Assembly: GCA_031081715.1 (NCBI GenBank)
Contig: JAVHMA010000010.1
Span: 1 to 64,000, forward strand
DNA: 64,000 bases
Reading direction: 5' to 3'
Source: Armatimonadota bacterium
GTDB lineage: Bacteria; Sysuimicrobiota; Sysuimicrobiia; Sysuimicrobiales; Humicultoraceae
The notes below the pieces were generated by a model. That model saw nothing but the letters and a program-made list of their open reading frames with translations, was not told where the DNA came from and searched no databases. Position numbers and translations under genes: made by a program. The first letter of the stretch is position 1, and each line of letters opens with the position of its first letter. Below are positions 1 to 64,000 of the stretch, one piece after another.

Positions 1-384
1 GTGATGGTCCTCCTCGCAGGCCGCGTGTAGCGCCCCCGCGTCCATGACGATCACGCGGGTGGGCTGGAGCGTGCGCGCGCTCGCGGTCTTCGTCTCGACG
101 CCGGGCACGACCGCGGACCACCCGAGCACCTCGCAGGGCCCGATCGTCTGGATCGTCACGCGGCCGCGTCCGGGGACATGGGTCTCGAGGGCGACCAGCC
201 CCTCGACGACGATGTAGAGCCGGTCGTCCGGCTCGCCCTCGCGGAAGACGATCCGACCAGCCGGCCAAGTCGCCTCCGTGGCCAGACCGATCAGCCGGTC
301 GAGCTGCGGGGCCTCCAGGCCTGAGAACAGCACGCACGCTCGCAGGGCTTGCGCGATCCTGCCGGGGTCGCTCGCGATGGTCAC
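1..384 (-). CDS. Crp/Fnr-type cyclic nucleotide-binding domain protein (C-terminus beyond window)
   Basis: The visible 128 residues form a cyclic nucleotide-binding (CAP_ED) beta-roll, with the core 'EGEPDDRLYIVVEGLVAL' and then 'IGPCEVLGWSAVVPG'. This is the usual ligand or redox sensing module of Crp/Fnr regulators. No FNR-type N-terminal cysteine cluster is visible. The GTG start at 384 has GAGGAGG about 8 nt upstream and lies 16 nt after the hypB stop, so it is probably the last visible gene of the hyp operon. The C-terminal part, where a DNA-binding HTH would be, is outside the window, so a non-regulatory CNB protein is possible. Confidence 0.8.
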   Translation of the reverse strand, partial: MTIASDPGRIAQALRACVLFSGLEAPQLDRLIGLATEATWPAGRIVFREGEPDDRLYIVVEGLVALETHVPGRGRVTIQTIGPCEVLGWSAVVPGVETKTASARTLQPTRVIVMDAGALHAACEEDHH

Positions 385-400
385 GGCACGGCCCTCCTCG

Positions 401-1069
401 TCACGGCGCGCGGCCCCAGTCGGCCCGCTGCGCCTCGACCCAGGCCAGCCACCCGCCCAGCCCCTCGCCGGTGCGCGCGGAGAGCGGGAACAGCGGCGCG
501 GCGCTGACCGCGCGCAGGCTCTCGGCGAACGCGGCCATCGAGAAGTCGGTGACCGGGAGCAGGTCGACCTTGTTGAGCACGACCGCGGACGCGCGCGCGA
601 ACGTGGCCGGGTACTTGGCGGGCTTATCGTCGCCCTCGGGGACGCTCGCTACCACCACCCGCAGGTGCTCACCGAGACCGTAGGCGGACGGGCACACCAG
701 GTTGCCCACGTTCTCGACGAACAGCACCTCGATCTCCTCGAGCCGCAGCCGCGCCAGCGCCATGCGCACCAGGCTGGCGTCGAGGTGGCACGCCCCGCCG
801 ACCAGCCGCGTCTCGATCTGGACCGCCGGCACCCCGCAGCGCACCAGGCGCTCGGCATCGCGGGTGGTGGCGATGTCACCCTCGATGACCCCCAGGCGGA
901 CCCGCGGGTGGAGCACCGCCGCGGTCTGCTCCAGCAGCGCGGTCTTGCCGCTGCCCGGCGAGCCGATGACGTTGACCGCGACGATGCCCGCGCGGTCCAG
1001 CGCGGCGCGCACCTCTTCGGCCAGGGCGTCGTTCACCTTGAGGATGCGCTCGAGCACCTCGACACGCAT
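401..1069 (-). CDS. hypB: Hydrogenase nickel incorporation GTPase HypB
   Basis: A 222-residue SIMIBI-class GTPase that drives nickel insertion into [NiFe]-hydrogenase, acting with HypA. Visible motifs are the P-loop GSPGSGKT, 'GDIATTRDAERL', 'LFVENVGNLVCP' and the guanine-specificity motif NKVD. It has no histidine-rich nickel-storage N-terminus, so it is the minimal form. I chose the ATG at 1069 because it lies directly downstream of the hypA stop and gives the family's normal N-terminus. No hydrogenase structural gene lies in the window; it would be expected beyond position 1 or elsewhere. Confidence 0.93.
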   Translation of the reverse strand: MRVEVLERILKVNDALAEEVRAALDRAGIVAVNVIGSPGSGKTALLEQTAAVLHPRVRLGVIEGDIATTRDAERLVRCGVPAVQIETRLVGGACHLDASLVRMALARLRLEEIEVLFVENVGNLVCPSAYGLGEHLRVVVASVPEGDDKPAKYPATFARASAVVLNKVDLLPVTDFSMAAFAESLRAVSAAPLFPLSARTGEGLGGWLAWVEAQRADWGRAP

Positions 1070-1071
1070 GG

Positions 1072-1314
1072 TCACTCCCCCTCGATCCACTCCAGTCGCA
1101 GCGCGTCGCCGGCGGCCGCCATGATCTCCAGCCGGGCGTCGGCGAGCACCGTGCCGCCGCGCAGCACGGAGAACGCGAACCCCAATGCGTGCGGCACGAC
1201 CCCACAGTGCGTGCCGACGCTGACCCCGATGCATGCCACGCGGCGCAGCCCGTGGGCCCCAGCCGCGGCGACGGCCTGCCCGATCAGACACTCCGCGACC
1301 CCGACCTCGTGCAT
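1072..1314 (-). CDS. hypA: HypA-like hydrogenase maturation protein lacking the zinc ribbon
   Basis: The 80-residue product starts MHEVGVAE, keeping the Met-His-Glu nickel-binding N-terminus. It follows the HypA fold through 'ALGFAFSVLRGGTVLADARLE' and then jumps to 'DALRLEWIEGE', which matches the usual C-terminal strand. HypA is normally about 113-118 residues, with two CxxC pairs forming a structural zinc site between these parts. Here that section is absent and no CxxC is present. The frame is open and packed between neighbours (2 nt from the upstream stop, 2 nt before hypB), so this looks like a clean internal deletion rather than a frameshift. Confidence 0.8.
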   Translation of the reverse strand: MHEVGVAECLIGQAVAAAGAHGLRRVACIGVSVGTHCGVVPHALGFAFSVLRGGTVLADARLEIMAAAGDALRLEWIEGE

Positions 1315-1316
1315 CG

Positions 1317-2093
1317 TTAGGCCGTCCGGCTCGCGAGGGCGAGCGCGGCCGTGGTGTAGCGCTCGAGCGCACCGACCTGCGCCGGGGCCAGCGGCAGACA
1401 GGCGCACCGCCAATGGAAGGCCAGTACGTCGCCCACCCCGACCGCGTCCAGCACCGGGTCGCGCAGTGGCCGCAGCACCCGCTCGGACCGCGGTGCGCCG
1501 AGCCTGAACCCGCCCGCCTGCATGACCACCGGTCGGGCGGCCACCGTAAACGCCCCGGCCTCGACTGCCGTGACCGTCCCCCAGCCGATCCGACAGAGGT
1601 CGAGCGCGGCGTCGCCCCCTGGCAGCTCCAGGCGCCGCGAGACCTCGAAGACGTGGAAGGCGTGGTGCGCGCGCGCGCCAGCCTCCGGCCGGCCCACGAG
1701 CCACTCGAGGACCCGTCCGGAAAGGCGGCCGCGGAACCGCTCGTGCAGGTCCCGCGCGTACGTGCCCCAGTCCACGCGCTCGAGGAGCGCGTTCCCGATC
1801 CAGTACGCCTCGACGACCCGGACGTCGAAGGGGTCGGCGATGGCGTTGCACGACGCGATGAGGGTCAGGTACGGCATCGCGCCGGCGAAGGTGCGCAGGT
1901 GGCGGCGCAGGCCGTCGTCTGCCTCGCCCGCCGTCAGGTACGCGCCGAGCTCGGCGTTGACGTCGCCCCCGCAGTAGCCCAGGTGGTTAGGCATGTACGC
2001 GAAACGGGCGAACAACCGCATGCCGTCGAGCGCCCGGCCGGGACCGGACGCGGGCAACGGCGGAGGCGACGAAAGGGCTGGGCGCATGGACAT
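1317..2093 (-). CDS. Conserved hydrogenase-cluster protein (DUF6390-like)
   Basis: A 258-residue soluble protein with no signal peptide. The segment 'LFARFAYMPNHLGYCGG' near residue 27 and 'RVVEAYWIGNALLERV' resemble a family I recall as DUF6390, seen beside hydrogenase genes in actinobacteria; this family match is from memory. It sits between hypC and hypA in one operon, so a hydrogenase-assembly role is likely but undefined. Starts at 2093 and 2087 are both ATG; AGAGG just upstream favours the second slightly. Confidence 0.6.
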   Translation of the reverse strand: MSMRPALSSPPPLPASGPGRALDGMRLFARFAYMPNHLGYCGGDVNAELGAYLTAGEADDGLRRHLRTFAGAMPYLTLIASCNAIADPFDVRVVEAYWIGNALLERVDWGTYARDLHERFRGRLSGRVLEWLVGRPEAGARAHHAFHVFEVSRRLELPGGDAALDLCRIGWGTVTAVEAGAFTVAARPVVMQAGGFRLGAPRSERVLRPLRDPVLDAVGVGDVLAFHWRCACLPLAPAQVGALERYTTAALALASRTA

Positions 2094-2200
2094 CGACCTC
2101 TACGCCGAGCGTAGCGCCGCGCCGTCGCGTTGCCCATCGGTCCGGGAGGGGATTCGCAGTGGCGAGTTCCGGGCGCGACCCTGGATGGGCGCCAGTCGGG

Positions 2201-2425
2201 CTATGGTCCGGCTTCGGAAAAGGCGCGCAGGAGCGCGCGCAGGGCGTCGGCCTCTGCGGCCTCGATCTCGCGCACCGCCGCGCCATAGGCCACCAGCACG
2301 TGCAGGCCCGGGCGTGGCGCGTCGAGAGCCAGCGTGGAGACCTCTCGTACGCCATCAGGCCCCTCGGCGAGCGCGCGGCCGGGGCCGAGGAGCGCGATCA
2401 AGCGGTAAGGAAGTGCCAGACACAT
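2201..2425 (-). CDS. hypC: Hydrogenase assembly chaperone HypC/HupF
   Basis: A 74-residue HypC-family chaperone. It starts MCLALP, and Cys2 is the residue that binds HypD and the hydrogenase large-subunit precursor during Fe(CN)2CO delivery. A small OB-like beta-barrel follows. GGAGGGG lies just upstream of the ATG. It is the first gene of the minus-strand hyp operon, divergent from the DUF3795 gene. A 107 nt gap separates it from the next operon gene. Confidence 0.9.
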   Translation of the reverse strand: MCLALPYRLIALLGPGRALAEGPDGVREVSTLALDAPRPGLHVLVAYGAAVREIEAAEADALRALLRAFSEAGP

Positions 2426-2531
2426 CGCCCCTCCAAGTATGACACCGGCGCAGCGGCGGGCACATACGGCCTCCACTCGATAGACGCGCGGCGTCCCCGG
2501 CGGTACGGTCGGGCCAGAGGGGGGAGGCGCC

Positions 2532-2915
2532 ATGGCAGAGGTCGACGAGGCGGTGCAGCGCGCGTACAACGAGCTTGGCGACCGGCGATTCGCCGGCATC
2601 TGCGGAGCGTACTTCAAAGGGGACGCCTGGTTCGAGGAGCACGTGCCGTCGTGCTCGCGCCAGGAGGAGGTGCAACTGCGGAACATCTGCCCGATCTACA
2701 CGTGCGCGCGGGGCCGCGGGGTAGAGCACTGCGGGGTCTGCGACGAGTTCCCCTGCCAGCTGCTCCTGCTGTTCGCCGCGCACGACGCACGGCCCGGCGA
2801 GCGCGTGGTCTCGGCCGCGATGCGCGCGGCCCTCGGTGAAGCGGGCTGGGAAGATTGGGCGCAGAAGCGCTCGTTCGTGGGGGTGCTCTGCCCGCTCCAG
2901 CCCCGCGCGCGCTGA
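2532..2915 (+). CDS. DUF3795 family cysteine-rich protein
   Basis: A 127-residue cytoplasmic protein with the Cys pattern of DUF3795: 'CGAYF', 'CPIYTCARGRGVEHCGVC' and 'FPCQLL'. The clustered cysteines suggest metal or Fe-S binding. The function of the family is unknown. It is one of the few plus-strand genes, divergent from hypC across about 105 nt that must hold both promoters, and is followed by a strong hairpin. Confidence 0.75.
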   Translation: MAEVDEAVQRAYNELGDRRFAGICGAYFKGDAWFEEHVPSCSRQEEVQLRNICPIYTCARGRGVEHCGVCDEFPCQLLLLFAAHDARPGERVVSAAMRAALGEAGWEDWAQKRSFVGVLCPLQPRAR

Positions 2916-2948
2916 GCCGTCGCGTACACCGCGCGCCAGCCGGCAACC

Positions 2949-2981
2949 ACGAGAGGCGCCGCCAGGGGCGGCGCCTCTCGT
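2949..2981. terminator. Hairpin between convergent genes
   Basis: A perfect 15-bp stem (2949-2963 pairing with 2967-2981) with a 3-nt loop lies between the 3' ends of the DUF3795 gene (plus) and the CBS-ACT gene (minus). There is no T-run on either side, so it is a GC-type bidirectional terminator or RNA-stabilising stem rather than a classical intrinsic terminator. Confidence 0.5.
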
Positions 2982-3092
2982 GTCGTGGGCGTCCGGTGGT
3001 CCCGGCGGGGTAGCGGCACAGCCTCCGCATCGGTTTGTTCCGACGGGGGGTGAGGAGGGTCTGCACCACCACCCCCGCCAGGATACCGGACC

Positions 3093-3818
3093 TTACCGGA
3101 TCGGACTCCTCTCGCGCGCTTTCGGCTCCCAGGCGCGCGTGTGCGCCGCGTAGCGTGTGCCGCGGGCGACCTCGTCGGCCTCTGGCGCCGCGGCCAAGTG
3201 AATGACCGGGTACCCCCCTTCGTCCAGCGCCTGGACCACGTGCAGGGGGTGCGGGGCGTCCACACGCACCACCGCCAGCCGGCGGCCGGCCTGCTGGTAG
3301 GTCGCGAACGACGTCAGCCGCACGCCCAGCGACTCCACAATACCCGCCAGCCCGGCCACCGCCCCGGGTCGGTCGGCGACTTCGACCACGAGGCGGGCGC
3401 CGCCCTGCCGCAGCCCGGTCAGGTCGATGAACGCCTTGAAGATGTCACTCTCCGTGATCACCCCGCGCAGCACCGGCCCCTCGGTGACGGGCAGGCCGCC
3501 GATCTTCTCCCGCCGCATGATCACGGCCGCGGCCTCGATCGGCGCGTCAGGCCCGATCGTGATGGGGTCGGGCGTCATGATCTCCCGGACCGTGGCCGAG
3601 CGCAGGAGCGCCGGAATCTCCCAGGTGACGAGCGTGCTGGCCGGCGACGGCTGCGCCCGCATGAGGTCGGTCCAGGTGACGATGCCCACGAGGCGGCTCC
3701 GTTGGAGTACCGGGAGGCGGCGAATGTCGTGCTGACGCATGAGCGCCAGTGCCTCGGCCAGCGACGCCTTGACGTCGACCGTAATCGGAGGACTGGACAT
3801 CCGGTCCCTCACGAGCAT
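3093..3818 (-). CDS. CBS-pair and ACT domain protein (AcuB-like)
   Basis: A 241-residue cytoplasmic protein with two CBS motifs (about residues 1-60, 'MLVRDRMSSPPITV', and 75-130, 'VREIMTPDPITIG') followed by an ACT-like ligand domain ('VVEVADRPGAVAGLAGIVE'). This CBS-CBS-ACT order is that of AcuB-type regulators; CBS pairs usually bind adenine nucleotides. The ATG at 3818 lies 11 nt after the hemerythrin stop, so the two are likely cotranscribed. The substrate it regulates cannot be told from sequence. Confidence 0.8.
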   Translation of the reverse strand: MLVRDRMSSPPITVDVKASLAEALALMRQHDIRRLPVLQRSRLVGIVTWTDLMRAQPSPASTLVTWEIPALLRSATVREIMTPDPITIGPDAPIEAAAVIMRREKIGGLPVTEGPVLRGVITESDIFKAFIDLTGLRQGGARLVVEVADRPGAVAGLAGIVESLGVRLTSFATYQQAGRRLAVVRVDAPHPLHVVQALDEGGYPVIHLAAAPEADEVARGTRYAAHTRAWEPKARERSPIR

Positions 3819-3829
3819 GGCGTGCCCCG

Positions 3830-4333
3830 TCAGTCGTGGCCGAGCTGATCGCCCAGCGACAGCGCCCGGACCTGCTCGCGGTCCGAGAGGTGCCGGCGCA
3901 TCAGGGCCAGGTGGATTTCCTCTTCCTTCTTCTCGTGGGCGTCCACCAGCGCCTGGATCTGGTAGGCCAGAATACGCGCCCGGTCGATGAGCGCCGGATC
4001 GCGCTCGCCCGCCTCGATGCGGGCGGCCAACGCGGCGAACGCCTCGATCCGCCGCAGGATCTCGCGGTGGTCGATGTACATCGCGGCGTTCGGATCGCCG
4101 TGAGTGCGCACCAAATCCGCCAGCGCGGGGTAGAACGTCAACTCCTCCCACTCCGCGTGGGGCACGAAGACATCGCGGAGGAAACGCCGCGACTGGGCGA
4201 GCGCCCGGACGGCGGCCGGGTCGACGTCCTGGATCAGCCGGTCCAAGACCTCGGTCAGGGCAGCCAGGCCGGCGCCGAGCTGGTCGTGCTCCCTGATGTA
4301 GCCCTGCGTCAGCGCGTCCCTGCTCGCCGTCAC
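3830..4333 (-). CDS. Hemerythrin (HHE) domain protein
   Basis: A 167-residue all-helical protein. Iron-ligand candidates are in 'REHDQLG', 'FVPHAEWEELTFYP', 'YIDHREI' and 'DAHEKKEEEIHL', matching the H...HxxxE...H...HxxxE pattern of hemerythrin HHE domains that bind a di-iron centre for O2, NO or peroxide sensing or storage. The GTG start at 4333 has a GGTGAG-type SD. It lies in a run with UspA, DsbA-like and VKOR genes, suggesting redox-stress defence. Confidence 0.85.
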   Translation of the reverse strand: MTASRDALTQGYIREHDQLGAGLAALTEVLDRLIQDVDPAAVRALAQSRRFLRDVFVPHAEWEELTFYPALADLVRTHGDPNAAMYIDHREILRRIEAFAALAARIEAGERDPALIDRARILAYQIQALVDAHEKKEEEIHLALMRRHLSDREQVRALSLGDQLGHD

Positions 4334-4425
4334 GGCCGGCTCACCCCCACTCGCCCGTCCGCCTCCATCGTAGGCGACCGCCGGGACCGAGTGGCATCGG
4401 GTAGAGAGTGGATTTCCTGCCCAGG

Positions 4426-4821
4426 CTAGCGCCCCCGCAGCCCGGCCGCCGCGGCAACGACCAGGGCGGCCCAGAGCAGGTCGCTCGCCAGGCACCACGC
4501 GCAGAACGCGCGGAGGACCGCGGCCTGTACCCAGAGGAGGTAGGCGGAGAACGCGGCGCCGAAGACCGCCAGGCCGAGGAACACCAGCGGTCCGTCCACG
4601 CGGCGTACCCCGCCGCGCGCCATGGCCACCGCCAAGACGGCAACCACCAGGAAGAGCCCCAACCCCCAAAACGCGGTGGGCAGACCCAGGAAGCGCGCGA
4701 AGCGACTCGCTGCCACCGCGGCGCAGTCGCCGGCCAAGCAGACCGGCGGCGCTCCCCGCAGCCCGGTCACGGTAAGGTAGGCGGAGACCGCGACGCCAGA
4801 ACCGGCAAGCGCGGCGCTCAC
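4426..4821 (-). CDS. Vitamin K epoxide reductase (VKOR) family protein
   Basis: An integral membrane thiol oxidoreductase that passes electrons from DsbA-type proteins to quinone. The 131-residue form has four or five hydrophobic helices, a first cysteine pair in 'VCLAGDCAAV' and the catalytic CxxC in 'FCAWCLAS'. The GTG at 4821 gives the usual N-terminus ending in '...SAYLTVTG'. An in-frame ATG at 4911 would overlap the upstream gene and lacks an SD. The partner DsbA-like protein is encoded directly upstream. Confidence 0.8.
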   Translation of the reverse strand: MSAALAGSGVAVSAYLTVTGLRGAPPVCLAGDCAAVAASRFARFLGLPTAFWGLGLFLVVAVLAVAMARGGVRRVDGPLVFLGLAVFGAAFSAYLLWVQAAVLRAFCAWCLASDLLWAALVVAAAAGLRGR

Positions 4822-4858
4822 CCGCCAGACGCCTGCGCCGTGAACCCGTCGGACGGCG

Positions 4859-5521
4859 CTAGCGGGCCTGGGCGGCACCGACCGCTTCACGGATGACAGC
4901 GATCGGGACATTGCCGACGATGCGGCGGTCGTTGATGAAGATCGTCGGGGTGCCCTGCACCCCGCGCCGCTCGCCAGCCTGGTGGTCGGCGTCCACCCGG
5001 GCGCGGATCGCGGGGGTGGGCTCGCAGGCGCGCAGCCGCCCGAAATCGAGCCCCGCCTCCTGCGCCGCGGCCTCCACGTCAGCGAGGCCGCGCAGCGCCC
5101 GCCGGGCGACACGCCGCATCACCGCGTCGTGGAAGCCCCAGAAGCGGCGCTCGTCCGCGGCGCACTCCGCGAGCGCGGCCAGGAACGTCGACTCGGGGGC
5201 GACGACCGGGAAGTGCCGGTAGACGAGCCGCGCCACCCCGGGCTCGACGAACTCGCGCACGATCGCGGGCTCGACGTCCACGGCGAAGTCGGCGCAGTGC
5301 GAACAGAGGAAGTCCGAGTACACCTCGATGAGCACGGGCGCGTCGGTGCGGCCGCGAGTCTTGCCGCCGGCGTCGAGCGGCGCCACGGCCGGGGCAGGTG
5401 CTGGCGGCCGGGCCGCGCCGGCCCAGTGGATCGCCGCGGCCACCCCGGCCGCCGCGAGCGCGATGGCGACCGCGCCCGCCACAGTCGCAGACTGGCGGTG
5501 CCCGGCCGGCCGCGGCCTCAC
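4859..5521 (-). CDS. DsbA-like thioredoxin-fold protein, membrane anchored
   Basis: A 220-residue periplasmic disulfide oxidoreductase. The N-terminal hydrophobic anchor (about residues 12-35) is followed by a DsbA fold with active site C-S-H-C in 'YSDFLCSHCADF' and the cis-proline loop 'VQGTPTIFIN'. GTG at 5521 overlaps the UspA stop by 4 nt. With the downstream VKOR gene it forms a complete disulfide-forming pair, useful for the many exported cytochromes encoded nearby. Confidence 0.88.
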   Translation of the reverse strand: MRPRPAGHRQSATVAGAVAIALAAAGVAAAIHWAGAARPPAPAPAVAPLDAGGKTRGRTDAPVLIEVYSDFLCSHCADFAVDVEPAIVREFVEPGVARLVYRHFPVVAPESTFLAALAECAADERRFWGFHDAVMRRVARRALRGLADVEAAAQEAGLDFGRLRACEPTPAIRARVDADHQAGERRGVQGTPTIFINDRRIVGNVPIAVIREAVGAAQAR

Positions 5522-5970
5522 GCGGGGTCCCGGCGCCGCACGGTGAACACCGGCACAGGCGCGTGCCGCACCACGTACTCGGCGACGCTGCCGAACAGGA
5601 GGTGCGCGAGTCCGGTCCGGCCGTGCGTGCCCATCACGATGAGGTCGGCGCCGATCTCCCGCGCCACGGCAAGGATCTCGGTGCGGGGCGTCCCCTCTCG
5701 TAGCAGCGTGCGCGCGCCCGGTGTGCGCGCGCCCAGGTCGTCGAGGGCGCGCCGCGCCTCCTCGCGCAACCCGTCGTAGAGCGCCGGGGGCGGCGGCGCC
5801 AGCACCCCGCCGGGCCCGCCGATGAGCGCGTTCGCGGTGGTGTCCACCACGTGGAGCAGGACGAGCGCCGCGCCGAACCGCGCCGCAATCGCCTGCGCCC
5901 ACTCCACCGCGGCCTCGGCGCCAGCCGAGAAGTCCACCGGGACCAGGACCGTGTTGATGACAGGTGGCAT
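5518..5970 (-). CDS. Universal stress protein UspA family
   Basis: A 150-residue single-domain Usp protein. The ATP-binding signature G-x2-G-x9-G-S is present in 'GTHGRTGLAHLLFGSVAE', and the N-terminus 'VLVPVDFS' is typical. It is the first gene of the UspA-DsbA-VKOR run. A 99-nt gap separates it from the end of nosY, enough for its own promoter. Confidence 0.88.
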   Translation of the reverse strand: MPPVINTVLVPVDFSAGAEAAVEWAQAIAARFGAALVLLHVVDTTANALIGGPGGVLAPPPPALYDGLREEARRALDDLGARTPGARTLLREGTPRTEILAVAREIGADLIVMGTHGRTGLAHLLFGSVAEYVVRHAPVPVFTVRRRDPA

Positions 5971-6069
5971 AGACGTGGCTCCCTTCGCCGAGTCTGCGGC
6001 CTCATCCTACGTCGCACGCGGGGGGCCCGACATCGGACGCCGAATTGATCCCGGCCCGCCGGGCACGAC

Positions 6070-6897
6070 CTAGAGAGGGTCGCGGCTCTCGAAGATGGCG
6101 GCAGCGAGCGCAAGCGGCCCCGCGATCCAGGCGAACAACGCGGCGAGCAGCAGCCCGGCAGCGCCCGCGCCGCCCAGCCGGGCGGTGAGCAGCCCGCCCA
6201 CGGGCCCGAGCATCTCGAGGCCGGGGTCGAGGACGAGCAGCGCGAGCAGCCGCGCGATCTCCACGGGGTTGAAGAGCATGGCGACCGCGAGCACCCGCGC
6301 GCCCGCCCCGGCTGCGGCACCCAGCCCGATCAGCGTCAGATCGAAGAGCACAACGCTGGCGAACCAGATCGCGAGCGCCGCGGCCGTGGCCTGGAGCCGG
6401 GCGCGGCTACAGACGGCCACGACGGTCCCGATCGCCAGATATGCCCCGGCCAGCAGGAGCGCGATCGCCACGTATGCGAGGTACTGCGCGGCTCCCGACG
6501 AGCCCGCGGCGAGCCCGATGAGCGTGCCGGCGACGCCGAAGCCGAGCACCGTGGCCAGGCCGACCGCGGCCACCTGGCCCGCGAACCGCCCGAGCAGGAG
6601 CCCGGTCCGCGTGACCGGCTGGGCCAGCAGCACCTCGAGAGCCCCGGTCTCGCGGTCGCCCGCGATACCGCCGGCGCCCAGCAGCAGCGCAACCAGGGGG
6701 ATGAGCGTCAGGCTGAGGTTGAGCAGGCTCGCGGTCGTACGGCCGTAGCCCTCGAGGCCGGCGGCGCCCTCGACGCGCAGGCCGACGAGGGACAGCCCGA
6801 GCGCGAGCACGGCGAACCCGATCGCGAACGCCACGAGCCACCGGCCGCGCGCAGCTTGGTGGAGCTCGTGGCGCGCGAGCGCGACGGCGGGCGTCAC
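6070..6897 (-). CDS. nosY: Nos cluster ABC transporter permease NosY
   Basis: A 275-residue membrane protein with about six hydrophobic helices of the ABC-2 type ('ELHQAARGRWLVAF', 'GGIAGDRETGALEVLLAQPV'). NosDFY is needed to assemble the CuZ sulfide-containing copper centre of N2O reductase. Its start overlaps the nosF stop by 4 nt. It is the last nos gene of the operon. Confidence 0.88.
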   Translation of the reverse strand: MTPAVALARHELHQAARGRWLVAFAIGFAVLALGLSLVGLRVEGAAGLEGYGRTTASLLNLSLTLIPLVALLLGAGGIAGDRETGALEVLLAQPVTRTGLLLGRFAGQVAAVGLATVLGFGVAGTLIGLAAGSSGAAQYLAYVAIALLLAGAYLAIGTVVAVCSRARLQATAAALAIWFASVVLFDLTLIGLGAAAGAGARVLAVAMLFNPVEIARLLALLVLDPGLEMLGPVGGLLTARLGGAGAAGLLLAALFAWIAGPLALAAAIFESRDPL

Positions 6898-7787
6898 GAG
6901 CCCTGGCCTCCGGAAGCGACGACGAGCGACGGGTCCACCGAGGGCTCCTCCACCCGGACCGCGAGCGCCGGGATCCCGGCGGAGGCCACCGCGGCCAGGA
7001 GCTCGAACGCGCGGCCCGCGGGCGTCGTGGCCACCACCGCTCCGCTCGACTCGTCAAGCTGCACCTCGGGGCGACCCGCGATAAGCGCGCGGAGTTCGTC
7101 GCGGCCGGCGCCGTTCATCGTGAAGACCACCCGCTGCCGGATGGCCGCGCCGAGGGCGGCGGGCGCGCCATCGTAGACCAGCCGGCCCCGGTCGAGCACG
7201 AGCGCCCGCGTGGCCGCCGCCAGGGGCTCCGCGGCCAGGTGCGTCGAGAGCACCACGGTCCGCCCGGCCTCCGACAACGCGGCCAGGTCGCGGTGCAGCG
7301 CACGGCGCGCCGCGACATCCAGGCTCGCCGCGGGCTCGTCGAACAGGAGCACCGGAGGATCGCCCTGCATCGCCGCGGCGAGCGCCAGGCGCTGCCGCAT
7401 GCCGCCGGACAGCACCCGGGCTGGGGTCGAGGCCGACTCGGCCAGCCCCACGCGGTCCAGCCACTCATAGCGCGGGCTACGACCGCGCAGACGCGCGAAC
7501 AGGTCGAGGACCTCGGCGCACGTCAACTCACCAGGCAGCGCCGGCCGCTGCGGTACATAGCCCACCAGCGCACGGGCCGCGCGACCGTCGCGGGCCACGT
7601 CATGCCCGCCGACCCTGACCGTGCCCTCGTAGGCGTGCAAGCCAAGCACGCACCGGAGCAACGTGGTCTTGCCGGCACCGTTGGCGCCCAGCAGCAGGGC
7701 GAACCCGCCCGCGGGGATCTCGGTCGAGACGTCCGCGAGCGCGGCCACGCGGCCGAAGCGCTTGGAGAGACCCGCCATCGCGATCAT
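6894..7787 (-). CDS. nosF: Nos cluster ABC transporter ATPase NosF
   Basis: A 297-residue ABC ATPase with Walker A GANGAGKTT, signature 'LSGGMRQR', Walker B 'VLLFDEPAASLD' and the H-loop 'LSTHL'. A C-terminal domain of about 85 residues follows, as is common in NosF. It energises the NosDFY system. Its start overlaps the nosD stop by 4 nt, so the two are translationally coupled. Confidence 0.9.
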   Translation of the reverse strand: MIAMAGLSKRFGRVAALADVSTEIPAGGFALLLGANGAGKTTLLRCVLGLHAYEGTVRVGGHDVARDGRAARALVGYVPQRPALPGELTCAEVLDLFARLRGRSPRYEWLDRVGLAESASTPARVLSGGMRQRLALAAAMQGDPPVLLFDEPAASLDVAARRALHRDLAALSEAGRTVVLSTHLAAEPLAAATRALVLDRGRLVYDGAPAALGAAIRQRVVFTMNGAGRDELRALIAGRPEVQLDESSGAVVATTPAGRAFELLAAVASAGIPALAVRVEEPSVDPSLVVASGGQGS

Positions 7788-9721
7788 GGCGCACGCTTGG
7801 CCCGCAGCCGCGCGGCCGCGAGCAGCCCGGGGGCGAGCAGCAGCACGCCGGCGACGAGCAGACCGCGACCCGCGGGCGCTGGGGCGCCGCCGGGCGCGCC
7901 GCCCGGAGCGCGCATCAGCGGCGCAGGGTCCTCGACGACAGGGTCCACACGCGCGAGCGGCGCGAGCCGGACCGCGGCCTCCAGCGCCAGGTGCGCCGGG
8001 GTGAACAGGAACGCGCGCAGCGCTGGCGCGCGGTCGCCGAGGCGCTCCAGCACGTCGGCGCGGCGGTACGGCACGTCACCGATCCCGTCACCGGACGCGT
8101 CGAAACCCCGGTAGTCTCCCCAGTAGTTGCCGCGGCCCGCCACCTGCCACCGGCTCGTCTCCGTGCGCAGCACCCCGCGCACCTCCACCGGCCGCAGGTT
8201 CTCGACGACCGTGTTGCCGGTGGCCGCGATCGCCGCGGTGCTCATCAGGCTGAACCCGACCTCGTTGAACGCCACCAGGTTCTCCTCGACCTGCGCCCAC
8301 CCGCCACGCTCGGCCGGGGTGTTGTCGAACTCGAGGCCGACGCGATTGCGGGCGATGCGGTTGCCGCGCACGAGAAGGCGGTCGGCGTCTTTGAAGATCA
8401 ACCCGGCGCCGGCGGCGACCGAGCGGCTGCCCTCGAAGACGTTGTGGTCGAGGGTGACGTCGGAGGAGTACATCACGGCCGCGCCGACCACATTGCCGAG
8501 GAAGACGTTGTTGCGGTAGACGTTCCGGTGCGAGTACATGACGTGGAGCCCGTAGCGGCTGTCGGTCACCAGGTTGCGCTCCACGCGTGTCTCGTTCGAG
8601 AACGCGATGTGGATGCCGTCCTTGCCCCGCAGGATGCGGTTGTCCGCGATCAGGATCTCACGGCTGTGCCAGAGGTAGACCGCGTGCCCGCGGCGCTCGA
8701 CCGGCAGCGCGGCCGTACGGATCGTGTTGCCTGCCACCACGGCACCGCGCGCGCCCGCCAGGTAGACGCCGAAGAGCACGTCGTCGATCTCGTTGTCCCG
8801 CACCACCGCGCCGGCGCCCCGCACGACGATCCCGGCCGCCTCGCGGCTGTAGAGCAGGCTGCCGCCGCGCACCGCAAATCCCTCCAGCGTGACGCGCTCG
8901 CCGGTGATCACGACCACGTCGCCCGCGCCGCGGCCGTCGATGACCGGGCGCCCCTGTCCGCGCAGTACGAGGGGCCTGGCGAGGACCAGCGGCCCGGGAT
9001 AGACACCCGGCGGGACGACGACCACCGCGCCCGGCGGCGCCGCCGCCACCGCGCGCGCGAGATCGAACGGGGGGCTCTCGCCGCGGGCGGTGGCGGCGCT
9101 GCCGGCGACCGCGAGCGCCAGCACGGCGGCCGCGGGCACCAGCCGACGCAGTGCCGGATGCGCCCGCCGCGCCGCCCACGGGCCCACCGCGAAGACGACG
9201 GCGGCGAGCAGCATGAGGACTAGCCCAATCCCGGGCAACGCGGTCACGTCGAAGTTCATCACGACGGTGCGGCCGACGACCTTCGGCGTGAACGCCGGCA
9301 GCCTGAACGCGGCCAGCGGGTCCATCGAGTGTCCGAAGAGGTACAGACGCCACTGCAAGTCGGCCAGGAACGCGAGCGGCAGCGCCCAGAGCCCGACGAG
9401 CGCGAGCGCCCGCAGGAACCGCCAGCCAGTGAGCGCCGCCACCAGAACGCCTGCCGCCACCGCCGTCACGCCCGGGGTGAACAGGCGCGCTTCGGGGATC
9501 CGGTCCATCCGGATGGGCGCCATCCCGATGTAGTGGTTCAGCGCATTGAGCTCGTCCACGTCGCCGTGGACGCCGCGACCGTCGATGACCAGCCGAAGTC
9601 CGCCCACGTACTGCGGCGCATGGAGCGTCATCTGCCAGAGCGGAAGCCGCGCCCCGCCCACCAGCAGCGCCAGGGTCAGCACGGCCGTGGCGGCGCGGCA
9701 GGCGCGGGGCGTAGGGCTCAT
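7784..9721 (-). CDS. nosD: NosD copper-site assembly protein with N-terminal membrane module
   Basis: 645 residues. From about residue 200 on there is a right-handed beta-helix of the NosD/carbohydrate-binding repeat type ('RPVIDGRGAGDVVVITGE', 'GNTIRT', 'NRILRGKDGIHIA', 'NYWGDYRGFDASGDGIGD'), ending in a C-terminal membrane helix. The first 200 residues are unusual for NosD: five hydrophobic segments and the motifs 'LPLWQMTLHAPQY' and 'ELNALNHYIGM'. I recall these from a separate membrane protein of clade II nos clusters. ATG at 9721 overlaps the nosL stop by 4 nt. Confidence 0.88.
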   Translation of the reverse strand: MSPTPRACRAATAVLTLALLVGGARLPLWQMTLHAPQYVGGLRLVIDGRGVHGDVDELNALNHYIGMAPIRMDRIPEARLFTPGVTAVAAGVLVAALTGWRFLRALALVGLWALPLAFLADLQWRLYLFGHSMDPLAAFRLPAFTPKVVGRTVVMNFDVTALPGIGLVLMLLAAVVFAVGPWAARRAHPALRRLVPAAAVLALAVAGSAATARGESPPFDLARAVAAAPPGAVVVVPPGVYPGPLVLARPLVLRGQGRPVIDGRGAGDVVVITGERVTLEGFAVRGGSLLYSREAAGIVVRGAGAVVRDNEIDDVLFGVYLAGARGAVVAGNTIRTAALPVERRGHAVYLWHSREILIADNRILRGKDGIHIAFSNETRVERNLVTDSRYGLHVMYSHRNVYRNNVFLGNVVGAAVMYSSDVTLDHNVFEGSRSVAAGAGLIFKDADRLLVRGNRIARNRVGLEFDNTPAERGGWAQVEENLVAFNEVGFSLMSTAAIAATGNTVVENLRPVEVRGVLRTETSRWQVAGRGNYWGDYRGFDASGDGIGDVPYRRADVLERLGDRAPALRAFLFTPAHLALEAAVRLAPLARVDPVVEDPAPLMRAPGGAPGGAPAPAGRGLLVAGVLLLAPGLLAAARLRAKRAP

Positions 9722-10194
9722 CCTCGGGGCCCCGCCGCCGGAGCGCCCACAAGCGCGGCGAAGGTGAACACGGTCGCGCCGGGGTGCGCGGCGAGCGCCT
9801 GCGCCGCGGTCGCGTAGGCGGCCAGGCCCGAGCTCATCGGCGTGCGGATCGCCGGCGAGCGCACGTACGCGGCCTCTCGCGCCTCGACCCAGGCCTCCGT
9901 CGCGGCGTCGTGCACCCAGCCGTCGGCGACGCCGGAGGCGACCGCGTGCCCGGCGCCCCGCACCAGACAGGCGATGTCGTCGTAGCGGAGCGCGGCGTCG
10001 GGCCGGCGCGCGGCGGCCGCGTAACGTGGGTCGCTGATGAGCATGCCGCAGGCGTCGCACCGGTCGCGGCCGTAGCGGATCTCGGGCGGGCCCGACTGGG
10101 CGGGTGCGCGCTCGAGCAGCAACCAGGCCCCGGGCGCCGCGGCCGCGGCGGCCGCGGCCAGGCCGATCAACCGGCGTCGCGTGATCGTCCTCAC
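9718..10194 (-). CDS. nosL: Nitrous oxide reductase accessory protein NosL
   Basis: A 158-residue copper-delivery protein for NosZ. The motif 'CDACGMLISDPRYAAA' and the later 'YDDIACLVRG' are the NosL copper-binding signature. The N-terminus has a Tat-like signal (TRRRLIGLAAAA) rather than a clear lipobox. I chose GTG at 10194. It lies 50 nt after the nosZ stop, in a stretch that holds a run of nine Cs. Confidence 0.85.
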   Translation of the reverse strand: MRTITRRRLIGLAAAAAAAAPGAWLLLERAPAQSGPPEIRYGRDRCDACGMLISDPRYAAAARRPDAALRYDDIACLVRGAGHAVASGVADGWVHDAATEAWVEAREAAYVRSPAIRTPMSSGLAAYATAAQALAAHPGATVFTFAALVGAPAAGPRG

Positions 10195-10244
10195 AGGTCC
10201 TGCGGCGGGGAGGGAGCCAGGACCCCCCCCCGCCAGCCTCCTCC

Positions 10245-12227
10245 CTACGGCTCGACCAGCAGCCAGCCCTGCATCTCGAGGTGCAAGGCTGAGCAGAACT
10301 CGGTGCAGTAGAAGCTGAACGCGCCCGGCCGGTCGGCCACGAACCGCACCGTGACCGTCTCCCCCGGGTCGATGCTCATCTGGATGTTGTACTGCGGGAT
10401 CGCGAAGCCGTGCGTCGCGTCGCGGATCTTCTCGGTGTTCGTGATGTGCAGGATCACGGTGTCGCCGCGCCGCACGCGAATCGTGTCGGGCCGGAAGTTG
10501 CTGCGCGCCGAGGTCATCCACACGGTCACCACGTTGCCCCGCCGCTCGATTCGCTCCTTGCCGCGCTCGATCGCGTAGGGGCTGCGGCCCATCGTCCGCA
10601 GGTCGGTGCCCGCCGGGTAGACGGCCCAGGCTTTGATCTTGTCCGCCTTGATGATCTGGGCATAGTGCGGCTCGGCGTTGGGGATCGGCATGTCGTAGAC
10701 CACCTGCATCTTCGGACCGGCAAGATCGATGAGCTGGAAGTTCTGCGGGTGCAGCGGGCCGATGACCGGGTAGCGGTCCACCGACCACTTGTTGAGCGCG
10801 ACCAGGTATCTGCCGTCCGGGCTCACCGTGTCGCCCTCGGCGGTCGCCAGGTGTCCGATGTTGTAGTGCACAGAGACCTTGTCGACCAGCTTCCAGGCAG
10901 CCTCGCCCCGGAAGTAGGGTTCGCCGAGCGTCCACTTCGCCACGGCGCTGTCCACGAACAGGCTCGTGTAGGCATGCCCCCGCTCGTCGAACTGGGTGTG
11001 GAGCGGGCCGTTGCCAACGTTGACCCGGCCGGCGACCACCGCGTCGAACTTCAGAATCGGCACGCCGAAGGGGTCGGTGCCCTCGAAGTTCTTCTCCGCG
11101 ATGGCCTTCTTGATCAGCTCGATGTCGTAGACCGTGGTGTGCGGGTCGAGCTTGCCGGAGACCACGATGTACCGGCCGTTGGGGGCCACGTCCACGCCGT
11201 GCGGGCTGCGGGGCTCGGGCGCGAAGTACAGCAGCCCTTCGGCGATCGCGGTCCCGAGCGGGATCACGCGCACGCCGTTGCGCGTCTCGAACTTCCCGGC
11301 GCGCACGACCTCCTCCGCCTTCTTCCAGTTGATGATGTGCAGGTAGTCGAAGTCGCGTGCGGACGCGCCCGCCTCCAGCGGCGGCCGGCCCTCCATGTTG
11401 CCGCCGATCGCCATCTCGGTGTTGTAGGAGTTGATGAAGCCCCAGCCGTCGCTCGCCAGCTTGCCGGCGTCGGCCAGGTCCTGATTGTAGGGCGGCAGCT
11501 CGATCTGGAACGAGCGCGCCAGGTCGATGCGGCCGGTCTCGCGATCGACCGCCAGCCACGCCGAGACCCCGCGGTATCGGTCCTTATACTGGTCGAGCGG
11601 CGCGTACCCGCCGCCCCACACCGTCGGCACCTTGCTGGACACGTGCACGTAGTCGGTGTTGGGCGTGGCGAAGACCCCGCCGTGCGAGGTCTGCATATTG
11701 GGGATGTCCACGATCTGCTTCACGCGGAAGTCGCGCAGGTCGATCATCGCGATGCGCCCGTGCGCGCGGTCGTTGATGTACAGCCACCGGCCGTCGTACT
11801 CGCCGTTGGTCTCCGAGAGCGCCGGGTGGTGCGTGTCGCCCCACGTCAGGCGTCCGTTGCCGCCGGCGGTGCCCTGGTCGAGGATCGTTTCGGACCAGTC
11901 GGCGCCGTAGCCGAAGCCCTGCCACGGCTCGTTGGCGAACGCCGCGATCACCTTGAGGATTCGCATGGACGGCAGCCCGACCACCAGGACCTGGCCGCCG
12001 TGCCCGCCGGAGGAGATCATGTAGTACTCGTCGTGCTTGCCCGGCGGCACGAAGCTGCGCACGGCCGCGGCGACATCGGCCGGGGCGAGCTGGCGAACCT
12101 GCGCGATCCGCGCCACCTCGGCGAAGCCGGCCACCCCACCGGCCGACCGCGCCCCGAACAGGTACGCGCCGGCGGCGAGCAGGCCCGCGAGGACCACCGC
12201 GGTGATCGTGAATCCGAATCGGTTCAT
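10245..12227 (-). CDS. nosZ: Nitrous oxide reductase NosZ, clade II (Sec-type)
   Basis: A 660-residue periplasmic enzyme reducing N2O to N2. CuZ ligands are visible in 'GDTHHPALSE', 'TSHGG', 'SPHGVD', 'PLHTQF', 'NIGH' and 'EPHY' (seven His). The CuA domain at the C-terminus carries CTEFCSALHLEMQGW. The signal peptide has no twin arginine, which places it with clade II (atypical) NosZ. Two in-frame ATGs exist; I prefer 12227 because GGAGGG is about 7 nt upstream of it but only 1 nt from 12233. It lies 21 nt downstream of the Rrf2 regulator gene. Confidence 0.96.
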   Translation of the reverse strand: MNRFGFTITAVVLAGLLAAGAYLFGARSAGGVAGFAEVARIAQVRQLAPADVAAAVRSFVPPGKHDEYYMISSGGHGGQVLVVGLPSMRILKVIAAFANEPWQGFGYGADWSETILDQGTAGGNGRLTWGDTHHPALSETNGEYDGRWLYINDRAHGRIAMIDLRDFRVKQIVDIPNMQTSHGGVFATPNTDYVHVSSKVPTVWGGGYAPLDQYKDRYRGVSAWLAVDRETGRIDLARSFQIELPPYNQDLADAGKLASDGWGFINSYNTEMAIGGNMEGRPPLEAGASARDFDYLHIINWKKAEEVVRAGKFETRNGVRVIPLGTAIAEGLLYFAPEPRSPHGVDVAPNGRYIVVSGKLDPHTTVYDIELIKKAIAEKNFEGTDPFGVPILKFDAVVAGRVNVGNGPLHTQFDERGHAYTSLFVDSAVAKWTLGEPYFRGEAAWKLVDKVSVHYNIGHLATAEGDTVSPDGRYLVALNKWSVDRYPVIGPLHPQNFQLIDLAGPKMQVVYDMPIPNAEPHYAQIIKADKIKAWAVYPAGTDLRTMGRSPYAIERGKERIERRGNVVTVWMTSARSNFRPDTIRVRRGDTVILHITNTEKIRDATHGFAIPQYNIQMSIDPGETVTVRFVADRPGAFSFYCTEFCSALHLEMQGWLLVEP

Positions 12228-12248
12228 GACCATCCCTCCTTCGTCGGA

Positions 12249-12677
12249 TCAGGCGGCCGGCGCGCGCGTGGGCCGCGCCGGCCCGCGGCTCCCCGCCGCC
12301 AGGTCGGCGACGGTAATGCCGGCGAGCAATCGTTCGAGCTCGTGCTGCACACGGGCCAGGGCGGCCCGCACCGGACAGGGCTGCACGCAGGGGCAGTCGT
12401 CGTAGACGGCGCACCGGGAGATCGCGAGCGGGCCCTCGATCGCGTCGATGACCTCCCGCAGGGTGATCGCCTCGGCCGGACGGGCGAGCCGCACGCCGCC
12501 GCCGGCGCCGCGGGTCGTGCGCACCAGGCCGGCCCGCGCGAGCCGCCGGATGATCTTGGCACCCTGCGCCGGGGGGATGCCGCGCCGCCGCGCCACGTCG
12601 GCGGTGTGCACGTGGCCGGCGCTCGCCAGATCGACGACGGTGCGGATCGCGAACTGGGCGCTTCGGCTCAGCTCCAT
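12249..12677 (-). CDS. Rrf2-family regulator (NsrR/IscR-like)
   Basis: A 142-residue winged-HTH repressor. The HTH ('TADVARRRGIPPAQGAKIIR') and wing ('GAGGGVRLAR') are typical. A cysteine cluster 'CAVYDDCPCVQPC' could hold an Fe-S cluster, as in NsrR (NO sensing) or IscR. It is the first gene of the nos operon, 21 nt upstream of nosZ, so it probably autoregulates and controls nos in response to NO or O2. Which effector it senses cannot be told. Confidence 0.85.
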   Translation of the reverse strand: MELSRSAQFAIRTVVDLASAGHVHTADVARRRGIPPAQGAKIIRRLARAGLVRTTRGAGGGVRLARPAEAITLREVIDAIEGPLAISRCAVYDDCPCVQPCPVRAALARVQHELERLLAGITVADLAAGSRGPARPTRAPAA

Positions 12678-12686
12678 GAGAAACCG

Positions 12687-12701
12687 GATGAATCTGTCAT
12701 C
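12687..12701. promoter_or_regulatory. Inverted repeat upstream of the Rrf2-nos operon, putative operator
   Basis: GATGA-N5-TCATC forms a 15-bp inverted repeat 10-24 bp upstream of the Rrf2 gene ATG. On the minus strand it reads AAGATGACAGATTCATC, which resembles NsrR half-sites (AAGATG...CATC). Its position fits an autoregulatory Rrf2 operator. This is inference from pattern and location only. Confidence 0.4.
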
Positions 12702-12758
12702 TTTGTTGTCTTTACGCTACCGTCCGGTCGCGATGGCGCCTATCGGGCCGCGACCTGA

Positions 12759-12959
12759 TCCGCGACCGCCAGGGCATCGGGCCCCGGCGAGGTGACGCTC
12801 ACCGGCTCTGCCGGCGCGTCCGGCTGGAGCTACCAGGCCACCTACCGGGGGCGGATCACGGGACGGAGCATGCGGCTGTCGGGCGCGCAGGAGTGGCGGT
12901 TCACGGCCCGGGCGCCGCTGTCGCGGCCCTGCACCGTCATGGCGGCCCGCGCCGAGTAG
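12759..12959 (+). pseudogene. 3' remnant of a small secreted-protein gene
   Basis: A plus-strand frame open from 12759 to a TAG at 12957-12959 encodes 'GEVTLTGSAGASGWSYQATY...RMRLSGAQEW'-style sequence ending 'RPCTVMAARAE'. I recall this as the C-terminal beta-strands of small secreted proteins found in this kind of genome. A TGA lies directly upstream at 12756 and no signal peptide or SD-preceded start is present, so only the 3' part survives. GTG at 12792 is the only plausible start for a short peptide. Confidence 0.45.
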
Positions 12960-12974
12960 CGCGGACCGCCGCGG

Positions 12975-13427
12975 CTACGGCTCGACCTTCACCTCGCCGA
13001 CCATCTCCGGATGGTAGGTGCAGACGATCTTGTAGGTGCCCGCGCGGTCGATCTTGACCTTGATGCGGCTCTCGCCGCCGCCGTTCACCACGATGTCGGA
13101 GGCGAAGTCCTGCCCGGCGGCGTCCTTGGCCTGGATGATCAGGTTGTGGACCGTGGTCCCCTCGTTCTTGAACAGGATGTCGTAGGCCTGCCCGGCCCGC
13201 AGCGTGACCGTCGTCGGCTCGTAGAAGTTGTCCTTGCCGACCACGACGATCTCGCCGGGCGCGGCCGCCGGAACCGGGGCCTGGGCCGGGCCAGCACCCG
13301 GGGCGGGCGGAGCCGCCTGCGGAGCCGGGGCCTGCGGGGCCGGCGCTTGCGCGCCCTGACCGCCGCCACAGCCGGCGGCGAACACAGCCAGCGCGATCAT
13401 AACGGTGGTCCATCTGGCAACTCGCAT
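12975..13427 (-). CDS. Cupredoxin-domain lipoprotein
   Basis: 150 residues. A lipoprotein signal peptide with lipobox 'FAAGC' is followed by an Ala/Pro/Gln-rich linker and a plastocyanin-like domain. Type 1 copper ligands are His in 'TVHNLI' and C-x2-H-x2-M in 'VCTYHPEMVG'. ATG at 13427 has AGGAGG upstream. It is a close tandem paralogue of the next gene to the right. A small electron carrier for the nearby periplasmic reductases is a plausible role. Confidence 0.88.
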   Translation of the reverse strand: MRVARWTTVMIALAVFAAGCGGGQGAQAPAPQAPAPQAAPPAPGAGPAQAPVPAAAPGEIVVVGKDNFYEPTTVTLRAGQAYDILFKNEGTTVHNLIIQAKDAAGQDFASDIVVNGGGESRIKVKIDRAGTYKIVCTYHPEMVGEVKVEP

Positions 13428-13518
13428 CAATCGATCCTCCTGCGGGGTGACTCGTACTGAGGCTAGAGGGTACGCGGAGGCCACGCGGCCGCCAATCGGG
13501 TGAGGACCCGATGCCGCC

Positions 13519-13953
13519 CTAGGGGCCGACCCTGGCCTCTCCGACCATCTCGGGGTGGTAGGTGCAGACGAACCGGTAGGTGCCGGCGCGGTCGATGCGG
13601 ACCGGGATGATGCTCTCCGCGCCCGGGCTCACCGCGATGTCCGACGCGAAGTCCCGCCCGACCGCGGCCTGGGTCTGAAAGATCAGGTTGTGCACCGTCA
13701 TCCCCTCGTTCTTGAAGTGCACCTCGTAGTCCGCCGCAGGCCGCAGGCTCAGCGTCGCGGGTTCATAGAAGTTGTCCTTGCCGATCACGGTGATCACGGT
13801 TCGGGCGCCGCCGGGACTCCCGGCAGGCGGACCTGCGGGGGAGACCGCGACAGGTGGTCCGGGTCGGCGGGGCGGCGCGGCCCCGCGCCCTCCGCACCCT
13901 GCGGCCAGGGCGGCCGCCACGACCACGGCGACACACACGACTCCCTTGCGCAT
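13519..13953 (-). CDS. Cupredoxin-domain lipoprotein (paralogue)
   Basis: 144 residues, with lipobox 'LAAGC', a short Pro-rich linker and the same cupredoxin domain as its neighbour ('GKDNFYEPATLSLRPAADYE', 'MTVHNLIFQ', 'VCTYHPEMVG'). All four type 1 copper ligands are kept. AGGAGG lies 8 nt before ATG 13953. The two copies differ most in the linker, as expected for a tandem duplication. Confidence 0.88.
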   Translation of the reverse strand: MRKGVVCVAVVVAAALAAGCGGRGAAPPRRPGPPVAVSPAGPPAGSPGGARTVITVIGKDNFYEPATLSLRPAADYEVHFKNEGMTVHNLIFQTQAAVGRDFASDIAVSPGAESIIPVRIDRAGTYRFVCTYHPEMVGEARVGP

Positions 13954-14083
13954 CAACAGGCCTCCTCGTTTCGAGCACGTGGCGATGAGGACGTGGCGCC
14001 GGACGCGCCACCGTCGCCAGGGTAGCGTGTTCACCGACGCCGGGCAAGAGGACCGCGAGCGCGCCTCGCCGCCTCAGATCGGA

Positions 14084-14893
14084 TCAATCCTCGGGACGGG
14101 CGCCCTTTCGCAGGCCTCGCAACGCCGAGACGATGAGCAGCAGGCCCAGAAAGACCTTGATCGGCCCCTCGGGCACGTAGCGGACCAGGACGCCGCCGGC
14201 GGCCGCTCCCACGACCGAGCCCGCCCCCATCGGCAGCACGGTCGTTCGGAGAGCGTCGGCACTGCTGAATCCGCCCCGCCGGCGCCACGCCGCGATCCCG
14301 GCCAGCACGACCGGCAGGCTGATCATGACGCTCGCGGTCCCCGCGGCCTTGACGTCGGCGCCGTAGGCGATGACCAGGGTCGGGATGATGAGCTCGCCAC
14401 CCGCCACCCCGAGCAGGCTGCTGACGAGACCGATCCCGAGGCCGAAGCCGACGCCGGCCGCTGCCTGCCAGGGCGACGCCGCGGGCAGGAGCGCCGGTAT
14501 CGTCTTGGGGAGCAGCCCCTCGGCGATCAGGATAGCGCCGATGGTGAGCAGGAGCACGAGCACCGTGAGCACGAAGCGCTCGTTCGAGAGGCGCCGGGCC
14601 ACGGACGGACCCGCAGCCGCCCCGACCAGCGCGCCGGCGAGCATTCCAGCGGCTGCGACCCCATGAGGGGCCACCGGCGCCAGCGACAGCGTCCGCGCGC
14701 GGATTGCCAGCGAGGCGGCCAGCGTCACCAGACTGACCGCCAGGTTCAGCGGGACGGCCTGCCGGGCCGCATACCCGAGCAGGCCGACCAGGACCGGCAG
14801 CCTGAACTCGCCGCCGCCCAGGCCGATCAGACCGCCCAGCACGCCGATGACCGCGCCCAGGAGGAAGACCAGCGTGGGACCGCCGGGTACCAC
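14084..14893 (-). CDS. TSUP family (TauE/SafE-like) permease
   Basis: A 269-residue membrane protein of about eight helices with the two-repeat TSUP pattern: 'GVLGGLIGLGGGEFRLPVLV' in the first half and 'VSSLLGVAGGELIIPTLV' in the second. TSUP proteins move sulfite, sulfonates or related anions. The GTG start at 14893 lies 5 nt after modB, so it is in the molybdate operon, where movement of an oxyanion such as molybdate or sulfate is conceivable. Confidence 0.85.
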   Translation of the reverse strand: MVPGGPTLVFLLGAVIGVLGGLIGLGGGEFRLPVLVGLLGYAARQAVPLNLAVSLVTLAASLAIRARTLSLAPVAPHGVAAAGMLAGALVGAAAGPSVARRLSNERFVLTVLVLLLTIGAILIAEGLLPKTIPALLPAASPWQAAAGVGFGLGIGLVSSLLGVAGGELIIPTLVIAYGADVKAAGTASVMISLPVVLAGIAAWRRRGGFSSADALRTTVLPMGAGSVVGAAAGGVLVRYVPEGPIKVFLGLLLIVSALRGLRKGARPED

Positions 14894-14898
14894 CCGCG

Positions 14899-15567
14899 CT
14901 AGGCTCCCTGCTCGCCCAGGCGCGCCACGACGACCAGCACCGCCACCGACACGACACTGAGCAGCACCGCGAGAATCCCCGCCGTCTCCCACCGTCCGGC
15001 CTGCACGGCGTCGTAGAGCGCGATGGGGAGGGTCTGCGTCCGTCCGGGGATGTTCCCCGCGACCATGAGCGTGGTGCCGAAATCGCCGAGCGCCCGGGCG
15101 AAGCCCAGGGCGACGCCCGCCGCGATGCCGCGCCTGCTAAGGGGCAGGAGGATTCGCACGAGCTGCTGTAGCGCGCCCGCGCCGTCGATCCGGGCCGCCT
15201 CCAACACCCCCGGTTCCACGTCCTCGAAGGCGGCCCTGGTGGTACGGGCCACCAGCGGAATCGACGGGACCGTGGCGGCCACCACGGCACCCCTCCACGT
15301 GAACACCAGCGGGTCGCCGAACACTCCCTCGAACCATGCCCCAAACGCGCTCTGGCGGCCGAGGGCGACCAGCAGATAGTAGCCGAGCACCGTCGGGGGC
15401 AGCGTCAGCGGCAGCGAGGTCAGGCCTTCCAGGACCGCGCGGCCACGGAACGGGCCGCGCGCGAGCAGGTACGCGGCGGCTACGCCCGTCACGGTCGCCA
15501 GCCCCGTGGCCAGACTGGCGACCCGCAGGGAGAGCCACAGGGGAAACCAGTCGATCTCGACCGCCAC
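14899..15567 (-). CDS. modB: Molybdate ABC transporter permease ModB
   Basis: A 222-residue permease with about five helices and the EAA loop 'ARIDGAGALQQLVRILLPLS', plus 'LPLTLPPTVLGYYLLVALGR', typical of ModB/CysT. GTG at 15567 lies 13 nt after the modA stop. No modC ATPase gene follows; the next gene is a TSUP permease. Confidence 0.9.
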   Translation of the reverse strand: MAVEIDWFPLWLSLRVASLATGLATVTGVAAAYLLARGPFRGRAVLEGLTSLPLTLPPTVLGYYLLVALGRQSAFGAWFEGVFGDPLVFTWRGAVVAATVPSIPLVARTTRAAFEDVEPGVLEAARIDGAGALQQLVRILLPLSRRGIAAGVALGFARALGDFGTTLMVAGNIPGRTQTLPIALYDAVQAGRWETAGILAVLLSVVSVAVLVVVARLGEQGA

Positions 15568-15580
15568 GCCGTGCCCGACG

Positions 15581-16366
15581 CTACTGCGCCTCGCCGGGCA
15601 GGACGAACCCGAAGCGGCGCATGATCGGACGGCCGTCACCGTTGACGAAGGCGAGGAACGCGCGGGCGAGGGGCTGGCGCTGGGACCGCGTCACCACACC
15701 CGTGGCCTGCCGGAGCGGCTCGTGCAGCGCCTCTGGCACGAGCCAGTATCGTCCCTCGCGCGCGACGGTCGGCGCGAGCGCCAGCGAGAGGGCGACGATC
15801 CCGACATCGGCGTTGCCCGACGTCACGAGCTGCAACGTCAGGCTCACGTTGTCGCCGAACACGAGCCGGCCGCGCACGCGGGGCAGCAGGCCGCTGCGCT
15901 CGAGGGCCTGGCGGGCCGCCTCGCCGTACGGCGCGTGCTCGGGATTGGCGATGGCGACGAACCGCACGCGCGGGTCGTCCAGCACCCCGAGCCCGCGAGT
16001 CGGGTCGAGCGGCGAGTCCCGCCGCACCCACACGACAATCCGGCCGATGGCGTAGAGCTGCACCGTCTCCGGCAGGACGAAGCCGCCGCGCGCCAGGCGC
16101 TCCACGAACTCCGCGTTGGCAGAAAAGAAGATGTCGAACGGCGCCCCGTGTTCCACCTGATGGGCCAGCTGCCCGGACGAGCCGAGGGAAAACGTCGGAG
16201 CCACACCCGTCCGCTGCCGGAACGCGATCCCCATCTCCTCGAAGGCGTATCGAAGGTCGGCCGCCGCGGCGACCAGGAGTTCCTGAGCAGGCGCCTGCCC
16301 GTGCGCGCCGACAACCACGAGGAGGAGGAGGACCGGAACCAGGCAGACCCGCGCCGCACCGAGCAC
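15581..16366 (-). CDS. modA: Molybdate-binding periplasmic protein ModA
   Basis: A 261-residue type II periplasmic binding protein with a Sec signal peptide ending near 'AHGQAPAQ'. Family motifs are 'LLVAAAADLRYAFEEM', 'GSSGQLAHQVEHGAPFDIF' and 'VTSGNADVGIVALS'. It captures molybdate (or tungstate) for ModB. It lies 15 nt downstream of the HTH regulator gene. Molybdate supply fits the nearby moeA-mobB, mobA and Mo-enzyme genes. Confidence 0.9.
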   Translation of the reverse strand: MLGAARVCLVPVLLLLVVVGAHGQAPAQELLVAAAADLRYAFEEMGIAFRQRTGVAPTFSLGSSGQLAHQVEHGAPFDIFFSANAEFVERLARGGFVLPETVQLYAIGRIVVWVRRDSPLDPTRGLGVLDDPRVRFVAIANPEHAPYGEAARQALERSGLLPRVRGRLVFGDNVSLTLQLVTSGNADVGIVALSLALAPTVAREGRYWLVPEALHEPLRQATGVVTRSQRQPLARAFLAFVNGDGRPIMRRFGFVLPGEAQ

Positions 16367-16381
16367 GTCGAGACCTTCTCC

Positions 16382-17488
16382 CTAGTTCAGCACTCGAACC
16401 GCGCCGGCTGGCGCGACGTCGTACCCGCCGATCGCCTCGAGCTCCCGCCGGAACGGACGGCTCACCAGCACGTCGAGGAACGTGCGAACCGGTCCGGCGT
16501 CGAAGAGGTCCCGCGGGATCACGAGGTCGTAGCGCTGCTCGTCCACCGGCAGGAAGTCGAGCCCGTAGGCGCGCGCGACCGGCAGCACGCCCGGACCCGC
16601 ATCTGCCAGGCCCGACGCCACGGCCTCCGCCACGGCAAAGTGGCTGTGGAGCTCGCGCTCGTACCCGGACACGTGTCCTGGGTCGACGCCAGCGCTGCGT
16701 ACCCACCGGTCGAAGACCCGGCGAGTCCCCGCGCCGGCGTCGCGGTTGACGATGCGGACACCCCGGCGCAGGAGATCCCCGGCGTGACGGACCCTGCGGG
16801 GGTTGCCGGGCGCCAGCATGAGCCCTTCCGTCCACCGCGCGACCGTGAAGACGGTGACGGATGCGCCCCGCAGTGCCCCACGGATCGCGCGGGTCCCCTC
16901 GGGGTCCCGCGGCGAGTGCAGGTGCGTGCCGGCAATGTGGGCGTCTCCCCGCGCCATGGCCCCAAGCGCCTGGGCGCTGCTCGCTACGACCCAGTGGACG
17001 CGGACCTTCGCCGCGCGCTCCGCGAGGCCGGCGGCGATGCCCAACGCGGGGTCGCACCCGACCACGAACAGCGTCTGCTCCGGCGACCCGGCGGGGCGCA
17101 GGAGCGACACGCGGACCTGCTCTGCCCCGGCCCCAACGACCACGCCGTCGCCACAGGACAACGCCTCAAGACCGGCAAGCGGCCAGGCGACGAGACGCTG
17201 CCGCACGTGTCCCAGGCGCACCCGGGTCGACCGCCGGGCGCCGCCCGCCCATCGGGCTTCCACCACGGCGTCCGCAGGTGCCGCGAAGAGGTCCTCGACG
17301 GCGCAGCCGAGCGCGCGCGCCAGCCGCAGCGCCACCGCCGTGTTGGGTACGTAGCGGCCCGTCTCGATGGCGTGCAGCGCCTGGCGCGAGAGACCGGCGA
17401 GCCGCGCCAGCGCGGTCTGCGAGAGCCCTCGCGCTTCGCGCACACCCCCGAGGCGGTTGTCGAACTCCACGACGGTTCGGCGCCCCAT
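16382..17488 (-). CDS. XRE-type HTH regulator with substrate-binding domain
   Basis: 368 residues. An XRE helix-turn-helix at about 13-67 ('VREARGLSQTALARLAGLSR', 'VALRLARALGCAVEDLF') is followed by a periplasmic-binding-protein-like domain at about 120-365 ('GCDPALGIAA', 'HSPRDPEGTRAI', 'NRDAGAGTRRVFDRW'). Such proteins are one-component ligand sensors, often for oxyanion transport. It is the first gene of the mod operon, so it likely senses molybdate. Its ATG lies only 2 nt from the promoter/operator repeat and has no SD. Confidence 0.85.
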   Translation of the reverse strand: MGRRTVVEFDNRLGGVREARGLSQTALARLAGLSRQALHAIETGRYVPNTAVALRLARALGCAVEDLFAAPADAVVEARWAGGARRSTRVRLGHVRQRLVAWPLAGLEALSCGDGVVVGAGAEQVRVSLLRPAGSPEQTLFVVGCDPALGIAAGLAERAAKVRVHWVVASSAQALGAMARGDAHIAGTHLHSPRDPEGTRAIRGALRGASVTVFTVARWTEGLMLAPGNPRRVRHAGDLLRRGVRIVNRDAGAGTRRVFDRWVRSAGVDPGHVSGYERELHSHFAVAEAVASGLADAGPGVLPVARAYGLDFLPVDEQRYDLVIPRDLFDAGPVRTFLDVLVSRPFRRELEAIGGYDVAPAGAVRVLN

Positions 17489-17489
17489 A

Positions 17490-17527
17490 TGTCTCTAAGG
17501 TTAGACACGATTAAAGACATCTGTCAA
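17490..17527 (-). promoter_or_regulatory. Promoter with overlapping inverted repeat, mod operon
   Basis: On the minus strand a perfect -35 TTGACA lies at 17527-17522. About 16-18 nt downstream there is a weak -10-like TCTAAC/TAACCT. The -10 region is inside an inverted repeat TGTCT-N8-AGACA (17490-17507), and a second TGTCT copy lies just upstream. The ATG at 17488 would be only a few nt from the transcription start, so the mRNA may be leaderless and the repeat a self-operator of the XRE regulator. Confidence 0.5.
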
Positions 17528-17552
17528 GCAAAATTGACTCGGGGACGGGTCG

Positions 17553-18773
17553 TCAGCGGGGTGCGAGCGTGACCTTGACCGCCCGGTAGCGGCGGCGGTC
17601 GAGCGCGACGGCGACCGCACGCTGCCAATCCACGAGGGGGAACCGGTGGGTCACCAGCGGCCGCAGGTCCACGCGGCCGGTCGCCAGAAGATCCATCGCC
17701 ACGTCGATCGCGCGCACGCGCCGGCCGTCCACCCGCTCCTCGGCGTAGTAGCCGCTGCCGCGGATTTCGACCTCGCGCAGCCACACCGGCGTCCAGTCCA
17801 CGCCGCGCGGCACCGACGCTAGCCCGACGAGCACGACCACGCCGCCGGCGCGCGTCAGCCGGAGCGCGTCGTCGATGCTGCGCCCGGCCCCCACGCACTC
17901 GAGCGTCGCGTCGGCGCCGCCGGTCAGCACCGGCGGACCCAGCAGCGGCCGCAGTACCCTGGCGCCGACCATGCGCGCGACCTCGGCGTAGTGGTCGCCG
18001 CCCGCACTACCGAGGACCTCGACGGCACCCAGCCGGCTCGCCAGCTCGGCCTGGTGCGCGTGGCGGGCAAGCACGACCACCCGCGCCCCCGGGCGGAGCG
18101 CCCGGAGCGCGGCGACCGCGGCGAGGCCAATGGTCCCCGCCCCCACGACGAGCACGGTCCCGGCCGTCTCGGGCACGAACCGGAGCACGGCGTGGACCGC
18201 GACCGCGAGCGGCTCGGTCAAGACCGCCTGCTCGTCGGACACGCCAGCGGGCACGGGCACCAGGCGGGTACGGTGCGCGACCATCACCTCGCCCCACGCG
18301 CCGCCCACGTCGCGGCAGGCGCCGTGCCCGATGCCGGGGGCCAGCGTGCCCTCGGCGAACCGGCTGCACAGGTTGTAGTCACCGCGCGCGCAGGCCGGGC
18401 AGGGCTCGTCGAAGCCTCGGGTCGCGCACGGCAGCAGCGGCTCCACCACCACACGGGTGCCCACCGCGACGCCTGCGGCCTCGCCGGCCTCGACCACTGT
18501 GCCCACGTTCTCGTGGCCCACGACGAACGGCATCGACGCGTAGACCGACGCCGACGGGCTCGTCTCCAGCAGGACCAAGTGCAGGTCGCTGCCGCAGATG
18601 CCGGCCAGGTCCACGCGCACGCGCACCCACGCCGGACCCGGCAGCGGCGGCTCCGGTGTCTCGATCAGGCGGAGCGGGCCTGGTCCACGCCAGAACGCCG
18701 GCCGCCAGAGCCGGCCAAGGGCGCGGGTGGCCAGGTAGCGGGGAATCGTGATGTCGGCGACGACAGCCTTCAC
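17553..18773 (-). CDS. Zinc-dependent medium-chain alcohol dehydrogenase
   Basis: A 406-residue MDR enzyme. Catalytic zinc residues are in 'GICGSDLHL' and 'VVGHENVG'. Structural zinc cysteines are in 'CPACARGDYNLC'. The Rossmann motif is 'VVGAGTIGLAAVAAL'. The C-terminus 'TGRVDLRPLVTHRF' is typical of polyol and threonine dehydrogenase-like members; the substrate is unknown. The GTG start lies 48 nt after the CuA-like gene. No signal peptide is present, so it is cytoplasmic. Confidence 0.88.
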   Translation of the reverse strand: MKAVVADITIPRYLATRALGRLWRPAFWRGPGPLRLIETPEPPLPGPAWVRVRVDLAGICGSDLHLVLLETSPSASVYASMPFVVGHENVGTVVEAGEAAGVAVGTRVVVEPLLPCATRGFDEPCPACARGDYNLCSRFAEGTLAPGIGHGACRDVGGAWGEVMVAHRTRLVPVPAGVSDEQAVLTEPLAVAVHAVLRFVPETAGTVLVVGAGTIGLAAVAALRALRPGARVVVLARHAHQAELASRLGAVEVLGSAGGDHYAEVARMVGARVLRPLLGPPVLTGGADATLECVGAGRSIDDALRLTRAGGVVVLVGLASVPRGVDWTPVWLREVEIRGSGYYAEERVDGRRVRAIDVAMDLLATGRVDLRPLVTHRFPLVDWQRAVAVALDRRRYRAVKVTLAPR

Positions 18774-18821
18774 GCCGCGATGCTTCCCGGACCAGCGCGC
18801 CGCACCCTGCCGCCGGGTGCG

Positions 18822-19301
18822 CTATCGCGACCCGTCGAGGACGACCAGGTAGCCGATCTGGGTGTCGTGGTCCGGCGAGCACATCCCGGCCGCGGGGTCG
18901 TAGGGCACGTAGCACTTAAACCGGAACACACCGGGCCGGTCGGCGACGAACTCCACGGTCTCGAGGCCCCTGGGGCCGCCGGGTAGCACGCCGGTCCGCA
19001 CCCCGTACCCTTCGAACTCGATTCCGTGGCTGGCGAAGGTGAGGTTGCGGAAACGCACGCGCAGACGGTCCCCCGTGCGCGCGACGATCATCGAGGGGTT
19101 GTAGTAGTGGTGCGTCGCCGGCTCGCCCGCCGCACCCAGCCCGGTGATGATCAGATCCACGTCCAGGGTGGCGGGCGGCGGAGCCGACGCCTGCAGGGCT
19201 GGCTGCGCCGCGGGCCGGGCGGACAGCGACGCGAGCAGCAGCGCGGCCAGGGCGATGAGGATGGCAGCCGTGGCGGACGAGGCGGACGGGCTGGAACGCA
19301 T
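18822..19301 (-). CDS. Secreted CuA-like cupredoxin, variant loop (Met ligand missing)
   Basis: 159 residues with an N-terminal signal or anchor, then a domain similar to the CuA domain at the end of NosZ: 'PSMIVARTGDRLRV', His in 'ASHGIEFEG', and 'FKCYVPYDPAAGMCSPDHD'. CuA normally has C-x3-C-x3-H-x2-M. Here the cysteines are ten residues apart (C-x10-C-x3-H) and the Met position is Gln. ATG 19301 is preferred (GAGG 6 nt upstream). An alternative GTG at 19313 overlaps the upstream stop. Confidence 0.75.
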   Translation of the reverse strand: MRSSPSASSATAAILIALAALLLASLSARPAAQPALQASAPPPATLDVDLIITGLGAAGEPATHHYYNPSMIVARTGDRLRVRFRNLTFASHGIEFEGYGVRTGVLPGGPRGLETVEFVADRPGVFRFKCYVPYDPAAGMCSPDHDTQIGYLVVLDGSR

Positions 19302-19309
19302 CGGGGGCC

Positions 19310-19771
19310 TCACTTGGTGACGATCAGGTAGCCGCGCATCTCGTCATGGTCCGGGGTGCAGTGCTTCCGGGCCGCGTCGTACGGCAGGGAGCAGCGGTAC
19401 TCGAACACCCCCACCTGGTTCGCCACGAAGGTGACGCGCTCGCTGTCGCCGGCGTTGAGAATCTTCGTCTTCACGTTGAACGCCGGAATCTCGAGCTGAT
19501 GGGCGAACTCATCAGGGTTCGCCACGGCCAGATCCACGGTGTCACCCTCCCGCACGACGATCATGGTCGGGTACCAGCGGTGGGCGAAGACGCCCTGCCC
19601 GGAGAAGGTCGCCACCACCATCGAGAGCGACACGCGCGTGGGCATCGTCGGCGCCGGCGGCAACGCCGGGGCCGGCGCCCGGCGGTTCATAAACGCGACC
19701 AGGCTCACCACCAGAGCGACCACGGAAAGCGCGAGGGCCACGTAGGGGAGCGCACTGCCACGCTGTGCCAT
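19310..19771 (-). CDS. Membrane-anchored CuA-like cupredoxin, variant loop
   Basis: 153 residues with an N-terminal transmembrane helix (about 10-28), a Pro-rich linker and a CuA-type fold: 'PTMIVVREGDTVDL', His in 'FAHQLEIPAFNV' (compare 'THGFAIPQYNI' of NosZ) and 'YRCSLPYDAARKHCTPDHDEM'. The copper loop reads C-x10-C-x3-H-x2-M, so all CuA ligand types are kept but with seven extra residues between the cysteines. SD GAGGAGG precedes ATG 19771. It is cotranscribed with its paralogue. Confidence 0.78.
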   Translation of the reverse strand: MAQRGSALPYVALALSVVALVVSLVAFMNRRAPAPALPPAPTMPTRVSLSMVVATFSGQGVFAHRWYPTMIVVREGDTVDLAVANPDEFAHQLEIPAFNVKTKILNAGDSERVTFVANQVGVFEYRCSLPYDAARKHCTPDHDEMRGYLIVTK

Positions 19772-19839
19772 CGATCGACGGCCTCCTCGGAAGCGACGAT
19801 CCCGGTGATGCGCCGGACGGGCGGACCCTGGCGCGTGCC

Positions 19840-20472
19840 TCACCTCTTCGGGAGCGCGGCGCGGCGCTCCTTGTCGGCCGCGGCCATCGCGCGCGCGGCG
19901 CGGTAGGCCTCTGGCGTGTTCACGTTGTACAGTGTGCGCAGCGTCGGGTCGGCGGCGGCGAGTTCGTCCTCGCCGACCTCGCGCACGCGCAGCCCGACGA
20001 TTGCCCTCCACAGGCTCCGCTCGCCCGCGGCCACCTGTCGCTCGAGCGTCTCGGCCGCCGCGCGCGCGTACACCGCGTGCAACGGGTGCCAGCGGCCATT
20101 GGCGCGCGGCACGACCGCGTCCCAGCCCGCCGCGCGGGCCGCGAGCGCCCGCACCGCGTCCGGGGCGAGGAACGGCAGGTCGCAGGCCGCGGCGAAGACC
20201 CACGGGCTCCTCGCGGCGCGCAGCCCGGCGCACAACCCGAACAGGGGCGCTTGATCGGGCACCAGGTCGGTCACGACGCGCACCCCCAGCCCGGCGTAGG
20301 CCGCCGGGTCCTTCGCGACGACGAGCACGTACGCGCACGATGCCGCCAGCGCGTCGAGCACGCGCCGGATGATCGGACGGCCGCCCACGTCCAGGAACGC
20401 CTTGTCGGCGCCCATGCGCCGGCTGCGGCCGCCAGCCAGCACGATGCCGGTGAGTTCCCTGGACGACGTCAT
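19840..20472 (-). CDS. mobA: Molybdenum cofactor guanylyltransferase MobA
   Basis: A 210-residue nucleotidyltransferase with the signature 'LAGGRSRRMGADKAFL' and 'AACDLPFLAP' with its metal-binding Asp. It attaches GMP to molybdopterin to make MGD, needed by the DMSO-reductase-family enzyme encoded to the right. ATG at 20472 overlaps the moeA-mobB stop by 4 nt. Confidence 0.92.
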   Translation of the reverse strand: MTSSRELTGIVLAGGRSRRMGADKAFLDVGGRPIIRRVLDALAASCAYVLVVAKDPAAYAGLGVRVVTDLVPDQAPLFGLCAGLRAARSPWVFAAACDLPFLAPDAVRALAARAAGWDAVVPRANGRWHPLHAVYARAAAETLERQVAAGERSLWRAIVGLRVREVGEDELAAADPTLRTLYNVNTPEAYRAARAMAAADKERRAALPKR

Positions 20473-22220
20473 ATCCGGCCCGAGGCGATGAGCGCCGCAA
20501 GGGCGTCCACCTGATCCCACCGGAACAGCGCCGCGCCCTCCACCGCGGCGACCTGCGGGGCGTCATGGACGACGGCGACGATCGGCCCGGCCGGGGCCGA
20601 TCGGTCGGGCGCCACGCCGCTTTGGCCGACGAGAATCTTGGGTCGCGCCGACCGGCTGTAGCCTTCCACGAGCACGACGTCGGCATGCCCGACCGTGGCG
20701 AGCACCTCGTCGATCGGCGGGTCCACGAGCGAGGGCGCGCGCCGCACGATGCCGCCCGGGCCGGCCAGGACTGTCGCCGCGGCCCCGGCCGCCGCGAAGC
20801 GCGCCGTGTCGGAGCCCTCGCGCTCGGGCGCATCCAGGTGGACGTGGTGCTTGACCGCGACCGCGATGAGCCCGTGCGCCCGCAGGATGGGCAGGAGCCG
20901 CTCGATCAAGGTGGTCTTCCCCGCGTCGCGCGCGCCGACGACGCAGTAGGCGCGCCGCCCCACCGTCGGACCGACGTGGAGACCGTCGGTGAGCAGGTGC
21001 AGACGCACCTCATCGCCGGCCTCGAGCTGCCCGGCGTCGGCACCGACGTCGATGAGCGCGTTCGCCTCGGCCGCCGACCGGAGGATCGCGGTCCCCTGGC
21101 CCGGCAGCGGGGCCGCTAGGACACCGCCAGGCGTTATCCTGGCGGCGGCCCACAGGAACCGCCGACGCCCGGGCGAGACGCGGATCCCGGCGCTCAGGCG
21201 GCCCCTGACCACGGGACGATGAATATCCGAGCGGCCGAGCATCGCGCACAGCCCCGGGCGCGCGAGCATCTCGAAGGCCACGCGGGCGGCCCCTGGAGTT
21301 CCTGGGAACACGAAGACCGGCCGCCCGCGTGCCGTGGCGAAGGCGGCCGGGCCGCCGGGCTTCATCGCCACGCCTCGGACCGCGAACACGGCGCCGGCGC
21401 GCCGAAGGGCCTCACGGACCAAGTCGCGCTCGCCGACCGACGCGCCGCCGGTGACCATAAGGAGGTCGGCGTCGAGGCCGGCCGCGATGGCGCCGGCGAG
21501 CGCGCCCAAATCGTCGCGCACAGGGCCCAGGCGCAGGACCCGGGCGCCAACCGCCAGCACCTCTGCGGCCAGCATGTAGGAGTTGCTCTCTCGCACGTGG
21601 CCTGGGGCAAGCGGCGCCCGGGGCGCGCCGAGCTCGTCGCCCGTCGCCAGGATGGCGACCAGGGGGCGAGCGACCACCGGGACGGCGGCACAGCCGACCG
21701 ACGCCAGCAGGCTGAGGTGACCGCCGGCCAGCACGATGCCGGGGGCTAACACCGTCTCCCCGGCGCGGGCGTCCTCGCCGGAGGGAAAGACATGCCGCCC
21801 GACGGGCAGGGGCGAGGGAACCTCGACGTGGTCGCCGACGTCGCAGAGCATCTCCCGCGGGATCACCACGTCGGCGCCGAGGGGCATGGGTGATCCCGTG
21901 GCGATGCGCAGCGCCGTGCCTGGCTCTAACGGGAGCGTCCAGACGTCACCCGAGTAGATCGCGCCGGCGACCCGCAGACGCGCGGGCGCATCGGCGCGCG
22001 CTCCGAGCAGGTCGACGGCGCGCGCGGCCACGCCGTCCATGGCCGCGCGCGGAAACGGCCACAGGTCCTCCGTCGCCGCCACCGGCTCGGCCAGCACGCG
22101 GCCGGCCGCGTCGTCGAGGCTGACCTGCTCCACCGGCATCCGGCGGATCGCCGACAACACGACCGCCTGGGCGTCCTCGACACCCACCGCACCGACGGCG
22201 GACTCCGGCTGTACGCTCAC
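20469..22220 (-). CDS. MoeA-MobB fusion: molybdopterin molybdotransferase / MGD adaptor
   Basis: 583 residues. Residues 1 to about 405 are MoeA, inserting Mo into adenylylated molybdopterin ('PFPRAAMDGVAARAVD', 'GADVVIPREM', 'LATGDELG', 'VTGGASVGERDLV', 'MKPGGPAAFA', 'VFVFPGTPG'). From about 415 it is MobB, a P-loop partner of MobA (GARDAGKTT, 'VAVKHHVH', 'DVVLVEGY'). The GTG start has GGAGG 7 nt upstream. The MoeA motif usually ends in Tyr-Ala (MDGYA); here it is MDGVA. It is immediately followed by mobA. Confidence 0.92.
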   Translation of the reverse strand: MSVQPESAVGAVGVEDAQAVVLSAIRRMPVEQVSLDDAAGRVLAEPVAATEDLWPFPRAAMDGVAARAVDLLGARADAPARLRVAGAIYSGDVWTLPLEPGTALRIATGSPMPLGADVVIPREMLCDVGDHVEVPSPLPVGRHVFPSGEDARAGETVLAPGIVLAGGHLSLLASVGCAAVPVVARPLVAILATGDELGAPRAPLAPGHVRESNSYMLAAEVLAVGARVLRLGPVRDDLGALAGAIAAGLDADLLMVTGGASVGERDLVREALRRAGAVFAVRGVAMKPGGPAAFATARGRPVFVFPGTPGAARVAFEMLARPGLCAMLGRSDIHRPVVRGRLSAGIRVSPGRRRFLWAAARITPGGVLAAPLPGQGTAILRSAAEANALIDVGADAGQLEAGDEVRLHLLTDGLHVGPTVGRRAYCVVGARDAGKTTLIERLLPILRAHGLIAVAVKHHVHLDAPEREGSDTARFAAAGAAATVLAGPGGIVRRAPSLVDPPIDEVLATVGHADVVLVEGYSRSARPKILVGQSGVAPDRSAPAGPIVAVVHDAPQVAAVEGAALFRWDQVDALAALIASGRI

Positions 22221-22304
22221 CTCTCGCCTCCAAAGTGCAACCGCGCCGGTCCTCCCCTCTACAGTACAGGAGACAGCCGGCGAGCGGCCACCCGGCGCCG
22301 GAGG

Positions 22305-25300
22305 TCAGGCTCTCGTGACCTGGACCTGCGTGTCGTAGAAGACGGCGCTACCCCCTGCCAGGTCGCCCAGGGTTGTGTTCGTGATCACCGGATCGGTGCG
22401 CATGGCCGCGTTGGCGTGGATGCCGGCGCCTCGCCGCCGATCGCCCCGCACGACCCGACCGTCGATCACCACGTCACCGGCGCCATATGCCCAGTGCCCG
22501 TGCCCGAGCGAGAAGGCCACCACGCCGGGCCGGATGCCCTGCACCACCTTGAGCCGGCCCACGATGGGCCGGGTGCGGCCGTGCATGAGGTCCCAGACGC
22601 CCTCGGGGTTGGACGCGGACCGGACGCGCACGCGATCGCCGTCGCGCAACCCCCGGGTCCGCGCGTCCTCGGCGTTCATCAGTACGCTGTTCTCGGGCGC
22701 CAGCGCCAGCAGCCAGTAGTTGGCCGCGGTTCGCGACTTGGTGTGCATGACCTCGCGATAGGTAATGAGCCGGAGGTCGTAGCCGGCCCGTTCGTCGGCG
22801 AGCGGCCGGCCCAGCGCGTCCACGGGAGACACCCGGTAGACCGCTAGGCCCGGCAGGGTCTCTCCGGTCATGGAGTCTCTCGTCCTGGCGGTCTTCTCCT
22901 GATACAGGTTGATCAGCGTCCCGTACCTGTTGCGCAGGTGCTCGCCGTCGTACGCCTGGCCGAAATCATCGAACCGCCCGCCGCGGTTGAGCAGGAACAC
23001 GACGCGCGGCCACAGCGCCGGCCCGACGACCGCCCGCCAGCGATCCGCATCGAAGACCCTCCGCGGCAGGTGGCGGCGGCTCTCGAGGAACACGCGCAGT
23101 TCCTCGTCGGACGCCTCGGGCACCTCCTGGCCGGGCCGGTCGCCGACCGCCAGGTTCGCCGCCATGCGGAGATAGAGGTGATCGGGATGGGTGAACGGCT
23201 TCCCCGGGCCGAACCCCTCCGGCCCGAATCCGGGCAGACCGAGCTTCTCCGCCAGGCCGAGAAGCATCGCCTCCAGCGACAGCGGCAGCTCCTGTCCAAA
23301 GACGCGCACGGTCTCCGTCAGCGGCGCGATCACCGGTTGCCGAACGGGCTGCACCTTCCAGACCATGTTAGGGTGCGAGCCCGCGAACTCCCACCGCTCG
23401 AGGTTGCTCAGGTCCGGGAAGATGTAGTCGGCGTACATCGAGGTCTCGCCGATCACGATGTCGTTGGCAACGACGAGCGGGATCTTCCGCGGGTCGGCGA
23501 GGATCTCGATGTTGGTACCTCCGGCCGGGAGCGCGTAGACCGGCGAGCCCATGTAGATGAACAGCGCCTTGATCGGGTAGGGGTAGGCGTCGCCCGCCGA
23601 GGGGATAATCTCCTGGTAGATGTCCGACGCGAGCGGGTACCAGGGTCGCTTCGCTGGGTACCCGGCGAACAGCGTCGTGCCCTCGTAGGCCTCGCCGTGC
23701 CGGATCAGGCTGACCCCGAACGGCTCGAGCCGGCCCGGAACGTCGCCGACCGGGAACGGCTGCTTCCACTCGGTCTCCTTCCCGTCCGGCCCCACGATCG
23801 TCCCCCGCTTGCCACCGGTTGCGTCGTACGTCGTCGCCTTTGCGAGCCCGCCACGCCAGTCGTAGTTCCCGATCAGCAGGTTGAGCGTGTACCACGCCAG
23901 CACCTGGTAGAACCCGTTCGTGTGCTGGGAGACCCCGCGGTGGATGTCAGCCACGGCGCGCTTGCCGTGGCTGGTGAACTCGCGGGCAAGATCGACAATG
24001 TCGGCGGACCGGATGCCGGCTAGCGCCGCCCACTGGTCGATCGTGCGCGACGAGGCCTCTTCCCACAGAAGCTGGAACGCGCTTTTGACCGCGTGCCCGT
24101 GGAGCTCCGTGTTGACCCGGAGGTCGCCCTCGACCGGGACAGTCTCGGAGTATGGATCGACGGCCACCGGGCGGCCGTTGCGCAGGACGACGAAGGGGTC
24201 GAACGAGTACCGGGTCTCCCGGCCGGTCTTCTTGTCCCGGTGGACGCGCGGCTCGACCGACAGCCCCACCTCGGAGGCCCGGAGCAGCGCCCCGGGCCGG
24301 CCGCGCTCGATCTTCACCAGCCAGGCGGCGTTGCACCACGTCGGCTCGCCGTCGGCGGCCGCCGCGGCCTTGTTGGCGTTCGCCAGGTAGCGCGCGTCGT
24401 ACCGCTCGTGCTCGATGATCCACCGGATCATCCCTAAGGCCATCGCGCCCTCGCCACCCGGACGAATCGGCACCCACCGCCAGGCCTTGCTGGCGGTCTT
24501 CGAGGCGCGGGGGTCCACGACCGCGATCCGCAGCTCGCCGTCGGCGATGCGCTGGGCGATGCGGCTCGCGCGATTGGTCACCCCGTAGTTGCCCTCCAGC
24601 GGCGAGGCGCCGACGAAGATCATGAACGCCGCCGACTGCTGGTCGCCCTGCCAGTAGAACTTGTTGCCCCTGGTCCACTTCATCTTCAGGTCTCTCTCGT
24701 CGAACACGAACTGCTCGCTCATCGCCTTGCCGGTGAAGTAAAGCGAGCCCTGGCAGACGGTTGTGTGCCCGTGGGCGTTGACCGACCCCATGGCGGCCTC
24801 AGTGAACCGCCGGATCAGCTCGCTCCGGCCGCCCTTGAGGCGGCCCCACATGAAGACGAACTGGTTGTTGCGCGGGCCCAGGTCCGGATGGTCAGGGTCG
24901 ATCAGCACGTGCAGGCTGCGGGCGTGTTTGGCCTTGAACGCCGCCAGCGACATCTGTTTCGCGGCGACTTTCCGCGCGTCGGCGGCCAGCGCCTGCATCG
25001 TCCCGGCGTCCCCGGCCGCCCGTATCGCGCGTAGCCCCTCGACCCGGCGGGTCTCCTCACCGGGCACGTTGGCGAACAGCAGCCCGCCCTCGACGATCTC
25101 GGTGAGGGCCTGTTCGAAGGGGATGGTGACCCAGCGGTTTTCGCCGCGTCGGCCGGCGCGCTTCAGCACCTTCACGATCCGGTACGGGTCGTAGGCGGTC
25201 TGGATCGCCGCCTGCCCCTTGGGGCACAGGTAGCCGTCCACCGGCGCCGCCTGCGCCACGGACGTGGCGTACGGCAGGTGAGGGTTCAGCGTCCAGGGGG

Positions 25301-25583
25301 AGTATGGGCTGCCGTCGATCTTCGCGATGAGGCCGTCCTCGATGCGGACCTTGATTCCGCACTGCGTGTTGCACTGCTGGCAGACGGAGTAGAGGAAGTG
25401 CTCGGGGCCGGTGACGGCCGGTGCGGCGCCGACCGCCGGCGAGGCCAGCGCTCGAGGTAGCCTCGCGCCGAGCAGTGCAGAGCCGCCCAGCAGCGCGCTC
25501 GACGTCAGCAGCGCGCGTCGCGAGAGCCGCAAACGCCCGGGGCGTCCTCTGGGCCCGGCGGCGGGGGTGCGGGTCGCGGCCAT
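22305..25583 (-). CDS. Tat-exported molybdopterin oxidoreductase, TtrA-like catalytic subunit
   Basis: A 1092-residue DMSO-reductase-family enzyme with a Tat signal (SRRALLTSS). A [4Fe-4S] motif 'CQQCNTQC' (C-x2-C-x3-C) is completed by the Cys of 'YLCPKGQ'. The likely Mo ligand is Cys in 'GHTTVCQGSLYF'. MGD-binding regions include 'FVGASPLEGNYGVTNRA'. The size and B-C-A gene order fit the tetrathionate reductase group. Arsenate, thiosulfate or selenate as substrate cannot be excluded. Its ATG lies 1 nt after the NrfD-type gene. Confidence 0.85.
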   Translation of the reverse strand: MAATRTPAAGPRGRPGRLRLSRRALLTSSALLGGSALLGARLPRALASPAVGAAPAVTGPEHFLYSVCQQCNTQCGIKVRIEDGLIAKIDGSPYSPWTLNPHLPYATSVAQAAPVDGYLCPKGQAAIQTAYDPYRIVKVLKRAGRRGENRWVTIPFEQALTEIVEGGLLFANVPGEETRRVEGLRAIRAAGDAGTMQALAADARKVAAKQMSLAAFKAKHARSLHVLIDPDHPDLGPRNNQFVFMWGRLKGGRSELIRRFTEAAMGSVNAHGHTTVCQGSLYFTGKAMSEQFVFDERDLKMKWTRGNKFYWQGDQQSAAFMIFVGASPLEGNYGVTNRASRIAQRIADGELRIAVVDPRASKTASKAWRWVPIRPGGEGAMALGMIRWIIEHERYDARYLANANKAAAAADGEPTWCNAAWLVKIERGRPGALLRASEVGLSVEPRVHRDKKTGRETRYSFDPFVVLRNGRPVAVDPYSETVPVEGDLRVNTELHGHAVKSAFQLLWEEASSRTIDQWAALAGIRSADIVDLAREFTSHGKRAVADIHRGVSQHTNGFYQVLAWYTLNLLIGNYDWRGGLAKATTYDATGGKRGTIVGPDGKETEWKQPFPVGDVPGRLEPFGVSLIRHGEAYEGTTLFAGYPAKRPWYPLASDIYQEIIPSAGDAYPYPIKALFIYMGSPVYALPAGGTNIEILADPRKIPLVVANDIVIGETSMYADYIFPDLSNLERWEFAGSHPNMVWKVQPVRQPVIAPLTETVRVFGQELPLSLEAMLLGLAEKLGLPGFGPEGFGPGKPFTHPDHLYLRMAANLAVGDRPGQEVPEASDEELRVFLESRRHLPRRVFDADRWRAVVGPALWPRVVFLLNRGGRFDDFGQAYDGEHLRNRYGTLINLYQEKTARTRDSMTGETLPGLAVYRVSPVDALGRPLADERAGYDLRLITYREVMHTKSRTAANYWLLALAPENSVLMNAEDARTRGLRDGDRVRVRSASNPEGVWDLMHGRTRPIVGRLKVVQGIRPGVVAFSLGHGHWAYGAGDVVIDGRVVRGDRRRGAGIHANAAMRTDPVITNTTLGDLAGGSAVFYDTQVQVTRA

Positions 25584-25584
25584 C

Positions 25585-26712
25585 TCAGGCCACCTCCTCC
25601 TGCTGCATCAGGACGCGGCTGCCGGCGACAAACACAAGGAGCGCGAGGCCGACGGTCCCGGCGGTCACCGCCCACTCCATTGCGCTCGGGAAATAGTCGA
25701 ACGCCAGGTGGGGACCGGAAAACGCGGTGGTCAGAGCCTCGAGCTCGGGTACCGCGAGCGCCGGGAAGACAATGTTGGCCCGGGCCACCGCGAGTCCCAC
25801 AAGGACGAGCACGCCCATCCAGCCAGCCCACACCGGGTGGCGGGCAAGCCGTCGCTGCACCAGCACGGCGACCGGGACAAACGTGCCAACCAGGAGTTGC
25901 CCGATCCAGAACGTCCACCAGTAGGGACCGTAGAGCACGGCGTGCACCGCCGCGACGTTCTGCGGCACGTTGCCGTAGAGGCTCTGCGAGAAGTCGGCCC
26001 AGAGGAAGTAGAGCTTAACGGCGGCCAGCACGATGGTCGCGACCGCCAGCGCCCAGAGCTGGTCACCCCGCTGCGGGGCGTCGCGGGGGCCGAACAGCCC
26101 GATCGCCACCATAACGGCGGCCACGCCGGTGGCCAGTGAGAACACCGGGAACTGCACGGGAAACAGCCCTACATGCCAGAACTGCCGGCTGGCCTGCACG
26201 CCCAGCAGCGCGCCGACCGCGCCGCTGACGAACAGCGAAAGCGGCAGGCCAGCGATCATGGCGGCGCGCAGCGCCGGGCTGCCCGGGCGGCGCACAGCGA
26301 GGGCGAGCGCAACGACCAGCAGTGCGCCGAAGACCGTATAGCCCCAGACCATCTGCGCCATGACCGACCCGGGGTTCCCCTGAAGATAGACCTTCCAGAT
26401 CCGGTCCATGTGGCCCAGGTCCAGCCAGACCTGCGCCAAGGCCGCGCCCAGGCTGACCACGGCTACCCACAGCGCGATGCGCCCCGTCCCCCGGAACGTC
26501 TTGACTTCGAACAACAGGTCCAGGGTGGCGACCATGAACGCACCGGCCGCCAGCCCCGCGAAGAACAGGTACATCGCCACCCACAAGCCCCAGACGACGT
26601 ACGAGCCGTAGGCCGCGTTGTGGTGCCCCTGCGTGATCCGGTCGAAGAGGCCCCACGCCCCGACCAGCACGGCCGCGGCGCCGAGGCCGGTGAGCGTTCG
26701 CCCAAGCGTCAT
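25585..26712 (-). CDS. NrfD/TtrC-like membrane quinol-oxidising subunit
   Basis: A 375-residue integral membrane protein with about nine or ten helices of the NrfD/PsrC/TtrC family ('SYVVWGLWVAMYLFFAGLAA', 'LARHPVWAGWMG', 'ANIVFPALAVPELEAL'). It carries no haem and passes quinol electrons to the Fe-S subunit. It lies between the Fe-S subunit (12 nt) and the catalytic subunit (1 nt), as in ttrBCA. Confidence 0.88.
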   Translation of the reverse strand: MTLGRTLTGLGAAAVLVGAWGLFDRITQGHHNAAYGSYVVWGLWVAMYLFFAGLAAGAFMVATLDLLFEVKTFRGTGRIALWVAVVSLGAALAQVWLDLGHMDRIWKVYLQGNPGSVMAQMVWGYTVFGALLVVALALAVRRPGSPALRAAMIAGLPLSLFVSGAVGALLGVQASRQFWHVGLFPVQFPVFSLATGVAAVMVAIGLFGPRDAPQRGDQLWALAVATIVLAAVKLYFLWADFSQSLYGNVPQNVAAVHAVLYGPYWWTFWIGQLLVGTFVPVAVLVQRRLARHPVWAGWMGVLVLVGLAVARANIVFPALAVPELEALTTAFSGPHLAFDYFPSAMEWAVTAGTVGLALLVFVAGSRVLMQQEEVA

Positions 26713-26724
26713 CGGCGGCCCCCT

Positions 26725-27666
26725 CTACAGCAGGTAGTAGACGCGCGGCTTCGTGCCCAGGTCTTCCTTGAGCCGCATCGTGTTCGGTCGGGCGATCACC
26801 TGGGCGATCAGGCTGTCGGGGTCGCTCGCATCGCCGAAGAACGTCGCCCGGCCGACGCAGGTCGTCACGCACGCGGGCAGCAGACCGGCTTCGATCCGGT
26901 GGACGCAGAAGTGGCACTTCCGCACGTTGCCGATCGGCGAGGCGCCTTCCTCGCGCGGGCGGCGCTGCGTGTACTCGCGCGCGGGGGCGCGCTCGTAGCC
27001 CTCGGCGCTGGCGCGGCCCACCAGCGCCGGCGCGCCGGTTGGCGTGGTCTCGGTGTAGGTCCGGCCGAAGTCGAACGTCCGCGCGCCATAAGGGCACGCG
27101 GTGATGCAGTACCGACAGCCGATGCACTGGTCGTAATTCATCGCCACGATGCCATCGGGCCGCCGATAGGTGGCGCCGACCGGACACACGGGCACGCACG
27201 GCGGGTTCTCGCACTGCATGCACGGGCGCGGGAGGAACCGGCGGGAGACGTTGGGGTACGTCCCGATCTCCTCTTCGAGCACTGGCCGGTAGACCACGCC
27301 GGGCGGGAGCTTGTTCTCGGCCACGCAGGCGATCGTGCACGCGTGGCACCCGATGCAGCGTCGGAGGTCGATCGCCATCGCCCACCGTCGCAGGTGCGCG
27401 GGCCTGGCCAGCGCGCGCCGGAGGTCTCCCTGCATCCTCAGCAGCAGGTCGGCCTCCGTCGGCGCCGGGAGGGGCGGGCCTGAAGCAGTAGCCCCCGACG
27501 CGGTGGTCGCCGGGGCCGCGGCGAGCTGCTCGAGGACGTCGAGGGCCAGCAGGGCGGCGGCGGCGCCCCCCAGGGTGTTGAGGAATGCGCGGCGCGAGCG
27601 ACGCGTGCGCCGGGGCACGCTGGCCGGCGGGGCGGGATCGCCGCCCGGGTCGTGGTCCTCGCTCAT
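26725..27666 (-). CDS. TtrB-like four-cluster ferredoxin subunit
   Basis: 313 residues. The Tat signal [11 protein letters not shown] is at about 25-35. Four cysteine groups for [4Fe-4S] clusters follow: '[11 protein letters not shown]', '[17 protein letters not shown]', '[15 protein letters not shown]' and '[16 protein letters not shown]'. It carries electrons from the NrfD-type subunit to the Mo subunit on the outer face of the membrane. ATG 27666 has GGGAGG upstream. A hairpin separates it from the rhodanese gene, so it likely starts this operon. Confidence 0.9.
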
Positions 27667-27790
27667 GACGCCTCCCGTGGCCGTGGAGTGGACGAGCGCG
27701 CGTCGAATCACCGCCAGCCTAGCGGATGGCGGGCGGGGAGGAAATCCGGTCCCCGCCCGATGAGTCGGACGGAGACCGCCGCGCGCACAA

Positions 27791-27819
27791 GCGCCCGCGG
27801 GAGGCTTCCCCGCGGGCGC
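27791..27819 (-). terminator. GC-rich hairpin between rhodanese and ttrB-like genes
   Basis: An 11-bp perfect stem (27791-27801 with 27809-27819) with a 7-nt loop lies just downstream of the rhodanese stop (27847) in the direction of transcription. It is followed by only a short TTGTG, so termination strength is uncertain. Confidence 0.5.
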
Positions 27820-27846
27820 CACCGGTCACCGGGCACGGCCCGAGCG

Positions 27847-28284
27847 CTACTTGACGACCGGGTAGTTCTGCGCGTACCACTCGCGCATGCCGAGCAGCAT
27901 CGTCTTGACGTTCGTGTAGCCGCTCATGGTCAGCGCCATCGTCACGTAGGCCGCGCGCAGGCTGGACTGGCAGATGACGATGATCTCCGCGTTCTTGTCC
28001 GCGGGAATCCTGGCCATGTTGTCGGGCAGGGTGCGCACGGGAATCCACACAGCACCCTGGATCATCCCGGCCGCGACCTCGTTCTGCTCCCGGACGTCCA
28101 GCAGGAACGGCGTCTCCCCTGCATCCAGCCTGGTCTTGAGCGCCGCGGGGGCAATCCCCTTGAAGTCGCCGGGCAGGTTCTTGAGGAACTGCAGCGCGGC
28201 ATCCCCGGACGCCGGCGCCTGCGCCACGGCCGACGGCGCAAGGAGCAGCGCCGCCATCAACGCGACAAGCAGCACTCGCTTCAT
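27847..28284 (-). CDS. Secreted rhodanese-like protein
   Basis: 145 residues with a Sec signal peptide (cleavage near 'SAVAQA') and one rhodanese domain. The active-site loop is 'VICQSSLRAA' with a candidate catalytic Cys. 'FLLDVREQNEVAAGMIQGAV' is the typical first motif. A periplasmic sulfur-transfer role fits its place between a multihaem cytochrome gene and a ttr-like reductase. The ATG lies 16 nt after the cytochrome stop. Confidence 0.88.
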   Translation of the reverse strand: MKRVLLVALMAALLLAPSAVAQAPASGDAALQFLKNLPGDFKGIAPAALKTRLDAGETPFLLDVREQNEVAAGMIQGAVWIPVRTLPDNMARIPADKNAEIIVICQSSLRAAYVTMALTMSGYTNVKTMLLGMREWYAQNYPVVK

Positions 28285-28300
28285 CCTGACCCTCTCCCTC

Positions 28301-29398
28301 CTACCGCGTGGTCGGTGAGCGCGGCCGCGGCGGCGCGGTGACCACCCGGCCGTTCGCCTGCGGGCCGCGGGGATCGAGGTCCCCCAGCCGCAGGAACAGG
28401 TTCGGATTGTTGTGGCAGCCATCGCAGGTGCGGCTGCGCGCCGTCACGCGCTGGATCGTATGCGGGGTCGCCGGCTTCCACGTCGGCACCCGGTCGAAGT
28501 TCACCAGCGTCCCCGACAGCCCGGTGAGCCGATCGATCATCTCCGGCGTCGTCGGCACGTGGCGCAGCAACGTGTAGACGTGCGTGATGTTGGGATCGGT
28601 GTTCCGGCCGATCTTGAGCGTGGGCCGTGAGGTCGCGCCCTCGCCGGCGTGGCAGCCGAAGCAGCTCCTCACCGGCCCGCCGTGGCAGACGGCGCAGGCG
28701 AGCTTGGTCCCGTGGATGTTGTGCGCCCGCAGCCGGCTCTGCCCCGGTGCGGCGGTCGGGTGACAGTCCAGGCAGGAGGGCTTCGTCGTGACCGCACGGC
28801 GGTTCGGCGGCGCCGACCCGTCTCCGTGCATCTGCGCCGCGGTGTGGCACGAGGTGCAAGTCATCTTCGCCTTGGCAAAGTGCACATCGGCGGGGAACCC
28901 CTCGTAGGCGCCGGTGAACTCGGCGGCGACCCTGCCCGAGTGGCATCCGCCGCACGTCACCTCGGTTGGCGGCGACTTGACGAACCGGTGGCCGTCGAGA
29001 AACCCGCCCAACACCGTCGGCGGCTGCGGCTTGTAGGGCGGCTTGCTGACGTGGCAATCCCCGCAGGTCGCGTGGCAGCTCTGGCAGGCGCCCTGGAACG
29101 CGTGCCGCGAGGGGGCCCAGCGCACGGTGCCGACAAGCGCCCGCAGGCCCGCCTCCATGCCGCGGGCAGTGAAGTGCAGGCTGCGGGCGAACGTCGCGGT
29201 GATCTCCGCGTGGCAGTCGCCGCAGGCCTTCTGTGGCTGCGCCGACGGCCGGGCCACCAGGCCCTGGTGCGCGGCCCTGAGGTCGAGGGTCTGCGGCTGG
29301 CCCGCGTGACAGGTCGTGCATCCGAGCTGCCCGTGCGTGGAGGTCAAGAACGCCGGGCTCACGAGCTTTCGTTCGTAGGGCGCCCCCGACGGGGGCAA
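28301..29398 (-). CDS. Multihaem cytochrome c, main part downstream of an in-frame TGA
   Basis: 365 codons with ten CxxCH haem motifs (for example CTTCH, CGDCH, CQSCH, CGGCH, CLDCH, CFGCH, CDGCH). The only start nearby is TTG at 29398 with no SD, and the product would have no signal peptide, so it could not be matured. The frame is the same as that of the small upstream gene, separated only by one TGA (29408-29410) and three codons. This is best read as one 441-codon gene of eleven haems interrupted by a stop: a nonsense mutation, recoding or a sequence error. Confidence 0.75.
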   Translation of the reverse strand: MPPSGAPYERKLVSPAFLTSTHGQLGCTTCHAGQPQTLDLRAAHQGLVARPSAQPQKACGDCHAEITATFARSLHFTARGMEAGLRALVGTVRWAPSRHAFQGACQSCHATCGDCHVSKPPYKPQPPTVLGGFLDGHRFVKSPPTEVTCGGCHSGRVAAEFTGAYEGFPADVHFAKAKMTCTSCHTAAQMHGDGSAPPNRRAVTTKPSCLDCHPTAAPGQSRLRAHNIHGTKLACAVCHGGPVRSCFGCHAGEGATSRPTLKIGRNTDPNITHVYTLLRHVPTTPEMIDRLTGLSGTLVNFDRVPTWKPATPHTIQRVTARSRTCDGCHNNPNLFLRLGDLDPRGPQANGRVVTAPPRPRSPTTR

Positions 29399-29407
29399 GG
29401 GGGCCGC

Positions 29408-29626
29408 TCACCCTTCACCTTCCGCGGGCAGTGCCGGCAAGGGCCGCACGAGCGGCTCAAGCATTGATCGCTCGGTGTGACAGGCGATGCACCCGCTGCG
29501 GACGGGCGCACAGGGCGCCGGCGGGGTGGCCAGCCCGAGCGGGAGGACGAGGAACACCACCAGGGCCATCAGCCCGGCGAGCGTGGCCCCCCGCGTCCAG
29601 CGCGGCAACGTCGCCTGCCCGCTCAT
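29408..29626 (-). CDS. N-terminal part of the interrupted multihaem cytochrome c
   Basis: 72 residues: an N-terminal membrane anchor or signal (about 14-34, 'GLMALVVFLVLPLGLA'), then one haem motif CIACH and 'LPALPAEGEG' before the TGA. Frame analysis shows it continues directly into the ten-haem frame to the left. It supplies the export signal that part lacks. ATG 29626 is the start of the presumed full-length gene. Confidence 0.7.
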   Translation of the reverse strand: MSGQATLPRWTRGATLAGLMALVVFLVLPLGLATPPAPCAPVRSGCIACHTERSMLEPLVRPLPALPAEGEG

Positions 29627-29737
29627 CTATCGCCATCGTCGCGCGCGGCGGCGCGCCGGGGAATCGGGCTGTGACCCGATATGCCGATCGGTGCGCGCGG
29701 GCCTCCGCTCGGAGGCGGCGACCGCGACGTCCGGCCT

Positions 29738-31864
29738 CTAGCCTGCCGGGCGTGCCACCCGCACCCGCGCGTCCGCCACCGCCGCGCCCCCGCCGGCTGC
29801 GTAGACGAAGAGCGGGTTGATGTCCAGCTCAGCTACCTCGGGACACTCGACCGCGAGCTGCGAAAGTCGGAGCAGGCAGGTCTCGATCGCCGCGACGTCG
29901 GAGGGCGGTTCGCCGCGCACGCCGCGAAGGATGGCGGAGGTCCGCGTCTCCTCCACCATGCGCCGTGCGCTGTAGGCACGGATCGGGGCGAGCCGGAACG
30001 CGACGTCCCGCAGCACCTCGACGTAGATGCCGCCCAGGCCGAAGAGCAGCACCGGCCCGAACTGCGGGTCGCGCGACAGCCCCAGGATGACCTCGCGGCC
30101 CCGCCCGGCCATCGCCTGCACCAGCACGCCGTGGATCGCCGCACCGGGCACCCGTGCCGCGACCGCCCGGACGATCTCCTCGTAGGCCCGCGACACCTCG
30201 GCGGCGCTCGCGAGGTTCAAACGGACCCCGTCCACGTCCACCTTGTGGATCACCTCGGGCGAGAGGACCTTGAGCGCGACCGGGAACCCGATCGCCGACG
30301 CGCGCGCCTCGGCCGCGCGCGCGTCGGTCGCCGCGGCCCACGGCAGCAGCGGGAACCGGTACGCTTCCAGGAGTTCGAACGCCGCGGTCTCGCTCAGGAA
30401 CCCCTCGGGGGCGGCGGTCAGGATCGCCCGGGCGCGCGCGCGGTCCACATCGTCGAAGGTCACGACCTCGGTGCGGGGCCGCGCGATCCACGACGTGTAG
30501 CGCGCCATAGCCGCCAGCGTACGGGCGATCGCCTCGGGAAAGGCGTAGTGCGGCAGCCCGGCTTCCTCCAGCCGGTCCACGCCGGCGTCCACCGGGAGCG
30601 CCCCGACGAACGACGCGAGGACCGGCTTGCCCGAGGCCGCGGCGCGTTGCACCACCGCCGCGGCCGTGGCCTCGACGTCGATCGTGGCCTGCCGGGTGAG
30701 GAGCACGATCCCCGCGTCCACGGCGTCGTCCGCGAGCACCGCGGCGAGCGCCGCGTCGTACCGGCGGTCGTCGGCGTCGCCGATGATGTCCACCGGGTTG
30801 CGCACCGAGGCTTCGGCCGGGAGCGCGCGCCGCAGCTCGGCGACCGTGGCATCGGACAGCGACGCCAGCTCCAACCCCTGCCGCACGCAAGCATCGGTGG
30901 CCAGGATGCCCGGCCCGCCCGCGTTGGTGACGATGCCGACGCGGCGGCCGCGCGGCAGCGGCTGGCTCGCGAAGGCGGCCGCGCAGTCGAACAGCTCCTC
31001 GATGCTCTCCACGCGCAGCACCCCGGCCTGGGCGAAGACCGCGCCGTAGACCTCGTCGCTGCCGGCGAGCGAGCCGGTGTGGCTGGAAACCGCGCGCGCG
31101 CCCGCCGCGGTGCGCCCGGCCTTGAGCACCATGATCGGCTTGGGCGGATGCCCGTCGCCGATCTCGCGCGCCACCTCGATGAAGCGGCGGCCGTCTGAGA
31201 GCTCCTCGACGTAGAGCAGGATGACGCGCGTGTCCGGGTCGTCCGCCAGCGCGCCGAGCAGCTCGACCTCGGTCAGGTCGGCCTTGTTGCCCAGATTGAA
31301 CACCTGCGAGAAGCCGATGCGCCGCGTCCAGGCGTAATCGAGCGCGGCCGCGGTGAGCGCGCCCGACTGCGAGACGAACGCGATCTGCCCGCGGTGCGGG
31401 AGCCGCGCGGCGAAGGTAGCGTTGAGGCGCACGTCCGGCGCGGTGTTGATCACGCCCAGGCAGTTGGGCCCGACGAGCGCGAAGCCCCAGCGCGCGACCC
31501 GCGCGCACACCTCCGCCTCCCGCCGCCGTCCCTCCTCCCCTATCTCGCGGAAGCCGCCGGAGATCACCACGACGCCGCGCACCCCGCGCTGCCCGCACTC
31601 GTCGAGCACCGCGGGGACCGTGCGCGCGGGCGTGATGACGACGGCCAGGTCGACGGGGTCGGGCACCTCGAGTACGGAGGGATAGGCGCGGACCCCGTTG
31701 ATCGACCGCGCTTGCGGGTTGACCGGATGGACCGTGCCGGCGAACCCGCCGGCCAGGATGTTGCGGAAGATCGCGTGCCCCACCTTGCCAGGGTCGCGCG
31801 AGGCGCCAACCACGGCGATAGTCTGCGGGCGGACGAGCGCGGAGAGGTCGCGGCCGGCGGGCAT
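29738..31864 (-). CDS. ADP-forming acetate/acyl-CoA synthetase, single-chain
   Basis: A 708-residue fusion of alpha and beta parts. A CoA-binding Rossmann domain ('IAVVGASRDPGKVGHAIFRN') is followed by succinyl-CoA-ligase-like domains with the phospho-His loop 'SSHTGSLAG', and then an ATP-grasp domain (about 490-700, 'GFPVALKVLSPEVIHKVDVD', 'ELDINPLFVY'). It interconverts acyl-CoA + ADP + Pi with acid + CoA + ATP. Related protein lysine acetyltransferases carry an extra GNAT domain, which is absent here. It lies upstream of no close partner; folD starts a separate run about 100 nt to the right. Confidence 0.88.
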   Translation of the reverse strand: MPAGRDLSALVRPQTIAVVGASRDPGKVGHAIFRNILAGGFAGTVHPVNPQARSINGVRAYPSVLEVPDPVDLAVVITPARTVPAVLDECGQRGVRGVVVISGGFREIGEEGRRREAEVCARVARWGFALVGPNCLGVINTAPDVRLNATFAARLPHRGQIAFVSQSGALTAAALDYAWTRRIGFSQVFNLGNKADLTEVELLGALADDPDTRVILLYVEELSDGRRFIEVAREIGDGHPPKPIMVLKAGRTAAGARAVSSHTGSLAGSDEVYGAVFAQAGVLRVESIEELFDCAAAFASQPLPRGRRVGIVTNAGGPGILATDACVRQGLELASLSDATVAELRRALPAEASVRNPVDIIGDADDRRYDAALAAVLADDAVDAGIVLLTRQATIDVEATAAAVVQRAAASGKPVLASFVGALPVDAGVDRLEEAGLPHYAFPEAIARTLAAMARYTSWIARPRTEVVTFDDVDRARARAILTAAPEGFLSETAAFELLEAYRFPLLPWAAATDARAAEARASAIGFPVALKVLSPEVIHKVDVDGVRLNLASAAEVSRAYEEIVRAVAARVPGAAIHGVLVQAMAGRGREVILGLSRDPQFGPVLLFGLGGIYVEVLRDVAFRLAPIRAYSARRMVEETRTSAILRGVRGEPPSDVAAIETCLLRLSQLAVECPEVAELDINPLFVYAAGGGAAVADARVRVARPAG

Positions 31865-31961
31865 CGCCCGGTACAGTTCGTGGGTCGGGGCAGATGGCCC
31901 TACAGGCTGGCGCCCTCGTCGGGGGGAGCCAGTCGGGGCCGCCAGGTCTGGCAGGAGCGGT

Positions 31962-32885
31962 TCAGGCCGCCGCGCATGCGCGGACGACGTTGCGGGCGAG
32001 CAGGACGGTCGTGAGCGCGCCCACCCCGCCCGGCACCGGGGTGATCGCCCCGGCGACGCGACGCACGTCGTCGAACGCGACGTCGCCGACCGTGCGTCGC
32101 CGCGGCCGGCCCCGGTCGTCGAGCGCAGGCCGGCCCTCGGCGTCGGTGACCGGCACGCTGTTGATCCCGACGTCGATCACGATCGCGCCGGGCTTTACCA
32201 TCTCCGCGGTCACGAACTCGGGCCGTCCCATGGCCACGATGAGCACGTCGGCGCGGCGCGTGTGCGCGGCGAGGTGCCCGGCGCGCCACGTGTAGGAGTG
32301 GACGGTCGTGGGCGTGGCGTTGCGCTGGAGCGCGAGCAGGTAGGCCGGCTTCCCGACGATGTTGCTGCGACCGATGATGACGACCTCGCGGCCCTGCAGC
32401 CAGGCGCGAGGGTCCTGCCCGCCCGCGGCCAGGTGTCGCTCGAGTAGCTCGAAGCAGGCGGCGGGCGTGGCCGGCGGGAGCACCGGCCGGCCGAGCATGA
32501 GGCGGCCGACGTTGGCCGGATGCAGGCAGTCCACGTCCTTCGCAGGGGCGATCGCCTCCAGAACATCGGCCTCCGGGAGCGCCGGCGGCATCGGCCGCAG
32601 CGGCAGCACGCCGTGGATCGCGGGGTCCTCCGCCAGCGCCCGCATCGCGGCCATCACCTCGGCCGCGGACGCGGCCGCGGGCAGCGTGACGTCCCGGTAG
32701 GCCAGCCCCAGCTCTGAGGCGGTGCGCTCGATCTGCCGGCGGTAGACGCGCGCGCCGTAGTCCTCGCCCACCAGCACGGTCGCCAGGCCCGGCCGCACGC
32801 CCGCCCCTGCCAGGGCCGCCGCCTCGGCTGCGATCTCGGCCGCCAGCTCCCGCGCCAGCGCGGCACCGTCGATGATCGCGGCCAC
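31962..32885 (-). CDS. folD: FolD-type methylenetetrahydrofolate dehydrogenase, cyclohydrolase residues lost
   Basis: 307 residues with the NADP-binding core 'VVIIGRSNIVGKPAYLLAL' and C-terminal 'TPVPGGVGALTTVLLARN'. In FolD the cyclohydrolase step uses Lys of YxxxK and Gln of the 'GxLVQLPLP' loop. Here these read Y48-RRQ-I52 and 'GVLPLRPMP', so both are gone, while KDVD is kept. It is therefore probably dehydrogenase only. GTG 32885 lies 4 nt after fchA, whose product is a separate cyclohydrolase, which explains the loss. Confidence 0.88.
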   Translation of the reverse strand: MAAIIDGAALARELAAEIAAEAAALAGAGVRPGLATVLVGEDYGARVYRRQIERTASELGLAYRDVTLPAAASAAEVMAAMRALAEDPAIHGVLPLRPMPPALPEADVLEAIAPAKDVDCLHPANVGRLMLGRPVLPPATPAACFELLERHLAAGGQDPRAWLQGREVVIIGRSNIVGKPAYLLALQRNATPTTVHSYTWRAGHLAAHTRRADVLIVAMGRPEFVTAEMVKPGAIVIDVGINSVPVTDAEGRPALDDRGRPRRRTVGDVAFDDVRRVAGAITPVPGGVGALTTVLLARNVVRACAAA

Positions 32886-32889
32886 CGGG

Positions 32890-33516
32890 CTATCCCATCC
32901 GCCGGTCGGCGATGCCCAGGACCTCGTCGCGGAGGTCGCGGATCGCGTCGAGGTCCGCCTGCACCGCGGCCTGCGTCTGCTGGCCGAACGCCGCATCCGC
33001 GATCGCCTTCAGGTTGACGCGCACGTTCCACGCCGCGCTCTGCGCCGCGCCGTCGACCAGGATGGCGGCCACCGCGGCGTCGGAGACCGCCTGCGCGTTG
33101 CCGCTCTCCGCGACCACCTTGCTCCACGCGGCGACCTCACGGCACAGCCGGATCACGCGGGCGGGCGGCTCGGTCGCGGTGCGCAGGGCCGCCTGGACCG
33201 CCTGGCGTCGCACCGCCTGCTCGGCCTCGGTGCCCCGGGGCAGGCCGTAGGCCCGCATCACGGCGCGGAAGGCGTCGCTGTCGCGGTCGATCTCGGCCAG
33301 CAGCTCGGCGCGCAGCGCATCCGCGCGCGCGCGCGCGGTCTCCATGTCGGCCTGCACGCTGGCGTAGCGGGGCTTGCCGACGGTGAGGTTCGCGACCATG
33401 CTGACCAGCGCGGCACCCGCGGCGCCGGCGAGCGCGGCCGCGGCGCCGCCGCCCGGCTCCGGGGCCGCCGACGCCAGTTTCTCGAGGAACTCCGCCACGG
33501 TGTGCTCGGGGTACAT
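32890..33516 (-). CDS. fchA: Methenyltetrahydrofolate cyclohydrolase FchA
   Basis: A 208-residue all-helical member of the formiminotransferase-cyclodeaminase family: 'APEPGGGAAAALAGAAGAAL', 'MVANLTVGKPRY' and 'SGNAQAVSDAAVAAILV'. It converts 5,10-methenyl-THF to 10-formyl-THF. ATG at 33516 has GGGGAGG upstream. It sits between fhs (41 nt) and folD (4 nt), giving the full route formate to methylene-THF. Confidence 0.88.
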   Translation of the reverse strand: MYPEHTVAEFLEKLASAAPEPGGGAAAALAGAAGAALVSMVANLTVGKPRYASVQADMETARARADALRAELLAEIDRDSDAFRAVMRAYGLPRGTEAEQAVRRQAVQAALRTATEPPARVIRLCREVAAWSKVVAESGNAQAVSDAAVAAILVDGAAQSAAWNVRVNLKAIADAAFGQQTQAAVQADLDAIRDLRDEVLGIADRRMG

Positions 33517-33557
33517 GCGTGCCTCCCCAGGGGGTGCGTTGCCAACGGTAGGTTTGC

Positions 33558-35270
33558 CTAGGAGAGGCCCACCACCTTGCCCGTGCGCGGGTCGAGGTCG
33601 ATGCGGACGGCCGCGGGAGTCTTCGGCAGACCCGGCATCGTGCGCATCTCCCCGCACAGCGGGTAGAGGAACCCGGCGCCGACGGCCGCGCGGATGTCGC
33701 GGACCGGCAGGCGGAACCCCCGCGGCCGCCCGAGCCGCGACGGGTCATGCGAGAGCGACAGGTGCGTCTTGGCCATGCAGATCGGCAGCCGGTCGTACCC
33801 GAGCGCGGTGTAGCGTTCGATCTTCCTCCGGGCGCGCGGTTCGAACTCCACGCCGTCCGCGCCGTAGACCTGGGTCGCGATCGTCTCGATCTTCTCGACA
33901 ATCGACGCCTCGAGCGGGTAGAGAAACCGCATCCGCCGCTCGCCCCCGGCGGCGGCGACGACCGCCTCGGCGAGTTCGACGCTGCCCGCGCCACCGGCCA
34001 TGTGCGCATCGCTCGGCACCGCGGCCGCCGCCCCGGCCTCGAGCGCGGCGGCCCGGATCGCCTCGAGTTCGGCCGCGGTGTCGGCGGGGAACCGGTTGAT
34101 CGCGACCACGACCGGCAGGCCGAATCGCCGGAGGTTGGCGATGTGCGCGGCGAGGTTCTCGCAGCCCCGGACGACGGCCGCGACGTCCTCCTCGAGCAGC
34201 TCGCGGGGCAGCGGCCGACCGGGGCTGATGTGCCCGACCCCGCCGTGCATCTTCAGCGCGCGCACGGTGGCCACCAGGACCGCGAGGTCCACGACGAGCC
34301 CGCTGGCGCGGCACTTGATGTGCACCATCTTCTCGGCACCGCAGTCGGCGCCGAACCCGCTCTCGGTCACCACGTAGTCGGCCAGCTTCAGGGCGATACG
34401 GTCGGCCAGCACTGAGTTGTTCCCGTGCGCGATGTTGGCGAACGGGCCGGCGTGAGCGATCACGGGCGTGTGCTCCAGCGTCTGCGCCAGGTTGGGCATG
34501 AGCGCGTCGCGCAGCAGTACCGCCATCGCCCCCGCGGCGCCCAGGTCCTCGGCGGTCACCGGCCGGCCCTCGGCGGTCTCGGCCACGACGATCCGGCCCA
34601 GCCGCTCGCGGAGGTCGGCCAGGCTCCCGGCGAGCGCCAGGATCGCCATCACCTCGGAGGCGACCGCGATGTCGAAACTCGCCTCTCGCGGCCGGCCGTC
34701 CTCCTTCGCGCCCAGCCCGATGACCACATTGCGCAGGGCGCGGTCGCTCATGTCCACCACGCGGGGCCAGGTGATGCTGTAGGGGTCGATCCCGAGCGCG
34801 TTGCCGTGGAAGAGGTGGTTGTCGATCATGGCGGCGAGCAGGTTGTGCGCCGCGGCCACCGCGTGGATGTCGCCCGTGAAATGCAGGTTGAACTCCTCCA
34901 TCGGAATGACCTGCGCGCGGCCGCCGCCCGCGCCACCGCCCTTGACGCCGAACGTGGGGCCCAACGACGGCTGCCGCAGCGTATTCACCGCTCGGTGGCC
35001 CAGCCGGTTGAGCGCCATGCTGAGCCCGATGGCCATGGTCGTCTTGCCCTCGCCGAGCGGCGTGGGCGTGATCGCGGTCACCATAATGTACCGGCCGTCG
35101 GGGCGGTCGGCCAGGCGCTCGAGGACATCGAGGTGGATCTTCGCCTTGTGGCGGCCGTAGAGGTCGAGGTCGTCGTCGCTCAACCCGAGCCGACGGGCGA
35201 TCTCGACGATCGGCAGCGGGCGGACGGCCTGGGCGATCTCCAGGTCGGACGGCTGAACGGTCGAGGTCAT
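33558..35270 (-). CDS. fhs: Formate--tetrahydrofolate ligase
   Basis: A 570-residue cytoplasmic ligase. Motifs are the P-loop-like 'PTPLGEGKTTMAIGL', 'LRQPSLGPTFGVKGGGAGGG', 'FNLHFTGDIHAV' and 'GFGADCGAEKMVHIKCR'. It makes 10-formyl-THF from formate, THF and ATP. SD GGAGGATACCC precedes ATG 35270. It is the first gene of the fhs-fchA-folD operon, divergent from the monohaem cytochrome gene. Confidence 0.95.
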   Translation of the reverse strand: MTSTVQPSDLEIAQAVRPLPIVEIARRLGLSDDDLDLYGRHKAKIHLDVLERLADRPDGRYIMVTAITPTPLGEGKTTMAIGLSMALNRLGHRAVNTLRQPSLGPTFGVKGGGAGGGRAQVIPMEEFNLHFTGDIHAVAAAHNLLAAMIDNHLFHGNALGIDPYSITWPRVVDMSDRALRNVVIGLGAKEDGRPREASFDIAVASEVMAILALAGSLADLRERLGRIVVAETAEGRPVTAEDLGAAGAMAVLLRDALMPNLAQTLEHTPVIAHAGPFANIAHGNNSVLADRIALKLADYVVTESGFGADCGAEKMVHIKCRASGLVVDLAVLVATVRALKMHGGVGHISPGRPLPRELLEEDVAAVVRGCENLAAHIANLRRFGLPVVVAINRFPADTAAELEAIRAAALEAGAAAAVPSDAHMAGGAGSVELAEAVVAAAGGERRMRFLYPLEASIVEKIETIATQVYGADGVEFEPRARRKIERYTALGYDRLPICMAKTHLSLSHDPSRLGRPRGFRLPVRDIRAAVGAGFLYPLCGEMRTMPGLPKTPAAVRIDLDPRTGKVVGLS

Positions 35271-35474
35271 GGGTATCCTCCTGGCGGCGACCACGCCGGG
35301 CGGCCCCGGGGCGGTGGCGTCCACCGTCAAGTATTCGACGCCGGGAGCCGTCACCCCATCGGGTGCGCACTCGATCCGGCGGCGGCGCGCGGCATCGGAC
35401 CGCCGCCCTATTGCCGCCCCGGGCCCGACCTCGATAGACTGAGCCCGAGCACGAGTCCAGGGAGGAGTGCAACC

Positions 35475-35840
35475 GTGCGCACGCCCCTGCTGTGGGTGGG
35501 CATCGCGGCGCTGGCCGTCGCCGGGTTGACCACGCTGGCAGCCGCGAAGGCCGCCGACACCGCCGTGTTTCGCGCCACATACGGGTCGCACCTCAAGGAG
35601 GGGTCCGACCTGGCCAGGGCGCTGCCCTGCCTGGTTTGCCACGACAAGATGCCGGCCACGAAGACCGGCCTGAACCCCTACGGCGTCGACGTCGGCAAGG
35701 CCGCAGCCGGCAAGACCCTCGACGCGAAGGTCCTGGCGGCGGTCGAGCGGCTGGACTCGGACAAGGACGGGTTCAGCAACATCGACGAGATCAGGGCGGG
35801 GACGCACCCGGGCAACCCGAACTCGAAGCCGAGGAAGTAG
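35475..35840 (+). CDS. Small secreted monohaem cytochrome with EF-hand-like calcium loop
   Basis: 121 residues: an N-terminal signal (about 5-25), one haem motif CLVCH, then 'LDSDKDGFSNIDEIRAGTHP', a calcium-binding loop of the EF-hand/dockerin kind. I do not recognise a named family. GTG 35475 has GGAGGAG 9 nt upstream. It lies upstream of a pentahaem cytochrome on the same strand, 159 nt away. Confidence 0.75.
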   Translation: MRTPLLWVGIAALAVAGLTTLAAAKAADTAVFRATYGSHLKEGSDLARALPCLVCHDKMPATKTGLNPYGVDVGKAAAGKTLDAKVLAAVERLDSDKDGFSNIDEIRAGTHPGNPNSKPRK

Positions 35841-35999
35841 CCCCCCTTCGCCAGCGCCCGGCCGGGCACGGAAGGAGTGCGAGCCGGCTCGCCGAACTCC
35901 ACATCGAGACAACCGGAGAGGACATGGCGTCTACGCACCGCAGCGGCGCGATAACGGGGGTGGCCGCGGCCGGCGGAACGTGAAAGGGGCCGTACTCGG

Positions 36000-37133
36000 A
36001 TGCGCGCGCCGCACCGGCTGACCTCGTTGTGGATCGTGCTGTTCACCCTGGGGCTGGTCTTCGGCCTCGGCGTGGCGATCGTACGGGCCCAGGCGGACAT
36101 CCAGGCCCAGTGGGCCCGCTCCAAGCACGCCAACCGGCTGCTGGCCACGCTCGAGTCGTCCGCCGACGGGTTCCGCGGCCCGGCCGCCGCGCACTGCGGC
36201 CGCTGTCACGCTCAGCAGGGCTTCCTCGCCTGGCTCCCCCAGCTCCAGCGCGGTAATCCGGGCCTGATCACGAAGCCCGACGGCGCGCCGGCCGACGTCC
36301 CCTTCCTGCTCGGCCTGGGGCTCAGCCGCCGCACCGTGCAGCCCATCACCTGCACGACCTGTCACCAGGACGACTTCCGCCTGCGGCAGGCGGGGAGCAC
36401 CCCGCTGCTGCCCGCCGGCTTCCGCGCGATCGGGGTAGGGCTCGGCGCGCAGTGCATGCTCTGCCACAACTCGCGCAACGGCGCCATCGTCTGGAACCAG
36501 GAGGACCCGCGCCGGTACACCGCGCCGCACACGTCGTCGCAGGCCGACGTCCTGCTTGGGAAGAACGTCTTCTTCCTCGACTACGGCAACAACTTCATCT
36601 CACCGCACGCCTCGTTCATCGGCGACTCCTGCGTCACGTGTCACGTGCGCTTCAGCCAGGCGTCCCACACCTTCAAGGCGGACGCGACCTCGTGCGCGCG
36701 CTGCCACGGCCGCGACCTGACGATGGAGCGCGTGCAAGGCCCCGCGCGGACGATGCTACGCGAGCTCGAGGCCACCATCATCGCGAAGATCATGGCGAAC
36801 CGCTCGCGCATCCAGGTCGTGCGCGTCTGGAGCGCGCGCGCCTACGCCTACGTCGATACCGTCACGATCGACCCGGCGACCATCCAGCGTGTCGATCTCG
36901 TCGAGATCGCCGGCCAGCAGGGCATCACCCTCACGCTGACCGGCGGGCGGCGGATTCAGAGTCAGCTCGGCGAGCTGCGGGATGCCCAGGGGCGCCCGTC
37001 CTTCGCGACGAGCGACCCGATCGTCCGCGCCGGGTGGAACTACTGGCTGCTGAGGGGCGACGACAGCTTCGGGGTGCACAACCCGCGGTTCTTCCGGCAG
37101 GTGATCCTCACGACGCTGGAGGCCTTGCGGTAG
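36000..37133 (+). CDS. Pentahaem cytochrome c, membrane-anchored or secreted
   Basis: 377 residues with an N-terminal hydrophobic segment (about 9-30) and five haem motifs: CGRCH, CTTCH, CMLCH, CVTCH and CARCH within residues 66-235. The C-terminal 140 residues have no haem and look beta-rich ('VRVWSARAYAYVDTVTIDP'). I do not recognise a specific family. Its 3' end overlaps the convergent cytochrome b gene by 26 nt. Confidence 0.78.
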   Translation: MRAPHRLTSLWIVLFTLGLVFGLGVAIVRAQADIQAQWARSKHANRLLATLESSADGFRGPAAAHCGRCHAQQGFLAWLPQLQRGNPGLITKPDGAPADVPFLLGLGLSRRTVQPITCTTCHQDDFRLRQAGSTPLLPAGFRAIGVGLGAQCMLCHNSRNGAIVWNQEDPRRYTAPHTSSQADVLLGKNVFFLDYGNNFISPHASFIGDSCVTCHVRFSQASHTFKADATSCARCHGRDLTMERVQGPARTMLRELEATIIAKIMANRSRIQVVRVWSARAYAYVDTVTIDPATIQRVDLVEIAGQQGITLTLTGGRRIQSQLGELRDAQGRPSFATSDPIVRAGWNYWLLRGDDSFGVHNPRFFRQVILTTLEALR

Positions 37134-37842
37134 GCGACCCCGGTGGCGGCCCGCCCGCAAGCCCCAGGCGCTCCAGCTCCTCGTACTCGGCGGGGTGCTC
37201 GTGCCGCGCCCGCTCCACCGAGATGGTGCCGGTAAACATCGCCGGGTCCATCGGGAAGACGTCCGGACGGAAGTGGGCGTTGTAGAAGTGCCAGAGGATG
37301 ACGGCGAAGAGCGCGAGCAGGGCTTCACCACCGTGCGCCACCCGGGCCGCCGGCACCACCACCCCGGGAAGCCAGCGCGTGGTGAACTCCGGAAACCACA
37401 TGACCAGCCCGCTGACCGCCATGATCACCGTCCCCCACAGCACCGCCCAGTACTCGAACTTCTGCCGGTAGTCGAAGCGCCCGAAGCGTGGGCGCTCGCG
37501 GCTCAGCCCGGCCAGGAAGCGCACGTCGCCCCAGAGGTCGCGCAGGTCACGGAGCGAGAGCCTCATGTCGTGCCGGCGCACCGGCCGGCGCCGGGTGGCC
37601 GCGACGACAACCACGTGGTAGAGTCCCATCACCACAAGCAGCACGGCCGCCGTCCGGTGGATGAACCGTACGTGCGCGATCCCGCCCATCACCGCGATGA
37701 GCTGCTCGCCCCACGCCGACGTCGAGTACTTCTGCGGCAGCCCGGTGAGCGCCAGGACGTTGAACAGGACCAGCAGGACGAAGTGCTCCAGCCGCTGCAG
37801 CAGCGAGAATCGCTCGACCTGCGGGCCGCGCCAGTGTCTCAT
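37108..37842 (-). CDS. Di-haem cytochrome b, formate dehydrogenase gamma type
   Basis: A 244-residue membrane protein with four helices and candidate haem ligands in 'RLEHFVLLVL', 'RFIHRTAAVLLVVMGLYH' and 'ILWHFYNAHF'. This is the FdnI/ethylbenzene dehydrogenase-type cytochrome b fold that links quinone to a periplasmic partner. ATG 37842 overlaps the heptahaem cytochrome stop by 4 nt, so the two likely form one membrane complex. No formate dehydrogenase gene is near. Confidence 0.85.
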   Translation of the reverse strand: MRHWRGPQVERFSLLQRLEHFVLLVLFNVLALTGLPQKYSTSAWGEQLIAVMGGIAHVRFIHRTAAVLLVVMGLYHVVVVAATRRRPVRRHDMRLSLRDLRDLWGDVRFLAGLSRERPRFGRFDYRQKFEYWAVLWGTVIMAVSGLVMWFPEFTTRWLPGVVVPAARVAHGGEALLALFAVILWHFYNAHFRPDVFPMDPAMFTGTISVERARHEHPAEYEELERLGLAGGPPPGSPTARPPAS

Positions 37843-38738
37843 GCCCGGCGCCTCCGCCGCCGCACCCAGACCCAGTACCACAGGTCGAGCGCGGTCAGCG
37901 CGACCAGGACCGCCACGGTCGCCGGAATCAGGATCCAGTAGAAGACCTGGACCAGGTAGACCAGCGTCGCAAACCGCAGGCTCGGGGCCCGGTGCTCGGT
38001 CCAGGCGGTCGCGAAGAACCGCCCTGCGGTGGCATGGCAGGTGCGGCAGGTCGCCAGGACGTTGGCCGGGCTGACCGTGGAGGCGGGATCGGTCGGCGGC
38101 AGCACGCGGTGCGCGGTGTGGCAGTCGGAGCAGACCGCGGCGGGCGAAGGGCTCATCGGCGTCACGATGCGGTACAGCCGTGTCGTGACGCCGTGGAACT
38201 CCTCGGTGTACGCCTGGTAGACGACGCGGACGCCGTAGCGCGCCATCAACGCTTCGTCGGCATGGCAGTTGCCGCACAGCTCAGGCGCGTTGTTGCGGAA
38301 CGCCGCGGTCGCCGGAGGCACCACCTCGTGGGCCGTGTGGCAGGAGGTGCACAGCGGCACGTCCGTGGCGCCGCGGGCGACCGCCCGGCCGTGGCTGCCC
38401 GCGGCGTACGCCGCCGCGGCCTCGGCGTGGCAGGTCGCGCAGATCTGCTGGGCGGCGACCTGATAGGCGCGCGCGCTCCGCGCGGCGCGCGGCGGATGCG
38501 GGTAGTCGGTCTGCCCGGCGTGGCAGGTCACGCACGGCAGCGGGGCGTGGACCGAGGCCCCGAACCGCTGAGGGTGGACCGTGGCGCCCAGCCGGCTGCC
38601 GTCGGGGAACGTGACCTCCGTCCCCGCAGCTTCGTGGCAGCCCAGGCAGGCCGCGTTCTCCTGGGCGACGGCCGCCCTGCCCGCCCACAGCCACGTCACG
38701 GCCACGACGGCGAGGACGGCCAGCCGCGCGCGCCGCAC
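37839..38738 (-). CDS. Heptahaem cytochrome c with C-terminal membrane helix
   Basis: About 299 residues. A signal peptide ends near 'AVAQENA', then seven haem motifs follow: CLGCH, CVTCH, CATCH, CTSCH, CGNCH, CSDCH and CRTCH. A transmembrane helix (about 260-285) and a basic cytoplasmic tail RRRRRRA come last. The GTG at 38738 is chosen over a TTG at 38762 that overlaps the upstream gene. Coupling to the cytochrome b gene suggests quinol-to-periplasm electron transfer. Confidence 0.82.
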   Translation of the reverse strand: MRRARLAVLAVVAVTWLWAGRAAVAQENAACLGCHEAAGTEVTFPDGSRLGATVHPQRFGASVHAPLPCVTCHAGQTDYPHPPRAARSARAYQVAAQQICATCHAEAAAAYAAGSHGRAVARGATDVPLCTSCHTAHEVVPPATAAFRNNAPELCGNCHADEALMARYGVRVVYQAYTEEFHGVTTRLYRIVTPMSPSPAAVCSDCHTAHRVLPPTDPASTVSPANVLATCRTCHATAGRFFATAWTEHRAPSLRFATLVYLVQVFYWILIPATVAVLVALTALDLWYWVWVRRRRRRA

Positions 38739-38742
38739 CGCC

Positions 38743-38958
38743 CTAGCGCCCTCGCAGGACAACGACCGTGGCGTAGATTCCGGCGCCGGCCAGCACCGCC
38801 CCCAACAGCACCGCGGCAGTGTTGACGGCGGCCGAGACCACGTCGCGCCGCGCGCGGCTCTCCCAGGCCCGCCGGCCGCAGTAGACGATCAGGAAGGCGC
38901 CGACGGCGCCGAGCGACCAGAACACGAGCACGGCCAGGGCCAGGCCGACCAGCGTCAC
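38743..38958 (-). CDS. Small two-helix membrane protein
   Basis: 71 residues with two predicted membrane helices (about 3-26 and 43-67). I do not recognise it. The GTG at 38958 has GGAGG upstream. It is packed between the aldolase-type gene and the heptahaem cytochrome gene (4 nt), so it may be a small subunit of the cytochrome b/heptahaem module. Confidence 0.65.
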   Translation of the reverse strand: MTLVGLALAVLVFWSLGAVGAFLIVYCGRRAWESRARRDVVSAAVNTAAVLLGAVLAGAGIYATVVVLRGR

Positions 38959-38971
38959 GCGCCGCCTCCGG

Positions 38972-40048
38972 CTAGGTCATCGGCACCCGCGGCAGCAGCC
39001 GGCCCTCGATCCGCGCCAGGATGTCCTGGATCGTCGGGCCGGTGACGGTCATGCCGTGGTTTCGCAGCCCGACCACGGCCCGCGCCGGATCGGGAGCCGC
39101 CCGCACCAGGTCGGCCACCGCCTCGGCGAGCTGCAGCGTGCCGCACGGGTATTGGATCTGCGTGGAGTCGATGCCATCCATCCAGGCGTGGACGTGGATG
39201 ATCGCGCCCACGCCGGGGTGCTGGGTGTAGATCATCCAGTGCTCGATCGCGTCCACCGACACGCGCCGTGGCTCGACCCCCGGGGGCACGCTCAGCAGGA
39301 TGACGTTGCGCTCGGGGTCATAGCCCTTGACCATGAGGATGTCGCGACCGACCGTCTGGAGGCGCCCCTTGTTGACCCCGCTCGCGCTCATCCAGTAGCG
39401 GCGCGCATCCTTGCGGACGCTGAGGTTGCCGTAGGAGAGGCCGCCGATGCCGAAGAGCCGGCGCACGTGCGCCATGTCGCGCGGCCCGAGGATCTCGTCG
39501 ATAGGGAACGGCGCGGGCAGCAGGTTGAGCGCGTCGAGCCGCCGCCCGGCCTCCGCCAGCGCCGCCGACAGCTCGTCGCCCCCCCACAGCTCCGGCTCCA
39601 GGTCGGTGTGGAACTCGTTGTTGATGACCAGCTGCGCGGAGGCCAGCGGGTAGAGCCGGTCGTAGACCTGTGCGAAGAACGCGGCCTCGTCGGCGTCCTC
39701 GATGGTGAAGTACCCCTGCTCGAGGGTCACCACGTACGCGCGGGGCGTACCCGCGCCGTCGGTCAGGTAGAGAAGCATATTGGAGAGCGTGCGGACGAGC
39801 AGTGGGTAGAGCGCGGGCAAAATCGGCCCTTCGGGCGGCGGCCCCTCGACCATGCCGACGACGAACGTCGCCTGCGCGCGCCGGCGGAACGGCCTGGGCG
39901 CCCCCGGGTCCGCCATGTGCAGCACGATGCGGGGCACCTCGCCCGGTCCTGCCTCCTCCAACCCCCTGGCCAGGAGCACGCGCCGCAGCCCCTCCACGAA
40001 CCAGCGCTGGCGGGCGGTGCGTGCGTGGCCGGATGTCGCGAACGTCAT
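38972..40048 (-). CDS. Class II aldolase/adducin family protein with unknown N-terminal domain
   Basis: 358 residues. The C-terminal half (about 170-350) is a class II aldolase fold with 'GGLSYGNLSVR', 'ASGVNKGRL', the metal-binding 'HVHAWM' and a third His in 'GLRNHGMTVTG'. The first 165 residues form an extra domain I do not recognise ('ILPALYPLLVRTLSNMLLYL', 'VVTLEQGYFTIED'). It is cytoplasmic. Sitting between a two-component system and cytochrome genes gives no clue to its substrate. Confidence 0.78.
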   Translation of the reverse strand: MTFATSGHARTARQRWFVEGLRRVLLARGLEEAGPGEVPRIVLHMADPGAPRPFRRRAQATFVVGMVEGPPPEGPILPALYPLLVRTLSNMLLYLTDGAGTPRAYVVTLEQGYFTIEDADEAAFFAQVYDRLYPLASAQLVINNEFHTDLEPELWGGDELSAALAEAGRRLDALNLLPAPFPIDEILGPRDMAHVRRLFGIGGLSYGNLSVRKDARRYWMSASGVNKGRLQTVGRDILMVKGYDPERNVILLSVPPGVEPRRVSVDAIEHWMIYTQHPGVGAIIHVHAWMDGIDSTQIQYPCGTLQLAEAVADLVRAAPDPARAVVGLRNHGMTVTGPTIQDILARIEGRLLPRVPMT

Positions 40049-40063
40049 GGTCCCCCCGCGGTC

Positions 40064-40720
40064 CTACGGATCGATGAGCCCGACGCGGATCGCGTACCGC
40101 ACCAGCTCGGTGCGATCGTGCAGTCCCAGCTTCTCGAAGATATGGGCGCGGTGCGTCTGAACCGTCTTGATGCTGATGTACAGCCGGGCCGCGATCTCGG
40201 CGTTCGTGTGGCCTTCCGCGATGAGCGCCAGGACCTCGCGCTCGCGGGCGGTCAGGCCGTCGTACGAGGTGCGCGGGGCCTCCCCCCGCTGCAGGCGCCG
40301 CAGGTAGTCCTCGACGACCCCCTTGGCCGCCGACGGGTAGAGGAACGGTTCGCCGCGCACCGCCGCGCGCACGGCGTCCACCAGGTCGGTCGCCGCGGCG
40401 CGCTTGAGCACGTAGCCCGCCGCGCCCGCGCGCAGGAGCTGGAAGACGTAGTGGTCGTCCTCGTGCATGGTCAGCGCCACCACGTTCACCTCTGGCGCGC
40501 GCTGGCGGATGCGCTGGGTCGCCTCGATCCCGTTCATCCCCGGCATGCTGATGTCCATGATGACCACGTCGGGGTGCAGCGACTGCGCCATGGCCACCGC
40601 GTCCTCGCCGCCGCCCGCCTCCCCCACCACCTGAATGTCCGGGTGGGCCGAGAGGATCATGCGCACGCCCTCGCGGACAATGGCGTGATCGTCCGCGATC
40701 ACCACGCGGATCCGCCTCAT
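40064..40720 (-). CDS. NarL/LuxR-type response regulator
   Basis: 218 residues: a receiver domain with acidic pocket 'ADDH' and phospho-acceptor Asp56 in 'VVIMDISMPGMNG', and a C-terminal LuxR HTH ('LTAREREVLALIAEGHTNAE', 'SIKTVQTHRAHIFEKLGL'). ATG overlaps the kinase stop by 4 nt, so it is the cognate partner. It likely controls the respiratory genes around it. Confidence 0.93.
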   Translation of the reverse strand: MRRIRVVIADDHAIVREGVRMILSAHPDIQVVGEAGGGEDAVAMAQSLHPDVVIMDISMPGMNGIEATQRIRQRAPEVNVVALTMHEDDHYVFQLLRAGAAGYVLKRAAATDLVDAVRAAVRGEPFLYPSAAKGVVEDYLRRLQRGEAPRTSYDGLTAREREVLALIAEGHTNAEIAARLYISIKTVQTHRAHIFEKLGLHDRTELVRYAIRVGLIDP

Positions 40721-42483
40721 CCCGCCGTCGGTTCGTCGCGCACCGGCAGGACCGCGCTCACGCGCGTGCCCACGCCCGGCGTGGACTGGACTTCCCATTG
40801 CCCTCCCACCAGTTCCACGCGCTCCTGCATGCCGAGCAGACCCAGGCCGCCGCGCCCCGTGGACCGCGGCCGGGTCGGATCGAACCCCCGGCCGTTGTCT
40901 TCAATGCGGATGCGCAGCTCCCTCCCGTCGAGCGCGACGTCCACGGACACGGACGACGCCTCGGCGTGCCGCAGGACGTTGGTGAGCGCCTCCTGGACCA
41001 GCCGGAACGCCACCGTCTCCAGCCCCGCGGGCAGGCGGCCGCTCAGGCCGCGCACCGACAGTGTCCACGCGATGCCCCGCGGATCGAGCAGGTTCTTGGC
41101 GTACCAGCGGAGGGCCGCGGCCAGCCCCAGGTCGTCGAGGATCGACGGCCGCAGATCGTAGATCAGGCGTCGGATCTCCGCGAGCGTGCGCTCCGCCAGC
41201 TCGCGGAGCTGGCCGAGCTGGGCCCTGAGCCGCTCGCCCGAGGGCTCCTGAACCGCCAGCTCCAGGTTGACGATCAGCGCGGTGAGCGCCTGGCCCGTCT
41301 CGTCGTGCAGCTCGCGCGCGATGCGGCGGCGCTCGTCCTCGTGGGCGGTGAGCAACTTCTCCAGCAGCTCGCCGCGCAGCCGCTCCTTCGCCGCCACCTC
41401 GTCGAACAACAGGCCCCGCTCCACCGCCAGGCCGATCTGGTGGCCCACGGCCGAGAGCATCTGGAGCTGGCGCTCGTCGAAGGTACGGCCGCCCGGGAGG
41501 ACCAGGTTCATCAGCCCGACCACCGAGGCGCTCGCCCGCAGCGGCACGCTGGCGTGCCGCCGGTGGGGCAACCCGGCGCGTTCCATGCGCTGGCAGTCCA
41601 CGATGTTGACCGCGAGCGGCAGCTCGCCGGCGGCGAGCATGCGCAGGCAGCGGCACTCGCCGGCCATGGCGGCCGCGCCGTCGGCGGCGAGCGGCGGCGG
41701 CAGGCCGTGGGTCGCCGCGAGCGCGTACCGGTCGCGGTCGCGCAGGAACACCCAGCCGCTCTCCAGCCCCAGCAACGAGACCACCAGCCCCAGCACTTCG
41801 CGCAACGCTTCGCGCGCGTCGCGCAGGCGGTTGAGGAGGCCGGCGATGGCGCTCATGAGCTCGAGCTCGCGCACGTCGTGCCAACTGCGCAGCACGAGCC
41901 CAACGCCCAGCAGGATCGTGAACAGACCGGCCGCCCCGCCGGCGGCCAGCGCCCCCCAGCCCAGCGGCCGCATGAACGGGTAACCGAGCTCGACCAGACC
42001 GGTCAGGGCGAACCCCCAGCGGACCAGGCGGGCGGCGAGGTCGTCGCGACCCGCCTCCCCCCGGCGGTACGAGTCGGCCACAGCCAGAAAGGCGAGCGCG
42101 GTGGCGCCGGCCGCGGGCACCGACGCCCAGGGCCAGGTCGCTCCGGCGGCGACGAGGGGCCAGACCGCGGCCACGGCGAGCGTCGCGCCCAGGACCGCCG
42201 CGGCGAGCCGTCCGCGGTTGGCGGGGAACGAACCGAAGAGAATCAAGGCGGGCCCCAGCGTCAACGCCCAGCGGCCCGCCAGCCCCGCGGCCGCGGGCGC
42301 GGCCGGCAGCAGCAGCTCAACCCCGGAGCGGGCCGCGAGCAACGCGTAGGCCAGCGCCCACAGCCCGGCCAACCGCCGGCGCGTCTCCAGGTAGCGCAAC
42401 AAGAGGAAGAGCGTGAGCGCCAGGTGGCTCCCGACGCCCAGCGCGATGACGTTGAGGGCCCAGGGTAGGTCGACGAGGCTCAC
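40717..42483 (-). CDS. Membrane histidine kinase with GAF domain (NarX/HisKA_3 type)
   Basis: 588 residues. About seven N-terminal membrane helices (1-205) are followed by a GAF domain (about 230-355) that holds a cysteine set 'GECRCLRML' and 'VDCQRM', a HisKA_3 dimerisation segment with phospho-His in 'IARELHDETGQALTAL' and a HATPase domain ('NVLRHAEA', 'IEDNGRGFDP'). The cysteines may bind a redox or metal cofactor, but this is inference. The GTG start lies 18 nt after the polyprenyl synthetase gene. Confidence 0.88.
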   Translation of the reverse strand: MSLVDLPWALNVIALGVGSHLALTLFLLLRYLETRRRLAGLWALAYALLAARSGVELLLPAAPAAAGLAGRWALTLGPALILFGSFPANRGRLAAAVLGATLAVAAVWPLVAAGATWPWASVPAAGATALAFLAVADSYRRGEAGRDDLAARLVRWGFALTGLVELGYPFMRPLGWGALAAGGAAGLFTILLGVGLVLRSWHDVRELELMSAIAGLLNRLRDAREALREVLGLVVSLLGLESGWVFLRDRDRYALAATHGLPPPLAADGAAAMAGECRCLRMLAAGELPLAVNIVDCQRMERAGLPHRRHASVPLRASASVVGLMNLVLPGGRTFDERQLQMLSAVGHQIGLAVERGLLFDEVAAKERLRGELLEKLLTAHEDERRRIARELHDETGQALTALIVNLELAVQEPSGERLRAQLGQLRELAERTLAEIRRLIYDLRPSILDDLGLAAALRWYAKNLLDPRGIAWTLSVRGLSGRLPAGLETVAFRLVQEALTNVLRHAEASSVSVDVALDGRELRIRIEDNGRGFDPTRPRSTGRGGLGLLGMQERVELVGGQWEVQSTPGVGTRVSAVLPVRDEPTAG

Positions 42484-42501
42484 CGCCCGGCCACGGCCCC
42501 G

Positions 42502-43479
42502 CTAGCGGGCCCGGACGAGCACGAACTCGGCGAGCTCCCGGAGGCTGGCGGCCGCGGGGGTGGCGGGCAGCGGCGCGAGCGCCGCGGTGGCGCGGCGGGC
42601 GAAGGTGGCCGCGGTGTCCAGCGCGTGCCGGACCCCGCCGTAGCGGTCAACGATCGCGCGGAGCTCCTGGTGGGCGCCGTCGCCGGAGGCGTGGCGGACC
42701 AGCGCGCGCAGGCGCTGCCGGTCGCCCTCGTCAGCGCGCCGCAACGCGGTGATTACCGGTAGGGTGACTCTGCCGGCGTCGATGTCGCTCCCGATCGGCT
42801 TGCCGAGCGCCTCCGGCGTGCCGGTCAGGTCGAGGGCATCATCGGTGATCTGGAACGCCTGGCCCCAGCGCAGGCCGAACTCGGCGAGCGCGCCCGCGAC
42901 GTCGGGCCCCGCGCCCGCGATCAGCGCACCGGCCCGGCACGCCGCGGAGAACAGTCGCGCCGTCTTGCCTTCGATGATCGCGAAGTAGGTGGCCTCGTCC
43001 TCGTGGGGCTCGCCGCCCAGCTTCACCGCGGTAATCTCCGCCTGGCTCATCGCGACCGCGGCCTGTGCGATCGTGGGGGCGACCTCGGGGTGGCGAATAC
43101 GGCTGACCAGGTCGAACGCGGTGGCGAACAGGTAGTCGCCGAGCAGCACCGCCACCTGGTTGCCCCACAGCATGTTCACCGTGGCGACGCCCCGCCGCAG
43201 CTCCGCGACGTCGATGATGTCGTCGTGGATCAGCGACGCGATGTGGATGAGCTCGACCGTGCCCGCCAGCCAGAGTCGCTGCTCATCCGCCCCGCCGCAC
43301 GCCGCGGCCGAGAGCAGGGCGAGCGCCGGCCGTACGAGCTTCCCGCGCGAGGCCAGCACGTGCCCGACCAGTTCGCCGACGAACGGGTCCTCGGAGGCCA
43401 GCTCGCGCCGCAGCACACCGTCGAGAGCCTCCAGGTCGCCGGCGACGGGCCGGTAGATCGTGGCGAGGTCCGTGGCCAT
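42502..43479 (-). CDS. Trans-polyprenyl diphosphate synthase (quinone side chain type)
   Basis: A 325-residue all-alpha prenyltransferase. The first Asp motif is in 'SLIHDDIID' and the second in 'QITDDALD', with 'SRGKLVRPALALLS' upstream. It makes the long prenyl tail of mena- or ubiquinone; chain length cannot be read. Its position inside the quinol-oxidising cluster suits a quinone role. Confidence 0.9.
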   Translation of the reverse strand: MATDLATIYRPVAGDLEALDGVLRRELASEDPFVGELVGHVLASRGKLVRPALALLSAAACGGADEQRLWLAGTVELIHIASLIHDDIIDVAELRRGVATVNMLWGNQVAVLLGDYLFATAFDLVSRIRHPEVAPTIAQAAVAMSQAEITAVKLGGEPHEDEATYFAIIEGKTARLFSAACRAGALIAGAGPDVAGALAEFGLRWGQAFQITDDALDLTGTPEALGKPIGSDIDAGRVTLPVITALRRADEGDRQRLRALVRHASGDGAHQELRAIVDRYGGVRHALDTAATFARRATAALAPLPATPAAASLRELAEFVLVRAR

Positions 43480-43495
43480 CCCCGGGCCGCTGCGG

Positions 43496-43603
43496 CTAGG
43501 CCTCGGCGATCAGTCCGAACGACGCCACGAAGAGGAGCAGCAGGAAGAACAGCGCGTAGAAGATCAGGTAGCCGATCCAGACGCCGAGCGCGCGGCGCGT
43601 CAC
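43496..43603 (-). CDS. 35-residue single-helix membrane peptide
   Basis: GTG at 43603 overlaps the MvhD-like gene stop by 4 nt and the frame ends in TAG at 43496-43498. The product is almost entirely one hydrophobic helix ('GVWIGYLIFYALFFLLLLFV'). Its coupling suggests a small accessory subunit of the neighbouring membrane complex, as with small bc- or oxidase-complex peptides. It is too short for homology by eye. Confidence 0.6.
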   Translation of the reverse strand: MTRRALGVWIGYLIFYALFFLLLLFVASFGLIAEA

Positions 43604-44067
43604 GAGCCGCCCTCCTCGGCCGAGGCCCGGGCGGGCGCCGCGGGGCGGGCGGCGGCGGGCGCCGGCGGCCGCAGCCGCCCGAGCGCGTCGAGCAGACCGG
43701 CGACATCCGCCAGGAACGCCTCGCGGTCGTGCAGCCCGTGCGCGAGCATCGTCAGGCGTTCCGGCTCGACCTTGCGGCGCTGCAGCCGGCGCTGGAGCTG
43801 CTCGATGCGCTCCTGCATCAGGTAGTTCCCCTCGCGGTTCAGGCAGTCGCCGTAGGGGCAGCCGACCACAAAGACGCCGTCAGCGCCCGCGCGGAGCGCG
43901 TCCTCCAGCCACGACGGGCGGATGAACCCCGAGCAGGGCACGCGGATGAGCACGACCGACGGGTGGGCGTGCAGCCGACCCGCCTCGTCGGTGAGCCCGG
44001 CCGTGGCCACGGCCCAGTCGCATACGAACCCGACCACGCGGGGGGCCCCTGCGGCCGCGGCGCTCAC
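43600..44067 (-). CDS. MvhD/FlpD-like Fe-S protein
   Basis: 155 residues resembling the MvhD (methyl-viologen-reducing hydrogenase delta) family: 'VGFVCDWAVATAG', 'IRVPCSGFIRPSW', 'GADGVFVVGCPYGDC' and 'REGNYLMQERIEQL'. Cys16, 45, 70 and 75 could hold a [2Fe-2S] cluster; the usual second Cys of C-x2-C is Ala here. MvhD passes electrons to HdrA-type flavoproteins. GTG overlaps the cytochrome b-ferredoxin stop by 4 nt, so it likely docks to that subunit. A long Ala/Pro tail follows. Confidence 0.82.
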   Translation of the reverse strand: MSAAAAGAPRVVGFVCDWAVATAGLTDEAGRLHAHPSVVLIRVPCSGFIRPSWLEDALRAGADGVFVVGCPYGDCLNREGNYLMQERIEQLQRRLQRRKVEPERLTMLAHGLHDREAFLADVAGLLDALGRLRPPAPAAARPAAPARASAEEGGS

Positions 44068-45221
44068 GCGCGCACCGCCTCGGCGACGCGCCGCTGGAGG
44101 TCGCTCTCCATAAACGCCGGCAGCTCCAGCGCCTCGAACGGGCACGCGCCGATACAGATGCCGCACTCCACGCAGCGCGAGTCGATGACGACGGCCAGCA
44201 GCTTGCGATTGGCGGCCGCGCGCGTCGCGCCGGGGTACGGCGAGGGGACCATGACGATCGCGTTGTACGGGCAGTCGTAGTAGCAGAGCTCGCAGCCGGT
44301 GCAGTTGCCGTCCACCACCTGCGCCACGCCCGCGTGCCGGATGCCCATCGCGTGCGGATCCTCGCGGTTGACGTACGGGATCGCGAACCCCGCCACGAAG
44401 AGCAGCCCGATGCCCGCGACGATCAGGAACGGCGGGACGTAGCCCGCCAGCCAGAAGGGCAGCAGGTAGAAGACGTCGAGCCACATGGTCGTGGGCTGCA
44501 CACCCGGCTGCGCGGGCGTCCCGGAGACCGCCGGGACAACGGCGGCCAGCAGGGTCACGATCCCAAGCGAGGTCAGCACCCAGGTCGCCGGCGGCCACAC
44601 CTTGGGGTGCCGGAGCCGCACGTAGTGCCACCACAGCAGCACGTACAGCGCCGACGCCGGGCCGACGTGAAGCAGCAGCATGCGCGGCATCGTCTCGTCG
44701 GAGATGCCCGGGCCCGCCTGGAGCACCCACGCGAAGCGCTCGCCGACCAGGGGGATCGAGCGCATCAGCCGGACCAGCTCCGAGAACACGACCAGGGCTC
44801 GCTCGTCCCAGACCAGGATATAGCCGGTCACCCCGACGAAGCCGCCGAAGAGCAGGAGGAACATGCCGGAGATCCACGGGCTGTCGCGCGCGAACAGGTA
44901 GCGATCGGTGAACCAGTTGCGGAACAGGTGGAGCAGCGCCGCGATGATGAACGCGTCCGCGGAGTACCGGTGGATGCCGCGGATCAGGCCGCCGTAGGGC
45001 ACCTGCTCGGTCAGATACGCCACCGAGGCATGGGCGCCGTTGAGGCTCGGCACATAGTAGAAGAAAATGAAGATGCCCGACAGGACCAGGACGAAGAGGA
45101 AGAGGTTGGTCAGGCCGCCCGTGTAGTAGAGCGGGTTGAGGTCGGACGGGTAGACGCGGTTGATCCACACGTCCAGCCCGAGTGTCCAGCGTTGCAACGC
45201 GGTCAGGTATCGACGGTACAC
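44064..45221 (-). CDS. Cytochrome b fused to C-terminal two-cluster ferredoxin motif
   Basis: 385 residues. Residues 1-230 are a cytochrome b/b6 N-terminal domain with both haem pairs intact: H84/H98 and H185/H199, each 14 apart. Further helices run to about 285. The tail carries two 4Fe-4S motifs (C307-x2-C-x2-C-x3-C317 and C350-x2-C-x2-C-x3-C360). There is no PEWY-type Qo segment. The GTG start lies 10 nt after a small membrane protein gene. It probably moves electrons from membrane haems to the cytoplasmic side. Confidence 0.88.
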   Translation of the reverse strand: MYRRYLTALQRWTLGLDVWINRVYPSDLNPLYYTGGLTNLFLFVLVLSGIFIFFYYVPSLNGAHASVAYLTEQVPYGGLIRGIHRYSADAFIIAALLHLFRNWFTDRYLFARDSPWISGMFLLLFGGFVGVTGYILVWDERALVVFSELVRLMRSIPLVGERFAWVLQAGPGISDETMPRMLLLHVGPASALYVLLWWHYVRLRHPKVWPPATWVLTSLGIVTLLAAVVPAVSGTPAQPGVQPTTMWLDVFYLLPFWLAGYVPPFLIVAGIGLLFVAGFAIPYVNREDPHAMGIRHAGVAQVVDGNCTGCELCYYDCPYNAIVMVPSPYPGATRAAANRKLLAVVIDSRCVECGICIGACPFEALELPAFMESDLQRRVAEAVRA

Positions 45222-45231
45222 GCCGGCCCCC

Positions 45232-45456
45232 CTAGCGCTCGGCCCGCCGCGGGCCGATCATGCCCATCTTGCGGAGCAGGAGCAGGAGCAGCCCGTAGAC
45301 GATGAAGATAGTCCCCAGCGCCGCGCCCCCGATCTGCCAGTACACCCGCCGCTCGGGCGACCCCAGGATCTCGCTGATGACAATGACCAACGCGCACGCA
45401 AGGCCCACGGCCGACAGCACAACGACCCCCGGGGCGTAGCGGCTGCGGTCAGACAC
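45232..45456 (-). CDS. Small two-helix membrane protein of the Rieske/b cluster
   Basis: 74 residues with two hydrophobic helices (about 10-28 and 42-61) and a basic C-terminus. I do not recognise it. The GTG start overlaps the upstream small gene by 8 nt, and its stop lies 10 nt before the cytochrome b-ferredoxin gene. It is likely a structural subunit of the complex. Confidence 0.65.
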   Translation of the reverse strand: MSDRSRYAPGVVVLSAVGLACALVIVISEILGSPERRVYWQIGGAALGTIFIVYGLLLLLLRKMGMIGPRRAER

Positions 45457-45718
45457 GGCGAGAGCCCTCCGGCCGGCCCCGGTCCAGGATGCGGTCGAAC
45501 AGCGCCACCGGCCGCCGCACGCGGCCGGCGGCGCGGTCCGCGGCGTAGATCAGCAGCGCGAGATACACCATGCTCCCCAGGAAGAGCACCATCCACCCCA
45601 GCGCCTCCAGCGACCCGTACAGCCGCGCGCCGTCGAGCGCCGCGCGCACACCCTGCCACAGCCGCGAGAACGACGCGACCGCAGCGGCGAACACCGCCCA
45701 GGAGAGCGCCGTCCGCAT
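45449..45718 (-). CDS. Small membrane protein of the Rieske/b cluster
   Basis: 89 residues with an N-terminal hydrophobic stretch and one clear helix (about 40-60, 'LGWMVLFLGSMVYLALLIYA'), ending in a charged tail. I do not recognise it. It follows the cytochrome b gene by 4 nt. Confidence 0.65.
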   Translation of the reverse strand: MRTALSWAVFAAAVASFSRLWQGVRAALDGARLYGSLEALGWMVLFLGSMVYLALLIYAADRAAGRVRRPVALFDRILDRGRPEGSRRV

Positions 45719-45722
45719 CGCG

Positions 45723-46883
45723 CTACGTGTGCGCCTCCGCGCGCGCGGGCCGGGGCGGCGGCGCCGGCGGCGCCTGCGCCTGCCGCCGGCGGTACCGGAC
45801 CTCCCAGACCAGCGCCCCGGACAGCACGAGGATCGTCGTCAGCAGCACGAGCGGCGGCTCGCGCTCGATCACCGCGATGTTGAACATGATCAGCGCCGTG
45901 AAGACCAGGAAGTAGACCAGCGCGAGCAGGCCCACGACGAAGAAGAACGGCCGCTCGAGCGGGCGCCGCCCCTTGCCGCGGTCGAGGAAGGGCACCAGCA
46001 TGCCGAACCCGATGAGCAGACCGGGCCCGAGCCCGGCCCACAGCGGCGGCGTGTACTTCACGTACTGGTAGAGCGCCAGGAAGTACCAGTCCGAGAGGAT
46101 GGGCAGCGGCGTCCGGTTGGGGTCGGCGCGCCGGCCCAGCTCGGCCGGCAGGACGTAGCTCGTCACCACCAGCATGGCCGTGAACAGCAGCACCGGGAAC
46201 AGTGACATGTTGAGCCGCCGCCGGCGCGTGCGGAAGAAGAACACCTCGGCGACGATAAGGAGGACGAGCGAGATCCCGAAGTGGAGCGCGTAGAACCGCG
46301 TCAGCGTCGCGGCGCCGACCGCGGGCCCGCCCAGGAACAGGTAGGCGATCATCGAGCCCACCTGGAACTGCTCGCCGATGACCGGGATCTTCGCGGTGAG
46401 CTCGTCGAAGAACACCGGCACCGTAAGCACCGTCTTCGCCGCCCAGAACGCCCGCTGGTTCCAGATCAGCAGGTAGCCGGTGATGCCGGAGATCATCGCC
46501 AGGACGAGCCCGGCAAACGCCCAGATCCACGACAGCTCGCCCGGCTTCTTGTACTCGCCCAGGAAGTACATGCGGTAGATGCGCAGGATGATCGTGATGA
46601 TCAGGCCGTCGGCCGCGTACTTGTGCATGCCGCGCCACAGCCAGCCGAAGGGAATGTCGTGCTGGATGCGCAGAATCGAATTGTACGCGCCTGTCGGCGT
46701 CGGCTCGTACCAGAACATCAGCACGACGCCGCTGACCACGGTCACGATCCAGAAGTAGTACAGCATGGGGCCCAGGAGGAACAGCGGGTTCGCCTGCCGG
46801 TCGACCAGCGTCTCGTCGAACAGGTCGAGCTTGGCGCGGCGGTCGCGGTACCACTCCTGCAGGTTCGCGAGCATGGTGCTCAT
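45723..46883 (-). CDS. Full-length cytochrome b/b6 lacking haem bH ligands
   Basis: A 386-residue subunit with about eight helices. It aligns well with cytochrome b6: 'RGMHKYAADGLIITIILRIY' and 'RFYALHFGISLVLL'. H87 and H201, the haem bL ligands, are present. The bH positions 14 residues later are Arg101 and Phe215, so haem bH cannot bind as usual. The Qo motif PEWY reads SDWY in 'LPILSDWYFLALYQ'. It follows the Rieske gene by 30 nt. This is the quinol-oxidation core of an unusual complex. Confidence 0.9.
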   Translation of the reverse strand: MSTMLANLQEWYRDRRAKLDLFDETLVDRQANPLFLLGPMLYYFWIVTVVSGVVLMFWYEPTPTGAYNSILRIQHDIPFGWLWRGMHKYAADGLIITIILRIYRMYFLGEYKKPGELSWIWAFAGLVLAMISGITGYLLIWNQRAFWAAKTVLTVPVFFDELTAKIPVIGEQFQVGSMIAYLFLGGPAVGAATLTRFYALHFGISLVLLIVAEVFFFRTRRRRLNMSLFPVLLFTAMLVVTSYVLPAELGRRADPNRTPLPILSDWYFLALYQYVKYTPPLWAGLGPGLLIGFGMLVPFLDRGKGRRPLERPFFFVVGLLALVYFLVFTALIMFNIAVIEREPPLVLLTTILVLSGALVWEVRYRRRQAQAPPAPPPRPARAEAHT

Positions 46884-46913
46884 CGGCGCGTCCGGCTCCG
46901 CGGGGGCATCGGC

Positions 46914-47576
46914 TCAGGCGATCCCGCCCGGCTCGACCCGCTCCACCAAGATCCGCCCGGCCTCGATCGTATAGAAGAAGGTGCGCGGCGGCCGCGGCGC
47001 GGGGCCGGAGAGCACGCGCCCGGGCATCGCCGGATCGGCGGGGTCGTAGATGCTCAGGTGGCACGGGCAGGCCATGAGCGCGTGGCGGCGGTTCTCGGGC
47101 GGCACATAGCCCCCGTAGCCCGAGGTCACCTCGCGCCACTCGGGAACGAAATTGTAGATGCAGCCCAGGTGCGGGCAGATCCGGGAGAACGCGATGACGT
47201 CGCTCTCGGTGAACTGCGGGGTGAGGCCCACGGTCCGCACCCAATCCCAGGGCAGCCGGATGCGCTGCGGCAGCCGGATGATGACGCCCGGCACGGCCTG
47301 GGTCTTGAACCCCTCCGGGGTGTACTGCGGGTAGCGTTGCGTGAAGACGAAGTACCGGAAATCCCACGGCTTCGCCAGCTCCGCCAGCGTCGCCGCGACC
47401 ACCGGCTCACCGGTCACGATGTCGCCCGCGGTCGGCGTGATGACGGCGAATGGCTCGACGTTGGGTTTGAGGAACCGCAGCAGCGGCGAGGAGAACGCGA
47501 CCAGCCCGCCTACAAGCGGCAGGCTGGCGGCCCACTTGAGGAACCGCCGGCGGTCCATCGCCTGGTCCTGTGCCAT
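46914..47576 (-). CDS. Rieske [2Fe-2S] protein
   Basis: 220 residues. The Tat-type N-terminus DRRRFLKWAAS acts as membrane anchor. The cluster-binding loops are 'CPHLGC' and 'CPCHLS', giving the two Cys and two His of a Rieske centre. The insert between them is long, about 43 residues. It accepts one electron from quinol and passes it to the dihaem cytochrome c encoded 10 nt upstream. Confidence 0.93.
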   Translation of the reverse strand: MAQDQAMDRRRFLKWAASLPLVGGLVAFSSPLLRFLKPNVEPFAVITPTAGDIVTGEPVVAATLAELAKPWDFRYFVFTQRYPQYTPEGFKTQAVPGVIIRLPQRIRLPWDWVRTVGLTPQFTESDVIAFSRICPHLGCIYNFVPEWREVTSGYGGYVPPENRRHALMACPCHLSIYDPADPAMPGRVLSGPAPRPPRTFFYTIEAGRILVERVEPGGIA

Positions 47577-47586
47577 CGCCCCCGTC

Positions 47587-48504
47587 CTACTGGCCGCGGC
47601 CGGGCTCGTACTCGTAGAGGAACGTCCACAGGTAGTCCACGAGCGCCCAGACCTCGTCCTCGGTGAGTTTGCCCTGGTAGGCCGGCATGTGGCCGCGGCC
47701 GATCCAGATCGCCTGGTAGAGTTCCGACGGCTTGCGCTGCAGCATCAGGTTCACGTCCGTGAAGATCCCCGGCCCCTCGCCCTGCGCCCAGCCCCACAGC
47801 CGGGCGGCCATCTCCCCGGAGAGCGCGCCGCCGCGGCCGCTCCCGTCGGGGCCGTGGCAGGCCGCGCACGTGGCCTGCCGGCCGCCGCCGATGTCCAGCG
47901 CCCGGTTCCGGTAGAGGTCGCGGCCGCGGGCCACCTGCGCCGGGGTCGTTGACCACGTCTTCACGTAGAACAGTACATCCCAGATCTGGTCGTCGGTCAA
48001 TGTCGGGAAACCTCGGTTGGCGCCGTACGCGGCCTTGGGGCCGAACGCCGGCATGGCCGTGTGCGGCCGGCCGAGCTTGATCGTCTCGAAGAGCGAGAAC
48101 GGCGAGTTCAGGCGCTGCGCGACCTGGTTGTGGAAGTTAGCCGGTCGCGACGGCAGATCCTCGCCCTTCACCGTCACGCCGAAGATGCGAAAGAAGTCGG
48201 TCAACGGGTTCTTGTGCGGGGCCACCAGCGTCGCGGCCGCCGGCCCGTCCCCGAACCCCTCCTGGCCGTGGCACGGCCAGCACGCCTGCTCGTACACGCG
48301 TCGGCCGCGCGCCGCCGACGGCTTCGGGTCGACCGGCGCCAGCGGCCACGGCGGCGGCGCCTGCGCCAGCCCGGCCCCCTGGGACGTCACAGCCCCGCGC
48401 AGCGGAACCGTCGGCTGACAGCCAGCGGCGACCGCCGCGAGCAACACCAGGATGACGAGCGCGCGGGACTGACGCGAGAGCACGCGGTACATCACGGCCG
48501 TCAT
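47587..48504 (-). CDS. Dihaem cytochrome c lipoprotein
   Basis: 305 residues with lipobox 'VAAGC' and two class I haem domains: CWPCH with distal Met in 'AMPAF', and CAACH with 'HMPAY'. It replaces cytochrome c1 as the electron acceptor of the Rieske protein, on the outer face of the membrane. It lies 37 nt after the carboxypeptidase-regulatory-domain gene and 10 nt before the Rieske gene. Confidence 0.9.
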   Translation of the reverse strand: MTAVMYRVLSRQSRALVILVLLAAVAAGCQPTVPLRGAVTSQGAGLAQAPPPWPLAPVDPKPSAARGRRVYEQACWPCHGQEGFGDGPAAATLVAPHKNPLTDFFRIFGVTVKGEDLPSRPANFHNQVAQRLNSPFSLFETIKLGRPHTAMPAFGPKAAYGANRGFPTLTDDQIWDVLFYVKTWSTTPAQVARGRDLYRNRALDIGGGRQATCAACHGPDGSGRGGALSGEMAARLWGWAQGEGPGIFTDVNLMLQRKPSELYQAIWIGRGHMPAYQGKLTEDEVWALVDYLWTFLYEYEPGRGQ

Positions 48505-48541
48505 TGGGTTCTGCGCCCCGCGGGGTTCTCCTCCCCCGCTG

Positions 48542-49453
48542 CTACGATCCCGCCCGCGCCACCGCCGCCAGCAGGCCGGCGACCAGCAGCGCCGCCAGGA
48601 CCCCGGCGGCCAGCGGCGCGCGCCACAGCCCCGCGGACGGCACGCCCGCGATTTCCAGCAGCAGCTCCCCGGGCGGGACGTCGCGCGCCGAGGCGCGCGA
48701 GTAGACCACGCCGTCCTCGACGACCGAGGGCAGCGGCTGCAGCCGCGGGGAGCGGGCTTCGGCCGGCGCGCTCACGAACAGCTCGACGCGGTCGGCCGGC
48801 AACGGCAACCGGCGGTGCAAGCCGATCGTCCCCGCGCCGCGCATCGCGTACTGGTAGGTGAGCTGGTGCCCGCCCGGCCGGACGATGAGCCGGTCCTGGA
48901 TGCCGGCCTCCGTGACGCGCGGTCGGTGCAGGCCATCGCCGAAGACGACGAAACGCGCGTCCGCCGGCAGCGGAAAGGCGAGGTCGCCCAGAAACGTGCG
49001 CGTCGTCGCGTTGTGCAGGTGCACGACCTCGGTGATGCGCGCGTACCCGGGACGCACCTCCGCGGCTACGCCGAGCAGGGTCATGCGCAGGGGCACGGTG
49101 GCGGCGGCGTCGTACACGCGCACCGTCACCTCGGCGGAGGCCGCCTCGATGACCGCGTGCGCCGCGTACGAGATCCCCTGGTGCCGCGCGCTCACCAGGT
49201 AACGACCGGCGTCGAGCCCCGCGAACGCGAAGCGGCCGGCCGCGTCGCTACGCGTGCGGCCGGCGGGCTCCGTGCCCTGGGGTCCGATGCGCACCAGCTC
49301 GATCGGCACGCCGGCCTCGGGCCGATCGGTCGTGGCATTGTGCACGGTCCCGCGGATGATCGCGGTCCCCGCGGCGGCGACCGGCGCCGTCGCGGCCGTC
49401 CCCCCGAGCACGGCGGACAGCAGCACGACCGCCAGCGCCGTGACGCGCTTCAC
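48542..49453 (-). CDS. Secreted protein with carboxypeptidase-regulatory-like domain
   Basis: 303 residues: a signal peptide, an Ig-like CarboxypepD_reg domain (about 30-115, 'GTVHNATTDRPEAGVPIELV', 'FAGLDAGRYLVSA'), a second beta domain and a C-terminal membrane helix (about 280-298). The GTG start overlaps the CcmI-like stop by 4 nt. Its place between ccm genes and a cytochrome c gene suggests help in cytochrome assembly, but no direct motif shows this. Confidence 0.7.
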   Translation of the reverse strand: MKRVTALAVVLLSAVLGGTAATAPVAAAGTAIIRGTVHNATTDRPEAGVPIELVRIGPQGTEPAGRTRSDAAGRFAFAGLDAGRYLVSARHQGISYAAHAVIEAASAEVTVRVYDAAATVPLRMTLLGVAAEVRPGYARITEVVHLHNATTRTFLGDLAFPLPADARFVVFGDGLHRPRVTEAGIQDRLIVRPGGHQLTYQYAMRGAGTIGLHRRLPLPADRVELFVSAPAEARSPRLQPLPSVVEDGVVYSRASARDVPPGELLLEIAGVPSAGLWRAPLAAGVLAALLVAGLLAAVARAGS

Positions 49454-49719
49454 GGCTCCTCGGCCAGGGCGGCGAGCCGGCGACCTACCGCGGCGAGCTC
49501 GGCCTCGAGCGTCGCGCGCTGCGCGCGGTAGTCCTCGTCGGAGAGCTTGCCCGTCTGCCAGTCGAGCTCGAGGTCGCGCAGCGACTGCACTGCGGCCACC
49601 CGCGCGTTCTCGAGCGCGGTCCGCGGGTCGGTTCGGCCGATCGGGCCACGCCGGAACGCCGGCGCCAGCAGATAGGCCGCCGCGGTCACGGACAGGAGGA
49701 GCAGCAGCGCCTCGATCAC
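49450..49719 (-). CDS. Short CcmI-like membrane protein
   Basis: 89 residues: one N-terminal helix (about 4-20), then a charged helical segment ('ALENARVAAVQSLRDLELDW', 'KLSDEDYRAQRATLEAELA') like the N-terminal part of CcmI, the apocytochrome chaperone subunit. The TPR part of CcmI is missing. GTG overlaps the ccmF stop by 4 nt. Confidence 0.72.
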   Translation of the reverse strand: MIEALLLLLSVTAAAYLLAPAFRRGPIGRTDPRTALENARVAAVQSLRDLELDWQTGKLSDEDYRAQRATLEAELAAVGRRLAALAEEP

Positions 49720-51719
49720 GGCGCCCCGGAGGTTCCCTGGGCCGACAGCGGCAGCCCGCGGGCGGCGGTCGCCGGGTGCGGCACCGGGCGCCGCCAGGTC
49801 TCCGGCAACACAGCCAGCACGACGCCCAGCGCGATGACGAACCCGCCTGCCCACAGCCAGAGGACGAGCGGGTGGATGAGGACGCGGATCATGGCGCGGC
49901 CGTCGGGCTCCCACTCCGAGAGGATAACGTAGAGGTCCTCGCGCGGTGAGGAGCGGATCGTGACATGGTGCATCGGCTGCTCCTGCGTCCGGTAGAACAG
50001 CCGCTCCGGCCGGACCGTCCCCAGGAAGCGCGCCCCGGCCCACACGCGCACCGTCGCCGTGGTGATGTCGATCCCGGGCTCCTCGCGGCCGGAGAGGCCG
50101 ATGAACTCCAGGGTGTAGCGCCCCGCGGTGAACCGCTCGCCCGGCCGCAGCAGGGCTTGCGACTGCGTGGCGAACGCGCTGGACCCCGCGATCCCGACCA
50201 GCATCAACAGGATGCCCAGGTGCACGGTGTAGCCGCCGTAGCGCCGGCGGTTGCGCGCGAGCAGGCGCCAGACCGCCACGGGCAGCGGCTCGCCGCGCCG
50301 CGTGCGGACCGCGGTGCCGCGCGCGGCCTCCAGCGCGATGGTGGCGCCCACGAAGACCACCAGCGCGAAGACGAGCAGCGCGCCGGTCGAGCGGACCCCC
50401 CCCGCCGCGAGCCCCGCCGCGACGAGCACCGCGGCGGCCGCCGGCCAGGTAAAGTTGCGGGCGAGCTGCTCGGGCGTGGCCTTCCGCCAGGGCAGCAGCG
50501 GCCCGATCCCCATCAGGAGCAGGATACCGACCGCGATCGGCACCATCACCATGTTGAAGTAGCCCGGGCCGACGTTGATCTTCACCCCGCTCGTCGCCTC
50601 GGTGATCGCGGGGAAGATCGTGCCCAGGAACACGACCACCGCGGCGCTCACGAACAGCAGGTTGTTCGCCAGGAAGGCGGTCTCGCGGCTGATCACGGAC
50701 TCGACGGTACCGCGGCTGTGGAGCAGGTCCCAGCGCCATGCGAGCAGCGCGAAGGACCCGACCAGGAGCACGGCCAGGAACGCCAGGAAGAAGTAGCCGA
50801 TGGGCGACTGCGCGAACGCGTGGATGGACGACAGCACGCCGCTGCGCACCAGGAACGTGCCGAAGATGGTCAGCCCGAACGTGATGAGCAGGAGCGCCAC
50901 GTTCCAGGTCGCCAGCATGCCGCGCCGCTCCTGAATCTGGATGGAGTGCAGCCAGGCGGTCGCGGTCAGCCACGGCATGAACGCCGCGTTCTCGACCGGA
51001 TCCCACGCCCAGTACCCGCCCCAGCCCAGGACCACGTACGACCACTTGGCGCCGAACAGCAGCCCCAGGGTGAGGAACAGCCACGCCAGGATCACCCACC
51101 GGCGCGAAAGGAGGATCCAGGTGTCGTCCAGCCGGCCGGTCACGAGCGCGGCCACGACCAGCGCGAACGGCACGCTCATACCCACGAAGCCCAGGTAGAG
51201 CGTGGGCGGGTGCGCGGCCATCCAGGGGTTGCGCAGGAGCGGGTTGAGCCCCTGGCCGTCCGGGGGCGGCGGGATGAGCGGGACGAACGGGTTGCTCGCG
51301 CTCGCCAGCAACAGCGAAAAGAACGCCGCGATGACGAACAGGGTGGCGACCGCCGGCCCCTGGAGGTCGGGGTAGTCGCGCAGGCCGCGGACCCCGGCCA
51401 CCATGTAGCCCGCCAGGATCAGCGCCCACAGCAGTAGCGCGCCGTCGTGCCCGCCCCAGAACGCGGCGACCGTGTAGAACAGCGACTGCGTCGTCTCGCT
51501 GGCGCCGGCGACGAACCGCACGCTGAAGTCGCGCCCCAGGAACGCCGCGAACAGGGCCGCGGACGCCAGCGCGATGAGCAGGGCCCACACGGTGACCGCG
51601 CGCCGCGCGGACTCGAGCAGCCCGCCGTGCCTCCACCGCAGGCCCAGCACCGAGACCACCAGGCCGTAGAGGGCGACGATGGCCGCCGCCAGCAGCGCGT
51701 AGCGGCCGATCTCACCCAT
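49716..51719 (-). CDS. ccmF: Haem lyase subunit CcmF
   Basis: A 667-residue membrane protein with about 14 helices. The haem-handling WWD motif is 'WGGYWAWDPVENA', with His in 'FWGGHDGALLLW' and 'MAAHPPTLYLG'. It attaches haem to apocytochromes c in the periplasm. Its ATG overlaps the preceding small gene by 8 nt. The many cytochromes here would depend on it. Confidence 0.95.
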   Translation of the reverse strand: MGEIGRYALLAAAIVALYGLVVSVLGLRWRHGGLLESARRAVTVWALLIALASAALFAAFLGRDFSVRFVAGASETTQSLFYTVAAFWGGHDGALLLWALILAGYMVAGVRGLRDYPDLQGPAVATLFVIAAFFSLLLASASNPFVPLIPPPPDGQGLNPLLRNPWMAAHPPTLYLGFVGMSVPFALVVAALVTGRLDDTWILLSRRWVILAWLFLTLGLLFGAKWSYVVLGWGGYWAWDPVENAAFMPWLTATAWLHSIQIQERRGMLATWNVALLLITFGLTIFGTFLVRSGVLSSIHAFAQSPIGYFFLAFLAVLLVGSFALLAWRWDLLHSRGTVESVISRETAFLANNLLFVSAAVVVFLGTIFPAITEATSGVKINVGPGYFNMVMVPIAVGILLLMGIGPLLPWRKATPEQLARNFTWPAAAAVLVAAGLAAGGVRSTGALLVFALVVFVGATIALEAARGTAVRTRRGEPLPVAVWRLLARNRRRYGGYTVHLGILLMLVGIAGSSAFATQSQALLRPGERFTAGRYTLEFIGLSGREEPGIDITTATVRVWAGARFLGTVRPERLFYRTQEQPMHHVTIRSSPREDLYVILSEWEPDGRAMIRVLIHPLVLWLWAGGFVIALGVVLAVLPETWRRPVPHPATAARGLPLSAQGTSGAP

Positions 51720-51861
51720 GCGCGGGGCCTCGCGGTTCTCCGCCGCCGGCAGGCGCGGCGCGACGCTCGGTGCGCTCGAGGGCCGCGAGCACGACGAGCA
51801 GAACGACCAGCAGCGCGATCCAGAACGCGCCGAGGAGCACCACGAGCACCGCAGGGTTCAC
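51712..51861 (-). CDS. 49-residue membrane peptide between ccmE and ccmF
   Basis: GTG at 51861 overlaps the ccmE stop by 4 nt, and the frame ends in TGA at 51712-51714, inside the ccmF start. The product has one long hydrophobic helix ('FWIALLVVLLVVLAAL') and a Pro/Gly-rich polar tail. Its size and place suggest an accessory CcmD-like or linker peptide. Confidence 0.6.
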   Translation of the reverse strand: MNPAVLVVLLGAFWIALLVVLLVVLAALERTERRAAPAGGGEPRGPAHG

Positions 51862-52241
51862 CGCTCCGGCGCCTTGTACTCCGGCGGGTGCGTGGAGATG
51901 ACCTGGCTGGCCTGGAGCACGCCGGCGTCGTCGAGCCGGCCCTCCACCAGCACCTCGCGGCCCTCGGCGAACAGATCGGGGAGTGGTCCGGCGTAGCGGA
52001 CGCGGTAGGGCGTAATCCCGTCGGTGATCTCGAACTGCGCCACGCCCTCTGCCCGCCCGACCGACCCGGGTACCACGCGGCCGGCAAGGCGGACCTTCTG
52101 ATGGCGGATCTCCGGACGATCGCGGAACTCCGTCGGCGTGAGGTAGTACACCATGGACGAGCGGACGCCCTGGTAGGCCACGAACCCGAGCGCCAGCACG
52201 ACGATCGCCGACCCGATCAGCAGCTTGCGCCGCGTCGTCAC
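51858..52241 (-). CDS. ccmE: Haem chaperone CcmE
   Basis: A 127-residue OB-fold protein with an N-terminal anchor (about 5-25). The haem-binding His lies in 'STHPPEYKAP' (H-x3-Y), the canonical form. 'VRLAGRVVPGSV' and 'FEITDG' are typical. GTG 52241 overlaps the upstream small gene's stop by 4 nt. It carries haem from CcmC to CcmF. Confidence 0.92.
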   Translation of the reverse strand: MTTRRKLLIGSAIVVLALGFVAYQGVRSSMVYYLTPTEFRDRPEIRHQKVRLAGRVVPGSVGRAEGVAQFEITDGITPYRVRYAGPLPDLFAEGREVLVEGRLDDAGVLQASQVISTHPPEYKAPER

Positions 52242-52369
52242 CGCCCGGCCTCTTCCATCCCGGCCGCCTCGGCCATCTCGTCGATGAACCGCTGCCGCGC
52301 CACCAGCGTCAGCGCGTAGACGAGCACGAGGCCGACGACGACCGTGTAGGCGGCCGCGACGTAGCCCAT
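52238..52369 (-). CDS. ccmD: CcmD-like small membrane protein
   Basis: A 43-residue peptide with one N-terminal helix ('AAYTVVVGLVLVYALTLV') followed by a charged helical tail, as in CcmD, which holds CcmE to CcmC. ATG 52369 lies 3 nt after the ccmC stop, and the stop overlaps the ccmE start by 4 nt. The assignment rests on size, topology and position. Confidence 0.75.
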   Translation of the reverse strand: MGYVAAAYTVVVGLVLVYALTLVARQRFIDEMAEAAGMEEAGR

Positions 52370-52372
52370 CGC

Positions 52373-53047
52373 CTAGGCGCCCTCCAGCCGCTCCACCAGG
52401 CGCGCCAGCGTCCGCTCCTGACGGACCCGGAGCAGCAGCAGCGCCGCGAACAACAGCAGGAAGGCCGCCAGGTTGATCCCCAGCGGCGGCAGCATGCTCG
52501 CCGGCAACGCCGGCCCTTCTGGCCGGAACACGGTGGGCTGCGGGTGCAGCGTGCGCAGCACGATGGCGGACCAGTGGATGAGCGGGATGTCCAGCACGCC
52601 CACGATGCCGATCACCGCCGCGGCGCGGGCGCCGCGCGAACCCGGCGCCCAGGCCCGCACGATCAGGTAACCGACGTAGATGAACCAGAGGATGAGCGTG
52701 GTCGTCAGACGCGCATCCCACGACCACCATGTCCCCCACACCGGCCGCCCCCAGATCGCGCCGGTGGCCAGGGTCGCGGTGATGAAGAGCACCGCGAGCT
52801 CGGCAGCCCCGTGGGCCAGCCGGTCCCAGCGGGCCTGGCGGGTCCACAGGTACAGCGCGCTCGCGGCAAAGACCACGAGCAGCGCGCTGTACGCCGTGAT
52901 CACCGCGGGCACGTGCAGGTACATGATGCGCTGGGGCAGCCCCTGGAAGACCTCGGTGGGCGCCGCGAGCAGCGCCCAGGTGATCCCGACCAGCATGAGG
53001 AGCGTCGCGGCGACGAGCAGCAGTCGCATGGCGCGGCGGGCCGTCAC
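52373..53047 (-). CDS. ccmC: Haem exporter/handling protein CcmC
   Basis: A 224-residue, six-helix protein with the WWD haem-binding motif 'WGTWWSWDARLT' and His residues in 'MYLHVPA' and 'LIHWSA'. It loads haem onto CcmE. GTG overlaps the ccmB stop by 4 nt. Confidence 0.94.
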   Translation of the reverse strand: MTARRAMRLLLVAATLLMLVGITWALLAAPTEVFQGLPQRIMYLHVPAVITAYSALLVVFAASALYLWTRQARWDRLAHGAAELAVLFITATLATGAIWGRPVWGTWWSWDARLTTTLILWFIYVGYLIVRAWAPGSRGARAAAVIGIVGVLDIPLIHWSAIVLRTLHPQPTVFRPEGPALPASMLPPLGINLAAFLLLFAALLLLRVRQERTLARLVERLEGA

Positions 53048-53691
53048 TCCTCCAGCACGAACTCGAACAGCAGCCAGCTGGCCGTTACAAACAGAATATC
53101 AAACGCCACCAGGAGCTGCAATTGCCCGCCGACCGCGCGCAGCGGCGCGCCGTCCAGCAGCGCGGCCGTCGCGCTGGTCGCGGCGATGAGCACGGGCAGC
53201 GCCACCGGCAGCATGAGCAGCGGGAGCAGCGCCTCGCGCAACCGCGCCTGCACGATCAGGCCGCCGAAGAGCGTGCCGACGACCGCGAGGCCCACGCCGC
53301 CCAGGACCAGCGGCGCCGCGAGCGCCCCCGCGCGCGCCAGCGCCGCCTCGGTGAACAGCGCGCCGAACGCGGGGAGCGAGGCCGCCTGCACGGCCGCGAG
53401 CAGCACCCAGTTCACGAGCGCCTTGCCCAGAAACACCACGCCGCCGTCGGCGGCGGCCAGCCGCAGGCCGGTCAGGTGGTCGCGCTCGAGCGCGAACGCC
53501 CGCGTAAACCCGAGCGTCGCGGCGAACGCATAGGTGACCCACATCGCCGAGGCGGCGGCGGCCGGTTCCGGCCGCACGGCCGCGAGCACGATGACCAGCA
53601 GCAGGGCGAGCAGCCCGACGGTCGTGGTGATCTCGCGCGTCCGCCACTCCAGGCGCAGGTCCTTCGCGACGAGCAACCGGATCGTCCTCAC
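53044..53691 (-). CDS. ccmB: Haem exporter membrane protein CcmB
   Basis: A 215-residue, six-helix ABC permease: 'AKDLRLEWRTREITTTVGLL', 'AFALERDHLTGLRLA' and 'FGGLIVQARLREALLPLLMLP'. GTG 53691 overlaps the ccmA stop by 4 nt and is preferred over a TTG further upstream. Confidence 0.92.
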   Translation of the reverse strand: MRTIRLLVAKDLRLEWRTREITTTVGLLALLLVIVLAAVRPEPAAAASAMWVTYAFAATLGFTRAFALERDHLTGLRLAAADGGVVFLGKALVNWVLLAAVQAASLPAFGALFTEAALARAGALAAPLVLGGVGLAVVGTLFGGLIVQARLREALLPLLMLPVALPVLIAATSATAALLDGAPLRAVGGQLQLLVAFDILFVTASWLLFEFVLEE

Positions 53692-54389
53692 CGGCGGCCG
53701 TCCCGGAACCAAGCCGCCAGCCGGGCGGGATCAAGCGCATCCGCTGGCAGCAGCTCGGTGAGCCGGCCGCCCAGGAGCACGGCCACCTCGGCGTCGAGCG
53801 CGCGGGCCTCCTCCGGGTCGTGCGTGGCGAGCAGCAGAGTGCGACCCCGGCCGCGCTCGGCGCGCAGCACGGCGGTCAGGCGCGAGGCCGCGGTGACATC
53901 GAGCCCGGTGTAGGGCTCGTCGAGCAGCAGCAGGTCCGGATCGTGGAGCAACGCCCGGGCCAGGTTGACCTGCTGGCGCTGGCCCCTTGAGAGCACGCGC
54001 GCGCGCCGCCCCGCCAGCGGCGCCAGCGGCGGGGAGGCCAGGGCCTCCGCCGCCCGCGACGGCGCGAGTCCGTACAGCCCGGCGAAGAAGCGAAGGTTCT
54101 CCGCGACGGTCAGGTTATCGTAGAGGAGCGATTCGTGCGTCACCAACCCCACCCGGCGGCGCACCTCCCGTGCCGGCGGCCGACCAAAGAGCGCGACCGT
54201 GCCGCGGGTCGGGGAGGTTAGCGCCGCGGCCAGACGGAGCAGCGTCGTCTTGCCCGACCCGTTGGCGCCGAGGACCGCAACCGCCCGGCCCTGCTCGACG
54301 CGCAGGTCCACGCCGCGGAGCACCGGTCGGTGGTCGAACGCCTTGACCACGCCAGCGAGCTCGACCGCCGGCGCCTGGGGGCGGGTCAT
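53688..54389 (-). CDS. ccmA: Haem exporter ATPase CcmA
   Basis: A 233-residue ABC ATPase: Walker A GANGSGKTTLL, signature 'LSRGQRQQVNLARALLHD', Walker B 'LLLLDEPYTGLD' and switch His in 'ATHDPEEA'. It releases holo-CcmE from CcmC in the system I pathway. ATG overlaps the upstream BshC-like stop by 4 nt. Confidence 0.92.
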   Translation of the reverse strand: MTRPQAPAVELAGVVKAFDHRPVLRGVDLRVEQGRAVAVLGANGSGKTTLLRLAAALTSPTRGTVALFGRPPAREVRRRVGLVTHESLLYDNLTVAENLRFFAGLYGLAPSRAAEALASPPLAPLAGRRARVLSRGQRQQVNLARALLHDPDLLLLDEPYTGLDVTAASRLTAVLRAERGRGRTLLLATHDPEEARALDAEVAVLLGGRLTELLPADALDPARLAAWFRDGRR

Positions 54390-55975
54390 GTGCCTGGCCC
54401 TGGCACCGGGCCGGCGGCGGCGAGCGAGTCCACGAGCGCCTCGACCGCCTCGATCGGGTACAGCAGAAACGGGTAGCCGCGGTACGCTCTGACCTCGGCG
54501 TCCTCGTCGTGCCGGTCCAGCCGCGCGAGGGCTTCCTGGGTCTCAGCGACCCGGTCCGCGACCACCGCGGCGAGGATGGTGTTGAGCTCGCGGATGCGCT
54601 GCGTCGCCGCGCGGCGTTCGCGCCGCGTCATCTCGCCCGCGCGCTCGAGCCGCCGGATGAGGTCCCACTTCTCCTCCACGAGCCCCCGGTGCGGCCCGCC
54701 GTCGGGGAGGAACCGATCCGGGTTGTGCTGGAGGTCCAGCAGCAACCGCCGCAGACGCTGCCGCTCGGCGTCGATCGACCCGGCGCCGTCGAACGGCAGG
54801 TGGAGCGTCGCGGTCACCGCGACGTAGGCCGGCGGGGCCAGGCCGAGCCACTCGCGGATGATGGCGTCGGTCGCGCGGTCATAGCGGCCGCCGCCGACGC
54901 CATGGATGAACAGGTCGGCGACCACGAGCCGCACGAACGCGGTCAGGGTCAGCGCGCGCGGCCGGAGCGGCAGCGCCGCGAACCCCGGCGCGTCGGGGTC
55001 GGCCGGCACCTCTCCTACGGTCCGGCCGGATGCGACGAGCGCCCCCGACGCCGGCTGCACGAAGACCGGCCAGCGCCGCCCGGCCTCGACGAGCCAGAAC
55101 GGCACCTCGACGAGCGTCTCCTCCACCGTCAGGTCGGGGAAGGGCTGTGCGGCCGTGCGCACGCCGTAGTGCTCGCGGTAACCCGCCAGGCACCGGTTGT
55201 GGATGGTCGCGAAACGCGGCGCATCGGCGAGCAGCGCGACCGCGAAGCGCCGGAACGCGCGGGTGCCGGCCAGGCGCGAGACCGGCAGGTCCACGTAGGG
55301 ACGCGGGCCCTCCAGGGCGCGCCGAACCGCGGTGACCGCGCCGCCGAGGTCCGGACCGGCCTCGGGCGGTAGCAGCCTCCGCGCCCGCTCCCAGCCCGCG
55401 CGCACCGCCGGCTCGTCGATCGTGGCCAGCCGCTCGTCCACGGCCGCGACGAAGGCGCGCCAGGCCGCCGGCTGCGGCACGGGGATCGCCTCGATCGGGT
55501 GGTCGGGCCCGCCGTCAGCCAGCCGCAGCCGGTCGCGCCGCAGCCGCCCGTCGGCGCGCGGAATCTCAGCCGCGACCTCGTCGGCCGCGTCGCTGTCCAC
55601 GATCACGTTGAGCCCGGTGCCCTCGGGCGGGACGGCGCGCGCCAGCGCCAGGTACTTCACCCAGATGCCCGGGTGCACGAGCAGCGGCTGGTGGCCGGTG
55701 GCGAGCACCACCTCCGACGGCCGCGACGCGACGGGCACGCGAAGGGACGCCGTGTACTGGGAGGCGAGCGCCAGGACCTCGGCGCGCGCCTCCCGCCGCA
55801 GCGCGCCGAGCCGGACGCCGCCGAGGGGGGTCATGGCGCGGTCCAGCAGGGCGCGGTTCGCGCGCGCCAGCTCGCCCCACGCGCGATACGCGGGCATTGC
55901 GACCGCCGCCGGCGAGGTCTCGGGAATCGCCAGATCGAACGCGGGCCAGACCGCCAGCCCGCCGGGGCCCGCCAT
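54386..55975 (-). CDS. BshC-like conserved protein, function uncertain
   Basis: 529 residues, cytoplasmic. 'VVLATGHQPLLVHPGIWVKY' recalls the glutamine-rich 'TGQQ' loop of BshC, the cysteine ligase of bacillithiol synthesis, and the length also fits. The rest ('FIHGVGGGRYDRATDAII', 'TATLHLPFDGAGS') matches a broader family I cannot name. The start overlaps the BshB-like gene by 1 nt (TGATG). A thiol-ligase role is inference from this neighbour. Confidence 0.6.
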   Translation of the reverse strand: MAGPGGLAVWPAFDLAIPETSPAAVAMPAYRAWGELARANRALLDRAMTPLGGVRLGALRREARAEVLALASQYTASLRVPVASRPSEVVLATGHQPLLVHPGIWVKYLALARAVPPEGTGLNVIVDSDAADEVAAEIPRADGRLRRDRLRLADGGPDHPIEAIPVPQPAAWRAFVAAVDERLATIDEPAVRAGWERARRLLPPEAGPDLGGAVTAVRRALEGPRPYVDLPVSRLAGTRAFRRFAVALLADAPRFATIHNRCLAGYREHYGVRTAAQPFPDLTVEETLVEVPFWLVEAGRRWPVFVQPASGALVASGRTVGEVPADPDAPGFAALPLRPRALTLTAFVRLVVADLFIHGVGGGRYDRATDAIIREWLGLAPPAYVAVTATLHLPFDGAGSIDAERQRLRRLLLDLQHNPDRFLPDGGPHRGLVEEKWDLIRRLERAGEMTRRERRAATQRIRELNTILAAVVADRVAETQEALARLDRHDEDAEVRAYRGYPFLLYPIEAVEALVDSLAAAGPVPGPGT

Positions 55976-56658
55976 CAGACCAGACCGTCCCACCGCGCCA
56001 GGCCGATCTCCTCCCGACACGCGAAGGGCTCGCCGTAGCGGCGGCCGATCAACCGCCCCCAGTAGGCGGCGACCTCCTGGATTTCCTCGAGGATCCACGT
56101 GTTCCCGCGCTCCGGGCCGAACTGCGACGCGTAGGCACGGATCGCCGCCATCTTGGTCTCCATGTAGGGCGAGATGTCCACGATGAACGCGGGTTTCGTG
56201 TGCAGGCGGTAGTGCGTGCTGAAGAAGTGGTAGACGCGCGCCGGGTAGTGCGGCTCCCCGCGCAGGGTCGTCCGCGTGAGCTTGGCCGTAAACCGCGCGG
56301 CCTCGGCCAGCGCGCACGCGGCGACGTGGTCGGGGTGCGCGTCCACCCAGTACGGCACGGCCAGGACATCGGGCCGCACCTCACGGATCACCTCGGCCAC
56401 CGCGGCGCGCGCCTCGATCGTGTCCTGCAGGGTGCGGTTGGGCAAATTCAGGGTCACGCGCCGGGTCAGGCCGAGCACGCGGGAGGCCTCGGCCGCCTCG
56501 GCTGCCCGCCGCTCGGGCGTGCCGATCGGGGTCGGCTCGCCGTTGGTGAGGTCGCAGATGGCGACCTCGTGGCCCTGCGCGTGCAGCAGGCAGATCGTGC
56601 CGCCCATCGCGATCTCGACGTCGTCCGGGTGCGGTCCTATCGCGAGGATGCGAGCCAT
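55975..56658 (-). CDS. PIG-L/LmbE family deacetylase, BshB1-like
   Basis: 227 residues. The zinc motif is 'GPHPDDVEIAMGGT', with a later His in 'DAHPDHVAA', and 'FIVDISPYMETKMAAIRAYA' and 'SQFGPERG' are typical of bacillithiol deacetylase BshB1, which acts on GlcNAc-malate. ATG 56658 overlaps the glycosyltransferase gene by 22 nt. With the next gene it suggests a low-molecular-weight thiol or related glycoside pathway. Confidence 0.8.
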   Translation of the reverse strand: MARILAIGPHPDDVEIAMGGTICLLHAQGHEVAICDLTNGEPTPIGTPERRAAEAAEASRVLGLTRRVTLNLPNRTLQDTIEARAAVAEVIREVRPDVLAVPYWVDAHPDHVAACALAEAARFTAKLTRTTLRGEPHYPARVYHFFSTHYRLHTKPAFIVDISPYMETKMAAIRAYASQFGPERGNTWILEEIQEVAAYWGRLIGRRYGEPFACREEIGLARWDGLV

Positions 56659-57347
56659 CGCGCCACCTCCCGGTCGAGCACCTCGAGGTAGTACCGCCGG
56701 CGGACCTCCGCGTCGTCCAGGCCGCCCCAGAACCGCCGCTCGGGGTTCTTGTAGATGCGGGCCGTGGCGAGCTCGACCACGCGCAGCCGGTGCGCGGCAG
56801 CCTGCACCCACACCTGGAGCGGCAGGCCGTAGGACGGTTCGTCCAGACGGAAGGCCGCCAGCGCTGCGGCGCGGTACGCCTTGAACCCGCAGAACGCATC
56901 GGTGATCGGATAGCCCGTGATCGCCCGCACCCGCGCGGTCATCTCCTCGTTGAGTCGGCGGCGGTCGGGCGGTGCCGGGTCGCCGGCGGCCGCCGGGTCC
57001 ACGTAGCGGCTGCCGGAAACAATGTCCGCGCCGGCCAGCGCCTCCAGGAACTGCGGAATCTGCCGGGGCTCGTGCTGCTCGTCGCAATCGAGCGTAACCA
57101 CGGCCTCGTACCCGTGCGCCAGGGCGTAGGCGAACCCGTCGATGAGCGACTGCCCGTACCCCTCGTTCTCTGGGTGGGTGAGCACGCCGACCGAGGGGCG
57201 ATCGCGCAGAACAGCCGCCGAGCCGTCGGTCGACCCGTCGTCCACCACCAGCACGTCCGCGCCCCGGGCGTGGCGGCCGACCTCGTCGAGCACCCGGCCG
57301 ACGGTCGCGGCCTCGTTGTAGAGAGGCAGGAGGACGAGCGTTCGCAT
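56637..57347 (-). CDS. Family 2 glycosyltransferase
   Basis: 236 residues with a GT-A core: 'LLPLYNEAATVGRVLDEV', 'VLVVDDGSTDGSAAVL', 'GYGQSLIDGFAYAL' and the DxD-like 'VTLDCDEQHEP'. It has no membrane helices, unlike dolichol-phosphate mannose synthases with a tail. The sugar and acceptor are unknown. It lies 5 nt after the HD-domain gene. Confidence 0.85.
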   Translation of the reverse strand: MRTLVLLPLYNEAATVGRVLDEVGRHARGADVLVVDDGSTDGSAAVLRDRPSVGVLTHPENEGYGQSLIDGFAYALAHGYEAVVTLDCDEQHEPRQIPQFLEALAGADIVSGSRYVDPAAAGDPAPPDRRRLNEEMTARVRAITGYPITDAFCGFKAYRAAALAAFRLDEPSYGLPLQVWVQAAAHRLRVVELATARIYKNPERRFWGGLDDAEVRRRYYLEVLDREVARWLASSR

Positions 57348-57352
57348 CGTCC

Positions 57353-58036
57353 CTAGAGCAGTTTCACGCCGTTGATCTGGAGCTTGAACCCGCAGCCCAG
57401 GAACGCCGCGGCGCGCCGGCACATGAGCATCCGGTCGAGGAAGATCTCGAAGTACTCCATGACCTGGGAGATGGTCGTGTCGATGGTGAGCTCGAGCGTC
57501 ACGGTCTTGCTCTTCTCGTCCACCCGCAGGAAGGAGTGCTCCACCGCGTAGTTCACCCGGTCGTGGATGTCGAAGGCCGTCGGGTCAGGGTTGCGGACCC
57601 GCGTCCGGTGCACGTCCGACTTGTCCGCCAGGATCACGGCCGCGCCCACGGGGCTGACGGCCTCGCCGTGTCGCTCCTCGTGGTTGCCGATCGCCCCCAT
57701 CACAACGGCGCGCTCGTCGGCGCCCATTCCCAGCCGGCGGAGGATGCGGTCGGCGAGCAGGGCGCCGGTGTGCTCGTGGTTGGCCCGGCTGACCAGGTTG
57801 CCGATGTCGTGCAGGTAGGCGGCGATCGCCGCGAGCTGCGCGACGCGCTCCTCGGCGCCGAGTCGGCGCAGGACGTTGTAGGCGATGCTGGCGGTCAGGT
57901 TCGCGTGCCGGGGGCCGTGCTCGGTGTAGCCGATCACCCCGGTGTACTCGTTGGCCTTGGTGAGGAACGCCTCGACCTCCGCGTCGCGCTTGACGTCGTC
58001 GACCGTGGGGGTCGCGGCCGGACGCTCGTCCGTCAC
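57353..58036 (-). CDS. HD-domain phosphohydrolase
   Basis: 227 residues. The metal-binding HD signature is in 'AAYLHDIGNLVSRANHEHTG', with an earlier His in 'GPRHANLTASIAYN' and a later one in 'GNHEERHG'. The C-terminal 60 residues form an extra alpha/beta region. The substrate is unknown. GTG 58036 overlaps the yajC stop by 4 nt. Confidence 0.82.
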   Translation of the reverse strand: MTDERPAATPTVDDVKRDAEVEAFLTKANEYTGVIGYTEHGPRHANLTASIAYNVLRRLGAEERVAQLAAIAAYLHDIGNLVSRANHEHTGALLADRILRRLGMGADERAVVMGAIGNHEERHGEAVSPVGAAVILADKSDVHRTRVRNPDPTAFDIHDRVNYAVEHSFLRVDEKSKTVTLELTIDTTISQVMEYFEIFLDRMLMCRRAAAFLGCGFKLQINGVKLL

Positions 58037-58314
58037 TCCTCCCCCTTCGAGCGCACGTAGCTGACCGCGCCGCGGTCTGCCTTGACGCGGACGTTGGGCG
58101 CCAGGTCGAGGCTCAGCACGTCGTCCTTGATGTCGGAGATAGTAGCGTGGATTCCGCCGATGGTCACCACACGGTCCCCGCGCTTGAGGCCGTCGAGCAT
58201 CTCGCGCCGCTTGCGCTGCTGCACCCGCTGTGGGCGGATCATCAGGAAGTAGAACACGGCGATGATCAGGACGTAGAACAGGATCACGAACTGCTGCCCC
58301 TGCTGCGCCGGCAT
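58033..58314 (-). CDS. yajC: Preprotein translocase subunit YajC
   Basis: 93 residues: one N-terminal helix ('FVILFYVLIIAVFYFLMI') followed by 'RPQRVQQRKRREML' and the domain 'LKRGDRVVTIGGIHATI'. It is an accessory subunit of SecDF. AGGAGG lies 8 nt upstream of ATG 58314. It is the first gene of the long 29-gene run, divergent from the hypothetical gene at 58.6 kb. secD and secF are not next to it. Confidence 0.92.
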   Translation of the reverse strand: MPAQQGQQFVILFYVLIIAVFYFLMIRPQRVQQRKRREMLDGLKRGDRVVTIGGIHATISDIKDDVLSLDLAPNVRVKADRGAVSYVRSKGEE

Positions 58315-58550
58315 CCATGCGCCTCCTGGCTGGGGATCGGGCATCAGGTTCTGCGGTGCGCGGCGCGGTCCCTGCTCACCACGCGGTCGCGTGCGCCGCC
58401 AGCACGCCGGCCGCTCGCGCGTCGTAGCGGTGCGGTAACGGGCGCCAGGGATGAGACAGCGCATCCACGCCGGGCTGAAGACGGAGCCGGCACGTGTTGC
58501 CGGTGACAGGACGCCCGTGTAGAATGGCGGCGGAATCCGGGGAGGGACGC

Positions 58551-59159
58551 ATGAGCAACGAGGAACGCACGCCCGCGCCCGGGCGGCCCGCGGCGCCGGC
58601 CGGCGAGGCCCAGGCGGACGCGGGCGCCTCGCGCGAGGAGAAGATGGCCGCGATCCGCGCGCGCGTCGAGGCGCTGCGCGCGGCGCGCGGTGAGGCCGCG
58701 GCCGCACCCTCGGCTGCCACCCCGAAGGCACCCGAGGCGGCGGCCTCCCTGCCAGCGGGCGCTGCGCCCGCCGTCACGCCCCCACGGGCCGCGCCGGCGG
58801 CCCCGCGCGCCGCGGCCGCGCAGATCGAGGTGCCCGTGAGCTCGCTCAACCCCGGCGGTCGGCCGGGCACGCCGCCTGGGGCGCCGGCGCTCGAGGCCTT
58901 CGGCACCCTCAACCAGAGCGTCGAGATTCGCGGGGAGGCCGGCGAGAACGAGAACCTCAAGAAGATCCTCGGGGGACTGGGCGCCTACCAGAACCCGCTG
59001 CGCGGCGGAGCCTGGCAGATCGACTACCGCTACTACGCCGAGGCCAAGCGCCGGCTCGAAGCTGCCGGCTACACGCTCGCCGAGCGGGACTACCTGGGCC
59101 GGCCGCTGGCCGCGTGGAACCCCGTGGCGCGCGGCTGGACGCGCGTCGAGCCCGGCTAG
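58551..59159 (+). CDS. Hypothetical Ala/Pro-rich protein
   Basis: 202 residues, no signal peptide. The first 100 are low-complexity Ala/Pro with a short charged helix (about 24-45). The C-terminal 80 are more conserved in appearance ('NENLKKILGGLGAYQNPL', 'QIDYRYYAEAKRRLEAAGY', 'WNPVARGWTRVEPG'). I do not recognise a family. GGAGGG precedes ATG 58551. It converges with the SpoIID gene. Confidence 0.62.
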   Translation: MSNEERTPAPGRPAAPAGEAQADAGASREEKMAAIRARVEALRAARGEAAAAPSAATPKAPEAAASLPAGAAPAVTPPRAAPAAPRAAAAQIEVPVSSLNPGGRPGTPPGAPALEAFGTLNQSVEIRGEAGENENLKKILGGLGAYQNPLRGGAWQIDYRYYAEAKRRLEAAGYTLAERDYLGRPLAAWNPVARGWTRVEPG

Positions 59160-59180
59160 AAGATAGCTCGGCCGTCTGCG

Positions 59181-60311
59181 TCACGGCCGGGGGCCGACCG
59201 TCACCCCCGTGTAGAAGTGGCGCAGGATCGCGGCGTGGTCGCGACCGGCGAGCGCCATGCCCCGCGCCCCCCACTGACTCAGCCCGACGCCGTGCCCCGA
59301 GCCGCGGCCGGCGAGTTCCACCGCGTCGCCGCCGAGCGCGCGGACCGCAAACAGCGTGCTGCGGACCACGCCGGCGCCGACCGCCAGCCGGAACTCCGCG
59401 CCGCGCATCTCGACCGCCCCGCCGGTGGTCTGCAGCCGCACCGTCAGCGCGCGACCCGACGGGCTGGTGGAGGTCACCTCGATCGCCTGCAGCCCGGCGA
59501 CCGGGCGGCCGGCGCGTTGCAGCGCGGCCTCGATGGCGCCGAACTCCAGGCGCACGGTCCACTCGTGGTTGGGCGCGTCGCGCGAGAAGGGATCGGGCAC
59601 GCCGCGCAGGTGCGGCACCACGCTGCCCCAGACGTGCTCGCTGTTCTCGGTGGCGCCTCCGGAGTCGGCGTGGTAGGCGGCGAACGCCGGTCGGCCGTCG
59701 TAGAGGATCACCAGCCCGCGCGTCGCGTCCACCGCGGCGCTCGTGCGGGGGTCCTCGGCCGCGATACCGCCGTAGACCTGCGAGTCGGTCGTCGCCCGGA
59801 CGTCGTAGCCCTCGACCGCGAACCGCCCGGAGCCGACCGCGGCGAGCGAGCGGGCGGCCACGGCCTGCGCGCGCAGGGCTTCTGCCGGCCATCGCGGGTC
59901 CATCTCGCTACGGACTACCCCGTACAGGTACTCCTCCATGCCGACCTCGTTGATGACGGTCAGCCGGCCACCGGCCGCCCGGCGGACCTCGACCGCGCCG
60001 CGGTACGGCCGGCCGTTCACCTGGAGCGGGCTGGCACGCGGCTCCACGCGCAGGGGCCCGGCGTAGACCGCGCCCTCGTGCTCGATGCCCGCCGCCGCCG
60101 CGCGAAACAGCAGGCGGCCGCCCCCGCGGCCCACACGCCGGTCGGCCGCGACGTCCACCAGGTCAACAGGCCCGGTCGAGGCAATCGTGACCAGGTCCTG
60201 GTCCAGCAGGAGACCGACGCGCACGGTCCACAACGGCTGCGCAAGCGCAGGCCCCGGGGCGAGGGCGGCGCAGAGCAACCCGACGACGGCGAGAGCGGCC
60301 GTGCGGTACAC
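59181..60311 (-). CDS. SpoIID/LytB domain protein
   Basis: 376 residues with a signal peptide and a SpoIID domain (about 100-370): 'GMEEYLYGVVRSEMDP', 'AEALRAQAVAARS', 'YHADSGGATEN' and 'GSGHGVGLSQWGARGMA'. SpoIID-type proteins cleave or bind denuded peptidoglycan strands. GTG 60311 lies 2 nt after DUF2905. It is common beside ruv genes in several phyla. Confidence 0.88.
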   Translation of the reverse strand: MYRTAALAVVGLLCAALAPGPALAQPLWTVRVGLLLDQDLVTIASTGPVDLVDVAADRRVGRGGGRLLFRAAAAGIEHEGAVYAGPLRVEPRASPLQVNGRPYRGAVEVRRAAGGRLTVINEVGMEEYLYGVVRSEMDPRWPAEALRAQAVAARSLAAVGSGRFAVEGYDVRATTDSQVYGGIAAEDPRTSAAVDATRGLVILYDGRPAFAAYHADSGGATENSEHVWGSVVPHLRGVPDPFSRDAPNHEWTVRLEFGAIEAALQRAGRPVAGLQAIEVTSTSPSGRALTVRLQTTGGAVEMRGAEFRLAVGAGVVRSTLFAVRALGGDAVELAGRGSGHGVGLSQWGARGMALAGRDHAAILRHFYTGVTVGPRP

Positions 60312-60313
60312 GG

Positions 60314-60529
60314 TCAGCGCCGCAAGACGAGGTTCGCGACGATGGTCAGGACAAGGCTCAGCAGGACCATCGTTCCCAGCGGGATGAACACCGTGAGGCC
60401 CGGCCGCTCGAGCACGATGTCGCCGGGGAGCCGGGGCAGCCGGCCGGCGAGCGTGACCGCGAGTCCGAGCGCGATCAAGACCACGCCGGCCAGGACGAGC
60501 AGCCGGCCGAGCGAGGCGAACGGGCTCAT
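60314..60529 (-). CDS. DUF2905 family small membrane protein
   Basis: 71 residues with two helices (about 9-28 and 45-68) around '[16 protein letters not shown]', the DUF2905 signature. Its function is unknown. ATG 60529 overlaps the ruvB stop by 4 nt; a GTG at 60538 is possible. It often follows ruvB in other genomes. Confidence 0.82.
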
Positions 60530-61554
60530 GTCTGCCACAGGCTGTGCTGCCTGGACGCCTCGGGCGCCGGGAGGCCGAGGTGCGCCGAGGCCGCGGCGGT
60601 CGCCCGACGCCCCGCCGGCGTGCGCACGACCAGGCCGGCCTTGAGCAGGAACGGCTCCACGACCTCCTCCAGTGTCTCGGGGTCCTCGTGCAGCGAGGCG
60701 GCGAGCGCGTCGATGCCCGCCGGCCCACCGCCGTAGACCTGGATGAGCACGCGCAACAGGTCGCGGTCGAGCCCGTCGAGCCCGGCCTCGTCCACGCCCT
60801 CGAAGTCCAGCGCCTCGCGCGCCGCCTCGCGCGTGATGACCCCGTCGCCGCGCACCTGCGCGTAGTCGCGGACACGGCGGAGCAGACGGTTGGCGATGCG
60901 CGGCGTGCCGCGCGCGCGCCGCGCGATCTCCTCATCGCCCCCGGACCGGATGACCACGCCCAGGATGCCGGCCGACCGCCGCACGACCTGCGCCAGCTCC
61001 TCGACCGTGAAGAAGTCCAGGTGGTGGAAGATGCCGAACCGCTCGCGCAACGGCGAGGACAGCAGCCCGGCGCGCGTAGTCGCCCCCACCAGCGTGAACG
61101 GCCGGAGCTGGTAGCGCAGCGTGCGCGCGTGCGGCCCCTTGTCGATCACGAAGTGGACGCAGAAGTCTTCCATGGCCGGGTAGAGCAGCTCCTCGACGGC
61201 CCGCGGCAGCCGGTGGATCTCGTCGATGAACAGGACGTCGCCGGCGTTCAGGTTGGTCAGGATACCCATCAGGTCGCCGCCACGCTCCAGCGCCGGGCCG
61301 CTGGTGGCGACCACCTCGGCGCCCATCTCGTGCGCGACCACGTTGGCCAGCGTGGTCTTTCCCAGGCCCGGCGGCCCGTGCAGGAGGACGTGGTCGAGCG
61401 ACTCGCCCCGGCCGCGCGCCGCCTCGATGCTGATGCGCAGCCCCTCGATCACGCGCCCCTGGCCGATGCACTCGTCCAGGGTGCGCGGCCGGAGGCTGCG
61501 CAGAACGTGCTCCTCGTCGGACGTCGCCTGCAGGTCGAGCCGCTGGCGGCTCAT
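60526..61554 (-). CDS. ruvB: Holliday junction helicase RuvB
   Basis: A 342-residue AAA+ motor: Walker [12 protein letters not shown], Walker B '[11 protein letters not shown]', '[15 protein letters not shown]' and arginine-finger region '[20 protein letters not shown]'. A winged-helix C-terminus follows. It drives branch migration with RuvA. ATG overlaps the ruvA stop by 4 nt. Confidence 0.95.
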
Positions 61555-62171
61555 GGCTCGCTCCCCCGCTCCAGCCGGTAGACCTCCTGGAACAACGCCT
61601 CGGCTGAGTCGATCGACGGCGCCCGGCGCAGGGCCTCGTCGACCATCGTGCGCGCTTCCGCGGCGCGGTGCCCGAGCTGGCGGACCAGGATCTCGATCAC
61701 CTCCTGGCGGAAGTCGGGCGCGGGCGGCCCCTCGGGCGGCGCCGCCTCGCGCAGCAGCGCGTACTTGCCCATCTTCCCGTGGAGCTGGGCGATCACCTTC
61801 TCGGCGGTCCGGCCGCCGATGCCGGGCAGGCGGCGGAGGAACGCGACGTCGCGGCGCTCGATGGCGTCCGCGATCTCGTGCACCTGCCGCACCATGGCGC
61901 GCACGGCGCGGGTGGGGCCGACGCCGTCCACGGTGATGAACCGCTCGAAGAACTCCTGCTCCACCTCGCGCAGGAACCCGACCAGTAGCGGCCGCGGCTG
62001 GTTGGGGGTCGCGTGGTACGAGATGAACAGCTCCACCGTACCGTCACCGGCGGCCGCGAGCCCGGCCTCCACCACCGCGGGCAGCGCCACCTCGTAGCCT
62101 ACGCCGCCGGTCTCGATCACGATCATGCCCTCGCCGCGCCGCACCACCCGGCCGCGCAGGTAGCCGATCAC
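61551..62171 (-). CDS. ruvA: Holliday junction DNA-binding protein RuvA
   Basis: 206 residues: OB domain ('[10 protein letters not shown]'), tandem helix-hairpin-helix motifs ('[19 protein letters not shown]') and C-terminal domain III that contacts RuvB. The GTG start overlaps the ruvC stop by 4 nt. Confidence 0.94.
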
Positions 62172-62719
62172 GCCCGACCCCGCAGCCGGTGCAACCCGGC
62201 GTACGCCAGCGCCAGCGCGTCGGCGGCGTGGGGGTCGGCGACGCGGCGCACCCCGAGCAGCGTGCGCACCGCAGCCTGCACCTGCGCCTTGCTGGCCCGG
62301 CCGCTGCCCGTCACGGCCCGCTTCACGGCGCCGGGCGCGAGCGCGACGACGGGCACGCGGTGCGCGGCCGCGGCCAGCCAGATGACACCCTGCGCCTGGC
62401 CGAGCGCGATGGCCGCCCGCGGAAACTCACGGTGGACGAACAGGTCCTCCAGAGAGATGGCCGCCGGCCGCAGCTCACGGAGCAGCCCGTCCACCTCGCG
62501 GAAGAGACCCTGGAGGCGACGGCCCAGGTCGCCCCGGGCGGGGGTCGCCAGCACGCCGGCCTCGCGGATTCGGGGACGTCCATCTTCCATGAAGAGGGCG
62601 CCGTAACCGGTGCGGCGGAGGCCCGGGTCGAGCCCGAGCACAAGCGGACGTGGGCCCGCCCGGGCGCGATCGGTTCCGGGCGGGCGAGGAGGACGGGTAC
62701 GCACGATGGCCGCCGGCAT
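62168..62719 (-). CDS. ruvC: Crossover junction endonuclease RuvC
   Basis: A 183-residue Holliday junction resolvase. Catalytic acidic residues are in 'LGLDPGLRRTGYG', 'ISLEDLFVH' and 'DPHAADALALA'. ATG 62719 is preferred over an upstream frame extension that would run through the promoter. It is the first gene of ruvCAB-DUF2905-SpoIID, with an SOS box directly upstream. Confidence 0.94.
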   Translation of the reverse strand: MPAAIVRTRPPRPPGTDRARAGPRPLVLGLDPGLRRTGYGALFMEDGRPRIREAGVLATPARGDLGRRLQGLFREVDGLLRELRPAAISLEDLFVHREFPRAAIALGQAQGVIWLAAAAHRVPVVALAPGAVKRAVTGSGRASKAQVQAAVRTLLGVRRVADPHAADALALAYAGLHRLRGRA

Positions 62720-62722
62720 GAT

Positions 62723-62736
62723 CGAACCTGCGTTCG
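62723..62736 (-). promoter_or_regulatory. LexA/SOS box of Gram-positive type upstream of ruvC
   Basis: CGAACGCAGGTTCG on the minus strand is a palindrome CGAAC-N4-GTTCG, close to the B. subtilis-type LexA operator (CGAACRNRYGTTYC). It sits directly between a -10-like TATACT (62742-62737) and the ruvC ATG 3 nt further on, so LexA binding would block transcription. The -35 lies in the end of yebC and is weak. Confidence 0.7.
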
Positions 62737-62755
62737 AGTATAGCACGCGGCGGGC

Positions 62756-63499
62756 TCAGCCCACCTGCTGCATGATCTCGTCGGGGATGTCGAAGTTGGC
62801 GTGCACGGCCTGGACGTCGTCGTGCTCCTCCAGCGCGTCCATCAGCCGGAGTACCTGCTGAGCGTCCTTCCCCTCCACGCGCACGGTGTTCTTCGGCTGC
62901 ATGGTGACCTGCGCCGCGGTCACGGTGAAGCCCCGCGTGGCGAGCGCGTCCTTCACCTTGTAGGTGACCTCGGGCCGGGTGGTGATCTCGAATCCATCCT
63001 CGGTGGTGCGGACGTCCTCGCCGCCGGCCTCCAGCGCCGCGAGCAGCACATCGTCCTCGGTGTGCCCATCGCGTGCGACCGTCACGAGACCCAACCGGTC
63101 GAACATCCAGGCCACCGACCCGCCGCCGAGGGTCGCGCCATGGCGGCTGAAGATGGCACGGATCTCCCCCGCGGTACGGTTCCGGTTGTCGGTCAGCGCC
63201 TCGACCATGACGGCGACCCCACCCGGGGCGTACCCCTCGTAGACGACCGTCTCGTAGGAAGCGCCCTGGAGTTCGCCGGCCCCGCGCTGGATGGCGCGCT
63301 GGATGTTGTCGTTGGGCATCCCGGCGTCGCGCGCGCGGTCGATGGCGGTGCGCAGGCGCGCGTTCGCGTCAGGGTTGCTGCCGCCCTCCTTGGCGGCGAC
63401 CATGATCTCGCGGGCCATCTTGCTGAAGAGCCGGCCACGAACCTGGTCCATCTTCTGTTTCTTGATCTTGATGTTGTGCCACTTGGAGTGCCCGGACAT
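62756..63499 (-). CDS. yebC: YebC/PmpR-family protein
   Basis: A 247-residue TACO1-type protein starting MSGHSKWHNIK, with 'RLFSKMAREIMVAAKEGGSN', 'DNIQRAIQRGAG' and 'YEGYAPGGVAVMVEALTDNR'. It is a DNA- or ribosome-associated factor, common next to ruvC. It lies 15 nt after the secreted-protein gene and upstream of the ruvCAB promoter. Confidence 0.95.
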   Translation of the reverse strand: MSGHSKWHNIKIKKQKMDQVRGRLFSKMAREIMVAAKEGGSNPDANARLRTAIDRARDAGMPNDNIQRAIQRGAGELQGASYETVVYEGYAPGGVAVMVEALTDNRNRTAGEIRAIFSRHGATLGGGSVAWMFDRLGLVTVARDGHTEDDVLLAALEAGGEDVRTTEDGFEITTRPEVTYKVKDALATRGFTVTAAQVTMQPKNTVRVEGKDAQQVLRLMDALEEHDDVQAVHANFDIPDEIMQQVG

Positions 63500-63514
63500 G
63501 GTGACGCCCCCTCC

Positions 63515-64000
63515 TTACCGGCCGGCCGGCTCGGCCGGCGGGCCGTCCAGCACCACGATCGCGCGCGACGCCCGGCCCCCGTTGAGGCCGACCGCCACGA
63601 CCGTGATCGCGTAGCGCGTCCCCGGCATCCGGACGGCGGGCCGGAACTCGTAGGCAAAGCGGCCGGCGGCGTCGGTCTGCATGGCGACCTCGCCGACCCG
63701 CGTGGTCCCCCCGGTGTGCTCGCCGGTGATGGTGATCGTGACCATGGCGCCCGGCGCGGTGGACCCCGCGATCACGAACGGCGGCGCGATGATCGCGCCG
63801 TCGGCGGGGTTGACGACGGCGAGCGGGATGGGCGGCATCCCCCCGCCCGGGTCGAGCCTGGGCGTCAGGTCGTACTGCGTGGGCGCCGACGCCCGGGTGA
63901 ACACCTCGCGCCGGGGCTCGGGGCAGTCCCGGGTGGCGAGCTGCCAGCTCCCCGCGCACACGGTCGTCACCACCACCCCGTCGGCCGGGCTCCAGTCGTC
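63515..64000 (-). CDS. Secreted Ig-like domain protein (N-terminus beyond window)
   Basis: The frame is open to the right edge, giving at least 161 residues. The C-terminal 100 residues form an Ig-like beta sandwich ('VVNPADGAIIAPPFVIAGST', 'VTITITGEH', 'GRFAYEFRPAVRMPGTRYAI'), typical of exported surface proteins. The N-terminal part has two cysteines (VCAGS, RDCPEP). The signal peptide, if any, is outside the window. Confidence 0.65.
   Translation of the reverse strand, partial: DDWSPADGVVVTTVCAGSWQLATRDCPEPRREVFTRASAPTQYDLTPRLDPGGGMPPIPLAVVNPADGAIIAPPFVIAGSTAPGAMVTITITGEHTGGTTRVGEVAMQTDAAGRFAYEFRPAVRMPGTRYAITVVAVGLNGGRASRAIVVLDGPPAEPAGR

Follow-up and report, generated by a model that had tools for sequence, protein, structure and literature searches.

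The operon described here encodes a Rieske protein together with two unlike cytochromes b, one of which ends in a two-[4Fe-4S] domain, and the question that it raises is where the second electron of quinol oxidation would go in an enzyme assembled from such parts. The window that was analyzed is a stretch of 64,000 nucleotides at the start of contig JAVHMA010000010.1 (GenBank assembly GCA_031081715.1), in which the operon occupies the minus strand from 48504 to 43496. All eight genes that the first-pass annotation of this DNA had assigned to the operon were found there, and they are listed in Table 1.

Gene content and conservation of the operon

Table 1. Genes of the Rieske/cytochrome b operon, in the order in which they are read, with the evidence for each assignment.
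Gene product	Coordinates	Strand	Evidence and remarks
Dihaem cytochrome c lipoprotein, 305 aa	47587..48504	-	Two CxxCH, lipobox; Pfam Cytochrome_CBB3/Cytochrom_C; first in the conserved order
Tat-exported Rieske [2Fe-2S] protein, 220 aa	46914..47576	-	RRRFLK signal; CPHLGC, CPCHLSIYD; PDB Rieske matches including SoxF
Cytochrome b1, 386 aa, ~8 TM	45723..46883	-	Qo motif SDWY, haem bL His87/His201; cytochrome b6 alignment
Small membrane protein, 89 aa	45449..45718	-	Present in 25 related loci
Small membrane protein, 74 aa, two predicted TM helices	45232..45456	-	TM scan; present in 20 related loci
Cytochrome b2, 385 aa, 6 TM, C-terminal 2x[4Fe-4S]	44064..45221	-	Pfam, PDB alignments, AF2 helix pattern, Foldseek
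FlpD/MvhD-like [2Fe-2S] protein, 155 aa, Cys16/45/69/74	43600..44067	-	PF02662, 99.9 bits
Single-helix peptide, 35 aa, C-terminus SFGLIAEA	43496..43603	-	Present in 23 related loci and in G151

The genes are closely packed: start and stop codons overlap as GTGA at the junctions between b2 and FlpD and between FlpD and the 35-aa peptide, and the ORFs for the 89-aa and 74-aa membrane proteins overlap by 8 bp. The gene order recurs in ~25 related loci from seven families of one order, and the operon is found with its genes in the same order in 37 of 43 genomes of Sysuimicrobiota/CSP1-3, an uncultivated phylum. It is also present in a single genome (designated G151) from a small, distantly related phylum, where the terminal peptide ends in ASFGLIAEV. 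The first-pass annotation had proposed a search for this order in other genomes, and conservation is what was found; chance is far too weak to explain the recurrence. The 89-aa membrane protein has no match in Pfam or NCBIfam. The operon includes no gene for a hydrogenase, a flavin subunit or a dedicated acceptor enzyme, and no NAD(P) oxidoreductase gene lies within it or was seen in its conserved neighbourhood. A search of the open literature returned no description of the gene set, of which a prior mention is possible.

Two unlike cytochromes b

The first cytochrome b of the operon, b1, had been annotated as full-length, but both ligands of haem bH are absent from it. The Qo motif reads ILSDWY, and its SDWY portion, like the p-side bL ligands His87 and His201, is invariant in 27/27 relatives and in G151, whereas both n-side bH histidines are missing from all 28 of these b1 sequences. 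The helix-B ligand position is occupied by an invariant Arg101 and the helix-D position by Phe, with an invariant Glu213 nearby. The agreement among 28 genomes and the invariance of Arg101 and Glu213 rule out an assembly or sequencing error, or chance, as the source of the missing ligands, and the loss is specific, since the helix-B His pair is kept in all 20 control cytochromes b from other Rieske/cytochrome b complexes, seven of which belong to the same phylum.

Cytochrome b2 has all four haem ligands (His84, His98, His185 and His199), which are invariant, together with the eight Fe-S cysteines, in 26/26 sequences, and its C-terminus carries two CxxCxxCxxxCP motifs corresponding to two [4Fe-4S] clusters. 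Foldseek matches b2 to the cytochrome b of bc1; the AF2 models are of single chains and of middling confidence, with a mean pLDDT of 59. Homology, together with the order of helices and haem ligands, shows the Fe-S tail to have a predicted location on the cytoplasmic (n) side of the membrane. A periplasmic tail, which the first-pass annotation had regarded as incompatible with its reading, is rejected on the occurrence of bL before bH ligands in helices B and D and on the count of six TM helices. A haem cn of the b6f type is likewise rejected for both b1 and b2, because the Cys is absent (the residue in b2 is Tyr33). A plain statement that b2 has lost the PEWY motif had to be softened, as Asp249, at the acidic position of that motif, is kept in 25 of 26 sequences; given this residue, a p-side quinone pocket in b2 may be conceivable.

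The two genes are the only cytochrome b genes in the genome, so that with b1 alone the bL electron would have nowhere further to go. Pairwise distances for b1 and b2 are correlated (r = 0.92) and their trees show matching branching, G151 included; the two have therefore been inherited as a pair. A recent duplication within the operon is not favoured as their origin, since b1 groups with the ordinary cytochromes b of bc complexes and b2 with a widespread family in which cytochrome b, ferredoxin and FlpD are fused, the two sides of the tree being separated with an SH-aLRT support of 99. Members of this fused family occur as a single chain in ~13 distant genomes, and such relatives lie beside terminal oxidases in other phyla. 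They resemble the b2-ferredoxin-FlpD module in their four haem histidines and in their domain order (dihaem cytochrome b, two [4Fe-4S], FlpD), which in the operon is split over two genes, b2 and then FlpD; they differ in that Rieske and b1 genes are not nearby. Because the parts occur fused in one chain elsewhere, a physical contact between the ferredoxin domain of b2 and FlpD is supported; a tandem of ferredoxin and FlpD domains is also present in NCBIfam HdrA2.

A proposed asymmetric heterodimer

On the high-potential side, the ligands of the Rieske cluster are intact and kept in relatives, within a domain that is divergent (18.4 bits versus a Pfam cut-off of 20.3). The protein retains the Ser and Tyr that are linked to high potential; two Ser-bearing anammox Rieske proteins were measured at +303 and +335 mV, and a high Rieske potential allows a very low bP (PMC12954380). 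The cytochrome c, with haem motifs CWPCH and CAACH and a lipobox ending in Cys, probably takes up electrons from the Rieske protein.

It is most likely that b1 and b2 form the two halves of one cytochrome b heterodimer, a reading favoured by the presence of one Rieske gene, one conserved gene order and overlapping genes, and electrons probably have to cross from the b1 half to the b2 half. As b1 has no bH, an electron on bL(b1) would have to cross the dimer, and an exit of this electron through the second cytochrome b gains support from the loss of bH. Quinol would be oxidized at the Qo site of b1, the first electron passing to the Rieske cluster, the dihaem cytochrome c and then a terminal oxidase, and the second from bL(b1) to bL(b2) and bH(b2), to exit on the n-side. 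This would be the sole haem path from Qo, and beyond it the electron could enter either the Fe-S/FlpD arm or an n-side quinone. FlpD would dock on the cytoplasmic two-[4Fe-4S] domain of b2, and the exit that we prefer would lead through this ferredoxin domain and FlpD to a cytoplasmic low-potential acceptor, e.g., ferredoxin. In its outward version the scheme would amount to quinol-based electron bifurcation without Hdr flavoproteins.

An asymmetric Rieske/cytochrome b heterodimer with cross-dimer transfer and outward exit through the Fe-S/FlpD arm is the best explanation that we can offer, and we hold it with slightly less than even confidence. The full proposal, in which a natural heterodimer of a Qo-bearing, mono-haem b1 and a dihaem b2-ferredoxin/FlpD bifurcates the electrons of quinol to a cytoplasmic low-potential carrier with obligatory bL-bL transfer, is put forward more tentatively. 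We infer the direction of flow, the identity of the acceptor and the potentials, the last of which a sequence does not give. Outward flow would be uphill, because two-[4Fe-4S] ferredoxins usually lie lower in potential than b haems.

Alternative readings and known systems

A different direction of flow through the same asymmetric heterodimer is a serious contender, if still a doubtful one. The n-side arm would then be an electron entry and the Q-cycle would be spread over both halves, the Qo electron crossing to b2 and reducing quinone at an n-side site by bH(b2), while FlpD and the ferredoxin domain would feed electrons from reduced cytoplasmic ferredoxin (e.g., from a 2-oxoacid:ferredoxin oxidoreductase) into the same site, much like ferredoxin-driven cyclic flow. 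In the Hdr enzymes FlpD and its adjacent ferredoxin domain are the electron entry arm and not the exit, and NCBIfam HdrA2 has the same tandem, which counts against the outward direction. Transfer from [4Fe-4S] to a b haem would be downhill at typical potentials, and reduced ferredoxin is to be expected from the oxoacid:ferredoxin oxidoreductase gamma domain found in 42/43 genomes of the order. Asp17 and Arg204 of b2, which are kept in the phylum, align with Asp20 and Arg207 of cytochrome b6, which we take to lie near the n-side quinone/haem cn site. The n-side pocket is nonetheless putative: the b2 of G151 is without Arg204, the Cys for haem cn is missing as noted above, and an entry point for NADH already exists in complex I (NuoF-type domain, 40/43).

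It is unlikely that the locus holds two separate enzymes that are merely co-transcribed, namely a homodimeric Rieske complex of b1 with bL haems only and a b2-ferredoxin-FlpD module acting as a ferredoxin:quinone or ferredoxin:oxidase enzyme. The fused relatives that adjoin terminal oxidases indicate that the latter module can work alone, but the bL electron of a b1 homodimer would be without an acceptor beyond the other bL, and the pair is co-inherited across two phyla as the only cytochrome b set in the genome.

The FlpD-like protein belongs clearly to its family, matching MvhD (5odc_D, E 3.7e-22) and the C-terminal domain of HdrA2 (77.6 bits) in addition to PF02662, and it is the only FlpD in the genome. 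From this membership the first-pass annotation had drawn the idea that FlpD would supply an HdrA-type, flavin-based bifurcating module with electrons, and it had suggested that HdrA-like genes be sought elsewhere in the genome; none was detected at E <= 1e-20 in this 97%-complete genome. A homologue is present in seven of the 37 operon-bearing genomes, but HdrA was not detected in the other 30, FlpD copies additional to any copy in the operon occur in most of the phylum's HdrA-bearing genomes, and the operon has no flavin subunit of its own, so that coupling to Hdr is rejected as highly improbable. What survives of the bifurcating complex as first annotated is an unusual Rieske/cytochrome b complex with an n-side Fe-S arm and a conserved gene order.

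Returning to the preferred heterodimer with outward exit, its bearing on known enzymes lies chiefly in the bL-bL step. It is a long-standing matter of dispute whether, under physiological conditions, electrons cross between the halves of the bc1 dimer, and in the literature surveyed the main evidence for such a route comes from engineered dimers in which Qo is switched off in one half and bH in the other. In bc1 dimers cross-inactivated by G158W in one cytochrome b and H212N in the other, electrons pass from bL to bL within milliseconds across an edge-to-edge distance of 14 A (PMC4330944). The operon appears to encode a natural enzyme of this cross-inactivated design, conserved across one phylum and also found in another: Qo belongs to a half that lacks bH, bH to a half that lacks a normal Qo, and the bL-bL bridge would be the sole link. 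It differs from the engineered dimers in being natural, in using two separate genes and in having a bH-bearing half that runs into Fe-S clusters. As judged from its sequence, b1 would have no within-monomer route from bL to bH. If the reading is true, it would settle the bL-bL bridge as a possible obligatory route, and it would define a new Rieske/cytochrome b enzyme through which cytoplasmic iron-sulfur carriers are linked directly with the quinone pool, whether quinol serves as a source of low-potential electrons or the enzyme accepts electrons from ferredoxin.

The operon, whose product would be a relative of respiratory complex III, shares with bc1 and b6f a Rieske protein, a cytochrome c and a cytochrome b (b1) that has the Qo motif and bL and groups with the bc proteins; it departs from them in its two unlike cytochrome b genes, the missing bH ligands of b1, the ferredoxin tail of b2, FlpD, and the lack of the haem cn Cys. 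A bifurcation of quinol electrons toward a low-potential acceptor in the cytoplasm has already been proposed for Rieske/cytochrome b complexes of the anammox bacterium Kuenenia with an NAD(P) oxidoreductase (PMC12954380). These complexes are similar in their proposed use of n-side Fe-S clusters and in their Ser-type, high-potential Rieske proteins. They have features of their own, i.e., bP, bN, haem cN, the NAD(P) oxidoreductase, a multihaem cytochrome c and a modelled central homodimer haem, and, unlike the operon, no FlpD or second cytochrome b is described for them in the parts of the account consulted (PMC12954380). HdrABC-MvhAGD and HdrA2 likewise place a FlpD/MvhD [2Fe-2S] protein by a two-[4Fe-4S] domain, but the operon is without the flavin-binding HdrA part, HdrBC and the hydrogenase, and its Fe-S tandem is joined to a membrane cytochrome b. 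The best NCBIfam matches of b1 and b2 are to the ExtP and cytochrome b6 models, which, unlike the operon, include no ferredoxin or FlpD, and these matches are sub-threshold, with scores of 120-130 versus cut-offs of 290-325.

The operon, its conservation and its surroundings

The eight-gene set that the first-pass annotation described, with a two-[4Fe-4S] tail on the second cytochrome b (b2) and an MvhD-like protein (here FlpD), is encoded in full at 48504-43496, and three overlapping junctions (89/74 aa, b2/FlpD and FlpD/35 aa) fit one translation-coupled operon. The first cytochrome b (b1) and b2 are the only cytochrome b genes of this genome, which has a single haem-copper oxidase. Six further Rieske-domain genes, on its contigs C7, C12, C30, C36, C37 and C46, score far above the operon Rieske.

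Genes of the operon (window 48504-43496) and the gene that follows it
Product	Place	Coordinates	Strand	Support
Dihaem cytochrome c lipoprotein	1st		-	Pfam
Tat-type Rieske protein	2nd		-	both ligand motifs; divergent, below Pfam cut-off
Cytochrome b, b1 (386 aa)	3rd	45723-46883	-	Pfam
Small membrane protein, 89 aa	4th		-	
Small membrane protein, 74 aa	5th		-	
Cytochrome b with two-[4Fe-4S] tail, b2 (385 aa)	6th	44064-45221	-	Pfam, b2 and ferredoxin domain
FlpD/MvhD-like protein	7th		-	Pfam
Membrane peptide, 35 aa	8th		-	
Polyprenyl diphosphate synthase	after operon	42502-43479		

Of 43 genomes in the order to which this one belongs, 37 have a b2 orthologue, and the same gene appears in records titled Armatimonadetes, Terrabacteria ANGP1, Bacillota (Centralia) and Bacterium HR32, titles that would agree with Sysuimicrobiota (CSP1-3; PMC11604079), a phylum of a single order. 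Conservation of gene order, which had been named as a check, is borne out by ~25 fetched loci from seven families (a few of them without a score for the 74-aa protein, two or three without one for the 35-aa peptide), and by G151, a distant genome outside the phylum, which carries the full gene set at L137:3493-11000, including a small peptide ending ASFGLIAEV. The other three of four genomes examined from the very small phylum of G151 lack b1, and its operon suggests either transfer or an old origin.

The polyprenyl diphosphate synthase gene comes after the operon in 26/26 loci and possibly makes the quinone side chain; the upstream flank usually holds cytochrome c maturation genes. In one family (f4; L040, L048 and relatives), a large membrane protein of 464 aa, possibly an oxidase subunit, is encoded with small cytochromes c after the operon, ~2-4 kb past the b2 start, which suggests a direct respiratory link. 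Four genomes of one genus in the family of the window's own genome (G002, G008, G009, G010; L143) lack the b2 of the operon and have HdrA and FlpD genes, and two of them (G002, G010) encode an ordinary Rieske/cytb complex (cytochrome b ~357 aa); here the operon has apparently been replaced.

Haem ligands and topology of the two cytochromes b

Aligned to cytochrome b6, b1 keeps both ligands of the p-side haem bL (His87 and His201) and a Qo motif, ILSDWY; at the positions that would bind the n-side haem bH, helix B has Arg101 and helix D has Phe/Tyr. His87, His201, SDWY and Arg101 are invariant in 27/27 relatives and G151, none of which has a bH-ligand His in helix D. Glu213, near the missing helix-D ligand, is equally invariant, and an Arg-Glu pair would occupy the space of haem bH. 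The helix-B His pair is present in every one of 20 cytochromes b used as controls, all drawn from ordinary Rieske/cytb complexes and seven of them from the same phylum. No b1 of the operon's kind was found in ~340 other distant genomes. The complex has the Rieske protein, Qo motif and bL of its class, and because its Qo-bearing subunit is without bH it is a variant of the Rieske/cytb complexes rather than an ordinary member. We found no account of it in the open-access literature, key subscription reviews lying outside that search.

In b2, the four haem His and eight ferredoxin Cys are kept in 26/26 sequences, the Qo position reads V/L-D-W/V-F instead of PEWY, and the FWAA found in the cd helix of b1 is missing; since the acid at the Qo position is kept in 25 of the 26, a residual p-side quinone pocket is possible. 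In b1 and b2 alike, helices B and D carry the bL ligand ahead of the bH position, which fixes the n-side. Given this ligand order and the six predicted transmembrane helices ahead of it, the ferredoxin domain must, on sequence grounds, lie on the n-side; a periplasmic tail would have told against the original proposal. AlphaFold2 models are moderate only (mean pLDDT 59), and Foldseek matches the b2 model to bc1 cytochrome b; b1 and b2 would form a heterodimer.

Phylogeny and fused relatives

Phylogenetic analysis of 57 cytochromes b with IQ-TREE resolved four groups. The b1 group (12 rows, SH-aLRT 99) is placed with ordinary bc cytochromes b (99), and the b2 group (12 rows, support 90) falls on the opposite side of the tree, with fused cytb-2x[4Fe-4S]-FlpD proteins of other phyla. 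Internal branching matches between the two groups and their pairwise distances correlate at 0.92 (in part the common ancestry of the genomes), so that b1 and b2 travel together. The fused proteins (L056:8031-10058, L123-L136; ~520-710 aa), widespread and found in ~13 distant bacterial genomes, join a dihaem cytochrome b, two [4Fe-4S] clusters and an FlpD-like domain. Judged by reading the sequences, their neighbours are mostly SCO-like proteins and subunits I/II of cytochrome oxidase, and no Rieske gene lies nearby. The literature searched held no description of their function. The fused proteins mark the ferredoxin domain and FlpD as physical partners, and so does the HdrA2 model, which carries the same tandem at its C-terminus.

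Proposed route and direction of electron flow

Quinol would be oxidised at the Qo site of b1, with the Rieske electron passing to cytochrome c. The bL electron would have no bH of b1 to reach, and its path in the putative heterodimer would run bL(b1)-bL(b2)-bH(b2), continuing either into the ferredoxin domain and FlpD or onto n-side quinone. Electrons were made to take this route in engineered bc1 dimers, one half of which had no working Qo and the other no bH; bL-bL transfer over 14 A takes milliseconds there (PMC4330944).

The proposed delivery from FlpD to a flavin-based Hdr module fails: HdrA was not detected in the genome of the window, nor in 30 of the 37 operon-bearing genomes, in many of which the operon FlpD is the sole FlpD.

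Outward flow, in which electrons from bH(b2) leave through the ferredoxin domain and FlpD, is favoured only slightly. The operon Rieske keeps Ser and Tyr near its cluster, and comparable anammox proteins have potentials of +303 and +335 mV, which in their authors' view allows the bP haem a potential so low that NAD(P) could be reduced (PMC12954380). Inward flow, with electrons entering by the FlpD-ferredoxin arm, is only a little less favoured. In its favour, oxoacid:ferredoxin oxidoreductase domains occur in 42/43 genomes, haems normally receive electrons from low-potential clusters, and in Hdr enzymes FlpD-ferredoxin serves as the electron entry arm.
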